From contig NZ_CP126604.1 in NCBI RefSeq assembly GCF_008364625.2, positions 2,294,001 through 2,358,000 of the forward strand: DNA of 64,000 bases, read 5' to 3'. Below the pieces are notes generated by a model, which did not search any database, was not told where the DNA came from, and was given only the letters and a program-made list of their open reading frames with translations. Shown piece by piece: positions 1 through 64,000 of the stretch. The DNA comes from Enterobacter dykesii (GTDB taxonomy: Bacteria; Pseudomonadota; Gammaproteobacteria; Enterobacterales; Enterobacteriaceae). The translations under genes and the position numbers were made by a program. Position 1 is the first letter of the stretch. Each line of letters opens with the position of its first letter.

Positions 1-523
<523 letters not shown>

Positions 524-553
524 CTAAAAGAAGTCATTAAACGTGCTAAATTG

Positions 554-567
554 CTAAACCGGTTTAG
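554..567. promoter_or_regulatory. ScrR-type operator, perfect palindrome
   Basis: Perfect 14-bp palindrome ctaaaccggtttag, 43 bp upstream of the scrY start. This is the GalR/LacI-type operator expected for the sucrose repressor ScrR, which releases DNA on binding fructose or fructose-1-phosphate. Sites with the same core occur at 614-627 and 1598-1611. Confidence 0.75.
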
Positions 568-613
568 GTTGCTGATACTAAACCTCTGAATTTTGTATCG
601 GCAATCTTTTTTG

Positions 614-627
614 CTAAACCGTTTTAG
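614..627. promoter_or_regulatory. ScrR-type operator, second scrY site
   Basis: Imperfect palindrome ctaaaccgttttag, one mismatch between half-sites, about 60 bp from the site at 554-567. Spacing of roughly six helical turns would allow repression by DNA looping between the two (inference). Confidence 0.65.
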
Positions 628-652
628 TAAGTGTGATCGAGGCGACAATTCA

Positions 653-670
653 GGCCGCCGGATGGCGGCC
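653..670. terminator. GC hairpin downstream of scrK
   Basis: Stem ggccgcc / ggcggcc with a four-base loop, just after the scrK stop codon. No U-tract follows on the minus strand, so it may be a weak or Rho-assisted terminator separating scrK from the scrY promoter region. Confidence 0.4.
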
Positions 671-683
671 AGGAGAGGAAAAA

Positions 684-1574
684 TTACAGGTCGTGCTGCC
701 AGGGCAATGCAGTCATCGCCCCTTTGGCCGTGGTGGCTAATGCGCCGCAGCGCTGGGCAAGCGCGATGACCGGCGTCAGGTCCTGTCCAGCGGCCAGCCC
801 GTAAAGCAGCCCGGCAACGAAGGCGTCGCCCGCGCCGGTGGTATCGACACACTCTACGGGCGTAGCCGGATAGTGTTTTACGGTACCCTGATGCCAGGCG
901 ATCACGCCCTCCTTGCCCTGGGTGACCAGCACCAGACGCGCCGGACAGCGCGCCATCAGCCTGTCCAGACCGACGTTTACCTCGACATTTCCGGTTAAAA
1001 ACGCCAGCTCTTCGACGGAGAGTTTCACCACGTCGGCGCTCTGCAGGGCCTGCTCCAGGCAGCGACGCAGCTCGTTCTCATCCGGCCAGAGATCTGGGCG
1101 AATATTGGGGTCGAAGCTGACGTAACCGCCCGCCTCGCGAATGGTGGCCATCGCCTCAAACGTCGCAGAACGGCTCGGCTCTGCGCTTAACGCGATGGAA
1201 CAGACGTGTAGCCATTCCCCGGCGCTGAACGTCGGCAGATCGGCGGATTCGAGAAACAGATCGGCGCTCGGGCGCACCATAAAGGTAAACGAGCGTTCGC
1301 CGTGCTCGTCGAGATCGACCACCACCGTTGAGGTGCGGTGCGCCGGGTCAAGGCGCATAGACTTCACGTCGACCTTTTCGTCAGCGAGCGTTTTCGCCAT
1401 AAAGCGCCCGAATGGATCGTCGCCAACCCTGCCGATAAAGGCGCTCTGGCCGCCCAGGCGGGCAATACCGACCGCAACGTTTGCCGGTGCGCCGCCGGGA
1501 CACTGCAGCAATCTGCCTTCTCCATCGGGCAGCAAATCCACCACCGCATCGCCAAGTACCCAGATTTTTTTCAT
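684..1574 (-). CDS. scrK: Fructokinase ScrK
   Basis: ATP-dependent fructokinase of the PfkB/ribokinase family, 296 aa, cytoplasmic. It phosphorylates the fructose released when ScrB cleaves sucrose-6-phosphate. PfkB signature 1 is seen at GGAPANVAVGIARLGG near the N-terminus, and signature 2 as DTTGAGDAFVAG near residue 245, which contains the catalytic Asp and the anion hole. The start is the ATG at 1572-1574, preceded by GAGGATC; an upstream in-frame ATG has no ribosome binding site and lies under the operator. As in classical scr regulons it is a separate transcription unit from scrYAB, with its own operator at 1598-1611. Confidence 0.93.
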   Translation of the reverse strand: MKKIWVLGDAVVDLLPDGEGRLLQCPGGAPANVAVGIARLGGQSAFIGRVGDDPFGRFMAKTLADEKVDVKSMRLDPAHRTSTVVVDLDEHGERSFTFMVRPSADLFLESADLPTFSAGEWLHVCSIALSAEPSRSATFEAMATIREAGGYVSFDPNIRPDLWPDENELRRCLEQALQSADVVKLSVEELAFLTGNVEVNVGLDRLMARCPARLVLVTQGKEGVIAWHQGTVKHYPATPVECVDTTGAGDAFVAGLLYGLAAGQDLTPVIALAQRCGALATTAKGAMTALPWQHDL

Positions 1575-1597
1575 GTGATCCTCGCAGCTAAACAATG

Positions 1598-1611
1598 TTA
1601 AACCGTTTTAG
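1598..1611. promoter_or_regulatory. ScrR-type operator before scrK
   Basis: ttaaaccgttttag, same core as the two scrY operators, 23 bp upstream of the scrK start. Shared cores tie scrK and scrY into one ScrR regulon. Confidence 0.65.
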
Positions 1612-1662
1612 CTATTTAAGCACAGGCAGGACGAAGGGGAAATAACGCGGGAGGAAAATTGG

Positions 1663-2874
1663 CTAACGCACCAGATGCGGCCAGTGAATATCACCGACGC
1701 CATTAAGCTGCGGACGGGCAAACAGAAAGCCCTGGAAGCGGCGGATACCGGCAGATTCCAGCCAGCACCACTCCTCTATCTTCTCGATCCCTTCGGCCAC
1801 AAGGGTAATTTCGAGGTCCGAGCAGCAGCTGATGATGGAGCGCACAATCGCCTGCTTAGGGCCGCTCAGGTGGATATTGCTGACAATTTCGCGGTCGATC
1901 TTAATTTTGTCCGGCTGAAAGCGAGTCAGCAGCGAAAGGCCGGCATAGCCGGAACCGAAATCATCGATTGCCAGGCCAACGCCCTCGCCGCGAAGCTGCT
2001 TGATAGCGCTGTTGAACTGGTTAAGCCCGGATATCATCTCGTTTTCAGTCACTTCAATGACCACCTGCTCCGGCTGAAGGCCATGCAGTTTAATCTGCTC
2101 GACCAGAAATTCCACTGCGCCAGGAACATTCACCAGCGACATCGGCAGCAGGTTTACCGCAATTTTATGGCTGCCAATACCCAGTTTTTTTGCCAGCGCA
2201 AAGGCATACGCTTTCGTCTGGAGATCGACTTCGTAAATTTTGTCCGGATCGAGGGTGCTGAAGAAATGCTCAGGGCTGCCGCCGTCGTTGCCGCGGATGA
2301 GGGCTTCAAGAGAGCTGATCTTCCCTTCAGAGGGCTCAACGATGGGCTGGAGTGCGAACTGACAGGTTTGATTAGCCATCAGGCCCAGACTCGCGCCAAA
2401 GGGTGACGCTTCCGACGAAAGCGACCATTTTTCTGGAGCGTAGCGTGCTCCCGACGGGGATGGGCGTCTGCCCGTAATAAATGTCTGAATGAATTTGAAC
2501 ACCCGATCGTCGGAGGTCAGATAGCTGTCCAGCTTGCTGTAATGCAGAACCGAATGCAGCACCTCTTTCGGCGACTGGGTTTGGAGATCGAAAAGCAGCA
2601 TACCGACGTTTTCGAACCGTCTGCGCGGACCATAGTCCCGCAGCAGTTCAACCACCCCACTGTGCCGCTTGTCATCCCGAATTTTATGAAACAGCGTAAC
2701 CACGCTCTCTTCCGACCCTTCGAGGATTTGCAGAACATCATTGCCTTTTGCGAGCAGAACTCCGGTGATGCTCTGGTTGGCATTGCGGATCCGGGCGCGC
2801 TCTACCAGCTCCCGCAGCTCGGTGGAGGGGCGGGATAAATTCAACTGGCTTCGGTAAATCAGCGTGGTCAGCAC
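1663..2874 (-). CDS. blrP1: BLUF-EAL blue-light c-di-GMP phosphodiesterase (BlrP1 type)
   Basis: 403 aa. The N-terminal BLUF domain (about 1-95) has the flavin-contacting Tyr7 (LIYRS) and Gln49 (VLQILEG), so it should bind FAD and sense blue light. The C-terminal EAL domain (about 170-400) has Glu190 (SLEAL), Asn241, Glu274 (EVTENE), Asp304-Asp305 (IDDFGSGY), Lys325, Glu361 (AEGIE) and Gln381 (FQGFLF). That is the full metal and catalytic set, so it should hydrolyse c-di-GMP. E. coli BluF has lost several of these and acts as an anti-repressor instead. Length and residue spacing match Klebsiella BlrP1 (405 aa, residues offset by two). It stands alone between scrK and a hydrolase gene. Confidence 0.9.
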   Translation of the reverse strand: MLTTLIYRSQLNLSRPSTELRELVERARIRNANQSITGVLLAKGNDVLQILEGSEESVVTLFHKIRDDKRHSGVVELLRDYGPRRRFENVGMLLFDLQTQSPKEVLHSVLHYSKLDSYLTSDDRVFKFIQTFITGRRPSPSGARYAPEKWSLSSEASPFGASLGLMANQTCQFALQPIVEPSEGKISSLEALIRGNDGGSPEHFFSTLDPDKIYEVDLQTKAYAFALAKKLGIGSHKIAVNLLPMSLVNVPGAVEFLVEQIKLHGLQPEQVVIEVTENEMISGLNQFNSAIKQLRGEGVGLAIDDFGSGYAGLSLLTRFQPDKIKIDREIVSNIHLSGPKQAIVRSIISCCSDLEITLVAEGIEKIEEWCWLESAGIRRFQGFLFARPQLNGVGDIHWPHLVR

Positions 2875-2967
2875 AAAAAAGGGTTCCGGAGTGAGAAAGG
2901 TGCCTTAAAGCTACTGTTTAACATACTTTATCAATGCGACCTAACATATTCACACTAAAAGGGAACG

Positions 2968-4449
2968 TTACCTTTCCGCGTCCCCAATGTGACTGTCTAT
3001 CCTCTCCTGCATATAGTCGTAGAACGGATTCGAGGTGACGCGCATCAGCGCCTCTTTGCCGACGCTCAACACGGACGTTTCGCCCCAGAGCGCAATCGTC
3101 CCCAGGCTGATGCCGTAGCGGTTTTTCACAACAGGCTCACGGCCATACAGATCGTCATCCGGCGGGAACGGGACCGCAACATGCGACAGCGAATAGACAT
3201 CCTGCGGCCAGGCCTGCGCAAGCGGCACGACCGTCTCCCGGGTGCTGCCGGCCGGGGTGATTTTCGCCACCGTCGAGAAGCTGTGTGCGTCCGAATTGGT
3301 AATAATCGTGACACCGTAACACCTCTGCGCAACCGGCAGCAGCGCCGAAGTTGCCGTCCACGACGACGGTTTGAACAGCGGTCGGAAGCTGGCTGCCTGA
3401 TTGATATCAAACACCACCAGCTCGCTGCCGTTTGCCGGAAGCTGGTCAAACAGGCCGGTCACCACCGCGCGGGTGCTGACCGTGGAATCCATGACCGACT
3501 GAAACGCCAGGATCGGCGGCAAATTCGCCAGCCTGTTCTCCCGCGCCTCGCGGCCGATTTGCTCCTGCAGGGCCTTCGTCAGCAGCCATGACTGGCGGGC
3601 GGCGTTCACCGGGAACGAGTTATATTTGTACGGATTATATTCCGGAGAGATATTCAGCCACGCCGCTTTGGCAAACGCCGGCAGCAGCGCCGGTAGCCCG
3701 GCGAAACCGGCAAAGCGTGCAAAAGCCGTCACGCCGATCATCGGTGAGAGCAGTATCACCTGCTGCGGTCGACGAAGCGCAGGCGCGTCCAGCGCATCGA
3801 GGGTATATTTCATCGCCAGCGCCCCGCCGTTGGAGTAGCCCACCAGATGCAGAGGCACTGACTCACCCGCCAGACGCGTGGCTTCCCGCACCGCAAGACG
3901 CGTCGCTGCCAGCCACATCTCCCAGTCGACGTCCGTCAGCGCGCCGGGCGCGGTGCCGTGCCCGGGCAGGCGCGGGACCACGGCCACAAAGCCGTGCTGT
4001 TGATAGTTCACGGCAAGGCGTCGGACGCTGTAGGGCGAGTCCGTCAAACCGTGCAGCAGCACTACCGCGCCGCGCGGCTTTCCGGCAGGCATCAGCACAA
4101 AGGAGCGGTTGGCATCGGGCGTAAACTGACCGGGCCACACCAGGCTCTGGCGGTAGTAACGGTTTAACGGGGTTTGTTCCTCGCCCGCTGTTTTCGCCGT
4201 CACCGCATTATCAAGATCGGCGAAAATAGCGTTTTCCCGCGCGATATACCCGGCAAAATTGGCGTTATCCATCTCGCGCACGGACATCTCATCGGCCCGC
4301 CAGGTATGCCACAGGTGCAGTTCCGGCCCCTGCTGGGAGAGATACGCCCGCACCGCCAGCAGGACGACCAGGACGATCCCGACGACAATCCCTATTTTCT
4401 TTGCAAGCGCCATCAGGCGCACGCTGATTCGCCAGGGCAGATTTGCCAT
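2968..4449 (-). CDS. Membrane-anchored alpha/beta hydrolase
   Basis: 493 aa. One N-terminal transmembrane segment (about residues 13-37, IGIVVGIVLVVLL) with positive residues before it suggests an inner-membrane anchor and a periplasmic catalytic domain. The domain is an alpha/beta hydrolase: oxyanion region VVLLHGLTDSPYS, nucleophile elbow GYSNGG, and a likely C-terminal His around SLSHVAVP. The substrate cannot be told. The start was taken at the second ATG (4447-4449) because AAGGGAT lies upstream; ten more residues are possible from 4479. Monocistronic by position. Confidence 0.75.
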   Translation of the reverse strand: MANLPWRISVRLMALAKKIGIVVGIVLVVLLAVRAYLSQQGPELHLWHTWRADEMSVREMDNANFAGYIARENAIFADLDNAVTAKTAGEEQTPLNRYYRQSLVWPGQFTPDANRSFVLMPAGKPRGAVVLLHGLTDSPYSVRRLAVNYQQHGFVAVVPRLPGHGTAPGALTDVDWEMWLAATRLAVREATRLAGESVPLHLVGYSNGGALAMKYTLDALDAPALRRPQQVILLSPMIGVTAFARFAGFAGLPALLPAFAKAAWLNISPEYNPYKYNSFPVNAARQSWLLTKALQEQIGREARENRLANLPPILAFQSVMDSTVSTRAVVTGLFDQLPANGSELVVFDINQAASFRPLFKPSSWTATSALLPVAQRCYGVTIITNSDAHSFSTVAKITPAGSTRETVVPLAQAWPQDVYSLSHVAVPFPPDDDLYGREPVVKNRYGISLGTIALWGETSVLSVGKEALMRVTSNPFYDYMQERIDSHIGDAER

Positions 4450-4660
4450 GCCGGGATCCCTTTTATATTCACAGTACATCTATCTTATCAAAAATGTGAA
4501 CGGACTGACGGATTCACTAAATTCATACCTGCCTGCTCAGCCGGTGCACCAAAAGTGAACTACGCTGCACAAATGTTGAGCATTGGTTAAACAAATATTG
4601 CATGAAGTTTACCGCGCAGCGGGTTTTATCCGCCCTGTGAACATGGCACGCGTCATGCAT

Positions 4661-4676
4661 TGTTAACCAGGTAACA
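4661..4676. promoter_or_regulatory. Inverted repeat upstream of the RpiR-ddp operon
   Basis: tgttaaccaggtaaca: arms tgtta/taaca separated by six bases, with another tgttaac half-site at about 4699. It lies 40 bp upstream of the regulator start and is a candidate site for that regulator. Assignment is inference. Confidence 0.35.
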
Positions 4677-4715
4677 AAAACTCAGCCATTGACAGCCTGT
4701 TAACAGCGAGGCGGT

Positions 4716-5570
4716 ATGACGACGAAACCTGAGATGTTGAGCCGTATCGAAGCGACGTTCAGCCAGCTCACGCCCAGCGAAAAGCGGGTCGGAAGCTGGC
4801 TGCTGGCGCACGCCGCGCAAATCCCGTTTGAAACGGCGGAGAGCGTCGGTCAGGCGAGCGGGACCAGCGGAATTACCGTCGGACGCTTCCTGCGCAAGCT
4901 GGGGTATCGCAACCTGGAAGATGCCAAAAAAAGCCTGCGCGATCCGTATCAGCCCTGGGGCATGAACGAGCGGCTGGACTCCTGGCAGCAGCAGCGCCCC
5001 CTTTCCAGCCGCCTTCAGCACGCCCTATCGCTGGAAGTGGATGCCATCACGCAGGTATACCAGCTGGCGCAAACGGACGCCTTCCGTCAGGTGGTGCACA
5101 ACCTCGCCCACGCCGACGCGGTGTTTGTGCTGGGGATCCAGTCCACGCGCGGGATTGCCAACGCTTTCTTCAGCCACCTCGAGTACCTCCGCCCGCGCGT
5201 GAGCTATTCGGAGGGGGCTTCCGGCAGCTGGGTGGAATCCCTCAACTCGGGGTTTGCGCACCCGTACGTCGTGCTGACCGATACGCGCACCTACTCCGCG
5301 ATGGCCCGTCAGTACTGCCGCGTCGCCAGCGAGAAAGGCATTCCGCTGGCCTTGATCACCGACATCTGGTGCCCGTGGGCGCGGGATTACCCGATGGATT
5401 TACTGCAGGTGAAAACCGATACCGGTCACTTCTGGGATTCGCTTGCCCCCGTGAGCTGTCTGTTCAACCTGCTGCTGTCGGGCGTGGTGGAAGCGCTGGG
5501 TGATGCGCTCCCGGCGCGTCTGGCGGTAAACCGGCAATTACAACAAGAGTTTGGTCAATTCGAACGCTAA
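4716..5570 (+). CDS. RpiR/MurR-family regulator leading the ddp operon
   Basis: 284 aa. An N-terminal RpiR-type helix-turn-helix domain (about 1-80; ESVGQASGTSGITVGRFLRKLG) is followed by a SIS domain (about 125-265) of the kind that binds phosphosugars. The family includes MurR, which senses MurNAc-6-phosphate. Only 12 bp separate it from ddpX, with which it is probably co-transcribed. That suggests it controls dipeptide uptake in response to a cell-wall-derived or sugar-phosphate signal (inference). From memory, the E. coli ddp operon has no such gene; its upstream neighbour there is dosP. Confidence 0.82.
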   Translation: MTTKPEMLSRIEATFSQLTPSEKRVGSWLLAHAAQIPFETAESVGQASGTSGITVGRFLRKLGYRNLEDAKKSLRDPYQPWGMNERLDSWQQQRPLSSRLQHALSLEVDAITQVYQLAQTDAFRQVVHNLAHADAVFVLGIQSTRGIANAFFSHLEYLRPRVSYSEGASGSWVESLNSGFAHPYVVLTDTRTYSAMARQYCRVASEKGIPLALITDIWCPWARDYPMDLLQVKTDTGHFWDSLAPVSCLFNLLLSGVVEALGDALPARLAVNRQLQQEFGQFER

Positions 5571-5582
5571 AGGAGCGGAGCT

Positions 5583-6158
5583 ATGCCCGAAGAGAGTGAA
5601 CTGATTGATGTGGCGAAGACGTTTCCCGCGCTGCATATCGATCTGAAGTACGCCACCGCCGACAACATCACCGGCCGCCCGATCTATCAGGAGTCGCTGT
5701 GCCTGCTGCATACCGATGCGGCCACCGCGCTGGCAAAAGCCATCAGCATTGCCTCGCTGGCCGGGCTGAAGCTGGTGGTGTACGACGCCTATCGGCCGCA
5801 GCAGGCGCAGGCCCAGCTGTGGGATGCCTGCCCGAACCCGGAGTACGTGGTCGACGTGGCGATTGGCTCCAATCACAGCCGCGGTACGGCCATCGACGTC
5901 ACCCTGATGGATGAACATAACGCCGTGCTGGATATGGGTGCCGGTTTTGACGAAATGCACGACCGCTCGCATCCGTATCACCCCTCCGTGCCGCCGCACG
6001 CCCAGCGCAACCGTCTGCTGTTGAACGCCATCATGTTTGGCGGCGGTTTTGTCGGTATCAGCAGCGAATGGTGGCACTTCGAACTGCCGAACGCCGCCAG
6101 CTACCCGCTGCTTGACGACCGTTTTGCCTGTTTTCCCCTGACGCACACTTCTCTCTAA
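5583..6158 (+). CDS. ddpX: D-alanyl-D-alanine dipeptidase DdpX
   Basis: 191-aa zinc dipeptidase of the VanX/DdpX family (M15D). It hydrolyses D-Ala-D-Ala to D-alanine, allowing the dipeptide to serve as a carbon and nitrogen source. VanX motifs are present: Arg71 (DAYRP), zinc ligands His98 and Asp105 in SNHSRGTAIDVT, and Glu162 plus His165 in SEWWHFEL. No signal peptide is seen, so it should be cytoplasmic, as in E. coli. It has an AAGGAG ribosome binding site and is first of six ddp genes. Confidence 0.95.
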   Translation: MPEESELIDVAKTFPALHIDLKYATADNITGRPIYQESLCLLHTDAATALAKAISIASLAGLKLVVYDAYRPQQAQAQLWDACPNPEYVVDVAIGSNHSRGTAIDVTLMDEHNAVLDMGAGFDEMHDRSHPYHPSVPPHAQRNRLLLNAIMFGGGFVGISSEWWHFELPNAASYPLLDDRFACFPLTHTSL

Positions 6159-6173
6159 ACCTGGAGCACTGCC

Positions 6174-7706
6174 ATGAAAACATCGCTTCTCTCGACGCTG
6201 ATCGCCGCCACGCTGGCCCTGAGCGCACCGCTGGCGCTGGCTGCCGTCCCGAAAGATATGCTGGCGATCGGTAAAGCCGCCGACCCGCAAACGCTCGATC
6301 CTGCCATCACTATTGATAACAACGACTGGACCGTCACCTATCCGTCCTACCAGCGTCTGGTCAAGTACAAGCCAGGCTCTACCGAGGTGGAGGGCGATCT
6401 GTCCACGGGCTGGAAGGCGTCCGACGACCAGAAAGAGTGGACCTTTACCCTGGCGGATAACGCGAAATTCTCCGACGGTACGCCGGTCACCGCCGAGGCG
6501 GTAAAACTCTCCTTTGAGCGCCTGCTGAAGCTCGGTCAGGGGCCGTCTGAAGCCTTCCCGAAAGACCTGAAAATTGATGTCGTCGATGACCATACGGTGA
6601 AGTTCACCCTCAGCCAGCCTTTCGCGCCTTTCCTCTACACGCTGGCAAACGACGGGGCGTCCATCATTAATCCGGCGGTGCTGAAGGCCAACGCGGCAGA
6701 TGATGCGCGCGGTTTTCTGGCGCAAAACACCGCCGGTTCCGGGCCGTTTATGCTGAAAAGCTGGCAGAAAGGCCAGCAGCTGATCCTGGTGCCTAACCCC
6801 CACTGGCAGGGTGAAAAACCGCACTTTAAGCGCGTCTCGGTGAAAATTATCGGAGAGAGCGCCTCGCGCCGACTGCAGCTTTCCCGCGGCGATCTGGACA
6901 TTGCCGACTCCCTGCCGGTCGATCAGCTCGCGGCCCTGAAGCAGGAAGGCAAAGTCGCCGTCGCGGAATACCCGTCCCTGCGCGTGACTTACCTCTATCT
7001 CAACAACGGCAAAGCGCCGCTCAATCAGGTGGATTTACGCCGGGCCATCTCCTGGGCGACGGATTACCAGGGCATGGTGAAAGGCATTCTGAGCGGCAAC
7101 GGCAAGCAGATGCGCGGCCCGATCCCGGAAGGCATGTGGGGCTATGACGCCACGGCAATGCAGTACAGCTTTGACGAGGCCAAAGCCAAAGCCGCGCTGG
7201 AGAAGGTCAAAGACAAACCCGCCAGCCTGACCTTCCTCTACTCGGATAACGATCCGAACTGGGAGCCTATCGCCCTCTCCACTCAGGGCAGCCTCGGCAA
7301 GATTGGCATTAGCGTCAAGCTGGAAAAACTGGCCAATGCCACCATGCGCGACCGCGTCGGAAAAGGCGATTACGACATTGCCATCGGCAACTGGAGTCCG
7401 GACTTTGCCGACCCGTACATGTTCATGAACTACTGGTTCGAATCGGACAAAAAAGGGCTGCCGGGCAACCGCTCGTTCTATGAGAACAAAGAGGTGGATT
7501 CGCTCCTGCAGGCCGCGCTGAAAACCACCGACCAGGCGGAACGCACCAAAGATTACCAGCAGGCGCAGAAGGTGGTTATCGACGAGGCGGCCTACGTTTA
7601 TCTGTTCCAGAAAAACTACCAGCTGGCGATGAACAAAGAGGTCAAAGGCTTCACCTTTAATCCAATGCTCGAGCAGGTGTTCAACATCGCCACCATGAGC
7701 AAGTAA
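6174..7706 (+). CDS. ddpA: Dipeptide ABC transporter substrate-binding protein DdpA
   Basis: 510-aa periplasmic binding protein of SBP family 5 (DppA/OppA type). It has a clear signal peptide (MKTSLLSTLIAATLALS, cleavage after LALAA). The family-5 core begins with the KAADPQTLDPAI segment. It delivers D-Ala-D-Ala and possibly related dipeptides to the DdpBC channel. It starts 15 bp after ddpX and is followed 22 bp later by ddpB. Confidence 0.93.
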   Translation: MKTSLLSTLIAATLALSAPLALAAVPKDMLAIGKAADPQTLDPAITIDNNDWTVTYPSYQRLVKYKPGSTEVEGDLSTGWKASDDQKEWTFTLADNAKFSDGTPVTAEAVKLSFERLLKLGQGPSEAFPKDLKIDVVDDHTVKFTLSQPFAPFLYTLANDGASIINPAVLKANAADDARGFLAQNTAGSGPFMLKSWQKGQQLILVPNPHWQGEKPHFKRVSVKIIGESASRRLQLSRGDLDIADSLPVDQLAALKQEGKVAVAEYPSLRVTYLYLNNGKAPLNQVDLRRAISWATDYQGMVKGILSGNGKQMRGPIPEGMWGYDATAMQYSFDEAKAKAALEKVKDKPASLTFLYSDNDPNWEPIALSTQGSLGKIGISVKLEKLANATMRDRVGKGDYDIAIGNWSPDFADPYMFMNYWFESDKKGLPGNRSFYENKEVDSLLQAALKTTDQAERTKDYQQAQKVVIDEAAYVYLFQKNYQLAMNKEVKGFTFNPMLEQVFNIATMSK

Positions 7707-7728
7707 CCGTTTCGCCGGGGGAAAGCGT

Positions 7729-8751
7729 ATGACGTTCTGGAGCATAGTGCGCCAGCGCTGCTGGGGGTTAATCCTGGTGGTGGCCGGTGTCTGTATTATC
7801 ACCTTTATTATTTCACACCTGATCCCCGGCGATCCGGCCCGTCTGCTGGCCGGCGACCGCGCCAGCGACGAAATCGTGCAGAACATCCGCCAGCAGCTAG
7901 GGCTGGATCGGCCGCTGTACGTTCAGTTTGGCCGCTACGTGGACGCTCTGGCCCACGGTGATCTAGGCACGTCCATCCGTACCGGACGCCCGGTTGCGGA
8001 AGACCTGAAGGCCTTTTTCCCCGCTACGCTGGAGCTGGCCTTTTGTTCTCTGCTGCTGGCACTGGTCATCGGCGTGCCGCTGGGGATTTTGTCGGCGGTC
8101 TACCGCAACCGCTGGCTGGATCACCTGGTGCGTTTAATGGCGATGACCGGGATCTCCACGCCGGCCTTCTGGCTCGGGCTGGGCGTCATCGTGCTGTTCT
8201 ACGGGCACCTGCAGATCCTGCCGGGCGGCGGCAGGCTGGACGACTGGCTCGATCCGCCGACGCGCGTCACCGGCTTTTATCTGCTGGACGCGCTGCTGGA
8301 GGGCAACGGTGAGGTCTTTTTCAACGCGCTTCAGCACCTGATTTTACCCTCGCTGACGCTGGCGTTTGTTCACCTGGGCATCGTGGCGCGCCAGGTCCGC
8401 TCGGCGATGCTGGAGCAGCTCAGCGAGGACTACATCCGCACCGCGCGGGCCAGCGGCCTGCCCGGCTGGTATATCGTCCTGCGCTACGCCCTGCCGAATG
8501 CGATGATCCCGTCCATCACCGTGCTCGGGCTGGCGCTGGGCGATCTGCTTTACGGCGCCGTGCTGACCGAAACCGTCTTTGCCTGGCCGGGCATGGGCGC
8601 CTGGGTGGTGACGTCCATTCAGGCGCTCGATTTCCCTGCCGTGATGGGCTTTGCCGTCGTCGTTTCGCTGGCCTACGTGCTGGTTAATCTGGTGGTCGAT
8701 CTGCTTTACCTGTGGATTGACCCGCGAATCGGGCGCGGAGGTGCCGAATGA
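7729..8751 (+). CDS. ddpB: Dipeptide ABC transporter permease DdpB
   Basis: 340-aa inner-membrane permease of the OppB/DppB family with six predicted membrane segments. The EAA loop that docks the ATPases is visible as EDYIRTARASGLPGWYIVLRYALPN (split: EDYIRTARASGLP then YIVLRYALPN). The conserved N-terminal element PGDPARLLAG is also present. Its last bases overlap the ddpC start (ATGA), implying coupled translation of the two channel subunits. Confidence 0.93.
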   Translation: MTFWSIVRQRCWGLILVVAGVCIITFIISHLIPGDPARLLAGDRASDEIVQNIRQQLGLDRPLYVQFGRYVDALAHGDLGTSIRTGRPVAEDLKAFFPATLELAFCSLLLALVIGVPLGILSAVYRNRWLDHLVRLMAMTGISTPAFWLGLGVIVLFYGHLQILPGGGRLDDWLDPPTRVTGFYLLDALLEGNGEVFFNALQHLILPSLTLAFVHLGIVARQVRSAMLEQLSEDYIRTARASGLPGWYIVLRYALPNAMIPSITVLGLALGDLLYGAVLTETVFAWPGMGAWVVTSIQALDFPAVMGFAVVVSLAYVLVNLVVDLLYLWIDPRIGRGGAE

Positions 8752-9641
8752 TGTTAACGCAGGAAACGCCCGTCCCGGCTAAAACCGCCGGACAACGCAT
8801 CAACTGGGCAAAGCTGTTCTGGATGCTGCGTCAAAGCCCGCTCACCATCGTTGGCGGCGTCATTATGATTGCGATGCTCTTCCTGATGGTGGCCTCGCCG
8901 TGGATCGTGCCGCATGACCCGAACGCGCTGGATTTGACCGCACGCCTGCAGGCGCCGTCTGCGCAACACTGGTTTGGTACCGATGAGGTGGGACGCGATC
9001 TGTTCAGCCGCGTGCTGGCGGGCAGCCAGCAGTCGATTACCGCCGGGCTGGCGGTGGTGGCGATTGCGGGCGGCATCGGCTCGCTTCTGGGCTGTCTGTC
9101 CGGCGTGCTGGGCGGGCGCGGCGACGCCGTCATCATGCGGGTGATGGACATTATGCTCTCGATACCTTCCCTGGTGCTGACCATGGCGCTGGCCGCCGCG
9201 CTCGGGCCGAGCCTGTTCAACGCCATGCTTGCGATTGCGATTGTCCGCATCCCGTTTTACGTCCGCCTGGCCCGCGGGCAAACCCTGGTGGTGCGCCAGT
9301 TTACCTACGTCCAGGCCGCCCGCACCTTTGGCGCGTCCCGCTGGCATTTGATCCGCTGGCATATCCTGCGCAACGCCCTTCCGCCGCTGATCGTGCAGGC
9401 TTCGCTGGACATCGGCAGCGCCATTCTGATGGCCGCCACGCTGGGGTTTATCGGCCTGGGCGCGCAGCAGCCGACTGCCGAATGGGGCGCGATGGTGGCC
9501 GTTGGCCGGAACTACGTCCTGGACCAGTGGTGGTACTGCGCCTTTCCCGGTGCGGCGATTTTGATTACCGCCGTAGGCTTTAACCTGTTTGGCGACGGTA
9601 TCCGCGATCTGCTGGACCCGAAATCGGGAGGGAAACAGTAA
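8748..9641 (+). CDS. ddpC: Dipeptide ABC transporter permease DdpC
   Basis: 297-aa permease of the OppC/DppC family; partner of DdpB in the inner-membrane channel. It shows the OppC-type segment LGTDEVGRDLFSRVL-like (here FGTDEVGRDLFSRVLAG) and an EAA loop (FTYVQAARTFGASRWHL). The start overlaps the ddpB stop, and the stop shares a base with the ddpD start (TAATG). Confidence 0.93.
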   Translation: MMLTQETPVPAKTAGQRINWAKLFWMLRQSPLTIVGGVIMIAMLFLMVASPWIVPHDPNALDLTARLQAPSAQHWFGTDEVGRDLFSRVLAGSQQSITAGLAVVAIAGGIGSLLGCLSGVLGGRGDAVIMRVMDIMLSIPSLVLTMALAAALGPSLFNAMLAIAIVRIPFYVRLARGQTLVVRQFTYVQAARTFGASRWHLIRWHILRNALPPLIVQASLDIGSAILMAATLGFIGLGAQQPTAEWGAMVAVGRNYVLDQWWYCAFPGAAILITAVGFNLFGDGIRDLLDPKSGGKQ

Positions 9642-10627
9642 TGACCGAATCGGTACTGAGTATTGAAGACCTGCACCTGAGCTTCCCGATATTTCGCGGT
9701 GAGGTCCACGCGCTGAACCACGTCTCGCTGGAGATCGGCAGGGGCGAAATCGTCGGCGTGGTGGGCGAGTCGGGATCGGGTAAATCCGTGACCGCCATGC
9801 TCGCCATGCGGCTGCTGCCGCAAGGAAGCTACCGCATTCATCACGGTCAGGTGAAGTTACTAGGTGAAAACGTCCTGACGGCGTCCGAGAAGCAGCTTCG
9901 CCAGTGGCGCGGTGCGCGAGTGGCGATGATTTTTCAGGAGCCCATGACCGCCCTCAACCCGACGCGGCGGATTGGCAAACAGATGGTGGAGGTGATCCGC
10001 CAGCATCAGCCGCTCTCGCGGCGCGAGGCGCAGCAGAAGGCGATTACCCTGCTGGAAGAGATGCAAATCCCGGACGCGAAGCAGGTCATGGCGCGTTATC
10101 CGTTTGAACTCTCCGGCGGCATGCGCCAGCGGGTGATGATCGCCCTTGCCTTCTCCTGCGAGCCGGAGCTGATCATCGCCGACGAACCGACCACCGCGCT
10201 GGACGTTACCGTCCAGCTCCAGGTGCTGCGCCTGCTGAAGCATAAGGCGCGGGCCAGCGGGACCTCGGTGCTGTTTATCAGCCACGACATGGCCGTGGTG
10301 TCGCAGCTATGCGACAGAATGTACGTGATGTACGCGGGCAGCGTGATCGAGAGCGGTGCCACGCAAACGCTGATCGACCATCCCGTGCATCCCTACTCCA
10401 TCGGCCTGCTGCGGTGCGCGCCGGAACACGGCCAGCCGCGCGCCCCGCTTCCCGCCATCCCCGGCACGGTGCCCAACCTCAGCCAGCTCCCGCCGGGATG
10501 CGCGTTCCGCGAGCGCTGCTTTGCCGCCGGGGCGAAATGCAGCGAAACGCCGCGCTTAGCGCCCACTGGTGCAGAAGGCCAACAGGCTGCCTGCTGGTAT
10601 CCGCAACGGGAGAAATACCATGACTGA
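9641..10627 (+). CDS. ddpD: Dipeptide ABC transporter ATPase DdpD
   Basis: 328-aa ATPase of the OppD/DppD family. Walker A is GESGSGKS (about residues 44-51), the signature is LSGGMRQR, and Walker B is LIIADEPTTALD. The C-terminal oligopeptide-transporter extension carries the cysteines CAFRERCFAAGAKC, which bind an iron-sulphur cluster or zinc in this family. It overlaps ddpF by eight bases. With DdpF it forms the heterodimeric motor. Confidence 0.93.
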   Translation: MTESVLSIEDLHLSFPIFRGEVHALNHVSLEIGRGEIVGVVGESGSGKSVTAMLAMRLLPQGSYRIHHGQVKLLGENVLTASEKQLRQWRGARVAMIFQEPMTALNPTRRIGKQMVEVIRQHQPLSRREAQQKAITLLEEMQIPDAKQVMARYPFELSGGMRQRVMIALAFSCEPELIIADEPTTALDVTVQLQVLRLLKHKARASGTSVLFISHDMAVVSQLCDRMYVMYAGSVIESGATQTLIDHPVHPYSIGLLRCAPEHGQPRAPLPAIPGTVPNLSQLPPGCAFRERCFAAGAKCSETPRLAPTGAEGQQAACWYPQREKYHD

Positions 10628-11549
10628 TGTACTGCTGGAACTGGATAGCGTGCACGTGAACTTTGCGGCGCGCAAAAACTGGCTGGGGCGCGTGACGGAA
10701 CAGGTCCATGCCCTCAACGGGCTCGATCTTCAGATCCGTCGGGGGGAAACGCTGGGCATTGTCGGGGAATCAGGCTGCGGGAAAAGCACGCTGGCCCAGC
10801 TGCTGATGGGCATGCTTAAGCCCAGCACCGGCGCGTGCCAGCGGGCGCACCACGCGGGCGGCATGCAGATGGTGTTTCAGGATCCGCTCTCCTCGCTCGA
10901 CCCGCGATTGCCGGTCTGGCGCATCATCACCGAGCCGGTGTGGGTGCAAAAACGCAGCAGCGAGCGCGCGCGCCGTCAGCTGGCTGAAAACCTGGCGCTG
11001 CAGGTTGGCATTCGCCCGGAATATCTCGACAGGCTTCCGCACGCATTCTCCGGCGGGCAGCGCCAGCGCATCGCCATCGCCCGGGCGCTCTCGTCCGACC
11101 CCGATATTATCGTGCTTGATGAACCCACCAGCGCGCTGGATATCTCCGTGCAGGCGCAGATCCTCAACCTGCTGGTGACCCTGCAGCAGCAGCGTAATCT
11201 GACCTACGTGTTAATCTCGCATAACGTCTCGGTGGTCAGACACATGAGCGACCGCGTGGCGGTGATGTACCTCGGGCAGATTGTGGAGCTGGGCAGCGCC
11301 GCGCAGGTGCTTGGCGAGCCGCGCCATCCCTACACCCGTCTGCTGCTCGACTCGGTTCCCCGCACCGGTGAACCGCTGGATGAAAATCTGGCCTTGCGCA
11401 AAACGGAGCTTCCCGGCAACCGTCACCTGCCCGAGGGCTGTTTTTTCCGCGACCGTTGCCCGATGGCAGCGCAGGGGTGTGAGCATCCCCAGCCGTTACA
11501 GCCCTCTCGCGAGGGCCGTGACGTCCGCTGCTGGCGCAGTCTGGGTTAG
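10620..11549 (+). CDS. ddpF: Dipeptide ABC transporter ATPase DdpF
   Basis: 309-aa ATPase of the OppF/DppF family. Walker A is GESGCGKST, the signature FSGGQRQR, and Walker B IIVLDEPTSALD. The C-terminal OppF extension has CFFRDRCPMAAQGC. The start was taken at the ATG of MTDVLLELD (10620), inside the end of ddpD, because it gives the family N-terminus. It is the last gene of the ddp operon and its stop overlaps, tail to tail, the convergent dehydrogenase gene. Confidence 0.93.
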   Translation: MTDVLLELDSVHVNFAARKNWLGRVTEQVHALNGLDLQIRRGETLGIVGESGCGKSTLAQLLMGMLKPSTGACQRAHHAGGMQMVFQDPLSSLDPRLPVWRIITEPVWVQKRSSERARRQLAENLALQVGIRPEYLDRLPHAFSGGQRQRIAIARALSSDPDIIVLDEPTSALDISVQAQILNLLVTLQQQRNLTYVLISHNVSVVRHMSDRVAVMYLGQIVELGSAAQVLGEPRHPYTRLLLDSVPRTGEPLDENLALRKTELPGNRHLPEGCFFRDRCPMAAQGCEHPQPLQPSREGRDVRCWRSLG

Positions 11550-12295
11550 ATTTGGGCCATTCCGCCGTCCACAAACAGCTCGGTGGCGTTAATAAAGCTG
11601 GCCGCGTCGGAGGCCAGAAACGCCACCGCTTTCCCCACCTCGCCCGGCGCGCCTAAGCGCCCAAGCGGTACCTGAGCGGCCAGCGCGTCGTACAGACCCT
11701 GACGGTGCTCTTCCGGCACCAGATCGCCGAGACCCGGGGTTTTGATCGGGCCCGGGCTTACCACGTTGACGCGGATTCCGCGGCCCTGCAAATCCAGCGC
11801 CCAGGAGCGGGCAAAGTTGCGCACGGCGGCCTTGCTGGCGCTGTAGACGCTGAAGTTGGCCGTCCCTTTAATCGACACCGTCGAGCCGGTCAGAATAATC
11901 GACGAACCGGTGGATAGCAGCGGCAGCGCCTTCTGCACCGTAAACAGCACCCCGCGAACGTTGGTGCCAAAAATCCTGTCAAACTGCTCTTCGGTGATCG
12001 CGCCCAGCGGCAGCATATCGCCGCCACCGGCATTGGCGAACAGAATATCGAGGCGGCCTTCTTCTTTGGCTATCCGGGCATAAACCTCATCCAGATCGGC
12101 AAGCTTAGAGACGTCCGCGCGAATGCCCACTGCCGTTGAAGCAATTTCTGCGACCGCCGCGTCAAGCTCGGCCTGACGACGACCGGTGATATACACCTTC
12201 GCGCCCTGTGCCGCCAGCTCCTGCGCCGTGGCAAGACCGATACCGGTGCTGCCGCCGGTGACCAGTGCGATTTTTCCTGAGAGAGTCGTGTTCAT
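11546..12295 (-). CDS. SDR-family NAD(P)-dependent oxidoreductase
   Basis: 249-aa classical short-chain dehydrogenase. The cofactor motif TGGSTGIG is at about residues 12-19, NAG follows near 85, and the catalytic Ser/Tyr-xxx-Lys appears as GSTVS...YSASK. The C-terminal FLASDAASFINATELFVDGG segment is typical. The substrate is unknown. The start is the ATG at 12293-12295 (MNTTLSGK) preceded by AAGG; longer reading frames run into the divergent LysR gene. The adjacent LysR gene (114 bp, divergent) is its likely regulator. Confidence 0.88.
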   Translation of the reverse strand: MNTTLSGKIALVTGGSTGIGLATAQELAAQGAKVYITGRRQAELDAAVAEIASTAVGIRADVSKLADLDEVYARIAKEEGRLDILFANAGGGDMLPLGAITEEQFDRIFGTNVRGVLFTVQKALPLLSTGSSIILTGSTVSIKGTANFSVYSASKAAVRNFARSWALDLQGRGIRVNVVSPGPIKTPGLGDLVPEEHRQGLYDALAAQVPLGRLGAPGEVGKAVAFLASDAASFINATELFVDGGMAQI

Positions 12296-12409
12296 GTCAT
12301 TTACCTTTTGTTGGGTTTGCGTTGAACAAACTTTAGCCCTTGCGGCATTAGTTAAAAACAGGCAAAAATGAAAATGACTATTCACATACAGAAATAATCC
12401 GAGGTCATC

Positions 12410-13315
12410 ATGGACCAGCTCATGGCGATGCGCGCCTTTACGCGGGTCGTAGAGTCCGGCAGCTTTACCCGCGCGGCGGACTCGCTGAATATGCCGATCG
12501 CCACGCTGAGCAAACTGGTTAAATCGCTTGAGGCGCACCTGGAGATACGCCTTCTGCACCGCACCACTCGCCGGGTGGTCGCGACGCCTGAAGGGATGGA
12601 ATACTATGAAAAAGCGCTCAGGGTGCTGATTGATATCGAAGATATCGACACCTCGTTTCGCGTTTCCCGCGCGACGCCAAAAGGTCATTTGCGGGTTGAC
12701 GTGGGCGGATCCACCGCCCGGGACGTGCTCATTCCCCTGCTGCCGGATTTTATGCAGCGCTATCCGGAGATCCGCATCGACCTTGGCGTGGCCGACCGGC
12801 CGGTCGATCTCATCAGCGGTAACGTAGACTGCGTGATCCGCGGCGGTCCGCTGGACGATTCAACCCTCATCGCCCGTCATCTCGGTAACGCCGAAATGGT
12901 CACCTGCGCGACGCCGGGTTACCTGAGAAATCACGGCGTTCCGGCCTATCCGCAGGAGCTGCGCAACGGCCACAAGCTGATTAGCTATCTCTCGCCCGTC
13001 ACCGGACGGCCGTTTCCGTTTCGCTTCCGGCAGAAAGGCGAGGCGCTGGAAATCAACATTCCGCACTATCTCGGCGTCAATGAAAGTAATGCCCATCTGG
13101 CGGCTGCCGCGGCGGGGCTGGGGATCGTTCAAACCTTTGAGTATTCGGCAAAGTCGTATCTGCAGGCGGGAACGCTGGCGGCTATCCTGGGCGACTGGCG
13201 CCCTGCCGCGTATCCGTTTCATGTGGTTTACCCGCAGAACCGGCATTTGACGCACCGCCTGAAGGTGTTTATCGCCTGGCTGGCGGAGGTGTTCCCCGCC
13301 GCGCTGAAGGGATAG
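12410..13315 (+). CDS. LysR-family transcriptional regulator
   Basis: 301 aa. It has an N-terminal winged helix-turn-helix (MDQLMAMRAFTRVVESGSFTRAADSL, split at VVESGSF) and a C-terminal periplasmic-binding-like effector domain (about 90-295). It belongs to the DsdA/AaeR-like LysR subgroup that often pairs with neighbouring dehydrogenases. It is divergent from the SDR gene, the usual LysR arrangement, so it probably controls that gene. The effector is unknown. Confidence 0.88.
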   Translation: MDQLMAMRAFTRVVESGSFTRAADSLNMPIATLSKLVKSLEAHLEIRLLHRTTRRVVATPEGMEYYEKALRVLIDIEDIDTSFRVSRATPKGHLRVDVGGSTARDVLIPLLPDFMQRYPEIRIDLGVADRPVDLISGNVDCVIRGGPLDDSTLIARHLGNAEMVTCATPGYLRNHGVPAYPQELRNGHKLISYLSPVTGRPFPFRFRQKGEALEINIPHYLGVNESNAHLAAAAAGLGIVQTFEYSAKSYLQAGTLAAILGDWRPAAYPFHVVYPQNRHLTHRLKVFIAWLAEVFPAALKG

Positions 13316-13333
13316 CCGGGCGCAAACCCGGCT
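13314..13333. terminator. Hairpin between convergent LysR gene and osmC
   Basis: agccggg / cccggct stem of seven base pairs with a six-base loop, between two converging genes. There is no T-run; it probably serves as a bidirectional transcript end. Confidence 0.45.
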
Positions 13334-13338
13334 GTGGC

Positions 13339-13767
13339 TTAATTGAGCTTATAGTCCAGGGTAATCTCGGCTTTCAGGAGTTGCGAGACCGGACAGCCCG
13401 CTTTTGCTTTCTGAATAATGCCGTCGAACTGCTGCGGGGCAATGCCTGGAACGGTCACCTTGCTATTCAGGGCAACCTTAGTGATGGCAAAGCCGCCGTC
13501 GGTTTTATCCAGAGAGACGTCCGCGGTGGTATCAATGGAATCGGCGGTATAGCCCGCTTCCCCGAGCATCAGCGACAGCGCCATTGAGAAACAGGCCGCG
13601 TGTGCCGCGCCGATCAGCTCTTCGGGGTTGGTCCCCTTTTCCCCCTCAAAGCGGGTATTGAAACCATAAGGCTGCTGATTGAGAACGCCGCTCTCGGTGG
13701 AAACCGTTCCTTTTCCGCGCTTAATGTCGCCAGACCAGTGTGCCGAACCGTGCTTATGAATAGTCAT
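13339..13767 (-). CDS. osmC: Osmotically inducible peroxiredoxin OsmC
   Basis: 142-aa thiol peroxidase that reduces organic hydroperoxides in the cytoplasm; RpoS/Rcs-controlled in E. coli. The two catalytic cysteines are in AHAACFSMALS and KAGCPVSQLL, and the N-terminus MTIHKHGSAHWSGDIKRG is almost that of E. coli OsmC. Length is the family norm. The start is preceded by AAGGAG. It lies on the same chromosomal path as in E. coli (ddp - osmC - bdm - sra - maeA), but here three accessory genes separate it from bdm. Confidence 0.96.
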   Translation of the reverse strand: MTIHKHGSAHWSGDIKRGKGTVSTESGVLNQQPYGFNTRFEGEKGTNPEELIGAAHAACFSMALSLMLGEAGYTADSIDTTADVSLDKTDGGFAITKVALNSKVTVPGIAPQQFDGIIQKAKAGCPVSQLLKAEITLDYKLN

Positions 13768-13882
13768 TCTTGCTCTCCTTTTGGCTTACAAAGGGTTAAG
13801 TATAGACTACGCATCTGCCCCACCCTGGAACACAGACAATTCCGGGACTTTCACCTGCTGTACCAACAAAAAGGATAATGAT

Positions 13883-14842
13883 ATGGCGCTAAAAATCAGG
13901 ATGGCCGTTGCCGTCACCACGCTGGCTCTGTCGCTGACTTCACTGGCGAAAACGCCGGAGAACTTTATCTATACCAGCTCGGGCGATCTCGACGCGGCGT
14001 TTCCGCTTGTTGCGCGAAGCGATGTCGGCGGCGTGCAGATCGTTTACAACTGGCGCCTGCTGGAACCCGAGAAGGACAGCTATGACTTTTCGCGGATTGA
14101 ACAGGATCTGGCGCGCGTTAAGGCCGCCGGAAAAAAGCTCTTTATTCAAATCCAGGATCGTTTCTTTGAGCCGGACGCCCGCTACGTTCCGGACTATCTG
14201 ATGCGCGACACGCAGTACGGTGGCGGGATTGCGCCGCAGTTCGATAACCCCGGCGAAGGTAAGCCGGTCGGGTCAGGATGGGTGGCGCGTCAGTGGGATC
14301 CCGCCGTGCGCCAGCGCTACCAGGCGCTGCTGGCCGCCCTCGCGAAACGCTTTGACGGCGAGGTGTATGGGGTAAACCTGCCCGAAACCGCCATCGATCT
14401 CGACGAAAAAAATCCGCCCGCCGGATTTACCTGCGACAGCTATTTCGCGGGTGAAATGGAAAACCTGGCCTTTGCGCGAAAGGCTTTTCAGAAATCACAC
14501 GTGGTGCAGTACGTGAACTTCTGGCCGTGCGAATGGGATAACGACCACAACTACATGGGGCGTCTGTTTGCGTACGCCAGCGCTAACAATATCGGCCTGG
14601 GCGGGCCGGACATTGTTCCCAACCGCAAGGCCCACATGAAGAATGCCTATCCCTTCTTCCATAAAAATAAACAGACGCTGCCGCTCATCGCCATGGCGGT
14701 TCAGGAGCCGACCCTGACCTATAAGGATCCTCAGACCGGAAAACCGTTCACCAAAGCGGAATTTGTCCGCTTCGGCGAAAGTTATCTCGGTGCCGATATT
14801 ATTTTCTGGAGCACGACGTCTCCCTGGCTAAAGGCGAAGTAA
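13883..14842 (+). CDS. Secreted TIM-barrel glycosidase-like protein
   Basis: 319 aa with a signal peptide (MALKIRMAVAVTTLALS, cleavage near SLA). The body resembles (beta/alpha)8 glycoside hydrolases: VQIVYNWRLLEPEKDSYDF followed by KAAGKKLFIQIQDRFF is the usual strand 2-helix-strand 3 region of GH5/GH42-like barrels. Acidic residues in GVNLPETAID may be catalytic. I do not recognise a characterised homologue, so the substrate is open. The start at 13883 has AAAAGGATA upstream; an earlier frame from 13781 has none. It is convergent with the LysR gene at 14850, eight bases away. Confidence 0.65.
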   Translation: MALKIRMAVAVTTLALSLTSLAKTPENFIYTSSGDLDAAFPLVARSDVGGVQIVYNWRLLEPEKDSYDFSRIEQDLARVKAAGKKLFIQIQDRFFEPDARYVPDYLMRDTQYGGGIAPQFDNPGEGKPVGSGWVARQWDPAVRQRYQALLAALAKRFDGEVYGVNLPETAIDLDEKNPPAGFTCDSYFAGEMENLAFARKAFQKSHVVQYVNFWPCEWDNDHNYMGRLFAYASANNIGLGGPDIVPNRKAHMKNAYPFFHKNKQTLPLIAMAVQEPTLTYKDPQTGKPFTKAEFVRFGESYLGADIIFWSTTSPWLKAK

Positions 14843-14849
14843 TCCCTTC

Positions 14850-15725
14850 TTATGCCAGGTAGCGCGACAGTTCGTCAAGGAACACGCGCAGCGCGGCAGG
14901 CTGGTATTCCCGGGACTGATAAATGCCATGGATGGCAAGCGCTTTCGGCTCAAGCGCCTCCAGTACCGGCACCAGCAATCCCTGTTCCAGCGCGGCAGAC
15001 GCTTCGCGCTCCGGCAGCATGGCGATACCGCAGTGCTTGATCGCCGCGTCCATCAGCAGCGAAGAGATGCTGGCGCTCAGGTTGCCGCTGACGGCCACGC
15101 TCAGGCTTTCCCCTTCCGGCGTCAGGAAGTGCCAGGACTGCCCGGCAAAAAAGCTGTAGTGCAGGCAGTTGTGCTGCGCTAACTCTTCGGGGCTGACGGG
15201 GGTACCGTGCTGTGCCAGATACGCCGGCGAGGCGCAGAGCACCGAGCGACATTCCCCCAGCCGGCGGGCAATCATGCCGGGTTCGGGGTTGTCGGTAATG
15301 CGCACGGCGACATCAATGCGCTCTCCCACCAGGCTCACCGGGTGGTTGTTCACGTCCAGCTCGATGCGCAGCTGCGGGTAGCGCGAGAGCAGCTCAGGCA
15401 GGATCGGCGCAATGAGGTGCATGGCGGTAAAATGGGCGCAGGCCACCCGCAGCGTGCCGGACGGCAGATCCTTCTCCGACTGGCCCTCGATTTCCTGCGA
15501 AATCTGCGAGAGCGTCCGGGTTTTTTGCAGCACCTTTTCTCCTGCAGCGGTCAGCGTCAGCTTGCGCGTGGAGCGGTTTACCAGCCGCGTACCCGCCCAC
15601 TTCTCCATTTGTTCAAGGTAGCGGCTCACCATCGGTCGGGAAATGCCCAACGCGCGGGCCGCCGCGCTCAAACTGCCCAGCTCGCATATCCGGTTGTAGA
15701 CCTGAGCGGCGATAACGCGATCCAT
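14850..15725 (-). CDS. LysR-family transcriptional regulator
   Basis: 291 aa. The N-terminal winged HTH (VYNRICELGSLSAAARALG then ISRPMVSRYLEQ) is followed by a LysR substrate-binding domain. The start at ATG 15723-15725 (MDRVIAAQ) gives the normal LysR N-terminus; an upstream extension of 29 residues is unlikely. It is divergent from the MBL-fold gene at 15836, its probable target. An inverted repeat lies between them (15769-15819). Confidence 0.88.
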   Translation of the reverse strand: MDRVIAAQVYNRICELGSLSAAARALGISRPMVSRYLEQMEKWAGTRLVNRSTRKLTLTAAGEKVLQKTRTLSQISQEIEGQSEKDLPSGTLRVACAHFTAMHLIAPILPELLSRYPQLRIELDVNNHPVSLVGERIDVAVRITDNPEPGMIARRLGECRSVLCASPAYLAQHGTPVSPEELAQHNCLHYSFFAGQSWHFLTPEGESLSVAVSGNLSASISSLLMDAAIKHCGIAMLPEREASAALEQGLLVPVLEALEPKALAIHGIYQSREYQPAALRVFLDELSRYLA

Positions 15726-15768
15726 ATAAGCTCCATTTGCTCGATTTATGAAACTAAGCATGTCTTGT

Positions 15769-15819
15769 TTCAGGAATTCTGGCAAATGCGAATATCCGTA
15801 CAATAGACACATTCCTGAA
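15769..15819. promoter_or_regulatory. Inverted repeat between divergent LysR and MBL-fold genes
   Basis: Arms ttcaggaat (15769-15777) and attcctgaa (15811-15819), nine base pairs, 33 bases apart, in the divergent promoter region. Candidate regulator binding site; the role is inference. Confidence 0.35.
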
Positions 15820-15835
15820 CAACAGAGACAACAGC

Positions 15836-16687
15836 ATGAAATTCACTCACCTTGCCCTGCTTTCCACCCTTTTCACGCCGGCTGTTTTTGCCGCGCCGTT
15901 AACCATTGATACCTGGAACCCGCAGGAAAAAGGCATTTTCCCGGTCTCCTCCACGCTGGTTTCCGGCCCGAAAGAGGCGGTGCTGTTTGACGCGCAGTTC
16001 AGCGTGAAGGATGGCGAAGCGCTGGTAGAGAAAATTCGCCGCAGCGGTAAAACACTGAATAAGATTGTGATCACCTCCGGCGATCCGGATTTCTATTTTG
16101 GCCTGCAGCCGCTGGTCAAAGCCTTCCCGAATGCCAAAGTGGTGGCCACGCAGCATGTGGTTGACCATATTAAAGCCACCAAAGACGCCAAGCTCGCCTT
16201 CTGGGGGCCGCAGATGAAGGACGGCGCGCCAACGGAGCTGGTCGTCCCGCAGGTGCTTGCCTCCACCACGTTCATGGTTGACGGGGAAAAGATCGACATC
16301 GAACAGCCAGACAGCTATGCGGCGTATGTGTGGATCCCGTCGGCAAAAACGATCCTCGGCGGCACCGGGGTAGCCTGGGGTATTCACGTCTGGACGGCAG
16401 ACACCCAGACGCCGGAAAGCCGCAAGCAGTGGCAGGAAACGCTGGAGAATATGGCCGCTCACAAACCTGAGCGCGTGATACCGGGCCACTACCTGGGCAC
16501 TCCACCAGCGGGTACTGGCGCGATTGATTTTACCCGCGACTATCTGCAGCGCTTTGAAAAGGCTTTAGCCGCGCATAAAGATTCCGCAGGCGTCATCAGC
16601 ACCCTGAAAAAACAGTATCCAGGCCTGGCTGATGAGAGCTCGCTGGAATTAAGCGCCAAAGTGAACACTGGCGAAATGAAGTGGTAA
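15836..16687 (+). CDS. Periplasmic MBL-fold protein with altered metal site
   Basis: 283 aa with a signal peptide (cleaved after FAA, about residue 20). The fold matches metallo-beta-lactamase-type hydrolases: VSSTLVSGPKEAVLFDAQFS is the usual beta-strand pair before the metal site, and the late GHYLG holds His218. The HxHxDH metal motif, however, reads SGDPDF (residues 81-86). Three ligand histidines are replaced by Ser, Asp and Phe, and only the Asp is kept. It is therefore either inactive or uses a different metal arrangement. It probably belongs to the regulon of the divergent LysR gene. Confidence 0.75.
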   Translation: MKFTHLALLSTLFTPAVFAAPLTIDTWNPQEKGIFPVSSTLVSGPKEAVLFDAQFSVKDGEALVEKIRRSGKTLNKIVITSGDPDFYFGLQPLVKAFPNAKVVATQHVVDHIKATKDAKLAFWGPQMKDGAPTELVVPQVLASTTFMVDGEKIDIEQPDSYAAYVWIPSAKTILGGTGVAWGIHVWTADTQTPESRKQWQETLENMAAHKPERVIPGHYLGTPPAGTGAIDFTRDYLQRFEKALAAHKDSAGVISTLKKQYPGLADESSLELSAKVNTGEMKW

Positions 16688-16697
16688 TTTAAAAACG

Positions 16698-16728
16698 GCT
16701 CCTGCTATATTTCCACGATAGCAGGAGC
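16698..16728. terminator. Strong hairpin after the MBL-fold gene
   Basis: gctcctgctat / atagcaggagc, 11 perfect base pairs with a nine-base loop, 11 bases after the stop codon. No U-tract follows. Confidence 0.55.
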
Positions 16729-16919
16729 ACCGCCAAAATATCCCCGCCGTTACCCGTCGATATAGCCACACCTTTTAAAAGCGCATAAAAGCATGCACTT
16801 ATGTCATTTTTATTTCTAAGATGAATCTGAACCACAACCGGGAAAATATTTGCCATTCTGTTTATGAATTAAATTTTTTGCGAGCCGTACCATTAAACAG
16901 ACAACGACACGGAGGCAGC

Positions 16920-17135
16920 ATGTTTACTTATTACCCGGCTAATACTGCAGCAGCACAACCTGAACTCGTTAACGCGATTGCGCAGGGTCTTCACGCCGAG
17001 CACGGTGCTGTGACTGAAGATGACATTTTGATGGAACTGACCAAATGGGTGGAATCCACGGATAATGACATCCTCAGTGACATCTACCAGCAGACCATTA
17101 ACTACGTCATCAGCGGGCAAAACGCACCCTTGTAA
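16920..17135 (+). CDS. bdm: Biofilm-dependent modulation protein Bdm
   Basis: 71 aa, same length as E. coli Bdm and nearly identical in the central VTEDDILMELTKWVE and ILSDIYQQTINYV segments. Bdm is an Rcs- and osmolarity-responsive small protein linked to flagellar and biofilm control; in E. coli its mRNA is an RNase III target. The start at 16920 has GGAGGCAGC in front, so an extension to 16821 is rejected. It is followed by sra, as in E. coli. The small family also resembles YmgB/AriR, but length and synteny decide for Bdm. Confidence 0.95.
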   Translation: MFTYYPANTAAAQPELVNAIAQGLHAEHGAVTEDDILMELTKWVESTDNDILSDIYQQTINYVISGQNAPL

Positions 17136-17230
17136 AAACCTGCTAAGCTGGATCTGCAACCTAAGGGGTTACATTTCGTTTGCGTGAGCAAACTGGTCCT
17201 TAAAACTATCAACAGGATTGAGGAGTTAAC

Positions 17231-17368
17231 ATGAAATCGAACCGTCAGGCACGCCATATTCTGGGACTGAACTACAAGCTTTCCAATCAGCGTAAAGTGG
17301 TGATTGAAGGCGACCACGAAACGCAGGTCACTCACGCCACGGGCAGAAAACGCCACGCGGGCAAGTAA
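17231..17368 (+). CDS. sra: Stationary-phase ribosome-associated protein Sra (RpsV)
   Basis: A 45-aa basic protein, start [12 protein letters not shown], end TGRKRHAGK. It is close to E. coli Sra (45 aa), a small 30S-associated protein made in stationary phase. The ORF has an AGGAGTTAAC ribosome binding site. A rho-independent terminator follows at once. The order bdm - sra - maeA is conserved. Confidence 0.95.
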
Positions 17369-17388
17369 GTTCCAGACTGAGATCCAGA

Positions 17389-17420
17389 ACACCATCGGTA
17401 ATCCCGGTGGTGTTTTTGTT
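17389..17420 (+). terminator. Rho-independent terminator after sra
   Basis: aacaccatcgg / cccggtggtgtt stem (one wobble pair) followed by tttttg. Confidence 0.85.
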
Positions 17421-17544
17421 TATGTGTTGCGGTAATTAATATTTAGCTCCTTTATAATACCGTCGGACCGCACCCCATCGCACAGGCCAGAAAGATGACA
17501 AACAGCAGTGTCAGGGACGGATCTTCATAAAAAGAGTGAGTGAC

Positions 17545-19242
17545 ATGGACAACAAACTGAAAAAACATCGTTCCTTATACATCCCATACGCCGGACCGGT
17601 TTTACTCGAATTCCCCCTGCTCAACAAAGGCAGCGCCTTCAGCATGGAAGAGCGCAGCAGCTTTAACCTGCTGGGTTTACTGCCCGAAGTGGTTGAAACC
17701 ATTGAAGAACAGGCGGAGCGCGCGTGGATCCAGTATCAGGGTTTCAAAACCGAAATCGACAAGCACATCTACCTGCGCAACATTCAGGACACCAATGAAA
17801 CCCTCTTCTATCGCCTGGTGCAGAACCATCTTGAAGAGATGATGCCGGTGATCTACACCCCGACGGTGGGTGCGGCCTGCGAGCGTTTCTCAGAGATCTA
17901 CCGTCGTTCACGCGGGGTATTCATCTCCTATCAGAACCGTCACAACATGGACGATATTCTGCAGAACGTGCCGAACCACAATATCAAAGTGATTGTGGTG
18001 ACCGACGGCGAACGTATTCTCGGCCTCGGCGACCAGGGCATTGGCGGGATGGGGATCCCAATCGGTAAGCTCTCACTCTACACCGCCTGCGGCGGCATCA
18101 GCCCGGCGTATACCCTGCCGGTAGTGCTGGACGTCGGCACCAACAACCAGCAGTTGCTCAACGATCCGCTCTATATGGGCTGGCGCCATCCGCGCATCAC
18201 CGACGACGAGTACTATCAGTTTGTCGACGACTTCATCCAGGCCGTGAAGCACCGCTGGCCGGACGTTCTGCTGCAGTTTGAAGACTTCGCGCAGAAAAAC
18301 GCGATGCCGCTACTGAACCGCTATCGCGATGAGATCTGCTCCTTTAACGACGACATCCAGGGCACCGCGGCCGTGACCGTGGGTACGCTTATCGCCGCCA
18401 GCCGCGCAGCCGGCAGCCAGCTGAGCTACCAGAAAATCGTCTTCCTGGGCGCAGGCTCTGCGGGCTGTGGTATCGCCGAGCAGATCATCGCCCAGACGCA
18501 GCGCGAAGGCTTAAGCGAAGAGCTGGCCCGCTCCCGCGTCTTTATGGTTGACCGTTTCGGCCTGCTGACCGACGCTATGCCGAACCTGCTGCCGTTCCAG
18601 AACAAGCTGGTGCAGAAGCGCGAGAACCTGAAAAACTGGGATACCGACAACGAAGTCCTGTCCCTGCTGGACGTGGTGCGCAACGTGAAGCCGGATATTC
18701 TGATCGGCGTTTCCGGGCAAACCGGCCTCTTCACCGAAGAGATTATTCGCGAGATGCACAAGCACTGCGAGCGCCCTATCGTGATGCCGCTTTCTAACCC
18801 GACCTCCCGCGTGGAAGCGACGCCGCAGGACATCATCGCCTGGACCGAAGGTAACGCGCTGGTCGCGACCGGCAGCCCGTTCGACCCGGTGGTGTGGAAG
18901 GATAAAACCTATCCGATTGCCCAGTGCAACAACTCTTACATCTTCCCGGGCATTGGGCTGGGCGTGATCGCTTCCGGCGCGTCCCGCATTACCGATGAGA
19001 TGCTGATGTCGGCGAGCGAAACCCTTGCGGGCTACTCGCCGCTGGTCAACAACGGTGAAGGGCTGGTGCTGCCGGAGCTGAAAGACATTCACAAGGTGTC
19101 GCGCGCTATCGCGTTTGCGGTAGGTAAAATGGCGCAGCAGCAGGGCGTGGCGGTGAAAACCTCTGCCGACGCGCTGCAGCAGGCCATCGACGACAACTTC
19201 TGGAAACCTGAATACCGCAGCTATCGCCGTACCTCGATTTAA
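17545..19242 (+). CDS. maeA: NAD-dependent malic enzyme MaeA (SfcA)
   Basis: 565 aa, the E. coli length. It oxidatively decarboxylates L-malate to pyruvate with NAD+, in the cytoplasm. The malic-enzyme signature [16 protein letters not shown] and the Tyr of [15 protein letters not shown] are present, together with the nucleotide fold [15 protein letters not shown]. The start at 17545 ([10 protein letters not shown]) gives the E. coli N-terminal length; a GTG at 17536 is less likely. A hairpin follows the stop. Confidence 0.96.
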
Positions 19243-19257
19243 TTCGGCCTTCCGACC

Positions 19258-19284
19258 ATTCCCTCTCCCTTTGGGAGAGGGAAT
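19258..19284. terminator. Perfect hairpin after maeA
   Basis: attccctctccc / gggagagggaat, 12 perfect base pairs around a ttt loop, 15 bases after the stop. The weak T content downstream makes it a probable Rho-independent or processing hairpin. This ccctctccc/gggagaggg motif also occurs as a scattered repeat in enteric genomes. Confidence 0.6.
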
Positions 19285-19372
19285 TACATTTGTACCCCCA
19301 CTAGCCAAACCCCTTTTCCCCCGCTACACTCCCTTCATCCATTAACCTAATGAATATATAAGGAGGCCAATT

Positions 19373-19456
19373 ATGCTGTATCGTGAAATTTTCAATGTTT
19401 CACATACATTTGGTGATCGCACCAGCTCAAGCGTTATCGGTATCGTGCTGCGATAA
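19373..19456 (+). CDS. 27-codon leader peptide upstream of the ABC-F gene
   Basis: Short ORF with a very strong ribosome binding site (AAGGAGGCCAATT before ATG). The peptide starts MLYREIF and ends IGIVLR. The last 11 codons lie inside the first hairpin of the leader RNA (19425-19469). The stop codon falls in that hairpin's 3' arm. The next gene is an ABC-F ATPase. Short ORFs before ABC-F and erm genes are known elsewhere as ribosome-stalling sensors of antibiotics. I do not recognise this peptide. Function is inferred from position and RNA structure. Confidence 0.72.
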   Translation: MLYREIFNVSHTFGDRTSSSVIGIVLR

Positions 19457-19567
19457 CTTCTGCTTGAGCGAAGACACCAACCCCTGAAATCCCTTCTCTC
19501 GGGCTTACTGAGTTATCGTCAGCGATGTTTGACGAGGCATAAACATGCCTGTAACTCTTGGGTAAGC
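19425..19567 (+). promoter_or_regulatory. Translation-attenuator RNA for the ABC-F gene
   Basis: Hairpin A: gctcaagc (19425-19432) plus gttatcg (19433-19439) pairs with cgataac (19451-19457) plus gcttgagc (19462-19469), broken only by a four-base bulge. Structure B is a three-way junction: gcttac (19503-19508) with gtaagc (19562-19567), gagtta (19510-19515) with taactc (19552-19557), tcgtca (19516-19521) with tgacga (19530-19535), and ggcat (19536-19540) with atgcc (19545-19549). B's outer 3' strand contains the ABC-F ribosome binding site (gggtaag). Alternative helix C: gctgcgataact (19447-19458) with agttatcg-t-cagc (19511-19523), 12 pairs with one bulge, excludes both A and B. Opening A by a stalled ribosome would favour C and expose the site. 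Confidence 0.7.
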
Positions 19568-19571
19568 AACA

Positions 19572-21284
19572 ATGAGCACTTTACTCACTGCACAATCTTT
19601 ACGCGTTGATACGGCGTTTGGCACGCTCTTCGACTCACTCTCCTTTACGCTGAAAAAAGGCGACCGCATTGGCCTGCTGGGCGACAACGGCTGCGGTAAA
19701 AGCACGCTGCTGAAGGTGCTGGACGGTACTGACTCCCCCGCCGCCGGAACGGTCGCGCTGGCCGGGCACTGCCTGATGGCGCGCGTGGAGCAACATCTCC
19801 CGGACGCCATTTTCCCGCTGTCCATGCTGGATGCCGTACTCGCACAGCTGCCTCTGGCTGAGCGCGATAGCCTGCGCTGGAAAGCCGAAACGCTGCTGGC
19901 GAGCATGGGCTTCACGCCGCAGGATATGGCGCTGCAATCCGCCACGCTGAGCGGCGGGCAGCACACCCGCCTGCTGCTGGCGCGGGCGTTGATTCACGAG
20001 CCGGATCTGCTCCTGCTCGATGAACCCAGCAACCACCTTGATTTGCCGACCATGCTCTGGCTGGAACACTTTCTGCAGAACTGGTCGGGCAGCTTTGTGC
20101 TGGTCTCGCATGACAGACAGCTGCTGGATGCCGTCACGAACGGCAGCTGGATCCTGCGCGATAAAACGCTGCACTACTTCGCCCTTCCCTGCACGGCAGC
20201 CCGCAAGGCGCTTGAAGCAAAGGATGAAAGCGACGCGCAGCGCCACAAGGCGGAGCAAAAGGAGATCGACCGCGTGACCGCCAGCGCGAAGCGGCTGGCG
20301 ACCTGGGGCAAGGTTTACGACAACGAAGACCTGGCCCGCAAAGCCAAACAGATGGAAAAACAGGTCGAACGGCTTAAGGAGAGCCAGACGGCGCTCACGG
20401 CGGGCAGCCAGTGGACGTTAACCCTGCGCGGCGACGCGCTGCGGGCCGACCGTTTGCTGGAAATGGAGAACCTCGACGTGCCTCCTGCACCTGGCCTGCC
20501 GGCGTTGTTCAGCATCGAAATGGCGCGGCTGAAAAGCGGCGATCGCGTGGCGATTGTCGGTCGCAATGGCTGCGGAAAATCGTCGCTGATGAGGCTTATC
20601 TGGCGACATTTTACGGATGAACCGGCGGAAGGCGGGCTGAAAATCCATCCACGCGTGTCGCCTGGCTATTACGACCAGACGCTTCACCAGCTTGCGGACA
20701 ACGCCACGCTGCTCGACGCGCTGGAGCCTTTCGCACCAGATCCGCAGAACCGCAAAATGGCGCTGATAAGCGCGGGTTTCCCGTGGTCGCGTCACGGGCA
20801 AACGGTCAGCACGCTCAGCGGTGGCGAACGCTCGCGCCTGCTGTTCGTTGGCCTGACGCTTGCCCGCTACAGCCTGCTGATGCTGGATGAGCCGACCAAC
20901 CACCTCGACATGGAAGGCAAAGAGACGCTGGCGCAAACCCTTCAGCAGTTTGAAGGCGGCGTCCTGCTGGTCAGCCACGATCGCCAGTTAATTAGCCAAA
21001 GCTGCAACCGTTTCTGGCTGATTGAAGAGGGAAAGCTGAGCGAGTGGCACGATGCAGAGGCGGTGTTTGAACGCCTGCGTGAAAGCGCGGGGCTGGCGAC
21101 ACCCGCCGCGCCCGTCATCGACGCGGCGACGGTTCCATCCTCGCCGTATGACGATCTGCTCGAACGGCTGGTCGCGCTGGAAACGCTGCTGGAAGACGAT
21201 CTGGCGCGTAAGCCGAAGCATCAAAAGCCGCAGCTGCAGGCGCAATGGCGTAAAGAGATTGAGGAAATAGAAGCACTGCTGTAA
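19572..21284 (+). CDS. ABC-F family ATPase, not one of the four E. coli types
   Basis: 570-aa cytoplasmic twin-ATPase without membrane segments. Domain 1 has Walker A GDNGCGKST (about 38-45), LSGGQ (126-130) and LLLLDEPSNHLD. Domain 2 has GRNGCGKSS (about 330-338), LSGGERSR and LLMLDEPTNHLD. The interdomain linker (about 205-285, charged, helical, Lys/Glu-rich) corresponds to the P-site tRNA interaction motif that reaches the ribosome in ABC-F proteins. The C-terminus ends in a charged coiled-coil-like segment. It does not match EttA, Uup, YbiT or YheS as I remember them. In E. coli maeA and adhP are adjacent, so this gene is an insertion. The leader RNA suggests inducible synthesis and a role in translation or antibiotic protection (inference). 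Confidence 0.85.
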   Translation: MSTLLTAQSLRVDTAFGTLFDSLSFTLKKGDRIGLLGDNGCGKSTLLKVLDGTDSPAAGTVALAGHCLMARVEQHLPDAIFPLSMLDAVLAQLPLAERDSLRWKAETLLASMGFTPQDMALQSATLSGGQHTRLLLARALIHEPDLLLLDEPSNHLDLPTMLWLEHFLQNWSGSFVLVSHDRQLLDAVTNGSWILRDKTLHYFALPCTAARKALEAKDESDAQRHKAEQKEIDRVTASAKRLATWGKVYDNEDLARKAKQMEKQVERLKESQTALTAGSQWTLTLRGDALRADRLLEMENLDVPPAPGLPALFSIEMARLKSGDRVAIVGRNGCGKSSLMRLIWRHFTDEPAEGGLKIHPRVSPGYYDQTLHQLADNATLLDALEPFAPDPQNRKMALISAGFPWSRHGQTVSTLSGGERSRLLFVGLTLARYSLLMLDEPTNHLDMEGKETLAQTLQQFEGGVLLVSHDRQLISQSCNRFWLIEEGKLSEWHDAEAVFERLRESAGLATPAAPVIDAATVPSSPYDDLLERLVALETLLEDDLARKPKHQKPQLQAQWRKEIEEIEALL

Positions 21285-21290
21285 GTCTGC

Positions 21291-21324
21291 GCCCGCCGGG
21301 TCTCTCTCGGCGGGCCAGTTTTTT
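21291..21324 (+). terminator. Rho-independent terminator after the ABC-F gene
   Basis: gcccgccg / cggcgggc stem, nine-base loop, then a run of six T. Confidence 0.85.
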
Positions 21325-21482
21325 CCCCCTAAATTATTAGAGGAACGCCGTATTCTTATTCTGAAATCGGATTAAATGATGACATTATGTTGCCGTTGCC
21401 TTGCATTACAGCCCCAAAGCACTAATCCTTGAGGAGTATTACACCTGCTATGCAGATACTCATCATGAACAAGGAGATACAC

Positions 21483-22493
21483 ATGAAGGCTGCTGTTGTC
21501 ACTCAGGATCATCAGGTTAATGTCACCGAAAAAACCTTACGCCCGCTAAAGCACGGGGAAGCCCTGCTGAAGATGGAGTGCTGTGGCGTATGCCATACCG
21601 ATCTCCACGTGAAGAACGGTGATTTTGGCGATAAAACCGGGGTTATCCTGGGCCACGAAGGGATTGGTATCGTAAAAGAAGTTGGCCCCGGCGTGAAATC
21701 GCTGAAAGTCGGCGACCGCGCAAGCGTGGCCTGGTTTTTTGAAGGCTGCGGCCACTGTGAATACTGTAATACCGGCAACGAAACCCTGTGCCGCGATGTG
21801 AAAAATGCCGGTTACTCCGTTGACGGCGGCATGGCGGAAGAGTGCATCGTCACCGCGGATTACGCGGTAAAAGTGCCGGACGGTCTGGAATCCGCTGCGG
21901 CCAGCAGCATCACCTGTGCCGGGGTCACCACCTACAAAGCGGTAAAAATTTCCGGTATTAAACCGGGCCAGTGGATCGCAATCTATGGTCTGGGCGGTCT
22001 GGGCAACCTTGCGCTGCAGTACGCCAAAAACGTCTTTAACGCCAAAGTCATCGCTCTCGACGTTAACGACGAACAGCTGAAGCTGGCGGCCAGTATGGGT
22101 GCCGATTTAACCATCAACTCCCGCAGCGAAGACGCCGCAAAAATTGTGCAGGAGAAAACCGGCGGCGCGCATGCCGCAGTCGTTACTGCCGTCGCAAAAG
22201 CGGCCTTTAACTCAGCCGTTGACGCCGTGCGTGCCGGTGGCCGCGTGGTCGCGGTTGGCCTGCCGCCGGAAGCGATGAGCCTCGACATTCCGCGTCTGGT
22301 ACTGGACGGCATTCAGGTGGTAGGTTCCCTGGTCGGCACCCGTCAGGATCTGCAGGAAGCGTTCCAGTTTGCGGCCGAAGGTAAAGTCGTGCCGAAAGTC
22401 ACGATGCGCCCGATCGAGGACATCAACGCCATCTTCAAAGAGATGGAACAGGGCCAGATCCGCGGCCGTATGGTGATTGACCTGCGTTCATAA
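21483..22493 (+). CDS. adhP: Ethanol-active zinc alcohol dehydrogenase AdhP
   Basis: 336-aa zinc medium-chain alcohol dehydrogenase, E. coli AdhP length; NAD-dependent ethanol/acetaldehyde interconversion in the cytoplasm. Catalytic zinc ligands are in [10 protein letters not shown] and GHEGIG. The structural-zinc cysteines are in [15 protein letters not shown], and the Rossmann motif is GLGGLGNLA. The start at 21483 (MKAAVVT) has AAGGAGATACAC upstream; 18 codons of in-frame upstream sequence, from 21429, are probably untranslated. A terminator follows. Confidence 0.96.
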
Positions 22494-22510
22494 TCACCCA
22501 CCGTTCAATT

Positions 22511-22538
22511 ACCGCTCCTGACAGGAGCGGTTTTTTTA
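22511..22538 (+). terminator. Rho-independent terminator after adhP
   Basis: accgctcct / aggagcggt stem with a three-base loop and a run of seven T. Confidence 0.9.
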
Positions 22539-22565
22539 TAGCCATTTTCCGGCAATCCTTATCTT

Positions 22566-22638
22566 AATTCCTTTGTTCCCTTGTTTTCCCCCGCGCCCGA
22601 TGATGAATCCGACGCTAACAAGAGATAACAAAGGAATT
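22566..22638 (+). promoter_or_regulatory. Inverted repeat sequestering the RBS of the ABC importer operon
   Basis: aattcctttgtt (22566-22577) and aacaaaggaatt (22627-22638) are perfect 12-bp complements. A second helix inside pairs cttgtt (22580-22585) with aacaag (22617-22622). The 3' arm contains the Shine-Dalgarno sequence AAAGGA of the binding-protein gene starting at 22643. In RNA this would close the ribosome binding site; in DNA it could be an operator. It fits no riboswitch class that I recognise. Confidence 0.6.
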
Positions 22639-22642
22639 CACC

Positions 22643-24262
22643 ATGCAAACCCCATTTCGTCTGCCGCTGCTGACGGCGCTGATCCTGGCGACAACCGCAG
22701 CCTGGGCAGCAGATGCGCCCGTCAAAGGCGGCACGCTGATTTATCTGGAGCAACAGGCGCACACCAATCTCTATCCGCCTGCCGGTGGCTTTTACCCGAA
22801 CGGCGGCATTCTGAATCAAATCACCGACAAACTGACGTGGCAGAACCCAAAGACGCTGCAGGTCGAACCCTGGGTGGCCGAAAGCTGGACCACCAACGCC
22901 GATAAAACCGAATACACCTTTAAGCTTCGTCCCGGCATCACCTTCTCCGACGGCACGCCGCTGGACGCCAACGCCGTGGCGAAAAACTTTGATACCTACG
23001 GTTTAGGCAATAAGGCGCAGCGCCTGCCGGTGTCAGAAGTGATTAATAACTACGATCGCAGCGAAGTCATCGACCCGCTGACCGTGAAATTCTACTTCAA
23101 AAAACCGTCGCCGGGGTTCCTGCAGGGCACCGCCACCATTGGCTCGGGTCTGGTCTCGCTCAGCACGCTGAAGCGCAACTTCGAAGAGCTGGGTGATGCC
23201 CGCCACATCATCGGTTCCGGCCCGTTTGTGGTGAAGGACGAGAAGCTGGGTCGTGAAGTGACGCTCGAAGCCCGCAAAGACTACCAGTGGGGACCGAAAA
23301 ACCTGACGCAACAGGGGCCCGCCAATCTCGATGGCATCAAGTTTATCGTGACCCAGGAAGACAGCGTGCGCGTCGGCGCCCTGCTGGCCGGTCAGGCCGA
23401 CTTTATTCGCCAGGTGCAGGCGTATGACGAAAAGCAGGCGACAGACCAGGGCTATAAGATCTACGCCGCCCCGACGCGCGGGGTGAACGACAGCATCAGC
23501 TTCCGCCCGGATAACCCGCTGGTCTCCGATATTCGCGTTCGCCAGGCGCTGCTGCATGCCACCAATGCAAAACAGGTGGTCGAGACCCTCTTCTCGGCCA
23601 ACTATCCGCAGGCGAAGTCCGTGATTGCCGGTTCTGCCGCAGGCTTTGTCGATCTCAGCGACAAATTGACCTTTGACCCGGCAAAAGCCAACCAGCTGCT
23701 GGACGAGGCGGGCTGGAAAGCAGGCGGCGACGGGATCCGCGCCAAAGACGGCCAGCGGCTGGCGCTGACGGTATATGAATCTCTGCCGCAGCCGCAAAAC
23801 AAAGAGGTGCTGCAGCTGGTTGCCCAGCAGTGGCGACAGGTGGGCGTGGCGCTGAACGTCAAAGCCGGTGACGCAGGCAGCCGCACGCTGGATAACCTTG
23901 ACCCGCTGAAAACCCCGTTAACCGTTTCCGAAGTGGGCCGCGCCGATCCGGACGTGGTGAAAAGCATGTTCTACCCGGCTAACCGCGACGCGCTGCTGCA
24001 AAAAGGCGGATCCAGCGACAAGGTCAAAAACTTCCGTGACGACAGGCTTAATGCGCTGCTGGTGAACATTTCGGCTGAGGTCGATCCGCAAAAACGCCTG
24101 CAGCTGACGGGAGACGCCCAGCGCTACCTGCTGGATAACGCCTACGTCATTCCGATTTTCGAGGAGCCGCAGGTCTTTGCCGGTGCGCCGTGGCTGAAAG
24201 GCGTGAATTTCGAAGCGGTTGGCCGCCCGTCGTTCTACGGCGCGTGGATTGAGAAACACTGA
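22643..24262 (+). CDS. ABC importer substrate-binding protein (KPN_01854-like)
   Basis: 539-aa periplasmic binding protein, SBP family 5 (dipeptide/nickel type). It has a signal peptide (MQTPFRLPLLTALILATT, cleavage after AWAA). The mature N-terminus PVKGGTLIYLEQQAHTNLY is distinctive and, from memory, matches the family named after Klebsiella KPN_01854. Those genes occur beside a luciferase-like monooxygenase and CMD/AhpD proteins, as here. The ligand is unknown; the oxidoreductases downstream argue against a plain peptide. It is first gene of a six-gene operon whose ribosome binding site lies in an inverted repeat. Confidence 0.85.
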   Translation: MQTPFRLPLLTALILATTAAWAADAPVKGGTLIYLEQQAHTNLYPPAGGFYPNGGILNQITDKLTWQNPKTLQVEPWVAESWTTNADKTEYTFKLRPGITFSDGTPLDANAVAKNFDTYGLGNKAQRLPVSEVINNYDRSEVIDPLTVKFYFKKPSPGFLQGTATIGSGLVSLSTLKRNFEELGDARHIIGSGPFVVKDEKLGREVTLEARKDYQWGPKNLTQQGPANLDGIKFIVTQEDSVRVGALLAGQADFIRQVQAYDEKQATDQGYKIYAAPTRGVNDSISFRPDNPLVSDIRVRQALLHATNAKQVVETLFSANYPQAKSVIAGSAAGFVDLSDKLTFDPAKANQLLDEAGWKAGGDGIRAKDGQRLALTVYESLPQPQNKEVLQLVAQQWRQVGVALNVKAGDAGSRTLDNLDPLKTPLTVSEVGRADPDVVKSMFYPANRDALLQKGGSSDKVKNFRDDRLNALLVNISAEVDPQKRLQLTGDAQRYLLDNAYVIPIFEEPQVFAGAPWLKGVNFEAVGRPSFYGAWIEKH

Positions 24263-24272
24263 GGAGCCGACG

Positions 24273-25217
24273 ATGCGCCACGCACTTCTTCAACGTTTAG
24301 GGCACGGGCTGCTGGTACTGTGGGCCGCCTTTACCCTCTCGTTCGTGTTGCTCCAGGTGCTGCCGGGCGACGCGGTGCTGATTAAATTTCAGAACCCGGA
24401 CCTGGGCTTAAGCCCGGCGCAAATCGAGGAGATGCGCGTGGCCTACGGCGCGGACAGCCCGCTGTGGCAGCAGTACGGCCACACGCTGCTGGCGATGCTG
24501 CGCGGCGATTTCGGCTATTCGGTACAGGCAGGCGTGCCGGTCAGCGAGCTGATTGCCAGCAATCTGCCGGATACCCTGAGCCTCGCCCTGCCCGCCTTTT
24601 TGCTCGCGGTCCTGCTGGCGTTTGCGCTGGCCTTTGCGTCGCGTCTGCCGAGGCTGCGCTGGCTGAGCAATACCCTTCAGTCTCTGCCGGTCCTATTTAT
24701 CTCCTTACCGACGTTCTGGCTGGGGATTGCCCTCATCCAGCTCTTTTCTTTTCAGCTGCGGCTGATCCCGGTGATTAACCCGACGCCGCTGCAGGGGCTG
24801 ATCCTGCCGATCGTGACCGTTGCGATCCCGATCTCCGCCCCGCTGGCGCAAATCCTGATGCGCAGCCTGGACCAGGTGGCGACGCAGCCGTTTGTCGCAG
24901 TGGCCCGCGCCAAAGGGCTGAGTGAAACCGCCGTCCTGTGGCGTCACGTGACCGTCAACGCCCTGCTGCCGGTCCTGAACATTGCCGGACTGCTGCTGGG
25001 CGAGCTGATTGCCGGGGCGCTGATCACCGAAACCGTTTTTGGCCGCAGCGGGCTCGGGCAGCTGACCCAGCAGGCGGTGAATAATCAGGACATCGCCGTG
25101 CTTCAGGCGGTCGTGATGATTTCCGCCCTCGGTTTTGTCCTGATCAATCTGCTGGTGGATCTGCTGATGCCGCTGCTGGATCCCCGTCTGCAAACCGTTA
25201 CCGGAGGTGCATCATGA
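24273..25217 (+). CDS. ABC importer permease, OppB/DppB type
   Basis: 314-aa inner-membrane permease with six membrane segments. N-terminal PGDAVLIKF and EAA loop (FVAVARAKGLSETAVLWRHV) are typical of the DppB family. The start at 24273 (MRHALLQRLG) is preceded by GAGGAGCCGACG, ten bases after the binding-protein stop. Its stop overlaps the next permease start (ATGA). Confidence 0.88.
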   Translation: MRHALLQRLGHGLLVLWAAFTLSFVLLQVLPGDAVLIKFQNPDLGLSPAQIEEMRVAYGADSPLWQQYGHTLLAMLRGDFGYSVQAGVPVSELIASNLPDTLSLALPAFLLAVLLAFALAFASRLPRLRWLSNTLQSLPVLFISLPTFWLGIALIQLFSFQLRLIPVINPTPLQGLILPIVTVAIPISAPLAQILMRSLDQVATQPFVAVARAKGLSETAVLWRHVTVNALLPVLNIAGLLLGELIAGALITETVFGRSGLGQLTQQAVNNQDIAVLQAVVMISALGFVLINLLVDLLMPLLDPRLQTVTGGAS

Positions 25218-26062
25218 GTCTGGTCGATTACGCGGCCGCCGCGCGAAAACGCGTTCCTGCCTGGCAGGGAGTGGAATGGCAGCCGGGGCTGTGGCTGGCA
25301 TGGGCGGTGATTATTCTCGCCGCTTTTGCCGCCGTGGCGCCCGGCCTGTTAACCCACTACAGCCCGATTGAGGGCATCGCCGGGGCACAGCGCCTGGCGC
25401 CGCAGGCGGGTCACTGGCTCGGGACCGATCAGCTTGGCCGCGATGTTTACACGCGTATCGTTTATGGCGCCTCCCACTCCCTGAGCGCGGCATTGGCCGC
25501 CGTGACGATGGGCCTGGTGGTCGGCACCGGCTTAGGGGTAATTGCCGGGGCGTTCGCCGGACGCGTCGAGTCTCTGCTGATGCGCTTCGTCGACGTGTTG
25601 CTCTCCATCCCGTCTCTGCTGCTCTCGCTGACGGTGATTATTCTGCTCGGGTTTGGCACCGTTAACGCCGCGATTGCCGTCGGCGTTGCCTCCATTGCCA
25701 GCTTCGCCCGCCTCGCGCGCGGTGAAGTCGTGCGTATCCGCCATACGGATTATGTCGAGGCGGCGTTTGGCAGCGGCGGGACGTTTTTCGCCGTGCTGTG
25801 GCGACACATCCTGCCCAACGCATTAACCGCCGTCCTGGCCTTTGCCACGCTGCAGTTTGGTCAGGCCATCCTGGCGCTCTCCACGCTGAGCTTTCTCGGT
25901 TACGGCACCCCGCCGCCGGTGCCGGAATGGGGCTTACTGATTGCCGAAGGCCGTAACTATCTCTCTACCGCCTGGTGGCTCACCACCTTCCCCGGCGTGG
26001 TCGTCATCGCCGTGGTGCTGGCCACCAACCGTATCAGCCAACAGTTCAGCGGAGGTCGCTAA
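25214..26062 (+). CDS. ABC importer permease, OppC/DppC type
   Basis: 282 aa, second channel subunit. It shows the DppC landmark LGTDQLGRDVYTRIVYG and an EAA loop (TDYVEAAFGSGGTFFAVLWR). Unlike many DppC proteins it begins with a short amphipathic stretch before the first membrane helix. The start overlaps the previous gene by four bases and the stop shares a base with the ATPase start. Confidence 0.88.
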   Translation: MSLVDYAAAARKRVPAWQGVEWQPGLWLAWAVIILAAFAAVAPGLLTHYSPIEGIAGAQRLAPQAGHWLGTDQLGRDVYTRIVYGASHSLSAALAAVTMGLVVGTGLGVIAGAFAGRVESLLMRFVDVLLSIPSLLLSLTVIILLGFGTVNAAIAVGVASIASFARLARGEVVRIRHTDYVEAAFGSGGTFFAVLWRHILPNALTAVLAFATLQFGQAILALSTLSFLGYGTPPPVPEWGLLIAEGRNYLSTAWWLTTFPGVVVIAVVLATNRISQQFSGGR

Positions 26063-27669
26063 TGACCGTGCTCTCAGTGGAAAATTTGACGATTAGCTAC
26101 CGTACCGCTCGCCAGTGGCGAGAGGTGGTGCATAACGTCAGCTTCACGCTTGAACGAGGGGAAATGCTGGCGTTTGTCGGCGAATCCGGATCCGGCAAAA
26201 CGACCACGGCGCAGGCGATCATTGGCCTGCTGGCCGATAACGCCCGGCGCGATGCGGGAAAAATATCGCTCAACGGCGAAGAGATTAGCGGATGGTCCGC
26301 GAAGCGTCTCGATACCCTTCGCGGGGCGCGAATTAGCCTGGTGCCGCAGGATCCGGGTAATTCGCTCAACCCGGTGAAGACCATCGGTGCGCAGGTCGGA
26401 GAGATCGTTCAGCTCCACCAGAAGGTGACCCGCGCCGGGCGCGACGAGCAGGTGCTCGCCCTGCTGACAAAGGTCGGCCTGAGCCACCCCGAACAGCGCA
26501 TGACGCAGTATCCCCATCAGCTCTCCGGCGGGATGAAACAGCGCGTGCTGATTGCCATCGCGATAGCGCTGCGCCCGGACGTGATCGTTGCCGATGAGCC
26601 CACCAGCGCGCTGGACGTGACGGTGCAAAAACGTATTCTCGATCTGCTGGATATCCTGCGCCGGGAATCGGGTACCGCCGTTCTGTTTGTCACCCACGAT
26701 CTGGCGCTGGCCGCACAGCGCGCGGACAGGCTGCTGGTGTTTCGCGATGGCGAGGTTCAGGAACAGGGCAACACCGCCGATATCGTCCGCACGCCGCAGC
26801 ACGCCTACACCCGCCAGCTGCTGAGCGATCTCCAGGGCCAGCGCCTGACCATCGCCCCGGTGGCCGGTCGGCCGCTCGCGTCCCCGGCCATTCGCGCCCG
26901 CGCCATCAGCAAGCAGTTCTCCCTGGGCAAAGGTCATCAGCTTCAGGCGCTGGATCGGGTAACGTTTGATGTCAGGCGCGGCAGCACGCATGCGCTGGTC
27001 GGTGAATCCGGCTCCGGGAAAACCACCCTCGCCCGTATTTTGCTGGGTTTTGAACAGGCCGACAGCGGACAGGTCATTATTGATGATATTGATGCCACCG
27101 CGCTCAGCCGCGAGGCCCGCCGTCAGCTGCGCCAGAAGATCCAGTTTGTCTACCAGAACCCGTTTGCCTCTCTCGATCCGCGTCAGACGCTGTTCGAGAT
27201 CATCGAAGAGCCTCTGAAGAATTTTTCTCGCCTCGGTAAGGCGCAGCGAAAGCTCCGGGTGGAGACGGTGGCGCAGCGGGTTGCCCTGCCCGTCGAACTC
27301 CTGACCCGCACCGCCCGGGAGCTTTCAGGCGGACAGCGCCAGCGCGTTGCCATCGCCCGGGCGCTGATCCTGGAGCCGACCATTCTGGTGCTGGACGAAG
27401 CCACCTCCGCGCTGGACGTCACCGTGCAGGCGCAGATCCTGGCGCTGCTTCAGCAGCTGCAGCAGCAGCTGGGATTGACCTACCTCTTTATCACGCACGA
27501 TCTCTCCACGGTTCGCCGGATCGCCCACAGCGTCACGGTGCTGCGCAGCGGTCAGGTGGTCGAACAGGGCGACGTCGGAACCTTATTCGCGTCGCCGCAG
27601 AACGACTATACCCGCGAGCTGATTGACGCCATTCCCCATTTTTCACCCGCTACGGAGGAGTTCGCATGA
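26062..27669 (+). CDS. ABC importer double ATPase (OppD-OppF fusion)
   Basis: 535 aa with two complete nucleotide-binding domains in one chain. The first has GESGSGKTT, LSGGMKQR and IVADEPTSALD (about 1-260). The second has GESGSGKTT, LSGGQRQR and LVLDEATSALD (about 275-530). It replaces the separate D and F subunits of dipeptide systems such as ddp in this window. The start at 26062 shares one base with the permease stop; a longer frame from 25975 lies inside the permease gene and is rejected. Confidence 0.9.
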   Translation: MTVLSVENLTISYRTARQWREVVHNVSFTLERGEMLAFVGESGSGKTTTAQAIIGLLADNARRDAGKISLNGEEISGWSAKRLDTLRGARISLVPQDPGNSLNPVKTIGAQVGEIVQLHQKVTRAGRDEQVLALLTKVGLSHPEQRMTQYPHQLSGGMKQRVLIAIAIALRPDVIVADEPTSALDVTVQKRILDLLDILRRESGTAVLFVTHDLALAAQRADRLLVFRDGEVQEQGNTADIVRTPQHAYTRQLLSDLQGQRLTIAPVAGRPLASPAIRARAISKQFSLGKGHQLQALDRVTFDVRRGSTHALVGESGSGKTTLARILLGFEQADSGQVIIDDIDATALSREARRQLRQKIQFVYQNPFASLDPRQTLFEIIEEPLKNFSRLGKAQRKLRVETVAQRVALPVELLTRTARELSGGQRQRVAIARALILEPTILVLDEATSALDVTVQAQILALLQQLQQQLGLTYLFITHDLSTVRRIAHSVTVLRSGQVVEQGDVGTLFASPQNDYTRELIDAIPHFSPATEEFA

Positions 27670-28655
27670 CGCGAAAACGCCTGGGATTTTTCACCCGCCT
27701 GCTCGACGACGCTGCGCCGAAGGAGCGCTATCGTCTGGCAACGGAACAGATCCGCCACGCCGAACGCCACGGTTTTGACAGCGCCTGGATTGCCCAGCAC
27801 CACTTCCACGAAAGTGAAGGCGGCCTGCCGTCGCCGCTGCTGTTTCTGGCGCACGTAGCCGCGCATACCGAAACCATCCGCCTGGGTACGGCCATCATTA
27901 CCCTGCCGATGGAAAACCCGCTGCGCGTCGCGGAAGATGCCGCCGTGCTCGATTTACTCGCTAATGGCCGTCTTGAGGTCGGTTTTGGTTCAGGCGGCAC
28001 ACCAACCTCATTTCTGCCGTTCGGCCTGACGTTTGTGGAGCGTGGCGCGGCCTTTGCTGACCATCTGCATGTGATCCAGAGCGCCTGGCGCGGGGATTCG
28101 CTGACCCATCCGGATAACCACCTTTACCCGCCTGCGCCGCAGCTGGCCGACCGTATCTGGATTGCCACCTTCTCTGTTGACGGAGCCGTTCGCGCCGCCC
28201 GGGCTGGACACGGTTTAATGCTCTCGCGCACGCAGCCGCGCCCGGCAGACCGGCCGGATCTCACGCTCGACGAGATCCAGAACCCGATTGTGGATGCCTA
28301 CCTTGAGGCGCTGCCTGCGGGCATCGCACCGCGCATTCTGGCCTCCCGCACGGCGTTCGTTGCCGACAGCGACGACTATGCGCTCAGGGTCGCCACGCCG
28401 GGCCTTACGAAACAGGCCCAGCAGCATCGCGCTGCCGGGCACACGGTAAAAGGTGACAGTGTCACCGATTATCGCCGTCAGTTTGATGCCCATATTGGTT
28501 CGCCCGATACGGTGCTGCATTCGCTGAATGCTGACTCCATTCTCAGGCGCGCCACGGATATCTCATTCCAGGTCCATTCGGTCGAACCTACGCATCGCGA
28601 CACGCTGCGGTCCATCGAACTGATCGCCGAACGTATTGCCCCCCACATCCTTTGA
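27666..28655 (+). CDS. FMN-dependent luciferase-like monooxygenase (KPN_01858-like)
   Basis: 329 aa, bacterial-luciferase-like TIM barrel. The pattern GFDSAWIAQHHFHESEGGLPSP (read as FDSAWIAQHHFHES then GLPSP), then IRLGTAIITLPMENPLRVAEDAA and GRLEVGFGSGG, is the flavin-binding core of group C flavin monooxygenases. These need reduced FMN from a partner reductase, which is not seen here. It overlaps the ATPase gene by four bases, so translation is coupled to an importer. An imported compound is therefore the likely substrate (inference). Confidence 0.88.
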   Translation: MTRKRLGFFTRLLDDAAPKERYRLATEQIRHAERHGFDSAWIAQHHFHESEGGLPSPLLFLAHVAAHTETIRLGTAIITLPMENPLRVAEDAAVLDLLANGRLEVGFGSGGTPTSFLPFGLTFVERGAAFADHLHVIQSAWRGDSLTHPDNHLYPPAPQLADRIWIATFSVDGAVRAARAGHGLMLSRTQPRPADRPDLTLDEIQNPIVDAYLEALPAGIAPRILASRTAFVADSDDYALRVATPGLTKQAQQHRAAGHTVKGDSVTDYRRQFDAHIGSPDTVLHSLNADSILRRATDISFQVHSVEPTHRDTLRSIELIAERIAPHIL

Positions 28656-28665
28656 GGAGACACCT

Positions 28666-29757
28666 ATGTCGTTAAGTCAGGACATTCTCGCCGAGCTGGC
28701 AGAAATTAAACCCGGTTCCCCTCTGGCAGAGGCGCGCGCCACGCGTGATGCCGCCACGCGCCACGCGCAGGGCAGCTACGAAATCCTCTTTAGCCAGCAG
28801 GATGCTGATTTTGCACTTGACGAGCGCTTCGCCGTGGCGGCAAAAGTCGCCTGGTGGCACAGCGCGGAGGCGCTGGCCGCGCACTATGCGGGGTTTGGCC
28901 TGGCCGACCCGACCTCAGAACGCCTGACCCCGGCGCTGAACTTCGCGCGCCTGCTGACGTTCTCCCCCGTCGAAGCCACGCCGACATCGTTAAAGGCGCT
29001 GACCCAGGCGGGTTGGACCAAGGAAGGCATTGTTACCCTGGCGCAGCTTATTGCGTTTGTGAGCTTCCAGAGCCGACTCATCACCGGGCTGCGGCTGCTG
29101 AACGACAGGCCCGTCGCCAGAAGCGATGCGCCGGTGGCGGCGGGCATCTGGCACACGACCGCAACAACGGTCACCGGAAAGGCGGCCCCCGTCGCGTTCA
29201 CCCGGCAGGAGCTGGGATGGGAGCCGTGGATAGCGGCCAAACCGCTGGCGGATTTCCGTGACGATGAGGTTGCCATCCTGGCGAAATTTGGCCATACCGA
29301 TTCCGACTACTTCCGCCTGCTGGCGCGCAATCTGCCGGTGCTTGAACAGCGCACGTTAACTGATAAAGGAATTTTTTATACATCGGGGGGATTGCCGCGC
29401 GCCGAGCGCGAGCTGGCCGCAACGGTAGCCAGTAAAATCAACGGCTGCATTTACTGCGCATCTGTCCATGCGCGTAAAGCCAGCCAGCTGTCAAAGGATG
29501 ACGCGGCGGTAGAAGCCCTGCTGGCCGTGAGGCCGGGGCGGTCCCTGAGCGAGGGGCAATCTGCACGCTGGCAGGCGGAAATCGATTTTGCGGCGGCGCT
29601 GTCGGTCACGCCGCCCGCCGCCACGCCGCAGCACCTTGCCGCGCTGGAAAAAGAGGGGCTGGATACCTTAGCCCAGCTTGATCTGGTGCAGTCCACCGCA
29701 TTCTTCGCCTGGGCCAACCGCCTGATGCTTACGCTGGGTGAGCCCTGGCTTGACTGA
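28666..29757 (+). CDS. Fused CMD-domain / AhpD-type alkylhydroperoxidase protein
   Basis: 363 aa made of two related halves. Residues about 1-180 resemble CMD-domain proteins of the Avi_7170 type. Residues about 185-363 resemble the AhpD-like Avi_7169 type and carry the redox site CIYCASVHAR (Cys261, Cys264, His268). The N-terminal half has no CxxC, so only one half should be redox-active. Family names are from memory: in other genomes the two parts are, as I recall, separate genes next to the same monooxygenase and transporter. It probably protects against, or acts on, a peroxide formed by the monooxygenase. Last gene of the operon, six bases from convergent araJ. Confidence 0.78.
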   Translation: MSLSQDILAELAEIKPGSPLAEARATRDAATRHAQGSYEILFSQQDADFALDERFAVAAKVAWWHSAEALAAHYAGFGLADPTSERLTPALNFARLLTFSPVEATPTSLKALTQAGWTKEGIVTLAQLIAFVSFQSRLITGLRLLNDRPVARSDAPVAAGIWHTTATTVTGKAAPVAFTRQELGWEPWIAAKPLADFRDDEVAILAKFGHTDSDYFRLLARNLPVLEQRTLTDKGIFYTSGGLPRAERELAATVASKINGCIYCASVHARKASQLSKDDAAVEALLAVRPGRSLSEGQSARWQAEIDFAAALSVTPPAATPQHLAALEKEGLDTLAQLDLVQSTAFFAWANRLMLTLGEPWLD

Positions 29758-29763
29758 AGCCTG

Positions 29764-30939
29764 TCAGGCTAGCGCGCGAGCGTTAGCCTGAGCCCGTCTG
29801 GCCCGCAGGTAACCATAGATCAGCAGTGCACTCATGGCCGAGAACGAGAGTATCGCTGCAGGCAGCGTGACGTAGCGCCAGCTAAAGCCGAAGGTAATCA
29901 TCATCCCACCAAAGTACGCCCCGATCGCACTGCCGAGATTAAACGCCATCTGCCCCCCTGCCGCCCCCAGCATTTCACCGCCCTTCGCATTTTGCAGCAG
30001 CAAAATTTGTAGCGGCGCAGAGAGCGCGAACAGCCCGGCACAGCAGATAAAGCCCATGACCAGCGAGGCCGTTTTCAGTTCACCAAAGGCGAAAAGCAGC
30101 AGCAGCGAGGCGACAATCACCATGTCGGTGGTAGCCGCAATGCGCAGCGGGCTAAAACGCCCCGAGAGCTTACCGCTCAGCAGATTGCCCAACACCATGC
30201 CAAGCCCCATCAGCATCATGATGGCCGTCATCATCCCTTCTGAATAACCGGAGACGGTGACCATAAACGGCTTAACGAAGCTGAACCATGCGAACACCCC
30301 GGCGTTGCCAAACATGGTGGCGGCAAAAATCAGCCAGGGTTCTGGTTTTTTCAGAAAGTGGAACTGCTCGGTCAATTTGATTTCTGATGTGTCGCGGATG
30401 TCCGGCACCCAGAGTAGAACCGAGAGGATCACCAGCGCATCGAACACGGCAATCAGAAAAAAGGTATAACGCCAGCTGAACTGGTGCCCGAGCCAGGTGC
30501 CCAGCGGAACGCCCATCAGGTTCGCCACGGTCATACCGGCGATCATCCCAGCCACCGCGACCGTCACCTTACCCGGCGGCGCAATTTTCGACAGGATAAT
30601 CGCCCCGACGCCAAAAATAGCCCCGTGCGGAAAGCCGGAAATCAGCCGCCCCACCGCCAGCCAGAAATAGGACGTGGAAAACGTGAACAGGGCATTACCG
30701 ACAGCGGACATCGCCACCAGAAACAGCAGCGTGGTCTTTAACGAAAACTTGCCTGAGAACAGCGCCACAACCGGGGCGCCAATCACTACGCCGAACGCAT
30801 AAAACGAGATCATATTCCCGGCGGAGGGAATCGAAATACCGGTGTCATGTGCCAGCTCGGTTAACACGCCCATAATGCCAAATTCGGCCATTCCGAGGCC
30901 AAATGTGCCAAGCGCCAACGAAAAAATTGTCTTTTTCAT
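29764..30939 (-). CDS. araJ: MFS transporter AraJ
   Basis: 391-aa major facilitator protein with 12 predicted helices. Long identical runs to E. coli AraJ (LALGTFGLGMAEFGIMGVL; CCAGLFALSAPLQILLLQNA) support the name. AraJ is arabinose-inducible in E. coli but not needed for arabinose use; its substrate is unknown. In E. coli it lies elsewhere, so its position here, convergent with the monooxygenase operon, is a rearrangement. It has its own promoter region. Confidence 0.9.
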   Translation of the reverse strand: MKKTIFSLALGTFGLGMAEFGIMGVLTELAHDTGISIPSAGNMISFYAFGVVIGAPVVALFSGKFSLKTTLLFLVAMSAVGNALFTFSTSYFWLAVGRLISGFPHGAIFGVGAIILSKIAPPGKVTVAVAGMIAGMTVANLMGVPLGTWLGHQFSWRYTFFLIAVFDALVILSVLLWVPDIRDTSEIKLTEQFHFLKKPEPWLIFAATMFGNAGVFAWFSFVKPFMVTVSGYSEGMMTAIMMLMGLGMVLGNLLSGKLSGRFSPLRIAATTDMVIVASLLLLFAFGELKTASLVMGFICCAGLFALSAPLQILLLQNAKGGEMLGAAGGQMAFNLGSAIGAYFGGMMITFGFSWRYVTLPAAILSFSAMSALLIYGYLRARRAQANARALA

Positions 30940-31105
30940 ACTTCAACCACGGGTTAATCACACGCGACGGACATTATTGAATAATCTTGTATGGTGAGCC
31001 AGTTCAAATCAGCTGGCTGACAGGTTAATCCATTAATTCAGGTGGATTACACTTCATTGTGCGGCCTCGCTTTTTTCCGCATCGGACAACCTGAGGATGA
31101 CCATC

Positions 31106-31924
31106 ATGGGAAGCAAAAAGAAAACCAGTGTCGCTGTTGATGTCGTAAAGAACGCTCCGTTAAAGACCAAAGAGTATGAACAAGAGCTACGTCGCCTCCA
31201 CGTTGAACTGGTTAAGCTCCAGCAGTGGGTCGTCGCCAAAGGGCTGAAAGTGTGTATTGTTTTTGAAGGACGCGACGGGGCTGGCAAAGGCGGCACCATT
31301 AAAGCGATCACCGAGCGCGTCAGTCCTCGCGTGTTTCGCGTTGTTGCGCTCCCTGCTCCGACTGAAAAGGAAAAAAGCCAGCTTTACTTCCAGCGCTATG
31401 TGCCCCACCTGCCATCGGCTGGTGAAATCGTGATCTTCGATCGCAGCTGGTATAACCGCGCGGGCGTTGAGCGGGTGATGGGGTTCTGCACGGAGGAACA
31501 GGCCGAGAAATTTTTAGATGGTGCGCCGGTGATGGAAAAAGCGATGGTGGATGCCGGAATTATCCTGCTGAAGTACTGGCTGGAGGTCACGCCTAAAGAG
31601 CAGGAGCGACGCCTGCGCGACCGTATTAACGATGGTCGTAAAATCTGGAAGCTGTCACCGATGGATATTAAGTCCTTTAACCTGTGGGACGAGTATACCC
31701 TCGCGCGCGACGCCATGTTTGAAGCTACCGACACCGCCTGGGCGCCGTGGTTTGTGGCACGTTCAGAAGATAAAAAACGCGTGCGCCTGAACATTATTTC
31801 GCATCTGCTTTCGCAGATACCTTATAAAGAAATACACGTTGAGAAGGTGGATTTACCGAAACGCAAAATCGGCAAAGTCAAACCCACAAAATACCCGTTC
31901 CGCTATGTGGAAGAGCGGTTCTGA
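31106..31924 (+). CDS. ppk2: Polyphosphate kinase 2 (PPK2 family)
   Basis: 272 aa. Walker A is FEGRDGAGKGG, the lid/Walker B region is VIFDRSWYNRAGVERVMGF, and the family block LKYWLEVTPKEQERRLRDR follows. PPK2 enzymes move phosphate between polyphosphate and nucleoside di- or monophosphates. The single-domain size fits class I (NDP-phosphorylating), but class assignment needs comparison. The start at the second ATG (31106) was chosen because GAGG directly abuts the first ATG (31097). It is monocistronic; E. coli K-12 lacks PPK2. Confidence 0.9.
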   Translation: MGSKKKTSVAVDVVKNAPLKTKEYEQELRRLHVELVKLQQWVVAKGLKVCIVFEGRDGAGKGGTIKAITERVSPRVFRVVALPAPTEKEKSQLYFQRYVPHLPSAGEIVIFDRSWYNRAGVERVMGFCTEEQAEKFLDGAPVMEKAMVDAGIILLKYWLEVTPKEQERRLRDRINDGRKIWKLSPMDIKSFNLWDEYTLARDAMFEATDTAWAPWFVARSEDKKRVRLNIISHLLSQIPYKEIHVEKVDLPKRKIGKVKPTKYPFRYVEERF

Positions 31925-31979
31925 AATTACTGGAATACGCTTCGCAGAATGTAGATTACCAGGGGATACGGTATTGTTT

Positions 31980-32016
31980 TTTGTTGGCTGCGGTTAATAA
32001 TGACCGCACCAACAAA
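31980..32016. promoter_or_regulatory. 16-bp hairpin abutting the CcdA-like gene
   Basis: tttgttgg-c-tgcggtta (31980-31996) pairs with tgaccgca-ccaacaaa (32001-32016): 16 pairs including one wobble, one bulged C and a four-base loop. The right arm runs directly into the ribosome binding site AAAGGAG of the small antitoxin-like gene. It is either an operator for the toxin-antitoxin complex or an RNA hairpin that restricts translation. It could also end the ppk2 transcript, but no T-run follows. Confidence 0.6.
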
Positions 32017-32026
32017 GGAGATACTG

Positions 32027-32215
32027 ATGACATACCCAGCAGAGCACACCCCCTCCCAACGCGTAAAATCGGCAAAACCGTCGAGCAACACCGCACCAGA
32101 CTCCGCTGACCCGCGTCAGCAATCAGAAGCGGAGCGTTCATTTATTCGCTCAATGAATGAGTTTGTCGAAAAACATGGAACCATTACCGATGATGAGTTT
32201 TTCAGGGTGCTATAA
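32027..32215 (+). CDS. Short CcdA-like antitoxin without ribbon-helix-helix domain
   Basis: 62 aa. The C-terminal part (ERSFIRSMNEFVEKHGTITDDEFF) matches the toxin-binding tail of CcdA antitoxins, whose tail also has an acidic-ended MNEF/ARFIEMNG-like helix. The N-terminal half is Ser/Pro/Ala-rich and probably disordered, with none of the beta-strand of a ribbon-helix-helix DNA-binding domain. DNA-binding autoregulation by this protein is thus doubtful. The ribosome binding site is AAGGAGATACTG. The stop shares one base with the CcdB-like start (TAATG), the usual antitoxin-toxin coupling. Confidence 0.7.
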   Translation: MTYPAEHTPSQRVKSAKPSSNTAPDSADPRQQSEAERSFIRSMNEFVEKHGTITDDEFFRVL

Positions 32216-32538
32216 TGCTGAGACAATTTAATGTTTACCGAAATACATCTGCGGCCACCCGGGATAAGCTTCCCTATTATATGCTCATTCAGGATGATAG
32301 TTATGATGATCTTGCCACGCGCGTCATTGTGCCGCTCGCGAGAAATAATAAATTACCGTTATGGCAGATCCATCTGGCTCCAGGCGTAAATATCGATTTT
32401 GAAACATTTCTGATTTATTCGCCAATGATAACCAACCTTAACAATAACAAAATAAATCCTAAAGACTTTGTTTGTAACCTACGCAACGCACGTCATGACG
32501 TTATAGCGGCAGTTGATCGTTTATTGACTAACACATGA
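32215..32538 (+). CDS. CcdB-like toxin
   Basis: 107 aa. It resembles CcdB/MazF-fold gyrase poisons: an N-terminal FNVYRN strand, then YYMLIQDD, RVIVPLARNN (CcdB has RMVIPLA), and a C-terminal helix with NARHDVIAAVDRLL. In CcdB the C-terminal Trp-Gly-Ile contacts gyrase; here the end is LLTNT, so gyrase poisoning is uncertain. It is translationally coupled to the antitoxin-like gene and convergent with fdnI. Confidence 0.75.
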   Translation: MLRQFNVYRNTSAATRDKLPYYMLIQDDSYDDLATRVIVPLARNNKLPLWQIHLAPGVNIDFETFLIYSPMITNLNNNKINPKDFVCNLRNARHDVIAAVDRLLTNT

Positions 32539-32609
32539 CGCTAGTCGGTCAGGCATTTGCCCTGTCTGCACAAGCGCAGCGCCGCCGGGCAAAACCGACG
32601 GCGCAGGTC

Positions 32610-33266
32610 TTACTTCATTCCTTCCGTACTTTCCCGTTTCGCTTCCAGTCGCTCCACATCACGATACCAGCGCGGGTGGTGTTTCTGCGCCCAGCGGCGG
32701 CTCACCTTCCCTTCAATCATCCCTTTGATCGATCCTTTGACCCAGAACGCCATATACATGTGGATCAGGATGGCATGAATCAGAATGATGGCAGACGTGG
32801 CGTGGATCAGCAGCGCGTAGCGAATCACCTGAATCGGAAAGTAGCGCGCAAAATACGGACGCCAGATAATCACACCGGTCACCAGCAGCACAAAAATCAT
32901 GCTCATGATGGTCCAGAACATCATCTTCTGCCCGGCGTTGTATTTCCCCACCTTCGCAACCTTATGCTCGTTGCCCTTCAGGACTTCGACGATCCCTTTC
33001 ACCCACGGGATATCCTGCTTGTCCGGGATGTTGTGGTGGACAAAGCGCACGAACATAAACATCAGCACCACGAAAATCAGCACGCCGAAGAACGGATGCA
33101 AAATGCGCCCCATCTGCGGCGTACCGAAGGTCTCGGTCAGCCACTGCAGCGTCGGGAAGAAGAACGAAATCCCCGACACCGCCACCAGGAAGAAGCAGAT
33201 CACAACCGTCCAGTGACAGGCGCGGTCAACGAACTTCGTGCGCACGATCGTTTTCGACTTACTCAT
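32610..33266 (-). CDS. fdnI: Formate dehydrogenase-N cytochrome b556 subunit FdnI
   Basis: 218-aa inner-membrane gamma subunit with four transmembrane helices. It carries the haem b ligands (His in [25 protein letters not shown]) and passes electrons from FdnH to menaquinone. The start at 33266 (MSKSKTIV) overlaps the fdnH end by eight bases, the E. coli arrangement; upstream frame extension to 33287 is inside fdnH. Last gene of the fdnGHI operon. Confidence 0.96.
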
Positions 33267-34143
33267 GGTGCTCCTCCTCATCGTCATCCACCTCTTTGTT
33301 TGGCCCGATACCGATGTAGTGATAAATCAGCCCGGCAAAGGTGGCGATAAAGCCCGCCGCCGAGAGCGGCTTAAGCGCTCCTTTCCAGAGGTTGATGGAG
33401 GTATCGATCGCCGGATCCTTCGGCAGGTTGTGGTACAGCTCCGGCTGGTCGTTATGGTGCAGCACATACATCACGTGCGTACCGCCCACGCCCTGCGGGT
33501 TATAAATGCCCGCATTCTCATAGCCGCGCGCTTTCAGCTTGTCCACTCGCGCCTGCGCCACGTCCAGCATCTCCTTTTTGGTGCCGAAGTGAATCGCCCC
33601 GGTCGGACAGGTTTTCACACACGCGGGCTCCTGCCCGACGCTGACGCGATCCACGCACAGGGTGCATTTGTATACCCGGTTATCCTCTTTATTGAGGCGG
33701 GGGATATTAAACGGACAGCCCGCGATACAGTACCCGCAGCCGATGCAGTTGTCCTGCTGGAAGTCGACGATACCGTTGGCGTACTGAATAATTGCGCCGG
33801 CTGACGGGCACGCCTTCAGGCATCCCGGATCTTCGCAGTGCATGCAGCCGTCTTTGCGAATGAGCCACTCCAGCCTGCCGTTCTGGTCGGTTTCGCTAAA
33901 GCGCATCACCGTCCAGGATTTGGCGCTCAGGTCAGCCGGATTATCGTAGACCCCCACGCAGTGCCCCACCTCGTCGCGGATATCGTTCCACTCCGAGCAC
34001 GCCACCTGGCAGGCCTTACAGCCCACGCAGGAGGAGACGTCGATAAGCTTAGCGACCTCTGCCTTGTTGTCCCGCGCGCGGGGCGCGGGCGTTATCGGGT
34101 TGGTCGCGGAGCGTTTGATAACGTCTTGTGTTTCCATCGCCAT
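33259..34143 (-). CDS. fdnH: Formate dehydrogenase-N iron-sulphur subunit FdnH
   Basis: 294 aa, exactly the E. coli length. It has four [4Fe-4S] clusters in cysteine clusters such as [40 protein letters not shown] and CTLCVDRV...[10 protein letters not shown]. One C-terminal membrane helix ([17 protein letters not shown]) anchors it on the periplasmic side. It transfers electrons from FdnG to FdnI. Confidence 0.97.
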
Positions 34144-34154
34144 TGAATCGCTCC

Positions 34155-37100
34155 TTACGCTTTCTCGATGTTGACCAGAAACGCCTTGTACTCCGGCGTT
34201 TGCGAGTTGGAATCGCCGACGTTTGGCGTCAGGGTGTTGGCGATGTAGCCTTTCTGCGCCACGCCCTCAAAGCCCCAGTGCAGCGGGATCCCGACGGTTT
34301 CCACCTGCTGGCCGTGCACGTTCAGCGACTGCAGGCGGCGGGTGACCACAGCCACCGCACGAATAAAGCCACGCTTGCTGCTCACCTTCACGCGGTCGCC
34401 GTTGGCGATGCCTTTCGCCTTCGCCAGCGTTTCGCTGATCTCCACAAACTGTTCCGGCTGCGCGATAGCGTTAAGCCGCGCGTGCTTGGTCCAGGTGTGG
34501 AAATGCTCGGTCAGACGGTAGGTCGTCCCTACGTACGGGAACTTGTCCTTTTTACCTAAGCGCAGGACGTCATCTTCGTAGATACGCACCACCGGGCTGG
34601 AGACCACGTTCGGATGCAGCGGGTTGGTGCCGAGCGGCGTTTCCATCGGCTCGTAGTGTTCCGGGAAAGGCCCTTCCGCCAGCTTGTTGAGGGCAAACAG
34701 GCGTCCCAGCCCTTCCGGCTGCATGATGAACGGCCCGGTGTTGCTGCCCGGCGCGGCGGTGCTGTAGTCAGGGATATCGTTCCCCGTCCACTTCGCCCCG
34801 TTCCACTGGATCAGCATACGTTTCGGATCCCACGGCCTGCCGTTTACGTCTGCAGACGCGCGGTTGTAAAGCACGCGACGGTTCAGCGGCCACGCCCATG
34901 CCCAGCCCAGCGTATTGCCCAGCCCGGACGGGTCGGCGTTGTCGCGGTTGGCCATCTGGTTGCCCTGCTCCGTCCAGCTGCCGGTGTAGATCCAGCAGGA
35001 CGACGCCGTCGTGCCGTCATCGCGCAGCAGCGCGAAGCTGTTCAGCAGCTGGCCTTTCTTCGCCACCAGGTTGCCGTTAGCGTCATAGAGATCCGCCAGC
35101 GCCACGCCGTTATTCTCCTTCGCGACTTCTTCAGACTCAGGACGATCGGGCTGCTTGTAGTGCCAGCCCATCTTCAGCAGCGGCTCAGCGCCCTTGCCGC
35201 CTTCGGTGCGGTACATTTCGCGCAGGCGATGGTAAATCCCGGCCAGGATTTCGCCGTCGTTACGCGCTTCGCCCGGCGCGTCCTGACCTTTCCAGTGCCA
35301 CTGCAGCCAGCGGCCGGAGTTTGCAATCGAACCGTCCTCTTCCGCAAAGCAGGTAGACGGCAGGCGGAACACTTCGGTCTGAATCGATGCTGGATCGACA
35401 TCGTTTGATTCCCCGTGGTTCTGCCAGAAGGTGGACGTTTCGGTCACAAGCGGATCGATAACCACCATGTACTTCAGCTTGCTCAGGCTGCGAACGACTT
35501 TGTTTTTGTCCGGGAAGGAGGCCACAGGGTTAAAGCCCTGGCAGATATACCCCGTGACGTCGCCCTTATCCATCATGTTGAAATACTTGATGACGTCGTA
35601 CGCCTGGTCCCACTTCGGCAGCCACTCAAAGCCCCAGTCGTTCTCCTTCTGTGCCGCATCGCCGTAGAAGGATTTCATCAGGCTGACGTAGAACTTGGGA
35701 TAGTTGCTCCAGTAGTTCACCTGATCCGGCAGCGTCGCTTTCGGCGTATTGGCCTCAAGATACGTTTGCAGATCGGCCTGCTTTTCCGACGGCAGCGTCA
35801 GGTAGCCCGGCAGGCTGGTGGAAAGCAGACCGAGGTCGGTAAGCCCCTGAATGTTAGAGTGCCCGCGCAGCGCGTTTACGCCGCCACCGGCCATGCCCAT
35901 GTTGCCGAGCAGCAGCTGGATCATCGCCATGGTGCGGATGTTCTGCGCGCCGACGGTGTGCTGCGTCCAGCCAAGCGCATACAGGAACGTGGTGGTTCTG
36001 TCGGCGGCGCGGGTGGAGGCCAGTACCTCACACACCTTCAGGAAGTCCGATTTCGGCGTGCCGCAGATGTTTTCAACCACGTCCGGCGTATAGCGGGAGA
36101 CGTGCTGCTTCAGCAGGTTCCACACGCAGCGCGGGTGCGTCAGGGTTTCATCCCGCAGCGCATAGCCGTTTTCATCGAACTGATAGTTCCAGGACGTTTT
36201 ATCGTACTGGCGTTTTTCGGCGTCAAAGCCGCTAAACAGCCCGTCATCGAAGGCAAAATCATCCCGCACCAGCAGGTTCGCGTTGGTGTAGTGCTTAACG
36301 TATTCCGCGTTAATTTTGTTGTTTTCGATCAGGTACAGCAGCACGCCGGACAGGAAAGTAATGTCCGTGCCGGAGCGGATTGGCGCATAGATATCCGCCA
36401 CCGATGCCGTACGCGTAAAGCGCGGATCGACGACGATAAGCGTCGCATCGTTGTTGTTTTTCGCTTCCATCGCCCAGCGGAATCCCACCGGATGGGCCTC
36501 CGCGGCGTTACCGCCCATCACCACCACGACGTTAGCGTTTTTGATATCAACCCAGTGGTTGGTCATCGCACCGCGACCAAATGTTGGAGCAAGACTTGCT
36601 ACCGTTGGTCCATGTCAGACGCGCGCCTGGTTGTCTACCGCCAGCATGCCGAGAGAGCGCACAAATTTTTGCGTCAGCATGCCGGTTTCATTACTTGCCG
36701 CGGACGCACACAACATCCCGGTGGAGAGCCAGCGGTTGACCGTTACGCCCTGCGCGTTCTTTTCAATAAAGTTGGCGTCGCGGTCGGCTTTCATTAATTT
36801 TGCAATACGGGAGAAGGCCTCGTCCCAGGAGATACGCTGCCATTTAGCTGAACCCGGCGCGCGGTATTCCGGGTAGCGCAGGCGGTTTTCGCTGTGAACA
36901 TAGTCCAGCAGCCCCGCCCCTTTCGGGCAAAGCGCCCCGCGGCTCACCGGATGATCCGGGTCCCCTTCAATATGGTAAATCGCTTCTCTGGCGTTCTTCG
37001 CGCCATCGCCCAGGCTATACATTAAAAGCCCACAACCTACGGAGCAGTATGTGCAGGTGTTACGGATCTCTTTTGCGCGCAGCAGCTTATAGTTGCGTGC

Positions 37101-37202
37101 CTGAGCCAGCGCCATTTTGGGAGCAAATCCCAGCATGGCTGCCGTTGTTCCGGCCATACCGCCCGCGCAGATTTTAAAAAATTGTCTGCGGCTGACGTCC
37201 AT
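34155..37202 (-). CDS. fdnG: Selenocysteine formate dehydrogenase-N catalytic subunit FdnG
   Basis: 1015 aa, E. coli length. Periplasmic molybdenum (bis-MGD) enzyme that oxidises formate for anaerobic nitrate respiration. It has a twin-arginine signal ([15 protein letters not shown]) and an N-terminal [4Fe-4S] site ([11 protein letters not shown]...CPKG). An in-frame TGA at 36615-36617 encodes selenocysteine at residue 196 (DNQARV-U-HGPTVA), followed by a SECIS hairpin. Reading this TGA as a stop would wrongly split the gene in two. The start is ATG 37200-37202 (MDVSRRQFF); sixteen extra upstream codons are not supported. Confidence 0.97.
36578..36617 (-). promoter_or_regulatory. fdnG selenocysteine insertion element (SECIS)
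   Basis: Minus-strand RNA after the TGA codon folds with the apex agcaagtcttgct: an agca/tgct stem with loop agtct. This is like the GGUCU-type loop of the fdhF and fdnG SECIS elements bound by SelB. Confidence 0.8.
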
Positions 37203-37264
37203 TGTTGTCCTCGTTTTCATATAAGACTTCGCGCCGCAAACTAACAGCAAAGCCCCTGTTTTTT

Positions 37265-37278
37265 TTGCGTCAAATCAA
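37265..37278 (-). promoter_or_regulatory. FNR-like site upstream of fdnG
   Basis: Minus strand ttgatttgacgcaa matches the FNR consensus TTGAT-N4-ATCAA at the left half and three of five bases at the right. It is centred about 70 bp from the start codon, as expected for a class II FNR site at -41.5. The E. coli fdnG promoter is FNR- and NarL-activated. NarL heptamers were looked for in the ccccctta-rich stretch upstream but are not convincing. Confidence 0.55.
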
Positions 37279-37423
37279 GGTCATCGGCCTTCACCCCCTT
37301 AATAGTCACCCCCGGAACCTTTAAATACCTCTTTTTGATTAACGGCTTAAGAGAATAATTGGCGACAGCGTCAGGATGAATGCGATACATTTTTGCTCTG
37401 ATTTTTATTGCAATGGCGAAGTA

Positions 37424-38302
37424 ATGGACAGAAAGAGAGCAACGCTTATTGGGCTGGCAGCAATACTGCTATGGAGCACCATGGTCGGCCTTATTCGCAG
37501 CGTGAGTGAGGGACTGGGCCCGGTAGGCGGCGCGGCGATGATCTACACGCTGAGCGGATTACTGTGTCTGGTGACGGTAGGATTTCCTGATATCAGGCGG
37601 TTTTCACCTCGCTATCTTATTGCCGGCAGCGTTTTATTTGTCAGCTACGAAATATGCCTGGCGCTGTCGCTGGGCTATGCCGCAACGCGATCGCAGGCGA
37701 TTGAAGTGGGCATGGTCAATTATCTTTGGCCAAGCCTGACCATTGTGTTTGCCATCTTGTTCAACGGGCAGAAATCGACCCTGTGGGTGATCCCCGGCTT
37801 AGCCGTCTCATTGCTGGGCGTCTGCTGGGTATTGGGCGGTGAACAGGGTTTACATCTTGATGAAATAACCCGCAATATCGTTTCCAGCCCGCTGAGCTAC
37901 GCGCTGGCGTTTGCCGGGGCATTTATCTGGGCCGCCTACTGCACGGTCACCAGCAAATTTGCGAAAGGACAAAACGGCATTACGCTGTTTGTTTTGCTGA
38001 CAGCGCTGAGCCTGTGGGTGAAATATTTCCTGAGCGATCAGCCCGAGATGGTGTTCACGCTTCCCGTGGTCGTGAAGCTCGTTATGTGCGGTATCGCGCT
38101 TGGGTTTGGTTACGCCGCATGGAATATTGGCATCCTTCACGGTAACGTCACGGTTCTGGCGGCCGTATCCTATTTTACCCCCGTCCTCTCCGCCGCGCTT
38201 GCCGCCGCAGTGCTGAGTTCGCCCCTCTCATTCTCGTTCTGGCAAGGCGCTCTGATGGTCTGCGCCGGGTCGTTACTCTGCTGGTACGCAACAAGAAAAT
38301 AA
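37424..38302 (+). CDS. yddG: Aromatic amino acid exporter YddG
   Basis: 292-aa drug/metabolite (EamA) transporter with ten predicted helices; crystal structure known for a homologue. It exports Phe, Tyr, Trp and, in Salmonella, helps methyl viologen efflux together with the neighbouring porin OmpD. Strongly conserved segments are SEGLGPVGGAA, ALSLGYAATRSQAIEVGM and FIWAAYCTVTSKFA. The start at 37424 (MDRKRATLIG) gives the E. coli length. It is divergent from fdnG, as in E. coli. Confidence 0.93.
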   Translation: MDRKRATLIGLAAILLWSTMVGLIRSVSEGLGPVGGAAMIYTLSGLLCLVTVGFPDIRRFSPRYLIAGSVLFVSYEICLALSLGYAATRSQAIEVGMVNYLWPSLTIVFAILFNGQKSTLWVIPGLAVSLLGVCWVLGGEQGLHLDEITRNIVSSPLSYALAFAGAFIWAAYCTVTSKFAKGQNGITLFVLLTALSLWVKYFLSDQPEMVFTLPVVVKLVMCGIALGFGYAAWNIGILHGNVTVLAAVSYFTPVLSAALAAAVLSSPLSFSFWQGALMVCAGSLLCWYATRK

Positions 38303-38315
38303 TGCTTCTCCAACG

Positions 38316-38337
38316 GCCGGGCGAATTTCAGCCCGGC
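38316..38337. terminator. Hairpin after yddG
   Basis: gccgggc / gcccggc, seven base pairs with an eight-base loop, 14 bases after the yddG stop. No T-run follows. Confidence 0.5.
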
Positions 38338-38932
38338 AACATAATTAACATAAATTTAAAGTGTGATCGCTCCTCAGAATATTTATCATAATTATCGTAT
38401 TTCCGTTTAAATTCGGTTTATATTTGGTGTCTTCTGTAAACGGTCGAAAAGATAATTGACACAAACTGACAACGTTGTGAAATTAATCAACCGCGAATAT
38501 TAACGCCATGGATAGCATTGAGTGCAATAATTCATTTGTGACGTGTTCATGGTAACATTCGCAATATACGTCGTAATTTACCCCTAACCTACTGTTATTA
38601 AGTCAAAACAGTAATAACAACCCCCTCAAAGCATCGACAACACCGAAATCTAACGCAATAGATTAAAACACGCAGAAATTATAGCGATAGCAATAGTCCC
38701 GCAGGATACATAATTATTAATCGTATGAAATTCGATCGCATTGTTTGAATAATCGCCTTTTCGCACGATCGAGATCACACTAATTGAAATTATCTCTAAT
38801 ATTTTGAAACTTATTATTGAAATAAGACTACGAGATTTTTAAAAATAGCATGCCATTGACGAGCAGCCTCGTTTAGAAATCGTTCACAGTGGTTCAGGAA
38901 ATACTCAAAAAAAATTATAAGGAACATTTAAG
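38338..38932. other. 595-bp AT-rich intergenic region upstream of the porin gene
   Basis: I see no ORF with a ribosome binding site here. It is markedly AT-richer than its surroundings, as expected for an H-NS-silenced or OmpR-regulated porin promoter. A CRP-like half-palindrome (agatcacact, about 38769-38778) is visible. An sRNA gene could sit here, since ompN and micC are neighbours in E. coli, but none can be shown by eye. Confidence 0.4.
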
Positions 38933-40042
38933 ATGAAACTTAAATTAGTTGCAGTGGCAGTCACTTCCATGCTGGCAGCAGGCGTTGTTAACGCTGCCGA
39001 AATTTACAACAAAGACGGTAACAAGCTGGATCTGTACGGTAAAGTAACAGGTCTGCACTATTTCTCTGATGACGCTGGCGCAGATGGCGATAAAACCTAC
39101 ATGCGTATCGGCTTCAAGGGCGAAACCCAGGTTAACGACCAGCTGTCCGGCTACGGCCAGTGGGAATACCAGATTCAGGGTAACAAAGACGAAGGCGACA
39201 ACCAGTCCTGGACCCGTGTGGCGTTTGCAGGTCTGAAGTTTGCTGAAGCAGGCTCCTTTGATTACGGTCGTAACTACGGCGTGATTTATGACGTGACCTC
39301 CTGGACCGACGTTCTGCCAGAATTCGGCGGCGACACCTACGGTGCCGACAACTTCCTGCAGTCTCGCGCAAACGGCGTTGCGACCTACCGTAACCAGGAC
39401 TTCTTTGGTCTGGTTGACGGCCTGAACTTTGCTCTGCAGTACCAGGGCAAAAACGGCAGCGTAAGCGGTGAAAACACCAGCGGTCGTAGCCTGCTGAACC
39501 AGAACGGCGACGGTTACGGCGCGTCCCTGACTTACGATCTGGGTGAAGGCTTCAGCGTGGGTGGCGCAATGTCCTCTTCACGTCGTACCGCTGACCAGAA
39601 TGCGGCTGGCGTATACGGTGAAGGCGACCGCGCTGAAGTGTACAGCGGTGGCGTGAAATACGACGCGAACAACATTTACCTTGCTGCGCAGTACTCTCAG
39701 ACCTATAACGCAACCCGCTTCGGTACCTCTAACAACAAGCGTACCGACATTTACGGCTTTGCAAACAAGGCGCAAAACTTCGAAGTTGTGGCTCAGTATC
39801 AGTTCGACTTTGGCCTGCGTCCATCCATTGCTTACCTGCAGTCCAAAGGTAAAGACATCGAAAACTTCGGCGACCAGGATCTGGTTAAATACATCGATGT
39901 TGGCACGACCTACTATTTTAACAAAAACATGTCCACCTATGTGGATTACAAAATCAACCTGCTCGACGACAACCAGTTCACTCGCCAGGCAGGCATCGGT
40001 ACCGACAACATCGTTGCGCTGGGTCTGACCTACCAGTTCTAA
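38933..40042 (+). CDS. General trimeric porin, OmpD/NmpC/OmpN type
   Basis: 369-aa outer-membrane 16-strand porin. Signal peptide [21 protein letters not shown]; mature start [17 protein letters not shown]. Constriction loop 3 is recognisable in [16 protein letters not shown], and the protein ends in the assembly signal LTYQF. The next-to-yddG position is that of Salmonella ompD, so it is probably the OmpD/NmpC orthologue. Assignment among OmpC, OmpD and OmpN needs a tree. Strong ribosome binding site (AAGGAACATTTAAG). Codon usage is the high-expression type. Confidence 0.9.
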
Positions 40043-40056
40043 ATCTTGTCTGTACA

Positions 40057-40087
40057 AAAGCCAGCTGAATAAGCTGGCTTTTTTTTA
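40057..40087 (+). terminator. Rho-independent terminator after the porin gene
   Basis: aaagccagct / agctggcttt stem, loop gaata, then a T-run. Confidence 0.92.
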
Positions 40088-40097
40088 TCCGTCGCTT

Positions 40098-41042
40098 TTA
40101 CCCGGATGACGGCTCCCCGCTCGCCGCCCGACGCAGCCAGTTTTGCAGCAGCTTACCGTCCTCGGTCATCTCTGAATCTGAACGAACGCAGAGGTGATAG
40201 TCGCGCCCGTCATCAATGGGTAAGTCAAATATCTTCACCAGCTCGCCGCTCTCAAGATAAGGCGCGATCAGCGGCTCGCGCATCAGCGCGCAGCCCAGCC
40301 CGGCCTGCACGCCCGCCAGCGTCAACAGACCGTCTTCAAACAGAGGGCCGCTGCGCCGCAGAGATCGTTTTACCCCCTGCAGCAGAAACCACTGCGGCCA
40401 CGTGGTGCGCTCCTCATCATGCAGCAGCGGCATTTGCAGCAGTTGCTCAGGCGTGTCGATGTGGCCATGAATGCGCAAAAACGCGCGGCTGCACACCGGC
40501 ACCATCTGTCCGGAAATCAGCTTTTCGCTCTGATAGCCCGCCCACTGGCCGTTACCAAAACGAATCGACATATCCGACGCATCGCTCAGATAGTTACGGT
40601 GGTTGGCATACACTACGTTGATCTCGGTCTGCGGATTGGCACGCATAAAATCAGGCAGACGCGGGATAAACCACCCCATGCCAAAAAGTGGGATCAGGCT
40701 GATGGTGACCTGACGCGTTTGCGCCTGCTCTGCCAGATGCTCCGTTGCCTGGCGCAGCACGTTAAACGCCGCACGGATCGAGCGGTAATATTCCCGTCCG
40801 TGCTGGCTCAGCACCAGTCTGCGCCCCTGACGCTCCGTCAGCGGCATTTGCAGATACCCTTCGAGCACCTTGAGCTGATGGCTGACCGCCGACGGTGAGA
40901 TATCCAGCTCCTGCGCGGCAAGCGTGACGCTGCCCAGCCGGGCGATGGCCTCAAAGGCCCGGACGGCCCGAAGCGGCGGATCGTTTGCCAGACGGCTGTC
41001 TGCATACTCAGGCAAACCCACCGATTGTTCTGTTTTATTCAT
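40098..41042 (-). CDS. GcvA-like LysR-family regulator
   Basis: 314 aa. A GcvA-type N-terminus (PPLRAVRAFEAIARLGSVTLAA, split at FEAIARL) with the helix-turn-helix ELDISPSAVSHQLKVLEGYL is followed by a LysR effector domain. It is divergent from the branched-chain-type importer/hydrolase cluster starting at 41213. It is therefore the likely regulator of that cluster, perhaps sensing its imported thiazoline or carbamoyl amino acid (inference). Confidence 0.85.
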   Translation of the reverse strand: MNKTEQSVGLPEYADSRLANDPPLRAVRAFEAIARLGSVTLAAQELDISPSAVSHQLKVLEGYLQMPLTERQGRRLVLSQHGREYYRSIRAAFNVLRQATEHLAEQAQTRQVTISLIPLFGMGWFIPRLPDFMRANPQTEINVVYANHRNYLSDASDMSIRFGNGQWAGYQSEKLISGQMVPVCSRAFLRIHGHIDTPEQLLQMPLLHDEERTTWPQWFLLQGVKRSLRRSGPLFEDGLLTLAGVQAGLGCALMREPLIAPYLESGELVKIFDLPIDDGRDYHLCVRSDSEMTEDGKLLQNWLRRAASGEPSSG

Positions 41043-41212
41043 ATGTTGATTTCTTTAGGCTTTTCACCTTAATGCGAGATTACATTATTTTTATACAAAT
41101 CATAAAGATAAAGAAATAGCGGTTTATCATAAGAAATAATATATGTGTATTTTACAATTTAATTCATTTATTGGATGGTAGCCGCAGAAAGAAGACTTTG
41201 CGGGAACAGACG

Positions 41213-42163
41213 TTGGATACACTCATACAACAACTGATCAACGGTGTGATGCTGGGAAGCATTTACGCGCTGATCGCGCTGGGCTATACCATGGTGTATG
41301 GCATCTTGCGCATTATTAACTTTGCTCACGGCGATATTCTGATGGTCGGTGCGCTCACCACCCTTTCCGCCATTAACGCCCTGAACACTACCTTTCCTCA
41401 CATGCCGCTGCTGTTGCAGCTTGGCGTTGCCCTGGTGATTGCCATGGCCGTTTGCGCCCTGCTGGCAATGGCCGTGGAGCGCTTTGCCTATCGTCGACTG
41501 CGCAACGCCCCGCGCCTGGCACCGCTTATTTCGGGTATCGGCGTCTCGGTCCTGCTGCAAACCGTGGCGATGATTATCTGGACGCGCAACCCGCTGATGT
41601 TCCCGCAGATCCTGCCCATGGAACCGATCGCCGTGACGTCAGGAAGTGAACAGCATCCCCCCGCCATTGTGACCGTCACCGGCATTGTTACCGTGGCGCT
41701 GGCGCTTGCGGTGATGACAGGGCTATGGCTGCTGGTGGAATACACCCGCCTGGGCCGCGGCATGCGCGCCGTGGCGGAAAACCCGCGCGTGGCCACGCTG
41801 ATGGGGGTTAACCCCAATGCCATTATTACCCTGACGTTCGCCATTGGCGGCGTATTTGCCGCGCTGGCAGGCGTCATGATGGCCAGCAACTACGGCAACG
41901 CCAGCTTCTCGATGGGCTTTTTGCCCGGGATCAAAGCCTTTACCGCCGCCGTGCTGGGAGGCATTGGTAACATTCGTGGCGCAATGATTGGCGGGATCCT
42001 GCTCGGCATTATCGAAGCGCTGGGCGCAGGCTACCTGGGTGAACTGACCCACGGCGTCTTCGGCAGTAACTATCAGGACGTCTTTGCCTTCATGGTCCTA
42101 ATTCTGGTGCTGGTCTTCCGTCCGGCAGGCCTGCTGGGCGAGCGCGTAGCGCACAGGGCGTGA
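41213..42163 (+). CDS. Branched-chain-type ABC permease (LivH family)
   Basis: 316-aa inner-membrane permease. LivH landmarks are LGSIYALIALGYTMVYGI, INFAHGDI and GIKAFTAAVLGGIG. The start was placed at TTG 41213 (DTLIQQLINGVMLG), preceded by GGGAACAGACG, because it matches the LivH N-terminus; an alternative TTG at 41171 adds 14 residues. First gene of a seven-gene operon with overlapping or closely spaced genes. Substrate is inferred from the two hydrolases at the operon end. Confidence 0.85.
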   Translation: MDTLIQQLINGVMLGSIYALIALGYTMVYGILRIINFAHGDILMVGALTTLSAINALNTTFPHMPLLLQLGVALVIAMAVCALLAMAVERFAYRRLRNAPRLAPLISGIGVSVLLQTVAMIIWTRNPLMFPQILPMEPIAVTSGSEQHPPAIVTVTGIVTVALALAVMTGLWLLVEYTRLGRGMRAVAENPRVATLMGVNPNAIITLTFAIGGVFAALAGVMMASNYGNASFSMGFLPGIKAFTAAVLGGIGNIRGAMIGGILLGIIEALGAGYLGELTHGVFGSNYQDVFAFMVLILVLVFRPAGLLGERVAHRA

Positions 42164-42171
42164 GGGAAACA

Positions 42172-43278
42172 ATGACAACGCTTCAACTACAAACCCCGGC
42201 GGCGACGGGCAAATTCTGGTCAGGCATGGTCCTGTTCTGCCTCGCGCTGCTGGTTGCCCCCGTAGTGGCCACGCAGCTTGGCGGCAACTACTGGGTGCGC
42301 GTTATCGACTTCGCCCTGCTCTACATCATGCTGGCGCTGGGGCTTAACATTGTGGTGGGCTATACCGGCCTGCTGGATATGGGGTTTATCGCCTTTTACG
42401 CGGTCGGCGCCTATCTCGCCGCGCTGATGGCCTCGCCACACCTGCTGGAGGTTTTCCCGATCCTCAACGTCTGGTTCCCGGACGGGCTGCACACCTCATA
42501 TCTGCTGATTATTCCGCTGGCGGCGCTCGTCGCTGCGGTCTGCGGCATTTTACTGGGTGCTCCCACGCTGAAGCTGCGCGGGGACTACCTGGCGATAGTG
42601 ACCCTCGGCTTTGGCGAAATCATCCGCATCCTGATGCGCAACCTCGACCGTCCGGTGAACATCACCAACGGTGCAAAGGGCATTACGGGGGTGGATACGC
42701 TGAATCTGTTCGGCCTGAAGTTCAGCGGCGTATACCACTGGTTTGGTTTCAAAGTGCCCGCCCTGTGGCTGTGGTACTACCTGCTGATGCTGGTGATTGT
42801 GGCGATTATCTTTGTCTGCCTGCGCCTGCAGCATTCCCGTATTGGCCGCGCCTGGCACGCCATCCGTGAAGATGAGGATGTGGCCCGCGCGATGGGCATC
42901 AACGTGCGTAACTATAAGCTGCTGGCCTTTGCGATGGGTGCCTCTTTTGGCGGCGTGGCGGGAGCCCTGTTCGGCGCGTTTCAGGGCTTTGTCTCCCCGG
43001 AATCCTTCACGTTACAGGAATCCATTGCCGTGCTGGCGATGGTGGTGCTGGGCGGGATGGGACACATTCCGGGCGTGATCCTCGGCGCGATACTGCTTAC
43101 CGCCCTGCCAGAACTGCTGCGCAGTCAGGCAGCCCCGGTTCAGCAGGCGATGTTCGGTACGGTATTGATTGACCCGGAAGTGCTGCGTCAGCTGTTCTAC
43201 GGCCTGGCGCTGGTGCTGGCCATGCTGGTGCGTCCTGCCGGGATCTGGCCGGTACGCCACAAGGAGGTGAATACATGA
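42172..43278 (+). CDS. Branched-chain-type ABC permease (LivM family)
   Basis: 368-aa second permease. LivM landmarks are LGLNIVVGYTGLLDMGFIAFYAVGAY (read in two parts: LGLNIVVGYTGLLDMG and FIAFYAVGAY), LRGDYLAIVTLGFGEI and VLGGMGHIPG. The start ATG at 42172 has GAGGGAAACA upstream. Its stop overlaps the ATPase start (ATGA). Confidence 0.88.
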   Translation: MTTLQLQTPAATGKFWSGMVLFCLALLVAPVVATQLGGNYWVRVIDFALLYIMLALGLNIVVGYTGLLDMGFIAFYAVGAYLAALMASPHLLEVFPILNVWFPDGLHTSYLLIIPLAALVAAVCGILLGAPTLKLRGDYLAIVTLGFGEIIRILMRNLDRPVNITNGAKGITGVDTLNLFGLKFSGVYHWFGFKVPALWLWYYLLMLVIVAIIFVCLRLQHSRIGRAWHAIREDEDVARAMGINVRNYKLLAFAMGASFGGVAGALFGAFQGFVSPESFTLQESIAVLAMVVLGGMGHIPGVILGAILLTALPELLRSQAAPVQQAMFGTVLIDPEVLRQLFYGLALVLAMLVRPAGIWPVRHKEVNT

Positions 43279-44042
43279 GTCTGTTAACCGTACGCAACAT
43301 GTCAAAACGCTTCGGCGGGCTTACCGCCGTGGATGACGTTTCGATCGCCGTGAACAAGGGCGAGATCTACGGCCTGATTGGTCCTAACGGGGCGGGAAAA
43401 ACCACCTGTTTTAACCTGATCACCGGGCTTTATCCGGCGGACAGCGGTGAATTTTCCATTGCCGATAAGCCCTATTTTCCAAAGCACATTGAGAAAGTCA
43501 CCGCCGCCGGGATCGCGCGCACCTTCCAGAACGTGCGCCTCTTTAACGACATGTCGGTGCTGGAAAACGTGATGGTAGGTCGCCACGTGCGCACCCGTAA
43601 CGGCCTGTGGGCCGCGCTGAGCCGTCACAAACGCGCTCGCGAAGAGGAGAAGCAGACCCGGGAGCTGGCCTGGCACTGGCTGGAGTACACCGGCATTGCC
43701 AAGTTCGCCCACTACCGCGCCTGCGATCTGGCGTATGGCCATCAGCGCCGTCTGGAGATTGCCCGCGCGCTGGCAACGGATCCGCTGCTGCTGGCGCTGG
43801 ACGAACCCGCCGCCGGAATGAACGCAGCGGAAAAAGTGGCGCTCGGCGAGCTGCTTATCCGACTGCGCGATGACGGCAAAACCCTGCTGATGATTGAACA
43901 TGACGTCAAGCTGGTGATGGGCATCTGCGATCGCCTGACGGTGCTTGATTACGGCAAAACGCTCGCCAGCGGCACGCCGGAGAGCGTGCGTCGCGACCCG
44001 GCAGTGATCGCCGCCTGGCTTGGAGGCAACGCCCATGTCTGA
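43275..44042 (+). CDS. Branched-chain-type ABC ATPase (LivG family)
   Basis: 255 aa. Walker A GPNGAGKTT, the LivG-specific RTFQNVRLF, a variant signature (LAYGHQRRLEIARALA in place of LSGGQ) and Walker B LLALDEPAAGMN. The signature variant is normal for LivG. It overlaps the neighbours at both ends. Confidence 0.9.
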   Translation: MSLLTVRNMSKRFGGLTAVDDVSIAVNKGEIYGLIGPNGAGKTTCFNLITGLYPADSGEFSIADKPYFPKHIEKVTAAGIARTFQNVRLFNDMSVLENVMVGRHVRTRNGLWAALSRHKRAREEEKQTRELAWHWLEYTGIAKFAHYRACDLAYGHQRRLEIARALATDPLLLALDEPAAGMNAAEKVALGELLIRLRDDGKTLLMIEHDVKLVMGICDRLTVLDYGKTLASGTPESVRRDPAVIAAWLGGNAHV

Positions 44043-44754
44043 ATTACTGAAGGTTGAACGTGTGGACGTGCATTACGGCGGCATTCAGGCCGTACGCGAT
44101 GTCTCTTTTACCCTGCACGGGGGCGAACAGGCTACGCTGATCGGCGCTAACGGCGCGGGGAAAAGCTCCACCGTGCGCGCCATTACCGGGCTGGAAAGCT
44201 TTAGCGGCCGTATTGAATTCAACGGTAAAGCGGTGCGTAAGCACAGGCCCGAAACCCTGCTCCGTGACGGTCTGGTGATGGTCCCGGAAGGCCGGGGGAT
44301 CTTCTCCCGAATGACGGTGCTGGAAAACCTGCAGATGGGCGCCTGGCTCAGGCGTGACGCTGTCACAATTAAGCGCGAGATGAACGAGATCTTCGAGCGC
44401 TTCCCGCGCCTGGGCGAACGCCAGCATCAGCTCGCCGGCCTGCTGTCCGGCGGTGAGCAACAGCTGCTGGCCCTTAACCGCGCCCTGCTCAGCCGCCCGC
44501 GCCTGCTGATCCTCGACGAACCCTCGATGGGCCTTGCCCCGAAGATGGTCGAGAACATTTTTGCCGTCATTGCCGGCCTGCGCGAGCGCGGCGTTGCCCT
44601 GCTGCTCATCGAACAAAACGCCCGTCTCGCGCTGGAAGTCACCGACAGCGCGTGGGTGATGGACAGCGGCAGCATTGTCCATCACGGCGAATCGAAAGCG
44701 CTGCTCAATGACGACCAGATTGCACAGATTTATTTGGGCGAGATGCCCGTTTAA
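44035..44754 (+). CDS. Branched-chain-type ABC ATPase (LivF family)
   Basis: 239 aa. Walker A GANGAGKSS, LivF landmark VPEGRGIFSRMTVLENL, signature LSGGEQQ, Walker B LLILDEPSMGLAP. Start at 44035 (MSELLKVERV), eight bases inside the end of the LivG gene. With LivG it powers the importer. Confidence 0.9.
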   Translation: MSELLKVERVDVHYGGIQAVRDVSFTLHGGEQATLIGANGAGKSSTVRAITGLESFSGRIEFNGKAVRKHRPETLLRDGLVMVPEGRGIFSRMTVLENLQMGAWLRRDAVTIKREMNEIFERFPRLGERQHQLAGLLSGGEQQLLALNRALLSRPRLLILDEPSMGLAPKMVENIFAVIAGLRERGVALLLIEQNARLALEVTDSAWVMDSGSIVHHGESKALLNDDQIAQIYLGEMPV

Positions 44755-44782
44755 CAACACCAGCCAACATCAGGGAAATACA

Positions 44783-45940
44783 ATGAAAACAGTAAAAATC
44801 AGTGCGCTCAGCGCCGCTATCCTCCTCGGCAGTTTTGCCTCGACGGCCGCGTGGGCCGCCGACGGTGAAACCGTGGTTATCGGTCTGGCAGGCCCGCTCA
44901 CCGGCCCGTCTGCCCGTATCGGTAAGGATCTGGAGAACGGCGCGCAGCTGGCCATTGACGACATTAACAAGCAGCACCCGACCATCGGCGGCAAAGCGGT
45001 GACCTTCAAACTGCAGTCCGAAGACGATCAGTCCGACCCGCGCACCGCCGTGGCCGTGGCGCAGCGTCTGGTGGATAGCGGCGTGGCGGGCGTTGTCGGT
45101 CACTGGAACACCGGTACCAGTATTCCTGCGGCACGCGTCTATCACGATGCGGGCATCGCACAGGTGGCACCGGTCGCGACCGGTCACGCCTATACCAAAC
45201 AGGGTTTTGATACCAGCTTCCGCGTGATGGGCCACGACGACGACGGCGGTCAGCTAGCCGGCCAGTACGCGGTCAATACGCTGAAAGCCAAACGCATTGC
45301 GGTGATCGACGACCGCACCGCCTTTGGTCAGGGGCTGGCGGACCAGTTCATTAAATCCCTTGAAGCGCAGGGCGTGAAGGTTGTCGATCGTCAGTACGTT
45401 GATGACAAAACGGTGGACTTCAGCGCCGTGCTGACCGCCATCCGGAGTAAAAACGCCGATCTGATCTTCTTCGGCGGCGTCGACAGCCAGGCCGCACCGC
45501 TGGCGCGTCGTATCAAACAGCTGGGCATGAACGCCACGCTGATGGGCGCAGGCGGATTTGTCAGCCAGACGTTCCTGCAGCTGGCGCAGAAAGAAGGCGA
45601 AGGCGTGGTGGCGCTGGAGCCGGGTCTGCCCGTTGACCAGATGCCGGGCGGTAAAGCGTTCGAGCAGGCCTATCAGTCCCGCTACCACACCCATATCGAA
45701 CTGCACGCCCCGTTCGCCTATGACGCCACCCGCGTGCTGGTTGCGGCGATGGAAAAAGCAGACTCCGTTGAGCCGTCCGACTATCTGCCCGCCCTGCGCG
45801 CCATCAGCTACTCCGGCGTCACCGGCCAGATCGCGTTTGATAAAGAAGGTAACCTGAAATCGCCGTCCTTCACCGTTTACAAAGTTGTCGACGGCAAATG
45901 GCAGCCGCAGACCGTGCTGGGTGGCGCAAAAGCGAAGTAA
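44783..45940 (+). CDS. Branched-chain-type ABC substrate-binding protein
   Basis: 385-aa periplasmic binding protein of the LivJ/LivK type (Peripla_BP_6). Signal peptide MKTVKISALSAAILLGS, cleaved after AWA. The mature start DGETVVIGLAGPLTGPSA and the segment GVVGHWNTGTSIPAARVYHDAGI resemble Leu/Ile/Val-binding proteins. The ATG at 44783 (GGGAAATACA upstream) is chosen over a long extension from 44675 inside the LivF gene. Ligand unknown: the following hydrolases point to 2-amino-thiazoline-4-carboxylate, a carbamoyl amino acid or a similar compound. Confidence 0.88.
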   Translation: MKTVKISALSAAILLGSFASTAAWAADGETVVIGLAGPLTGPSARIGKDLENGAQLAIDDINKQHPTIGGKAVTFKLQSEDDQSDPRTAVAVAQRLVDSGVAGVVGHWNTGTSIPAARVYHDAGIAQVAPVATGHAYTKQGFDTSFRVMGHDDDGGQLAGQYAVNTLKAKRIAVIDDRTAFGQGLADQFIKSLEAQGVKVVDRQYVDDKTVDFSAVLTAIRSKNADLIFFGGVDSQAAPLARRIKQLGMNATLMGAGGFVSQTFLQLAQKEGEGVVALEPGLPVDQMPGGKAFEQAYQSRYHTHIELHAPFAYDATRVLVAAMEKADSVEPSDYLPALRAISYSGVTGQIAFDKEGNLKSPSFTVYKVVDGKWQPQTVLGGAKAK

Positions 45941-45958
45941 CGCAGCGAGGGCAATGTG

Positions 45959-46441
45959 ATGAGTGATAATAACGAGCTGGGCATTCTCGCCCGCCGCAAA
46001 ATTGAAGCAGAAATTATCAAGCCAATTTATGAAATCCTGGTGCGCGAGATAGGGAAAACCCGCGCCCAGGCGGTCATTGGCGAGGCCATTGAGCAGGCCG
46101 CGATTGACGCAGGCAAAGCGTTTGCCAGCAAAGAACCCAACGGCACGGACGTAAAGAGTTTCATCGCCCTGCAGTATCTGTGGGAGAAAGATAACGCCCT
46201 GGACGTGAAGGTGATCGACGCCGACGACCAGCAGTACAACTACAACGTGACCCGCTGCCGCTACGCGGAGATGTATCACGAAATGGGGCTGGGCGAGATT
46301 GGTCATCTGCTCTCCTGCGCGCGCGATGAAAAATTCATCGTTGGCTATGCGCCGGACGTGAAGCTGACCCGCACGACCACCATCATGCAGGGCGGCGCGT
46401 GCTGTGATTTTCGCTACCGCAGCAGTAAGGACAAGCCATGA
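45959..46441 (+). CDS. L-2-amino-thiazoline-4-carboxylate (ATC) hydrolase family protein
   Basis: 160 aa. It resembles the ATC hydrolase family (AtcB/TsB of Pseudomonas), which opens the thiazoline ring of L-ATC to give N-carbamoyl-L-cysteine. Typical features are an N-terminal helix (IEAEIIKPIYEILVREIGK) and Cys/His-containing segments: VTRCRYAEMYHEMG, LSCARDEKFI and the C-terminal QGGACCDFRYR. Recognition is from memory. The start at 45959 has GCGAGGG upstream. It overlaps the amidohydrolase gene (ATGA), the same pairing as in the Pseudomonas ATC pathway. Confidence 0.78.
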   Translation: MSDNNELGILARRKIEAEIIKPIYEILVREIGKTRAQAVIGEAIEQAAIDAGKAFASKEPNGTDVKSFIALQYLWEKDNALDVKVIDADDQQYNYNVTRCRYAEMYHEMGLGEIGHLLSCARDEKFIVGYAPDVKLTRTTTIMQGGACCDFRYRSSKDKP

Positions 46442-47664
46442 TCCGCGTCAACGCCGAACGGCTGTGGTCAACGCTTGAGATGATGGCGCAGATCGGCGGC
46501 ACGCCCGCCGGTGGCGTGACCCGTCTGGCGCTGAGCGAGGAGGATCGTATTGCGCGTAACCTGCTGCGCGACTGGGCGCTGGACGCGGGTTTCACCTGCG
46601 ACGTCGACAGCATGGGCAATATGTTTATCCGTCGCGCCGGGAAAAACCCGCAGCTTGCCCCGGTCATGACGGGTTCACATGCGGATACCCAGCCGCTGGG
46701 CGGTAACTACGACGGGGTTTACGGCGTGCTGGCCGGGCTGGAGCTGCTGCGAACCCTTAACGACCATAACGTTGAGACTGAACGTGATGTTGTGCTGGTG
46801 AACTGGACTAACGAAGAAGGCGCGCGCTTTGCGCCAGCCATGCTCTCTTCAGGGGTCTGGACGGGACAGTTTAGCGAAGCGTACGCCCATGCCCGCGCGG
46901 ATAACGATGGCATCACCGTGGGCGAAGCGCTGGAGAGCATTGGCTACCGGGGTGAAACCCCTGCCCGCGCCTTTCCCGTTCACGCCTGCTACGAACTGCA
47001 CATCGAACAGGGCCCGATCCTGGAAGATGAGGCCATCGATATCGGGTTAGTCCGCGCGGCAATGGGCCAGCGCTGGTTTACCCTGACGCTGGACGGATTC
47101 GCCGCCCACGCGGGCACGACGCCGATGCACAGCCGCCGCGACGCGCTGACCGCCTTCGCAGAGCTGGCGCTGAAGGTGGAAGAGATTGGCTATCGGCATG
47201 CGCCGGACGGACGCGCGACGATCGGCATGGCGAAGGTAACGCCAAACTCGCGCAACGTTGTGCCGTCCCGCGTGGAATGCAGCGTTGAGTTTCGCCACCC
47301 TATGCAGCAGGCGCTGGAAGCCATGGAAGCGGCGCTGCATAAAGTGGCTGAAAGCCTCAGCCTGCGCGACGTCGCTGCTGCCGTTGAGCGCATCTTTGAC
47401 TACGCGCCCATTGCGTTTGATGTCAAATGCCTGGCGCGTTCGGAAAAGGCCGTGGCGGAACTGGGCTATTCGTCGAAACCGATGGTCTCCGGTGCGGGAC
47501 ACGACGCCTGCTATGTCAGCAAAATTGCGCCCGCCAGCATGATCTTTATCCCCTGCGTGAAAGGCATCAGCCATAACGAAGCGGAAAGGATCCTGCCAGA
47601 GTGGTCGGAGAAAGGGGCGAATGTGCTATTGCATAGCGTCCTGTCCGCGGCCCTGGAGAGATAA
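46438..47664 (+). CDS. Zn-dependent amidohydrolase, N-carbamoyl-L-amino acid type (AtcC-like)
   Basis: 408-aa M20-family hydrolase (HyuC/AllC/AtcC group). Metal-binding motifs are GSHADTQPLGGNYDGVYG, NEEGARF, a mid-protein LHIEQGPILE and C-terminal SGAGHDACYVS. These enzymes release ammonia and CO2 from N-carbamoyl amino acids; with the ATC hydrolase homologue upstream, N-carbamoyl-L-cysteine to L-cysteine is the likely step. Other carbamoyl amino acids or ureidoglycolate-type substrates remain possible. Last gene of the operon, followed by a strong hairpin. Confidence 0.85.
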   Translation: MIRVNAERLWSTLEMMAQIGGTPAGGVTRLALSEEDRIARNLLRDWALDAGFTCDVDSMGNMFIRRAGKNPQLAPVMTGSHADTQPLGGNYDGVYGVLAGLELLRTLNDHNVETERDVVLVNWTNEEGARFAPAMLSSGVWTGQFSEAYAHARADNDGITVGEALESIGYRGETPARAFPVHACYELHIEQGPILEDEAIDIGLVRAAMGQRWFTLTLDGFAAHAGTTPMHSRRDALTAFAELALKVEEIGYRHAPDGRATIGMAKVTPNSRNVVPSRVECSVEFRHPMQQALEAMEAALHKVAESLSLRDVAAAVERIFDYAPIAFDVKCLARSEKAVAELGYSSKPMVSGAGHDACYVSKIAPASMIFIPCVKGISHNEAERILPEWSEKGANVLLHSVLSAALER

Positions 47665-47670
47665 AACGGT

Positions 47671-47697
47671 GCGAAAGCAGAGGAGCTCTGCTTTCGC
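47671..47697. terminator. Perfect hairpin after the ATC-type operon
   Basis: gcgaaagcagag / ctctgctttcgc, 12 perfect base pairs with loop gag. No T-run on the plus strand. Confidence 0.6.
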
Positions 47698-47726
47698 CAG
47701 AATCTACACGGCAACGCGTCGGCTGA

Positions 47727-47985
47727 GATGCCGTACGCAGGGTTGAGGGCCAGCAATACCGACGGGTGTTGAACGATCCCTCGCACGCCCAGCTCAGCAA
47801 TCGCCAAAAACCACAGCGCCATGAGCGGGCCAAATATTTTCCCTATTCGCGCAGTGCCAAAAGGCTGAAGAAGAAACAGCGCCCGACTTTGCCTTTCTCC
47901 ACCAGAAGCGACATCAGGGCCATGATGCCCCCCTCGCCATGATTATCAATTCGTATGGCGAAGGCGGCATATTTTCCAGCAAGAG
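47727..47985 (-). pseudogene. Remnant of a Kup-family potassium transporter gene
   Basis: Translating the minus strand gives two pieces in different frames. From about 47985: KYAAFAIRIDNHGEGG then IMALMSLLVEKG. From about 47858: IGKIFGPLMALWFLAIAELGVRG, then VLLALNPAYGI. Both match consecutive parts of Kup proteins (about 620 aa) on either side of a missing stretch of roughly 50 residues, with an in-frame TAG at 47843-47845 between them. No start, no 3' end. It is debris of a deleted kup paralogue, and explains part of the 374-bp gap between the hydrolase gene and smvA; nothing else is seen there. Confidence 0.7.
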
Positions 47986-48038
47986 TCAGATAATCCTATA
48001 AAAAACATAGCCCATCTGCCCCAACCGCGCGCCCTGTA

Positions 48039-49526
48039 TTACTGCGGCTTGACCTTCGCCAGGCTGAACCAGATCCCTACCGCCAGCAACAGCAGCATGC
48101 CGCCCGCGCTGCCCAGCGCCACGCTGTGCGAGGTGATAAACGCGCTTTTCGCGGCCTCAATCACCGGCTCTGCCAGCGTCGGGGTCAGATCCTGCGCCAC
48201 CTTCATCGCCTCACCAATGGATGACGAGGCCTTATCGACGAGCGAGGCGTTCAGCCCCTGCGGCAGGTCAATCGACGCCGAGAAGCTGCGGGTCAACAGC
48301 AGACCAAAGATGGCGATCCCCAGCCCGGCGCCCAGCTCATAGGACATGGTTTCAATGGCCCCCGCAGCGGCGGCTTTCTCTTTCGGCGCAGCGGCCATAA
48401 TCGCCGAGGTCGAGGCCAGCAGCGCGCTGGCGGCGCTAAAGCCGAGCAGAACCATCAGGGCAGAAGCCAGCAGTTGCTGCGTGCTGAAATCAAGCATCGA
48501 CAGGCCGATAAAGCTAACGGCGCTGAGCCCCATTCCGCCAGCCGCGACGATGCGTAGCCCTAAACGCCCCACCAGCACACCCGCGATCGGGCCGCTAAAC
48601 CCGCTCGCCACCATCAGCGGCAGCATGAACATTCCCGCTTCAAACGGCGTAAAGCCATGAACAAACTGCAGCTCCTGGGCCATCAGCAGCTCAAACCCGA
48701 CCAGGGCAATCATGGCGGTCATCGCCATCACCACGCCGCTCAAAATGATGCGATGGCAGAACAGACGCATGTCGATCATCGGTACGCGAGCGCGGAGCTG
48801 AATACGCACGAAGATAAACAGCAGCACCGAGCCGGTCACCAGCGCGGAGGCGACCAGCCACGGTGACAGCGCGCCTTTTAACGCGGTTTTGGCGCTGTAG
48901 ACCAGCAGCAAAACCGCCACAATCAGCATAACGGCATGGCTGATATTCAGCGGCTGCTCCGGGCGCCCCTGCTGAGGTGGCACAAAACGCGCGGCCAGCG
49001 AAACCACCACCAGCACAATCGGCACGTTGATTAAAAACACCGATCCCCAGTAAAAATGCTCGAGCAGCATACCGCCAATCAGCGGACCAAACGCCGCGCC
49101 ACCGGATCCCACCGCAGCCCAGACGCCGAGCGCAATATTCCGATCCCGCGCGTCGATAAACAGCGTGCGGATCCCGGCAAGCGTAGCCGGAATAATCATC
49201 GCCGCGCCGATTGCCAGCGAGGCGCGCGCCGCAATCAGCCACCCTGCTGACGGGGCAAACGCTGCCGCGAGCGACGACAGGCCAAACAGCGTGCTGCCAA
49301 TCATGAGCAGGCGTTTAAAACCGATGCGATCACCCAGGGCGCCCATCGGCAGCACCATCCCCGCCATCACCAGCGAGTAGATATCGATGATCCACAATAA
49401 TTCGTTACCGCTGGCACCCAGCGTCATGCTCAATGTTGGCGCCGCCACGTGCAGCACCGTCGCGTCGATCGCCACCGGGATATACACCAGCACGATAATC
49501 ACTAACGCTAACCACTGACGAAACAT
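48039..49526 (-). CDS. smvA: MFS multidrug efflux pump SmvA
   Basis: 495-aa, 14-helix drug:proton antiporter of the EmrB/QacA type. It exports methyl viologen, acriflavine and cationic biocides such as chlorhexidine and octenidine. Motif-like segments are LLWIIDIYSLVMAGMVLPMGALGDRIG (read as LLWIIDIYSL and MGALGDRIGFKR). The start ATG at 49526 has AAAAGGAAATTT upstream. In Salmonella smvA lies beside ompD and yddG; here the ATC-type cluster and a kup remnant separate them. The divergent TetR gene is its repressor SmvR. Confidence 0.92.
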   Translation of the reverse strand: MFRQWLALVIIVLVYIPVAIDATVLHVAAPTLSMTLGASGNELLWIIDIYSLVMAGMVLPMGALGDRIGFKRLLMIGSTLFGLSSLAAAFAPSAGWLIAARASLAIGAAMIIPATLAGIRTLFIDARDRNIALGVWAAVGSGGAAFGPLIGGMLLEHFYWGSVFLINVPIVLVVVSLAARFVPPQQGRPEQPLNISHAVMLIVAVLLLVYSAKTALKGALSPWLVASALVTGSVLLFIFVRIQLRARVPMIDMRLFCHRIILSGVVMAMTAMIALVGFELLMAQELQFVHGFTPFEAGMFMLPLMVASGFSGPIAGVLVGRLGLRIVAAGGMGLSAVSFIGLSMLDFSTQQLLASALMVLLGFSAASALLASTSAIMAAAPKEKAAAAGAIETMSYELGAGLGIAIFGLLLTRSFSASIDLPQGLNASLVDKASSSIGEAMKVAQDLTPTLAEPVIEAAKSAFITSHSVALGSAGGMLLLLAVGIWFSLAKVKPQ

Positions 49527-49549
49527 AAATTTCCTTTTCTTTCAAAACA

Positions 49550-49617
49550 TGGACACATGTCCAGGATGCGATCCTACGTAAAGTTGAACGAGTGTCCAGC
49601 TTTTTGTTACACTCGTT
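49550..49617. promoter_or_regulatory. Candidate SmvR operators in the divergent smvA/smvR promoter
   Basis: Site 1: tggaca-ca-tgtcca (49550-49563), a 14-bp inverted repeat next to the smvA start. Site 2: aacgagtgt (49587-49595) and acactcgtt (49609-49617), nine-base-pair arms 13 bases apart. gtgtcca occurs again inside site 2. Both lie in the 116-bp divergent promoter, where a TetR-type repressor would act. Confidence 0.5.
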
Positions 49618-49642
49618 TCATTCCCATTGAGAGTGAGTAAAG

Positions 49643-50236
49643 ATGCGATATCTGAGCAAGGATGAACGGCGGGAAGCCATCTTACAGGCCGCCATGCGCG
49701 TGGCGCTGACCGAGGGACTGGCGGCAATGACGGTACGCCGCGTTGCGGCTGAAGCCGGAGTCGCGACCGGACAGGTTCACCATCATTTTACCTCCGGCGG
49801 GGAGTTAAAATCCCTGGCCTTCGTACGGTTGATTCGCGAGCTGCTGGATGCCGATGTTGCGGGTAAACAGGCCGGCTGGCGGGAACAGCTCCATGCCATG
49901 CTCGGCAGCGATGACGGTAGGTTTGAGCCCTATATTCGCCTGTGGCGTGAGGCGCAGATCCTGGCCAGCCGTGATGCCGACATCAAAGGCGCGTATGTGA
50001 TGACCATGGAGATGTGGCACCAGGAAACGGTGGCGCTTATCAAAGCAGGAACGGAGGCCGGAGCATTTCATCCGGGCGATCGGGCGGAAAATATTGCCTG
50101 GCGCTTGATTGGGCTGGTGTGCGGCCTTGACGGAATGTATATCTTAAACATGCCTGAAATGGACGAAGCCGCCTTTAACAACCATCTTGATACATTAATC
50201 ACGCTCGAGTTGTTTTCTGGCCCGTCTCATCAGTGA
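49643..50236 (+). CDS. smvR: TetR-family repressor SmvR
   Basis: 197 aa. N-terminal TetR helix-turn-helix (LTEGLAAMTVRRVAAEAGV then ATGQVHHHFTSGGEL), then a helical ligand-binding domain. It is divergent from smvA by 116 bp. In Klebsiella and Enterobacter, loss of SmvR raises SmvA and cationic biocide tolerance; the gene here looks intact. Confidence 0.9.
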   Translation: MRYLSKDERREAILQAAMRVALTEGLAAMTVRRVAAEAGVATGQVHHHFTSGGELKSLAFVRLIRELLDADVAGKQAGWREQLHAMLGSDDGRFEPYIRLWREAQILASRDADIKGAYVMTMEMWHQETVALIKAGTEAGAFHPGDRAENIAWRLIGLVCGLDGMYILNMPEMDEAAFNNHLDTLITLELFSGPSHQ

Positions 50237-50240
50237 TGTT

Positions 50241-50268
50241 GCCGGGTGGCGGCGACGCCCTACCCGGC
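50241..50268. repeat. REP element between smvR and the CitT-like gene
   Basis: gccgggt / acccggc palindrome with inner ggcg/cgcc arms, ending five bases after the smvR stop. It is the classical enteric REP form, placed between convergent genes, where it can stabilise both 3' ends. Confidence 0.75.
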
Positions 50269-50293
50269 CTGCGTTTTACCGTCTCCTGGCCCG

Positions 50294-51733
50294 TTAAGAC
50301 TGCAGCATGCCGTGCTGCATCAGGAAACCCCACCAGGGAATGCCGAGGAACATGTGGATTAAAAACGTGCACAGCGCCACGAGCGTGCCTATTGTCCACC
50401 ATGAACTGATGTCGTTATACCCGGCGGCGAAGATAATCGGCCCCGCTGCGCCGCCATAGTGCGTGATGCAACCCCCATAAGAGTTGGAAAACAGAATGGC
50501 GAGGGCAAGCAGAACGGGTGCCGTTCCGGTGACCAGCCCCACGGTGGCAAAGACCGGCACCATCGCCGCGACGTACGCCCCGCCGGAGGCAAAGAAATAG
50601 CGAACCAGCACGCTGAGAAACACGATAATAACGATGGTCATATACCCCGCGCTGAGAAAATCGAGGTGCGTTGACAGGAAATCAGCCAGCCAGCGGAAAA
50701 ATCCCTCCTTGCTCAGCGTGGCGCTCAGACCGATGATGCCCCCGTACCACATGAGGGTATTCCAGCCGCCTTTGTTTTTCTGTACATCGCTCCAGCCGAT
50801 AATATTAAACAGCAGCGCTGCCCCCATCGCGATAATGGCGACGGCGGATTCATTTAGCCCAAGGTGACGCGAGAAGATCCAGCCTAATAACGCGGCGATA
50901 AAAATCACCACCAGCCCCTTCTCTTTGAGGCTCATTGCACCGAGGCTTTGCAGACCGTTGGTAGCAATCGCGACATTATCAATCTTTTTAATTTCCGGCG
51001 AGGCAACGCGGTAACAAATATAGGGGATAATACACAGCATCAATAACCCCAACGGTGCACCCGCCAGCATCCAACCGATCCAGCTAATATGAATATGGAA
51101 AATGTCGGAAATAAGCTGTAGCGCTAACGCGTTCCCGGCAAAACCGGTTAAAAACATATAGCTGGTCGTTTTAGTCACCATATAGACATTGACCATTAAA
51201 TAACGGCCGGCCTTGCGCGGTGACTCTTGTGGCGTTGAGCCTAATACCGTCGCGATACTGTTAATAATAGGGAAAACCACTCCACCTGCCCGCGCGGTAT
51301 TTGAGGGCGTGGCGGGTGCCAGCACCAAATCCAGCAAGGCGGTTACATAACCCAGCCTCAGCGTCGTGCTGCCAAATTTCAGGATAAACCAGTAAGCAAT
51401 CCGTTTCCCCAGACCGGTGGTGACAAACGCCGCGCTAAGCGTAAAGGCGCTAAACACCAGCCAGGTTGTGCCTGAGGCGTATCCGCTAAGAACGTCCATG
51501 GATTTCACGGGAGAATCGGGGAATTTGGTCACGGTAAAACAGGTCAATGCGACCGCGACCAGCATGATGACGGGTTCAGGATAGGGTTTAATGACCAGCC
51601 CAACGATGGCCGAAAGATATATACCTGCCAGTATCCACGCCTCTTTGGTTAACCCATCAGGTGGAGGAATAAATATTGATAAAAATATTATTACGGCAAG
51701 TAAGATTGTTTTTAAAACATTGGAGTTAAGCAT
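50294..51733 (-). CDS. CitT/TtdT-like di/tricarboxylate transporter (DASS family)
   Basis: 479-aa membrane protein with at least 11 predicted helices, divalent anion:Na+ symporter/antiporter family. The two SNT-type ion-binding motifs appear as APATPSNTARAGGVV and ILFSNSYGGCITHYGGA. CitT exchanges citrate for succinate, TtdT tartrate for succinate. It is the last gene of the citrate lyase operon (97 bp after the aconitase gene), so the substrate is likely citrate, aconitate or another tricarboxylate exchanged for a product acid. Confidence 0.85.
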   Translation of the reverse strand: MLNSNVLKTILLAVIIFLSIFIPPPDGLTKEAWILAGIYLSAIVGLVIKPYPEPVIMLVAVALTCFTVTKFPDSPVKSMDVLSGYASGTTWLVFSAFTLSAAFVTTGLGKRIAYWFILKFGSTTLRLGYVTALLDLVLAPATPSNTARAGGVVFPIINSIATVLGSTPQESPRKAGRYLMVNVYMVTKTTSYMFLTGFAGNALALQLISDIFHIHISWIGWMLAGAPLGLLMLCIIPYICYRVASPEIKKIDNVAIATNGLQSLGAMSLKEKGLVVIFIAALLGWIFSRHLGLNESAVAIIAMGAALLFNIIGWSDVQKNKGGWNTLMWYGGIIGLSATLSKEGFFRWLADFLSTHLDFLSAGYMTIVIIVFLSVLVRYFFASGGAYVAAMVPVFATVGLVTGTAPVLLALAILFSNSYGGCITHYGGAAGPIIFAAGYNDISSWWTIGTLVALCTFLIHMFLGIPWWGFLMQHGMLQS

Positions 51734-51830
51734 ATCTCACCCATGAGAAAAGGGTCCCTGAATAGCGGAGGCCGCTCCTGAGAGAAGCCCCCACCGATAA
51801 AATATCGTTTATCAAATATAAAAATGACAA

Positions 51831-54425
51831 TTACACACTAACAGTATTGATATTAACACTTTCATTGAGCTGATATTCGGCAAGAGTATCAAAACTGAGA
51901 TAGCGATAGATATTTTCATGCGCATCATGAAGTTTATTCGTATAGTCAAAATATTCTTCCACGGTTGGCATTTTTCCCAGCATGGCCGCGACGGTGCTTA
52001 ATTCAGCTGAGGCAAGGAATACTTTCGCATTCGTTCCCAGACGATGCGGGAAATTTCGGGTGGACGTTGATACCACGCTACTCCCTTCACGCACCCTCGC
52101 CTGGTTCCCCATGCACAGGGAACAGCCCGCAGGCTCGATTCTCGCCCCCGCTTTAATAAACTGATTAAAATAGCCCTCGCGGGAGAGCTGCTGGGCATCC
52201 ATTTTTGTCGGCGGTGCGAGCCACAAACGCGCCTGGTTTTCGCTGGCACCGGCCATGATTTCACCCGCAGCGCGGAAGTGACCGATATTTGTCATGCAGG
52301 AGCCAATGAAGACCTCTTCGACAGGAGTGCAGGCAACTTCCGAAAGTAACCGGGCATCGTCCGGATCGTTCGGGGCGCAGACCACCGGCTCGGTGATTTC
52401 ATTGAGATCGATCTCAATGACTGCCGCATATTCCGCGTCATGATCGGCGCGGAGCAGCGACGGGTTAGCCAGCCACGCCTCGATTTCAGCGATGCGTCGT
52501 TCAAGCGTGGCGGCGTTCTCGTATCCCTGCTTAACCATCCAGCGCAGAAGAGCCGCATTGGAGCGAAGATATTGCGCGACATTCTCCTCCGCCAGGCGCA
52601 TAACGCACGCGGCGGCGGACCGTTCGGCGGAGGCGTCAGCCAGTTCAAACGCCTGCTCTGCGCTTAATGTTTCCAGGCCTTCAATTTCGAGGATCCGGCC
52701 CGAGAAAACGTTGCGCTTATTCTTTTTCTCGACCGTCAACAGCCCCTGCTTTCTGGCGTAGAGCGGAATGGCATGCACCAGATCGCGCAGGGTGATCCCT
52801 TTCTGCATCTCGCCCTTAAAGCGCACCAGCACAGATTCAGGCATATCCAGCGGCATAATGCCGGTTGCGGCGGCGAACGCAACCAGCCCGGAGCCGCCCG
52901 GGAAGGAGATCCCCAGCGGGAAGCGGGTATGGGAGTCGGCACCCGTGCCTACCGTATCCGGCAGCAGCATGCGGTTAAGCCAGGAGTGGATGATGCCGTC
53001 GCCCGGCTTAAGCGCCACCCCATTCCGTCGGGTGATAAACTGCGGCAGGGTTTCATGCAGCTGGACATCTACCGGCTTAGGGTACGCAGAGGTATGGCAG
53101 AAAGACTGCATCACCAGATCGGCTGAAAACGTGAGGCAGGCAAGGTCGGTCAGCTCGTCGCGCGTCATTCCGCCGGTGGTGTCCTGAGAACCGACGGTAG
53201 TGATTTTTGGCTCGCAATACTGTCCCGGGCGGATCCCCACCACGCCGCAGGCATTACCCACCATTTTCTGCGCCAGCGTAAAGCCGGTTGCGGATGGCGC
53301 AGGTGAAGCGGGCGTGCGGAATACCGCTGAAGGCTCAAGCTTCAGTGATTCCCGCGCTTTCGCCGTCAGGCTGCGTCCGATAATTAACGGGATCCGCCCG
53401 CCGGCGCGCACTTCGTCCAGCAGCACCTCGGTTTTAAGGGTAAAAGTCGTCACCAGCCGCTGGCTTTCTGTCTCACGAATTTCGCCCTTGTACGGGTAAA
53501 GATCGATCAGCATCCCGGTCGTTAGCGCGGAGACATCCATCTCTACCGGCAGCGCGCCGGAATCTTCCAGGGTGTTGAAGAAAATAGGCGCGATTTTGCC
53601 GCCAAACACAAACCCGCCGTTACGTTTATTCGGCACGTACTGAATGTCGTTCCCGATGTGCCACAGAATGGAGTTGGTGGCGGATTTACGTGAGGAGCCG
53701 GTCCCCACGACGTCACCGACGTACGCCAGCGGCCAGCCCGACGCTTTCAGTTCTGCCAGCTGGCGCAAAGGGCCACGCACGCCGGGCTCATCAGGCGTAA
53801 CCCCTTCCCTGACGTTACTGAGCATGGAGAGCGCGTGCAGCGGAATATCCGGACGTGACCACGCCTCCGGTGCCGGAGACAAATCGTCGGTATTGGTCTC
53901 GCCGGGAACCTTAAACACCTTCAGGGTAATTTTTTCAGGCATGGCCGGACGGAGCGTGAACCAATCGGCATTTGCCCAGGAGTGAAGCACCTCTTTTGCC
54001 CGGACGTTGCCGCTCTTCGCTTTGGCTTCCACCAGGCTGAATTTTTCAAAGATCAGGATGCTAGAAGAGAGCTGCTCGGCGGCCAGCGGCGCGAGGTTCG
54101 GATGATCAAGAAGCTCAATCAGCGGCTGGACGTTATAGCCACCCTGCATAGACCCCAGCAGCGTTGTGGCCGCGTCGGGAGAAAGCCCGTTTACACGGTA
54201 TTCCTGCAATGCCACCTTAAATAAAAAATCGGCTTTTAGCTTTGCAGCGAGATCAACGCCCGGCGGAACGCTGTGGGTTAATAAATCCAATAATTGCGGA
54301 TGATATGCGGACGCATCATTTATTAAACAATGAATAAGTGCATCGGTTTGTTCCGCCGTTAACGGTTTCGCCGGAATACCCGAGTCAGCGCGCGCTTTCT
54401 GGTGCTGATGATAATCATCTAACAT
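51831..54425 (-). CDS. Aconitase B paralogue in the citrate lyase operon
   Basis: 864 aa, like E. coli AcnB (865 aa), with its domain order: N-terminal HEAT-like domain, then the swivel domain ([19 protein letters not shown]), then the catalytic domains. The three [4Fe-4S] cysteines are present: Cys710 ([10 protein letters not shown]) and Cys768/Cys771 (AGCSLCMG). It interconverts citrate, cis-aconitate and isocitrate. Housekeeping acnB is elsewhere in enterics, so this is an operon-dedicated copy. The start at 54425 (MLDDYHQHQ) has AACAGGAGAACCT upstream; an 11-residue extension is rejected. Confidence 0.88.
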
Positions 54426-54442
54426 AGGTTCTCCTGTTAAAG

Positions 54443-54991
54443 CTAAAGTTGTTCGCAAAATTCAGTTAATCGTTCGAGTCCGTATGGCCATTCGCCAAAA
54501 CCGGACTCAGAATTAATGTGCCCGGCCTCACCGATATCGATGAGATGACCGCACCAGCGCGTGGCCCAATAGTGAGCGCGCGCAAAAGGCATCAGAGGAT
54601 CGTTTCGGCTGGCAAATACCATGCAGGGGACGGGTAATGGCGTAGGCTGAATGGCCTCTTCAAGTCCGAAAAAAGCAGGCTCTGCCGGTGCGACCATCAC
54701 CACCCCGGCTACGTTTATCCGCCGCGTTTGCAGCAGCCGACAGGACGCCAGCGCGCCAAAGCTGTGGCCGACGAGAATGGCGGGCAGCGGGCACATTGCC
54801 AGCTCGCGGGTAATGGCCGAAACCCAATTTTCGATATCGGGCTCTAACCAGTTTTTCTGCTGGATCCGTTTCCAGAAGGGAAAACGCCGCCCCCAGCAGC
54901 TTTGCCAGTGATGTTCATCGCTGTCTCTGAGACCCGGGACCAGAACAAGGGTGTACACCTTACTGAGCTGCTGCAGACGTTGCTCGATCAT
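54443..54991 (-). CDS. RBBP9/YdeN-family serine hydrolase
   Basis: 182-aa small alpha/beta hydrolase. Nucleophile elbow GHSFGALAS (Ser near residue 92), acidic residue near NDPLMPF, His in [13 protein letters not shown]. Members of this family have few known substrates. Its place between citG and the aconitase gene, 17 bp before the latter, suggests co-transcription. A job in the pathway, such as ester hydrolysis or holo-citrate lyase deacylation, is only speculation. Confidence 0.75.
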
Positions 54992-55018
54992 GAGGTTTTC
55001 CTGTTACGCTATTCGCGA

Positions 55019-55894
55019 TTATTCGGGTGGCAACTGCGACAATAGCCAGCCAACGGAAATAAGATCGGCGCTACCGCCGGGGCTTAAATTGCGTTTAATA
55101 AATTCCGCGTCCATTCTGAGCAGCGCGTTAACCAATTTATCCGCCGGGAGACGTTTTATTTTTAATAACCGCCTCGAATAGCGTCTGGCGTAGCTCAGAC
55201 CTTTTATTCCCCCACGGGAAACCAGATTGGTATCCGGATTCGCCGCCATCAAACCCAGCAGCATTCTTAAGAGCGCCACGTCTTCGAATTCGCCCTGACC
55301 TAACGCGGTGTGCAGGTGCGGGAGACCCGCCTGGCGAACGGTCATAAAACCGCTTGCCGCTTCCCCTCTCGCCCCGGTAAATCCGTATGTCTGGAACTGC
55401 TGCTCGCCCTTCGTTCTGGCGATGCCAGTGGTTTTCAGCTCCTGCTCAACGATGCCGGTACAGATAATGCGGGTCTCGCGGCATAAACTGCGCTGCGTGA
55501 GCGTTTCATCCCTTTGCGTCAGACGTCCCGCCGCGGCGCACAGCAGCCCCAGCGAGAAGATCCCGCCTTTATGGGTATTCACCCCGCCGGTCGCGTTAAA
55601 CATCGCCTGCTCGCAGGCCAGGCCGGTCGGTCTTATGGCTCGCAGCGTTTGCGGGCCAGCAAGACGAGCCGTCTCTCTGCCAACGTTAAAGAACGTTGAG
55701 AACCAGGGCGCAATCGCCGCAATGCTGGTCATGAACAGCGCAAAATCCATGTCGCTATGCGCCCCGCTGTTTACGCGATCCACCAGACCCGGCTTCGGGG
55801 TTAAGCGAATTTCCCGATACATTGCCTCGGCAGCCAGCTCAGCGAAGGTGCGCTGAACGTCTGGCGCTTTACATCTGGCAAGCGAAGTAGTCAT
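55019..55894 (-). CDS. citG: Triphosphoribosyl-dephospho-CoA synthase CitG
   Basis: 291 aa. It makes the precursor of the citrate lyase prosthetic group from ATP and dephospho-CoA. Family motifs are LTPKPGLVDRVNSGAHSDMDF (read as TPKPGLVDRVNSGAH and DMDF), GVNTHKGGIFSLGLL and GEAASGFMTV. It overlaps citX by 26 bases. Needed for a working CitD acyl carrier. Confidence 0.93.
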   Translation of the reverse strand: MTTSLARCKAPDVQRTFAELAAEAMYREIRLTPKPGLVDRVNSGAHSDMDFALFMTSIAAIAPWFSTFFNVGRETARLAGPQTLRAIRPTGLACEQAMFNATGGVNTHKGGIFSLGLLCAAAGRLTQRDETLTQRSLCRETRIICTGIVEQELKTTGIARTKGEQQFQTYGFTGARGEAASGFMTVRQAGLPHLHTALGQGEFEDVALLRMLLGLMAANPDTNLVSRGGIKGLSYARRYSRRLLKIKRLPADKLVNALLRMDAEFIKRNLSPGGSADLISVGWLLSQLPPE

Positions 55895-56408
55895 CGGTTA
55901 ACTCCTCGATTATGCGCGCGAGTTCGGCCTGCGAATGACGCCGCGCACGAGAGCAAACGTGGGCCGGTTCATGACAGATAAAGCAACTGCGCATCGGCTG
56001 CTGGATGGCGTTTCTTTTCAGCAGCCCCTTTTTCGGACAAAGCACGTCGATGTCCCACAGGCGCCCCAGAGGATGGTTATCTTCCAGATGCGCCGTGACG
56101 TGTTTTATCATCCACGCGGGTGCCGACACCGACCAGAGCGCTTCGGGGCCGGAGACCGGCTGCAGGATCTGATGCCGGCACACCGTCCACTGATGGGTGC
56201 GGAATACTTCGCCGAGCGCCTGATTCGCGGCGGCCATCACCCGTCTGGCCAGGTCGGTATCCTTCACCTCCCCCGGCCAGACCAGCGTGACGGATACAAC
56301 CGTATGTTCCGACTGAAACAGCCACGCCTGCTGGCGACGGGCTCGCTGCTCTCTGGCGCTTAACACCTGTTCCAGAGAGACTTTCGCGTTCGAGGCTTTA
56401 TCCGTCAT
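55869..56408 (-). CDS. citX: Apo-citrate lyase phosphoribosyl-dephospho-CoA transferase CitX
   Basis: 179 aa. It attaches the phosphoribosyl-dephospho-CoA group to CitD. The nucleotidyl-transfer motif GRLWDIDVLC and the C-terminal cysteine/histidine block (RSCFICHEPAHVCSRARRHS) match CitX. As in E. coli, CitX and CitG are separate proteins, here in overlapping genes. Confidence 0.93.
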   Translation of the reverse strand: MTDKASNAKVSLEQVLSAREQRARRQQAWLFQSEHTVVSVTLVWPGEVKDTDLARRVMAAANQALGEVFRTHQWTVCRHQILQPVSGPEALWSVSAPAWMIKHVTAHLEDNHPLGRLWDIDVLCPKKGLLKRNAIQQPMRSCFICHEPAHVCSRARRHSQAELARIIEELTDDYFACQM

Positions 56409-56413
56409 GACGA

Positions 56414-57934
56414 TTACTCCTTCACCTGACGAACCACGTCAATCACGCTGCCGTCGCGGTAGCGCACCACGCCGACGATGCGGTCAGTGAACTCAACAGA
56501 CTTAGGTTCACCCGAGATGAGCAGCGCCTTTTGATACAACGCGTCGATGTCGACAACGGAAAGCCCGGCGTTAATCAGGCGTTCGCGAATTTCCGGGCGC
56601 GCCGGGTTAACGGCAATACCGTGATCGGTAACCAAAACGTCGATACTTTCGCCCGGCGTCACCAGGGTGGTGACCTGCCTGACGACGGTAGGAATGCGGC
56701 TGCGGATCAGCGGCGCAACCACGATGGTGAGATTTGCCGCCGCGGCGACGTCGCAGTGTCCGCCCGACGCGCCGCGCATCACGCCGTCGGAGCCGGTCAG
56801 CACGTTAACGTTGAACTGGGTGTCCACCTCCAGCGCGCTGAGGATGACCACGTCCACCCTGTCGCAGCAGGCGGCTTTTGCGGCCGGGTTCGCATACACG
56901 TTGGTGGAGATCTCCACGTGGTCGGGATTGATGGCCATGGAGGCTGCTGCCGCGCCGTCAAAGCTTTGCGTATCGAGGATCTTTTCAATTAACCCTTTCT
57001 GATGCAGATCGACAATGCTGCCGGTGATCCCGCCGAGCGCGAAGCGGGCGACAATATTGTGCTTGCGCATGCGGGTTTCCATAAACCGCGTGCAGGCGGT
57101 TGACGCCGCCCCTGAACCGGTCTGAATGGAAAAGCCGTCGCGGAAGTAGCCGGAGTGTTCGATAACGTCGGCCGCAGAGCGGGCAATCATCAGCTCACGC
57201 GGATTACTGGTCACCCTGGCGGCGCCGACGCTGATTTTTGCCGGGTCGCCGACGCTCTCAATCTGCACTACATAGTCAACCTGATCCTGAACGATACTGG
57301 CTGGCAGGTTGGGGAACGGCTTCAGGGTTTCGGTGAGCAAGACCACCTTTCTGGCATATTTCGCGTCAACCATCGCATAGCCGAGAGAGCCGCACTGCGA
57401 AGTGCCGCCATTGCCGCTGGCATTGCCGTATTCGTCGCTGCATGAGACCGCCAGAAACGCGACATCAATGGCAATTTCGCCCTGCTGAATCAAATTCACC
57501 CGCCCGCCGTGGGAGTGGATCTGCACCGGCTCGTCCATCAGCCCGTGCGAAATCGCATCCGCAAGTTCGCCGCGCATCCCGGAGGTGTAGATTTTGCCGA
57601 TCACGCCGTTGCGAATGTGCGCGATAAGTGGCGAATTGCACGACATCAGCGAGCTGGACGCGAGCGTGATCCCCTTTAAGCCGCGCTGGGCCAGCTTATC
57701 CATCACGTAATTGATGACCTTATCCCCTTCACGAAAGGCGTGATGAAAAGAGACGGTCATGCCGTCATGCAAATCGCAGCGGGCCAGCGCATCGTCCACG
57801 CTGGCAAAGAGTTTGCGCTGATACTTTTGCTGGCTGTCAGCAAGATAAGGCGTCGTCGCGTTAGCGCCGCTGAAGGCGACGTACTCACGGCGAGAGCCAG
57901 GAATGTGGTGCAGGGTTTCAGTTTGGTTTTTCAT
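56414..57934 (-). CDS. citF: Citrate lyase alpha subunit CitF
   Basis: 506 aa, family length. Citrate:acetyl-ACP transferase that swaps acetyl for citryl on the CitD prosthetic group. Landmarks are TVSFHHAFREGDKVINYV, IHSHGGRVNLIQ, and SDGVMRGASGGHCDVAAA, then VTDHGIAVNPARPEIRE. It sits five bases upstream of citX in a continuous operon. Confidence 0.95.
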   Translation of the reverse strand: MKNQTETLHHIPGSRREYVAFSGANATTPYLADSQQKYQRKLFASVDDALARCDLHDGMTVSFHHAFREGDKVINYVMDKLAQRGLKGITLASSSLMSCNSPLIAHIRNGVIGKIYTSGMRGELADAISHGLMDEPVQIHSHGGRVNLIQQGEIAIDVAFLAVSCSDEYGNASGNGGTSQCGSLGYAMVDAKYARKVVLLTETLKPFPNLPASIVQDQVDYVVQIESVGDPAKISVGAARVTSNPRELMIARSAADVIEHSGYFRDGFSIQTGSGAASTACTRFMETRMRKHNIVARFALGGITGSIVDLHQKGLIEKILDTQSFDGAAAASMAINPDHVEISTNVYANPAAKAACCDRVDVVILSALEVDTQFNVNVLTGSDGVMRGASGGHCDVAAAANLTIVVAPLIRSRIPTVVRQVTTLVTPGESIDVLVTDHGIAVNPARPEIRERLINAGLSVVDIDALYQKALLISGEPKSVEFTDRIVGVVRYRDGSVIDVVRQVKE

Positions 57935-57964
57935 TTTTCATCCTGTCGCTTGCGGTAAAGGGGA

Positions 57965-58840
57965 TTACTGACGAATGCCGGAGGCATTTTTACGTTCGAT
58001 CACGACGCGGGCATGGTTGATGATTGGCGCATCGATCATTTTTCCGTTCAGCGAAATCACCCCCAGTCCGTTGCGTTCACCCTCCTCTGCGGCGGCAAGC
58101 ACGCGCTCTGCGTAATCCACCTCTTCCTGCGTTGGCGCGTAGGCGTTATGAATAATTTCAATTTGTCGTGGGTTAATCAGCGATTTTCCGTTGAAGCCCA
58201 TCCGGCGGATGAGATCCACTTCTTTCAGGAAACCGGCCTCGTCGTTCACATCGGCGTACACCACGTCGAAGGCGTCAATACCGGCTCCGCGCGCGGCATG
58301 TAATACGGCGCAGCGGGCATAGAACAGCTCCGTTCCGTCGCCCCGCTCGGTTTGCATATCCATCACGTAGTCAAAGGCGGCCAGCGCAATACCCATCAGG
58401 CGGTCGGAGGATTTCGCAATGGCGACAGCGTTAATCACGCCAACCGCAGATTCTATCGCCGCCATTAATTTCGTTGAGCCAACGGGACGTCCGCAGGTTT
58501 CTTCAATGCGGACGATTTCACATTCGAGCTGATGAATATCTTCCGGGGAATCGGTTTTGGGTAAACGAATGACATCGACACCCGCCCTGACGGCAGCTTC
58601 CAGATCTTTTAATCCAAAAGGCGTATTCAGCGGATTAATTCTGACAACGGTTTCAATATTGTTGTACATCGGGTGTTGCAGGGCGTGAAATACCAGAAGG
58701 CGGGCGCTGTCTTTTTCTTTTAGCGCAACGGCATCTTCCAGATCAAACATTATGGAATCAGGCTTGTAGATAAATGCCGTTGATAGCATGGCGGCACTCG
58801 AACCGGGAATAAATAACATACTGCGGCGTAACTTTTTCAT
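57965..58840 (-). CDS. citE: Citrate lyase beta subunit CitE
   Basis: 291 aa. Citryl-ACP lyase that splits citryl-ACP into acetyl-ACP and oxaloacetate. TIM-barrel landmarks are [29 protein letters not shown] (Mg-binding acidic cluster), VVRINPLNT and [16 protein letters not shown]. The start ATG at 58840 shares a base with the citD stop (TAATG). Related CitE-like proteins act on citramalyl-CoA, so substrate range is worth testing. Confidence 0.95.
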
Positions 58841-59130
58841 TATAACGTTTCCCATGCAATGTCTTCCCGGGCCATTCCTCTGAGCAGAGCAGCCTGCACG
58901 CGGGCGCGGATCACGCAGTCCAGCGCACCTTTATCATCAATAACGACAAGCCCTTGCTCAATGTTGAACGCGGCCAGGGTTTCATTGACAACCTCAGTAA
59001 TTCGGTCGCCAAATTGCTTATATACTTCGCTCTGGATGACCACATCCAGCCCGCTCTCGACGGGACTGACCTTGACCATCAGGTCGCTGGACTCCAGCGT
59101 TCCCGCCATTGCGGCTTGCACAATTTTCAT
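58840..59130 (-). CDS. citD: Citrate lyase acyl carrier subunit CitD
   Basis: 96 aa. Gamma subunit carrying the phosphoribosyl-dephospho-CoA arm. The attachment serine is Ser14 in [10 protein letters not shown], as in the family. Coupled by overlap to citE. Confidence 0.95.
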
Positions 59131-59154
59131 ATCATTTTTCCTGTGATAACGCGG

Positions 59155-60222
59155 TTAAACCGCTGCCGACATCGGTTCAGATAAACAAGGCTGATGCTGT
59201 ACCTCTTTATTCAAAAACGCGCGCGTGGTGGCTGGCACCATGCGGCTGGCAGCAGTGAGTTTGTTTTCATCTAATAAACGACGAACGGCTGAAGCTGAGA
59301 CCGGCACATTGTTGCCATCCGTTCTTCTTTCTATTTCGTGTACGCTGATTCGCGCCGCTGAACACGCTTCGTCTTCCAGCCAGCGGTGCATCGCCCGGTT
59401 ATATTCCGCGGTTAACGGGCAGAACGGCTCGGTACCGACAAAACGATGATTAATATTCAGCGCGGGGGCGATAAAACTTCTGAACAGCATGAGGTCAATA
59501 GCGGCATAGGCTTTATCGATGACCTGCTTATCCTTCAGGAAATAGCCCGGGAATGTGCCGCGAGAAATAATATATGCCGACCCCGGATGCACTGTGACAT
59601 TTTGCAGATGCCGCGATCCGTCTTTGACCATCGCAAACCGTTCTTTAAAAGAAAAAGCGGAGACATCTTCCTGCACTACGAAAACATGCAGCCAGTCGCA
59701 CCGGCTGGCCGCATGCTCGATAAGATATTGATGGCCCAGGGTGAACGGATTCGCGTTCATCACAATCGCGCCAGTGTTTTGCCCCGGCACGAAATGATGA
59801 CGACGCAGCTGGCTGCAGTAACGATGAATACCAACCGGCGTATTCTCCATTAACGCCGCACAGTTCTCGATCGTCACCAGGGGATAAAACCCGCATCCGC
59901 GAAATGACTTTACGTTATCCGGGCGGGTAAAAAGAAAGAGCTGATGTTCGCCGTTTTGTGCCGCCAGCAGCTCGGCCTCATGAATTAACGTCAGGCTTAA
60001 CGACGTGCCCCGCCACCCGGCATCCACGGCGATGCATTTCAGCGTGTTACCCGCAATGCCGGTGCAGGCGACAAGCTGGCGCTGATAGCGCGCAGCGATA
60101 AATTGCTCAATATCGTTATCAATGCCTAAACCGTTGCGGGCCAGGAAGCGGGCTACCTCCTCTCTGGCCAGAGCGTTACCGGCTTTAATCACCTCAAATT
60201 CTGGCGTGGTGGCGGTGTACAT
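59155..60222 (-). CDS. citC: [Citrate lyase] ligase CitC
   Basis: 355 aa. It activates citrate lyase by ATP-dependent acetylation of the CitD arm. An N-terminal GNAT-like domain (about 1-130) is followed by a nucleotidyltransferase domain with the motif MNANPFTLGHQYLIEHAA (HxGH-type) and a C-terminal ISASAVRRLLDE-like element (here VSASAVRRLLDE). It is the first cit gene of the operon, 18 bp after the FAH gene. Confidence 0.94.
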   Translation of the reverse strand: MYTATTPEFEVIKAGNALAREEVARFLARNGLGIDNDIEQFIAARYQRQLVACTGIAGNTLKCIAVDAGWRGTSLSLTLIHEAELLAAQNGEHQLFLFTRPDNVKSFRGCGFYPLVTIENCAALMENTPVGIHRYCSQLRRHHFVPGQNTGAIVMNANPFTLGHQYLIEHAASRCDWLHVFVVQEDVSAFSFKERFAMVKDGSRHLQNVTVHPGSAYIISRGTFPGYFLKDKQVIDKAYAAIDLMLFRSFIAPALNINHRFVGTEPFCPLTAEYNRAMHRWLEDEACSAARISVHEIERRTDGNNVPVSASAVRRLLDENKLTAASRMVPATTRAFLNKEVQHQPCLSEPMSAAV

Positions 60223-60240
60223 CGTCTCTCTCCTGAGCGT

Positions 60241-61104
60241 CTAGACGGTTAATTCTTGCTGCTGGGGTTGCGCTTCCACGATGGTGTTCATCAGGCGGCC
60301 AATGTTTTCAATTTCGACTTCGACGCGATCGCCATCGCGCATAAACAGAGGCGGATTACGTTTTTTCCCGACGCCGCCGGGCGAGCCGGTAATGATGACG
60401 TCCCCGGCGCTGAGGGAGGTGAACGTGCTGATGTAGGCAATAAGATCCGCCACTTTGTGGATCATGCTGCCGGTGGAGTCATTCTGAACCAGCATGCCGT
60501 TCAGCCAGGTGTGAATGGTCAGCGCGTGAGGATCGGGGATCTCATCCGCCGTGGTCATATACGGGCCAAAGGCACCGGTTTGCTTCCAGTTTTTACCAGC
60601 GGTGAACCAGGCGTGCTGCCAGTCGCGGACGGAACCATCCATGTAGCAGCTGTAGCCTGCCACGTGGCTGAGCGCGGTATTGACGTCAATTCGGGAGCCG
60701 GGTTTACCGATGATTACGGCCAGCTCGCCTTCGTAATCAAACTCGCTGGAGAGAACCGGTTTTAAAACCGGCCGCGCATGTCCGGTTTGGGAATCAGGAA
60801 AGCGAATAAACAGCGTGGGAGCATTATTGGTCTCGGCAAATTCTTTTCTTTTTTCAGCGTAATTCATCCCAACGCAGAATATCTTTCCCGGTTCTTCTAT
60901 CACGGGCAGGAAGGTAATGTCTTCAGGCATCATATCCACAGGGCAATCGTGATATTGCCTGGCGACGTCAACCGCATCCCATTGCAGAAGGTCTTTTAAT
61001 GTCGCATAGTGATGGCCGATTTTATTACCCAGATCGATAATGCCGGACTGTGTATAAATTCCGTAACTTTTACGGCCCTGATGAATATAGCTTGCTAATT
61101 TCAT
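60241..61104 (-). CDS. FAH-family hydrolase/decarboxylase
   Basis: 287-aa fumarylacetoacetate hydrolase-family protein. Metal ligands are in FDYEGELAVIIGK and the family blocks CVGMNYAEKRKEF, DGSVRDWQ, GDVIITGSPGGVG. Relatives such as FAHD1 decarboxylate or tautomerise oxaloacetate, the product of citrate lyase. Since no oadGAB genes are in the operon, this enzyme is a candidate for oxaloacetate handling (inference). Acylpyruvate hydrolysis is the alternative. It lies directly before citC. Confidence 0.82.
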   Translation of the reverse strand: MKLASYIHQGRKSYGIYTQSGIIDLGNKIGHHYATLKDLLQWDAVDVARQYHDCPVDMMPEDITFLPVIEEPGKIFCVGMNYAEKRKEFAETNNAPTLFIRFPDSQTGHARPVLKPVLSSEFDYEGELAVIIGKPGSRIDVNTALSHVAGYSCYMDGSVRDWQHAWFTAGKNWKQTGAFGPYMTTADEIPDPHALTIHTWLNGMLVQNDSTGSMIHKVADLIAYISTFTSLSAGDVIITGSPGGVGKKRNPPLFMRDGDRVEVEIENIGRLMNTIVEAQPQQQELTV

Positions 61105-61175
61105 AATAATACCTGCTTGATATACGTGCTCATTCTGTGTTCACGCCCGGAGGCGTGAACACATTGCCATGCTAT

Positions 61176-62420
61176 TTATTCAGCTGACTGCGCTGGAACC
61201 AGTACCTGTTTATTACCGGATGCCAGATACGTTGCCACCACAACGCCCACGCCCAGTAATGCCAGAATAAATCCGGTCATCCCCTGCCAGCCCATTGAGT
61301 GGAAGACAAAACCGTTGATAAAACCAATAACCGAACCGCCCATGTAGTAGAAGAATAAATAGAGCGCGACGGCCTGGCCTCTTGCATGCGTTGCATTTTT
61401 ACTGACCCAGCTTAAACCGATAGAGTGGCAGCCGAAGAAACAGCCGGTAAAAATCACAGCGCCAACAATAAAGGTGACGACATTTGACGTCAGCGTCAGC
61501 AGCATCCCTAAGGCCATTATCAGGAACAGCACGCGCAGGACTTTCATGGCGCCATATTTCGCCGATAAGCGACCTGCCTGTGGAGCGGTAAAGAAACTCA
61601 GGGCGAAGCTAAAGGAGAGCAGACCCGCGTTTGCCGGTGAAATATGGAACGGCTCGCCTTTCAGGAAGAAGGCCAGATAGTTATAAAGTGAGGTAAATGC
61701 GCCAAAAATAATGAAGCTGATAACAAACGCCAGCGCCAGATTTTTGTTTTTGAAATGCGATGCCGCCCCTTTCACCATGCGCATTACATTAAGATTCTGC
61801 GTAGGCGTGAAGTTCTTCGATTCTGGCAGCAGGAACTTCACCAGAATGGCAACCGCAATCAGGCTGACCGCAAACCCGTAAAAGATGACATTGATGGAAA
61901 CGTGATCGATCAGCTGGCTGGCAACAATACGCCCGGACATTCCGCCCATCGAATTACCGAAGACGAAATATCCCGTCACAATACCTGCCGCCACCGGGGC
62001 GACCTCTTCACTGATGTAGGCGGTTGCCGCCGCCGCGATGCCGCTCAGCGCCAGACCAATCACCGCACGTAGCGCCACCAGCATTGCCCAGGATTCTACC
62101 AGCGGGCAGAGCAGCGTCAGAATGCCGCCCAGCAGGAGAGAGACGATAATTAACCGCTTCCTGCCATAGCGATCGGATAACGTTCCGGTAAACAGCAGCC
62201 CAATTGCCAGCAACGCTGTTTCTGCGGATAAGATAATACTCACCTGGCTGACCGGAACATTATATTCCACAGCAAGTGTCGGGAGCAGTGGCTGAATAAA
62301 AAACAACGAAGCAAGTTCCGCAAGCCCGGATAAGGCCAGCGCCAGAATGACGCGAATATGCGCGCTGGCTTTTACCGGGTCGGGAGCTTTCAGGGTATTG
62401 TTAGCATGCGTTAACGCCAT
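61176..62420 (-). CDS. MFS transporter (YnfM-like)
   Basis: 414 aa with 12 predicted helices, major facilitator superfamily. The loop 2-3 motif appears as GTLSDRYGRKRLII. It belongs to the YnfM/arabinose-efflux-like subgroup. Being second in the tricarboxylate operon, it may import the growth substrate or export a product; the CitT-like gene at the operon end is a second carrier. Spacing of 71-74 bp on both sides suits the same transcript. Confidence 0.82.
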   Translation of the reverse strand: MALTHANNTLKAPDPVKASAHIRVILALALSGLAELASLFFIQPLLPTLAVEYNVPVSQVSIILSAETALLAIGLLFTGTLSDRYGRKRLIIVSLLLGGILTLLCPLVESWAMLVALRAVIGLALSGIAAAATAYISEEVAPVAAGIVTGYFVFGNSMGGMSGRIVASQLIDHVSINVIFYGFAVSLIAVAILVKFLLPESKNFTPTQNLNVMRMVKGAASHFKNKNLALAFVISFIIFGAFTSLYNYLAFFLKGEPFHISPANAGLLSFSFALSFFTAPQAGRLSAKYGAMKVLRVLFLIMALGMLLTLTSNVVTFIVGAVIFTGCFFGCHSIGLSWVSKNATHARGQAVALYLFFYYMGGSVIGFINGFVFHSMGWQGMTGFILALLGVGVVVATYLASGNKQVLVPAQSAE

Positions 62421-62494
62421 AATAACCTCAGTATTATAGTTAAGGTACAGGGTGTATTTTTGTAAGATGGTTAGCTTTTTAGTTACGACTTTAC

Positions 62495-63583
62495 TTAATC
62501 AACTTCAGATAGCAGTTTTTCTGGCACGCAAACAACGCCTTCAAATAATTTGCGCGACGTGCGAATAACCGCAGCCCGGGTATTTTCGATATTATTTCCG
62601 TTCCTCAGCAACGATACGGATATTTTTCCACTGGGGTGTTCAATATCAATAATGTTGGTAAAGCGTTCCTTTGGACGATCGGCAACAATTTTCGCGGCGA
62701 TGGAGCCTTCAATAATCGTCGCGGTTGAGATACCAATCGAACCGGTAATCGCCAGTGATTTATGGCAAGTATGCGGCATGAAATAGCGCACCTGAAGCGT
62801 GCCGCCGTTACGCGCCCGGCTAAGAAGAACCGGTTTAGGGATCACTTTGTTGGACACGTCCCCTAAGCCCATCGCCGCGCCAGCCTGACGACGCAGGTTC
62901 TCAAGCCTTTCTTTAAACGCCCTGTCGCCATCTAATTCTGCTGGTGACTCCCCGCCTGTTTTGCCCAACGCCGAGGCGTCAATCAGGACCATCGGCATCG
63001 CCATATCTATACAGGTAACTTCAATCCCGTCGAACACGTTTGTTACGCTGTCCGTTGGCAGCAGTTTTCCGGTTTTCGACCCCGCAGAATTCAGGAAGGT
63101 TAAGCCAATCGGTGCCGCTGTACCCGGCACACCATCGATCTGGGTATCGCCTTCATATTCGACCCGATAGTCAGGTGTTTGCACTTCCGCGTCGACCAGT
63201 GTTCCGGTGTTCAGATTGCGAATACGCACCGTCGTCACCGGGCTTTGCGCCTTGACCAGCCCCTTTTCAATGGCAAAGGGCCCCACGGCACAGAGCATAT
63301 TGCCGCAGTTAGGCGTGGTATCAACGCGACGTTCGTTCACCATCACTTGTGCGAACAGATAATCCACATCCGCGTCCGGACTGTCGGACAGACTGACGAT
63401 CGCCACCTTACTGGTTTGCGGACTTCCCCCGCCAATACCGTCAATTTCGAGTTCATGCCCCGCGCCCATCAGGCTGAGTAAAACTGCATCACGCGCTTCG
63501 GTTTCCTCTGGCAGATCGCTGGCCAGAATGACCGGACCTTTTGAGGTACCGCCACGCATTAATACGCAAGGGATCTTTAACAT
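62495..63583 (-). CDS. PrpF-family isomerase (4-oxalomesaconate tautomerase-like)
   Basis: 362 aa, PrpF/GalD family with the diaminopimelate-epimerase-like double fold. Landmarks: PCVLMRGGTSKG, EIDGIGGGSPQTSKVA, NCGNMLCAVGPFA, CIDMAMPMVLI, EHPSGKIS and RTSRKLFEGVVC. GalD tautomerises 4-oxalomesaconate; PrpF isomerises trans- and cis-2-methylaconitate. Next to an aconitase and citrate lyase, isomerisation of trans-aconitate to cis-aconitate is a sensible role (inference). First gene of the operon, divergent from the LysR gene across a perfect LysR-type palindrome. Confidence 0.87.
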   Translation of the reverse strand: MLKIPCVLMRGGTSKGPVILASDLPEETEARDAVLLSLMGAGHELEIDGIGGGSPQTSKVAIVSLSDSPDADVDYLFAQVMVNERRVDTTPNCGNMLCAVGPFAIEKGLVKAQSPVTTVRIRNLNTGTLVDAEVQTPDYRVEYEGDTQIDGVPGTAAPIGLTFLNSAGSKTGKLLPTDSVTNVFDGIEVTCIDMAMPMVLIDASALGKTGGESPAELDGDRAFKERLENLRRQAGAAMGLGDVSNKVIPKPVLLSRARNGGTLQVRYFMPHTCHKSLAITGSIGISTATIIEGSIAAKIVADRPKERFTNIIDIEHPSGKISVSLLRNGNNIENTRAAVIRTSRKLFEGVVCVPEKLLSEVD

Positions 63584-63667
63584 GTCTTTTTTCTCATTTC
63601 GCGTTTATCAGGAACGCAATAAGGTTTTCACACTCCCGTTGATAACTCTAATGTCAAAAAAAGCAGG

Positions 63668-63690
63668 ATTAATACGCTTTGCGTATTAAT
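63668..63690. promoter_or_regulatory. Perfect LysR-type operator
   Basis: attaatacgc-ttt-gcgtattaat: 10-bp perfect arms. The core ATAC-N7-GTAT is an exact T-N11-A LysR box. It lies 49 bp before the LysR start and 85 bp before the PrpF-family start, in the divergent promoter. Confidence 0.75.
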
Positions 63691-63738
63691 AGCCCTTGCG
63701 TTACCGTGGGTATAGGCAAGCCATAATCAGGTGCGGAT

Positions 63739-64000
63739 ATGCAGCATGAATTACAGGGAATACAAGCGTTTGTAAAAATTGCAGAAATCGGATGCTTTAC
63801 AAAAACATCGCAATTTCTTCACATTTCACAACCGGCTTTAACACGCAGAATTCAGAAGCTCGAAGAGAGCCTGGGGACCACGCTGTTTGAACGGTCCACG
63901 CGCAGCGTCAAACTCACAACCGTGGGAAGGGAATTTTTACCTAAGGCAAAGAATTTAATCGATTTTTATGAAAGCGCGGTCCTGAGTATTAAAGAGATGG
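63739..64000 (+). CDS. LysR-family regulator, N-terminal part
   Basis: About 87 codons before the window ends. MQHELQGIQAFVKIAEIG then FTKTSQFLHISQPALTRRI is the LysR winged helix-turn-helix; the effector domain is outside the window. The start ATG at 63739 has AGGTGCGGAT upstream. Position and the palindrome at 63668-63690 make it the likely regulator of the citrate lyase/PrpF operon. Confidence 0.88.
   Translation, partial: MQHELQGIQAFVKIAEIGCFTKTSQFLHISQPALTRRIQKLEESLGTTLFERSTRSVKLTTVGREFLPKAKNLIDFYESAVLSIKEM

Follow-up and report, generated by a model that had tools for sequence, protein, structure and literature searches.

A conserved leader switch, predicted to be gated by ribosome position, upstream of a probable PAF1-type ABC-F gene in Enterobacter dykesii

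What controls the additional ABC-F gene that Enterobacter dykesii carries between maeA (17536-19242) and adhP, and which signal could call for its product? ABC-F proteins are translation factors that act at the E site of the ribosome, and the known ones protect stalled ribosomes or let them resume. We have analyzed a window of 64,000 nucleotides around this gene (the genome is a single contig of 4.55 Mb), and all coordinates refer to this window. The gene and its ribosome binding site are the following:

19572-21284, + strand: ABC-F ATPase of 570 aa, probably of the PAF1 subfamily, with two ABC_tran domains; fold by AlphaFold/Foldseek
19556-19571, + strand: ABC-F ribosome binding site with a weak Shine-Dalgarno sequence (SD), CTTGGGTAAG; CTTGAGTAAG in most relatives

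PF00005 is found twice in the protein, the model places helices 207-248 and 252-272 between the two domains, and VmlR2, PoxtA, YheS and EttA are among the top Foldseek matches. With two ABC domains, a helical linker and no transmembrane domain, the protein meets the criteria of the ABC-F class. A preliminary description of this DNA had called it a fifth ABC-F of the genome and one foreign to E. coli, and both statements hold: four other ABC-F genes were found, one that passes the EttA cut-off and three paralogues whose products have 543-645 aa, and none of 5426 E. coli genomes had a full-length match (only partial ones, to ybiT among the matches listed). The best ribosomal-protection match among the curated ARE models, NF000355, did not reach its cut-off (322.6 versus 380 bits), and the scores with the Sal, Vga, Msr and Lsa models were far below theirs.

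The subfamily PAF1 has been described from Vibrio, Enterobacter, Klebsiella, Serratia and Citrobacter, but not Escherichia, as a predicted resistance ABCF whose function was untested in that study (Murina et al. 2019, PMC6723617); a leader or uORF is not mentioned in that paper. The distribution that we find fits this: the gene is present in 59 of 61 genomes of the genus, in Klebsiella and in Vibrio, and not in E. coli, while Serratia and Citrobacter were not checked by name. It is on this taxonomic distribution, and not on placement in a labelled tree, that we assign the protein to PAF1 as the probable subfamily. In the family it occurs in 77 of 295 genomes (36 of 154 genera) and in the order in 31 of 296; a class-wide search of 369 genomes at E <= 1e-170 returned only the window's own genome. 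Named carriers include Klebsiella pneumoniae, Rahnella, Ewingella, Pantoea, Proteus mirabilis, Vibrio, Photobacterium and Aeromonas caviae, and Morganella morganii has the gene on a 50-kb plasmid. The preliminary description had placed the gene between maeA and adhP in an enteric; the system is no enteric special case, as its lineage extends from Vibrio to Enterobacter. No phage copies were found. In three genomes of the genus the gene is damaged, with an internal stop, a split frame or an N-terminal part missing from the match; together with the two genomes that lack it, this indicates that the gene is dispensable.

Upstream of the gene lie a short reading frame and a possible promoter:

19302-19330, + strand: putative sigma-70 promoter, -35 TAGCCA (19302-19307), 17-nt spacer, -10 TACACT (19325-19330)
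19360-19366, + strand: leader SD, AAGGAGG
19373-19456, + strand: leader ORF of 27 codons, MLYREIFNVSHTFGDRTSSSVIGIVLR followed by the stop codon

A 27-codon leader with a strong ribosome binding site had been proposed earlier, and its SD is in fact perfect. At all 166 homologous loci, an ORF of 26-28 codons preceded by an SD stands in the same place upstream of ABC-F, with AAGGAGG or AAAGGAGG in nearly all relatives. These loci comprise ABC-F relatives of at least 51% identity (one genome is counted twice) from Enterobacteriaceae, Rahnella, Pantoea, Proteus, Morganella, Vibrio, Photobacterium, Aeromonas and one Burkholderia; at two of the 166 the script assigned an overlapping frame, though the 27-codon ORF is there. 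The leader ends in -LR before the stop at 156 of the 166 loci, and its stop lies 79-138 nt (mostly 109-115) from the ABC-F start. A -10-like/-35-like pair was found at 152 of the loci, in most of these at -50 to -42 from the leader ATG. It is plausible that the leader transcript would start from the putative promoter of the window, which a stricter consensus scan did not list. One locus has a 1-nt deletion before the leader stop; its frame has 35 codons, with the RNA helices retained, and the change is either a natural mutation of the leader or a mistake in the assembly.

Leader and ABC-F gene travel together, in differing neighbourhoods, on large plasmids and into Burkholderia lata. The latter copy, the single beta-proteobacterial one, came from a contig scan with generic ABC patterns that otherwise gave mostly distant ABC-Fs; its leader is Aeromonas-like and its ABC-F is 53% identical, which suggests that the whole unit was acquired by horizontal transfer. 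An ABC-F outgroup of 41% identity has no leader. An RNA model of the switch (R1) gave a single match in each of 24 of 248 genomes of the order, always directly 5' of this ABC-F, and no orphan copies 5' of other genes in these 248; it also detects sequences from Klebsiella, Proteus, Morganella and A. caviae that had been left out of its building. At Rfam gathering thresholds, the switch locus has no match. That no description of the leader was known, as had been stated before, is borne out insofar as we found no paper on it in the open-access literature (preprints excluded).

The RNA from the leader to the ABC-F start is strongly structured, folding better than each of 200 dinucleotide shuffles (z = -3.6). 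Its elements, numbered as segments 1 to 4, are:

19383-19403, + strand: H0 hairpin in leader codons 4-11 (19383-19388 with 19398-19403)
19425-19469, + strand: segments 1 and 2, a 15-pair hairpin over the leader 3' end (19425-19432 with 19462-19469, plus 19433-19439 with 19451-19457)
19503-19567, + strand: segments 3 and 4, a three-way junction occluding the ABC-F SD (outer stem 19503-19508 with 19562-19567)
19510-19515 with 19552-19557, 19517-19521 with 19530-19534 and 19535-19540 with 19545-19550, + strand: inner stems of the three-way junction
19447-19458 (segment 2 arm) with 19511-19523, + strand: alternative 2:3 helix, 98.0% of cells paired
19462-19504, + strand: inner part of the alternative state (19462-19468 with 19498-19504, 19470-19473 with 19493-19496), 93.8% of cells paired
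19426-19431 (segment 1, leader codons 18-20) with 19557-19562 (ABC-F SD region), + strand: 1:4 helix

The 15-pair hairpin, the junction whose outer stem hides the ABC-F ribosome binding site, and a 12-pair alternative helix that can coexist with neither had all been proposed in the preliminary description, and we recover each of them. H0, the 1:4 pairing and the extension of the alternative state were absent from it. The 1:4 helix also alters the picture of how the SD is hidden: the junction does occlude it, but it is not alone in doing so, since the leader itself occludes the SD through 1:4.

Covariation supports these helices. In the hairpin, the outer 8 pairs are formed in 99.2% and the inner 7 in 89.8% of cells, and 19430:19464 shows A-U/G-C double changes in 14 sequences. 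For the junction helices the paired fraction is 90-98% of cells, and each of the four stems except the outermost shows double changes; the 2:3 helix has compensatory changes across families. In H0, which joins leader codons 4-5 to codons 10-11, four pairs have double changes; for example, Glu5 goes to Lys together with Ser10 to Leu (GAA/TCA to AAA/TTA or TTG), and Cys4 to Asn together with His11 to Phe; this hairpin may slow or protect leader initiation, a role that we only infer. The 1:4 pairing (93.2% of cells paired in A4) joins CTCAAG in leader codons 18-20 to CTTGAG in the ABC-F SD region; it becomes CTCAGG:CCTGAG in Rahnella and GCTCTTGC:GCAAGAGC in Aeromonas and B. lata, and it reaches 13 pairs in Vibrio-type sequences. 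A small GGTG/CACC hairpin at leader codons 13-17 was also considered and rejected as not conserved (44-87% paired).

The preliminary description had named covariation as a check, and it is clearly passed, as both mutually exclusive states covary above shuffled or slid controls. Across 91 sequences, the hairpin and junction state with H0 is paired in 94.3% of cells, compared to 24-41% when slid by 1-3 columns, and has 15 pairs with double changes against a shuffled mean of 8.3. For the alternative 2:3 state, 96.0% of cells are paired versus 31-49% when slid; its double changes are fewer because it is highly conserved. When 49 sequences from all families were used, the nested 1:4 and 2:3 state had 17 double-change pairs against 6.8 in shuffles (0 of 500 as many), and the hairpin and junction state 14 against 9.8 (13 of 500). 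Moreover, the segments fit the partners of their own sequence better than those of other families, at -12.6 versus -9.0 kcal/mol for 1:4 and -18.7 versus -15.5 kcal/mol for 2:3, with none of 5000 permutations as good in either case; Pantoea (1:4) and Vibrio (2:3) are exceptions. Conservation for some other reason, such as a protein-binding site, an antisense RNA or chance, is hardly credible, as we found no support for it, the reverse-strand model matches are not significant (E = 0.3), and it would leave unexplained an ORF architecture and covariation in two exclusive states at 166 loci.

How a ribosome on the leader would act on these states was calculated on the assumption that a stalled ribosome keeps the RNA from -15 to +16 nt relative to its P site from pairing. 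With the P site at codons 13-20 of the window RNA, the probability of 2:3 is about 1.0 and that of 3:4 about 0, whereas at codons 22-26 the 2:3 helix is lost and 3:4 restored. As a read-out we took sequestration of the ABC-F SD by upstream RNA only, in place of its accessibility in the whole ensemble, which tells little, as downstream coding sequence pairs with the SD too. This sequestration falls from 0.76 to 0.28-0.48 for stalls at codons 14-21 in the window. The predicted exposure is partial, the mean over 23 species going from 0.68 to about 0.5. Most of these species share the stall window. The predicted switch is clear in Klebsiella, Rahnella and Vibrio THAF64, and masking predicts none that depends on stalling in Morganellaceae and in one or two further species of the 23. 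Stalls within the stall window differed from those beyond it by 0.14, against 0.06 with shuffled spacers (p = 0.003, 23 species); that shuffled spacers keep the smaller effect means that the leader by itself produces some of it. The Morganellaceae-type loci keep the leader and its -LR/-VR end and have a weaker 2:3 helix, and the switch there is possibly degenerate or differently wired.

In the ribosome-free window RNA, the combination of 1:4 and 2:3 is favoured over 1:2 and 3:4 by about 2.5 kcal/mol. Both forms hide the SD, so that the ABC-F gene would be off in either. The preference holds at equilibrium, and it is thus for kinetics to decide which of the two repressed forms prevails. A consensus scan for a stem followed by a T-run found no intrinsic terminator between 19373 and 19640 (the sole match lies upstream, at 19266-19282), which argues for control at the level of translation. 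We propose the following course of events. The leader, given its strong SD, is presumably translated constitutively. Upon its normal completion the ABC-F SD would be hidden by 1:2 and 3:4, that is by hairpin and three-way junction, or else by segment 1 (codons 18-20) paired as 1:4, with the 2:3 helix nested inside. If a ribosome stalled when its P site had reached roughly codons 14-21, it would cover segment 1 and block both 1:2 and 1:4; the 2:3 helix could then form and prevent 3:4, the SD would be freed and ABC-F made. ABC-F would presumably relieve the stall on drug-bound or otherwise stressed ribosomes, thereby closing a feedback loop.

The architecture, the exclusive covarying helices, the SD occlusion and the stall window of this scheme are computed; leader translation, stalling, the signal and the function of ABC-F are inferred. 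On this footing, the switch is well conserved and its mechanism well supported in outline, as is the logic of a stalled-ribosome leader attenuator put forward earlier, and we hold with considerable confidence that it works by translational attenuation through ribosome position. We go further with more reserve, though still on balance in favour: an undescribed switch would be fixed across this ABC-F subfamily (probably PAF1) in Enterobacteriaceae, Yersiniaceae, Erwiniaceae, Vibrionaceae and Aeromonadaceae, with two OFF states (1:2 with 3:4, and 1:4 with 2:3) and one ribosome-gated ON state that senses mid-leader stalls, and it would make a Gram-negative ABC-F an inducible, self-limiting factor of ribosome rescue or drug protection.

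What makes the ribosome stall is less certain. The downstream gene being an ABC-F, ribosome-targeting drugs are inferred to be the most likely signal; in the absence of expression, ribosome-profiling or drug data, we lean only slightly towards antibiotics as the main natural one. The leader peptide itself was examined for amino-acid conservation, a further check that had been named beforehand, with a divided outcome. Conservation at this level is seen over codons 13-16 (pN/pS 0.42, and 0.21 at codons 14 and 16), but not over codons 2-9 (about 1) nor codons 18-27, where pN/pS is about 2, third positions vary least and RNA pairing accounts for the conservation. Peptide-level constraint is thus weak except at codons 13-16, and its maximum coincides with the point where the predicted stall window begins. 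The peptide is very different from family to family. This would fit either a modest contribution of the nascent chain or a broad stress sensor.

The possibility that any slow or stalled ribosome at codons 14-21 opens the switch, with RNA geometry outweighing the peptide, stands close to an even chance. The stronger constraint on RNA than on peptide and the retention of the stall window in most families speak for such a general sensor of elongation stress, for which a precedent has been proposed in E. coli toiL-topAI (PMC12121999). However, the constraint at codons 13-16 is real, and RNA alone does not account for the constant length of the leader. The rival reading is that the leader core S-H-x-F/L-G-D-R (codons 10-16) arrests the ribosome together with one drug class, as with ErmCL or MsrDL, and that PAF1 is the dedicated resistance ABC-F for that class, in keeping with its predicted role (PMC6723617) and with the constraint at codons 13-16. 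Position 13 is F, L or Y and position 14 is G or S in nearly all 166 leaders. Yet the core varies by family (FGDR versus FGMK, LFGTF and FWFK), no +x+ or other known arrest motif is shared among the leaders, and codons 2-9 are unconstrained, so that we put peptide-specific arrest forward tentatively. A broad sensor of translation stress is as plausible as a peptide for arrest by a specific drug.

A transcriptional attenuator like that of vmlR or msrD is unlikely. Most known ABC-F uORFs work via terminators (PMC9226507, PMC10314930, PMC10201436), but in the consensus scan no stem with a T-run stands between leader and ABC-F here; termination by Rho as a secondary effect of translation remains possible. 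Even less can be said for amino-acid starvation sensed as in trp or his attenuators: Ser occurs more often than any other residue (63 of 454 across 17 family representatives) and the TCA of codon 19 is near-invariant, but the latter is due to its pairing in 1:2 and 1:4, no run of a single amino acid is kept across families, so that membership in this type is not given, and again a terminator is missing.

Translational attenuation by ribosome position thus remains our preferred reading, and among known systems it resembles that of ErmC/ErmCL, with a leader ORF with a strong SD, the logic of 1:2 and 3:4 versus 2:3, and a downstream SD hidden until segment 1 carries a stalled ribosome (PMC10219788). 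The features of that type are met here, namely an upstream ORF with its own SD (its translation being inferred) and exclusive helices of which one state hides the SD. In contrast to ErmC, the present switch governs an ABC-F, is Gram-negative, has the extra 1:4 helix and H0, and has a stall window predicted at about codons 14-21. A uORF also precedes the ABC-F genes vmlR, cplR, lsaA, msrD, are5sc and tiaA, but these uORFs have 3-9 codons (6 in MsrD, 3 in CplR), mostly come with intrinsic terminators and were described in Gram-positives (PMC10201436, PMC10314930, PMC12421871). Many of them stall at or near the start codon, and MsrDL at its stop codon, whereas the present leader has 26-28 codons, lacks a terminator and is Gram-negative. 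In E. coli toiL-topAI, an enterobacterial uORF pairs with the downstream RBS much like 1:4, and the system senses many ribosome-targeting drugs (PMC12121999). It differs, however, in its 8-codon uORF, its toxin-antitoxin operon and its Rho-dependence, and it is not homologous to the present leader.

Since 2019, PAF1 has been a predicted resistance ABC-F in several Gram-negative pathogens, and the leader switch offers a direct handle on it: the drug or stress that opens it should show what the ABC-F protects against. If our reading is true, leader-peptide attenuation of ABC-F genes, known from Gram-positives and actinobacteria, also governs a long-established system on the chromosomes of Enterobacter, Klebsiella, Vibrio and Aeromonas, and it would account for an ABC-F gene that is possibly silent in standard susceptibility tests. 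Switch and ABC-F together are a good candidate for a hidden, inducible defence against antibiotics or translation stress.

On megaplasmids of Pantoea sp. X85, Rahnella and Pantoea At-9b, the unit adjoins a MacB-type efflux operon or MFS transporters, neighbours that give a weak hint of a xenobiotic role. Elsewhere in the window, one further RNA element was found:

36562-36620, - strand: Rfam SECIS_3 element, just 3' of an in-frame TGA

This is an ordinary site of selenocysteine insertion, the gene probably being one for formate dehydrogenase.
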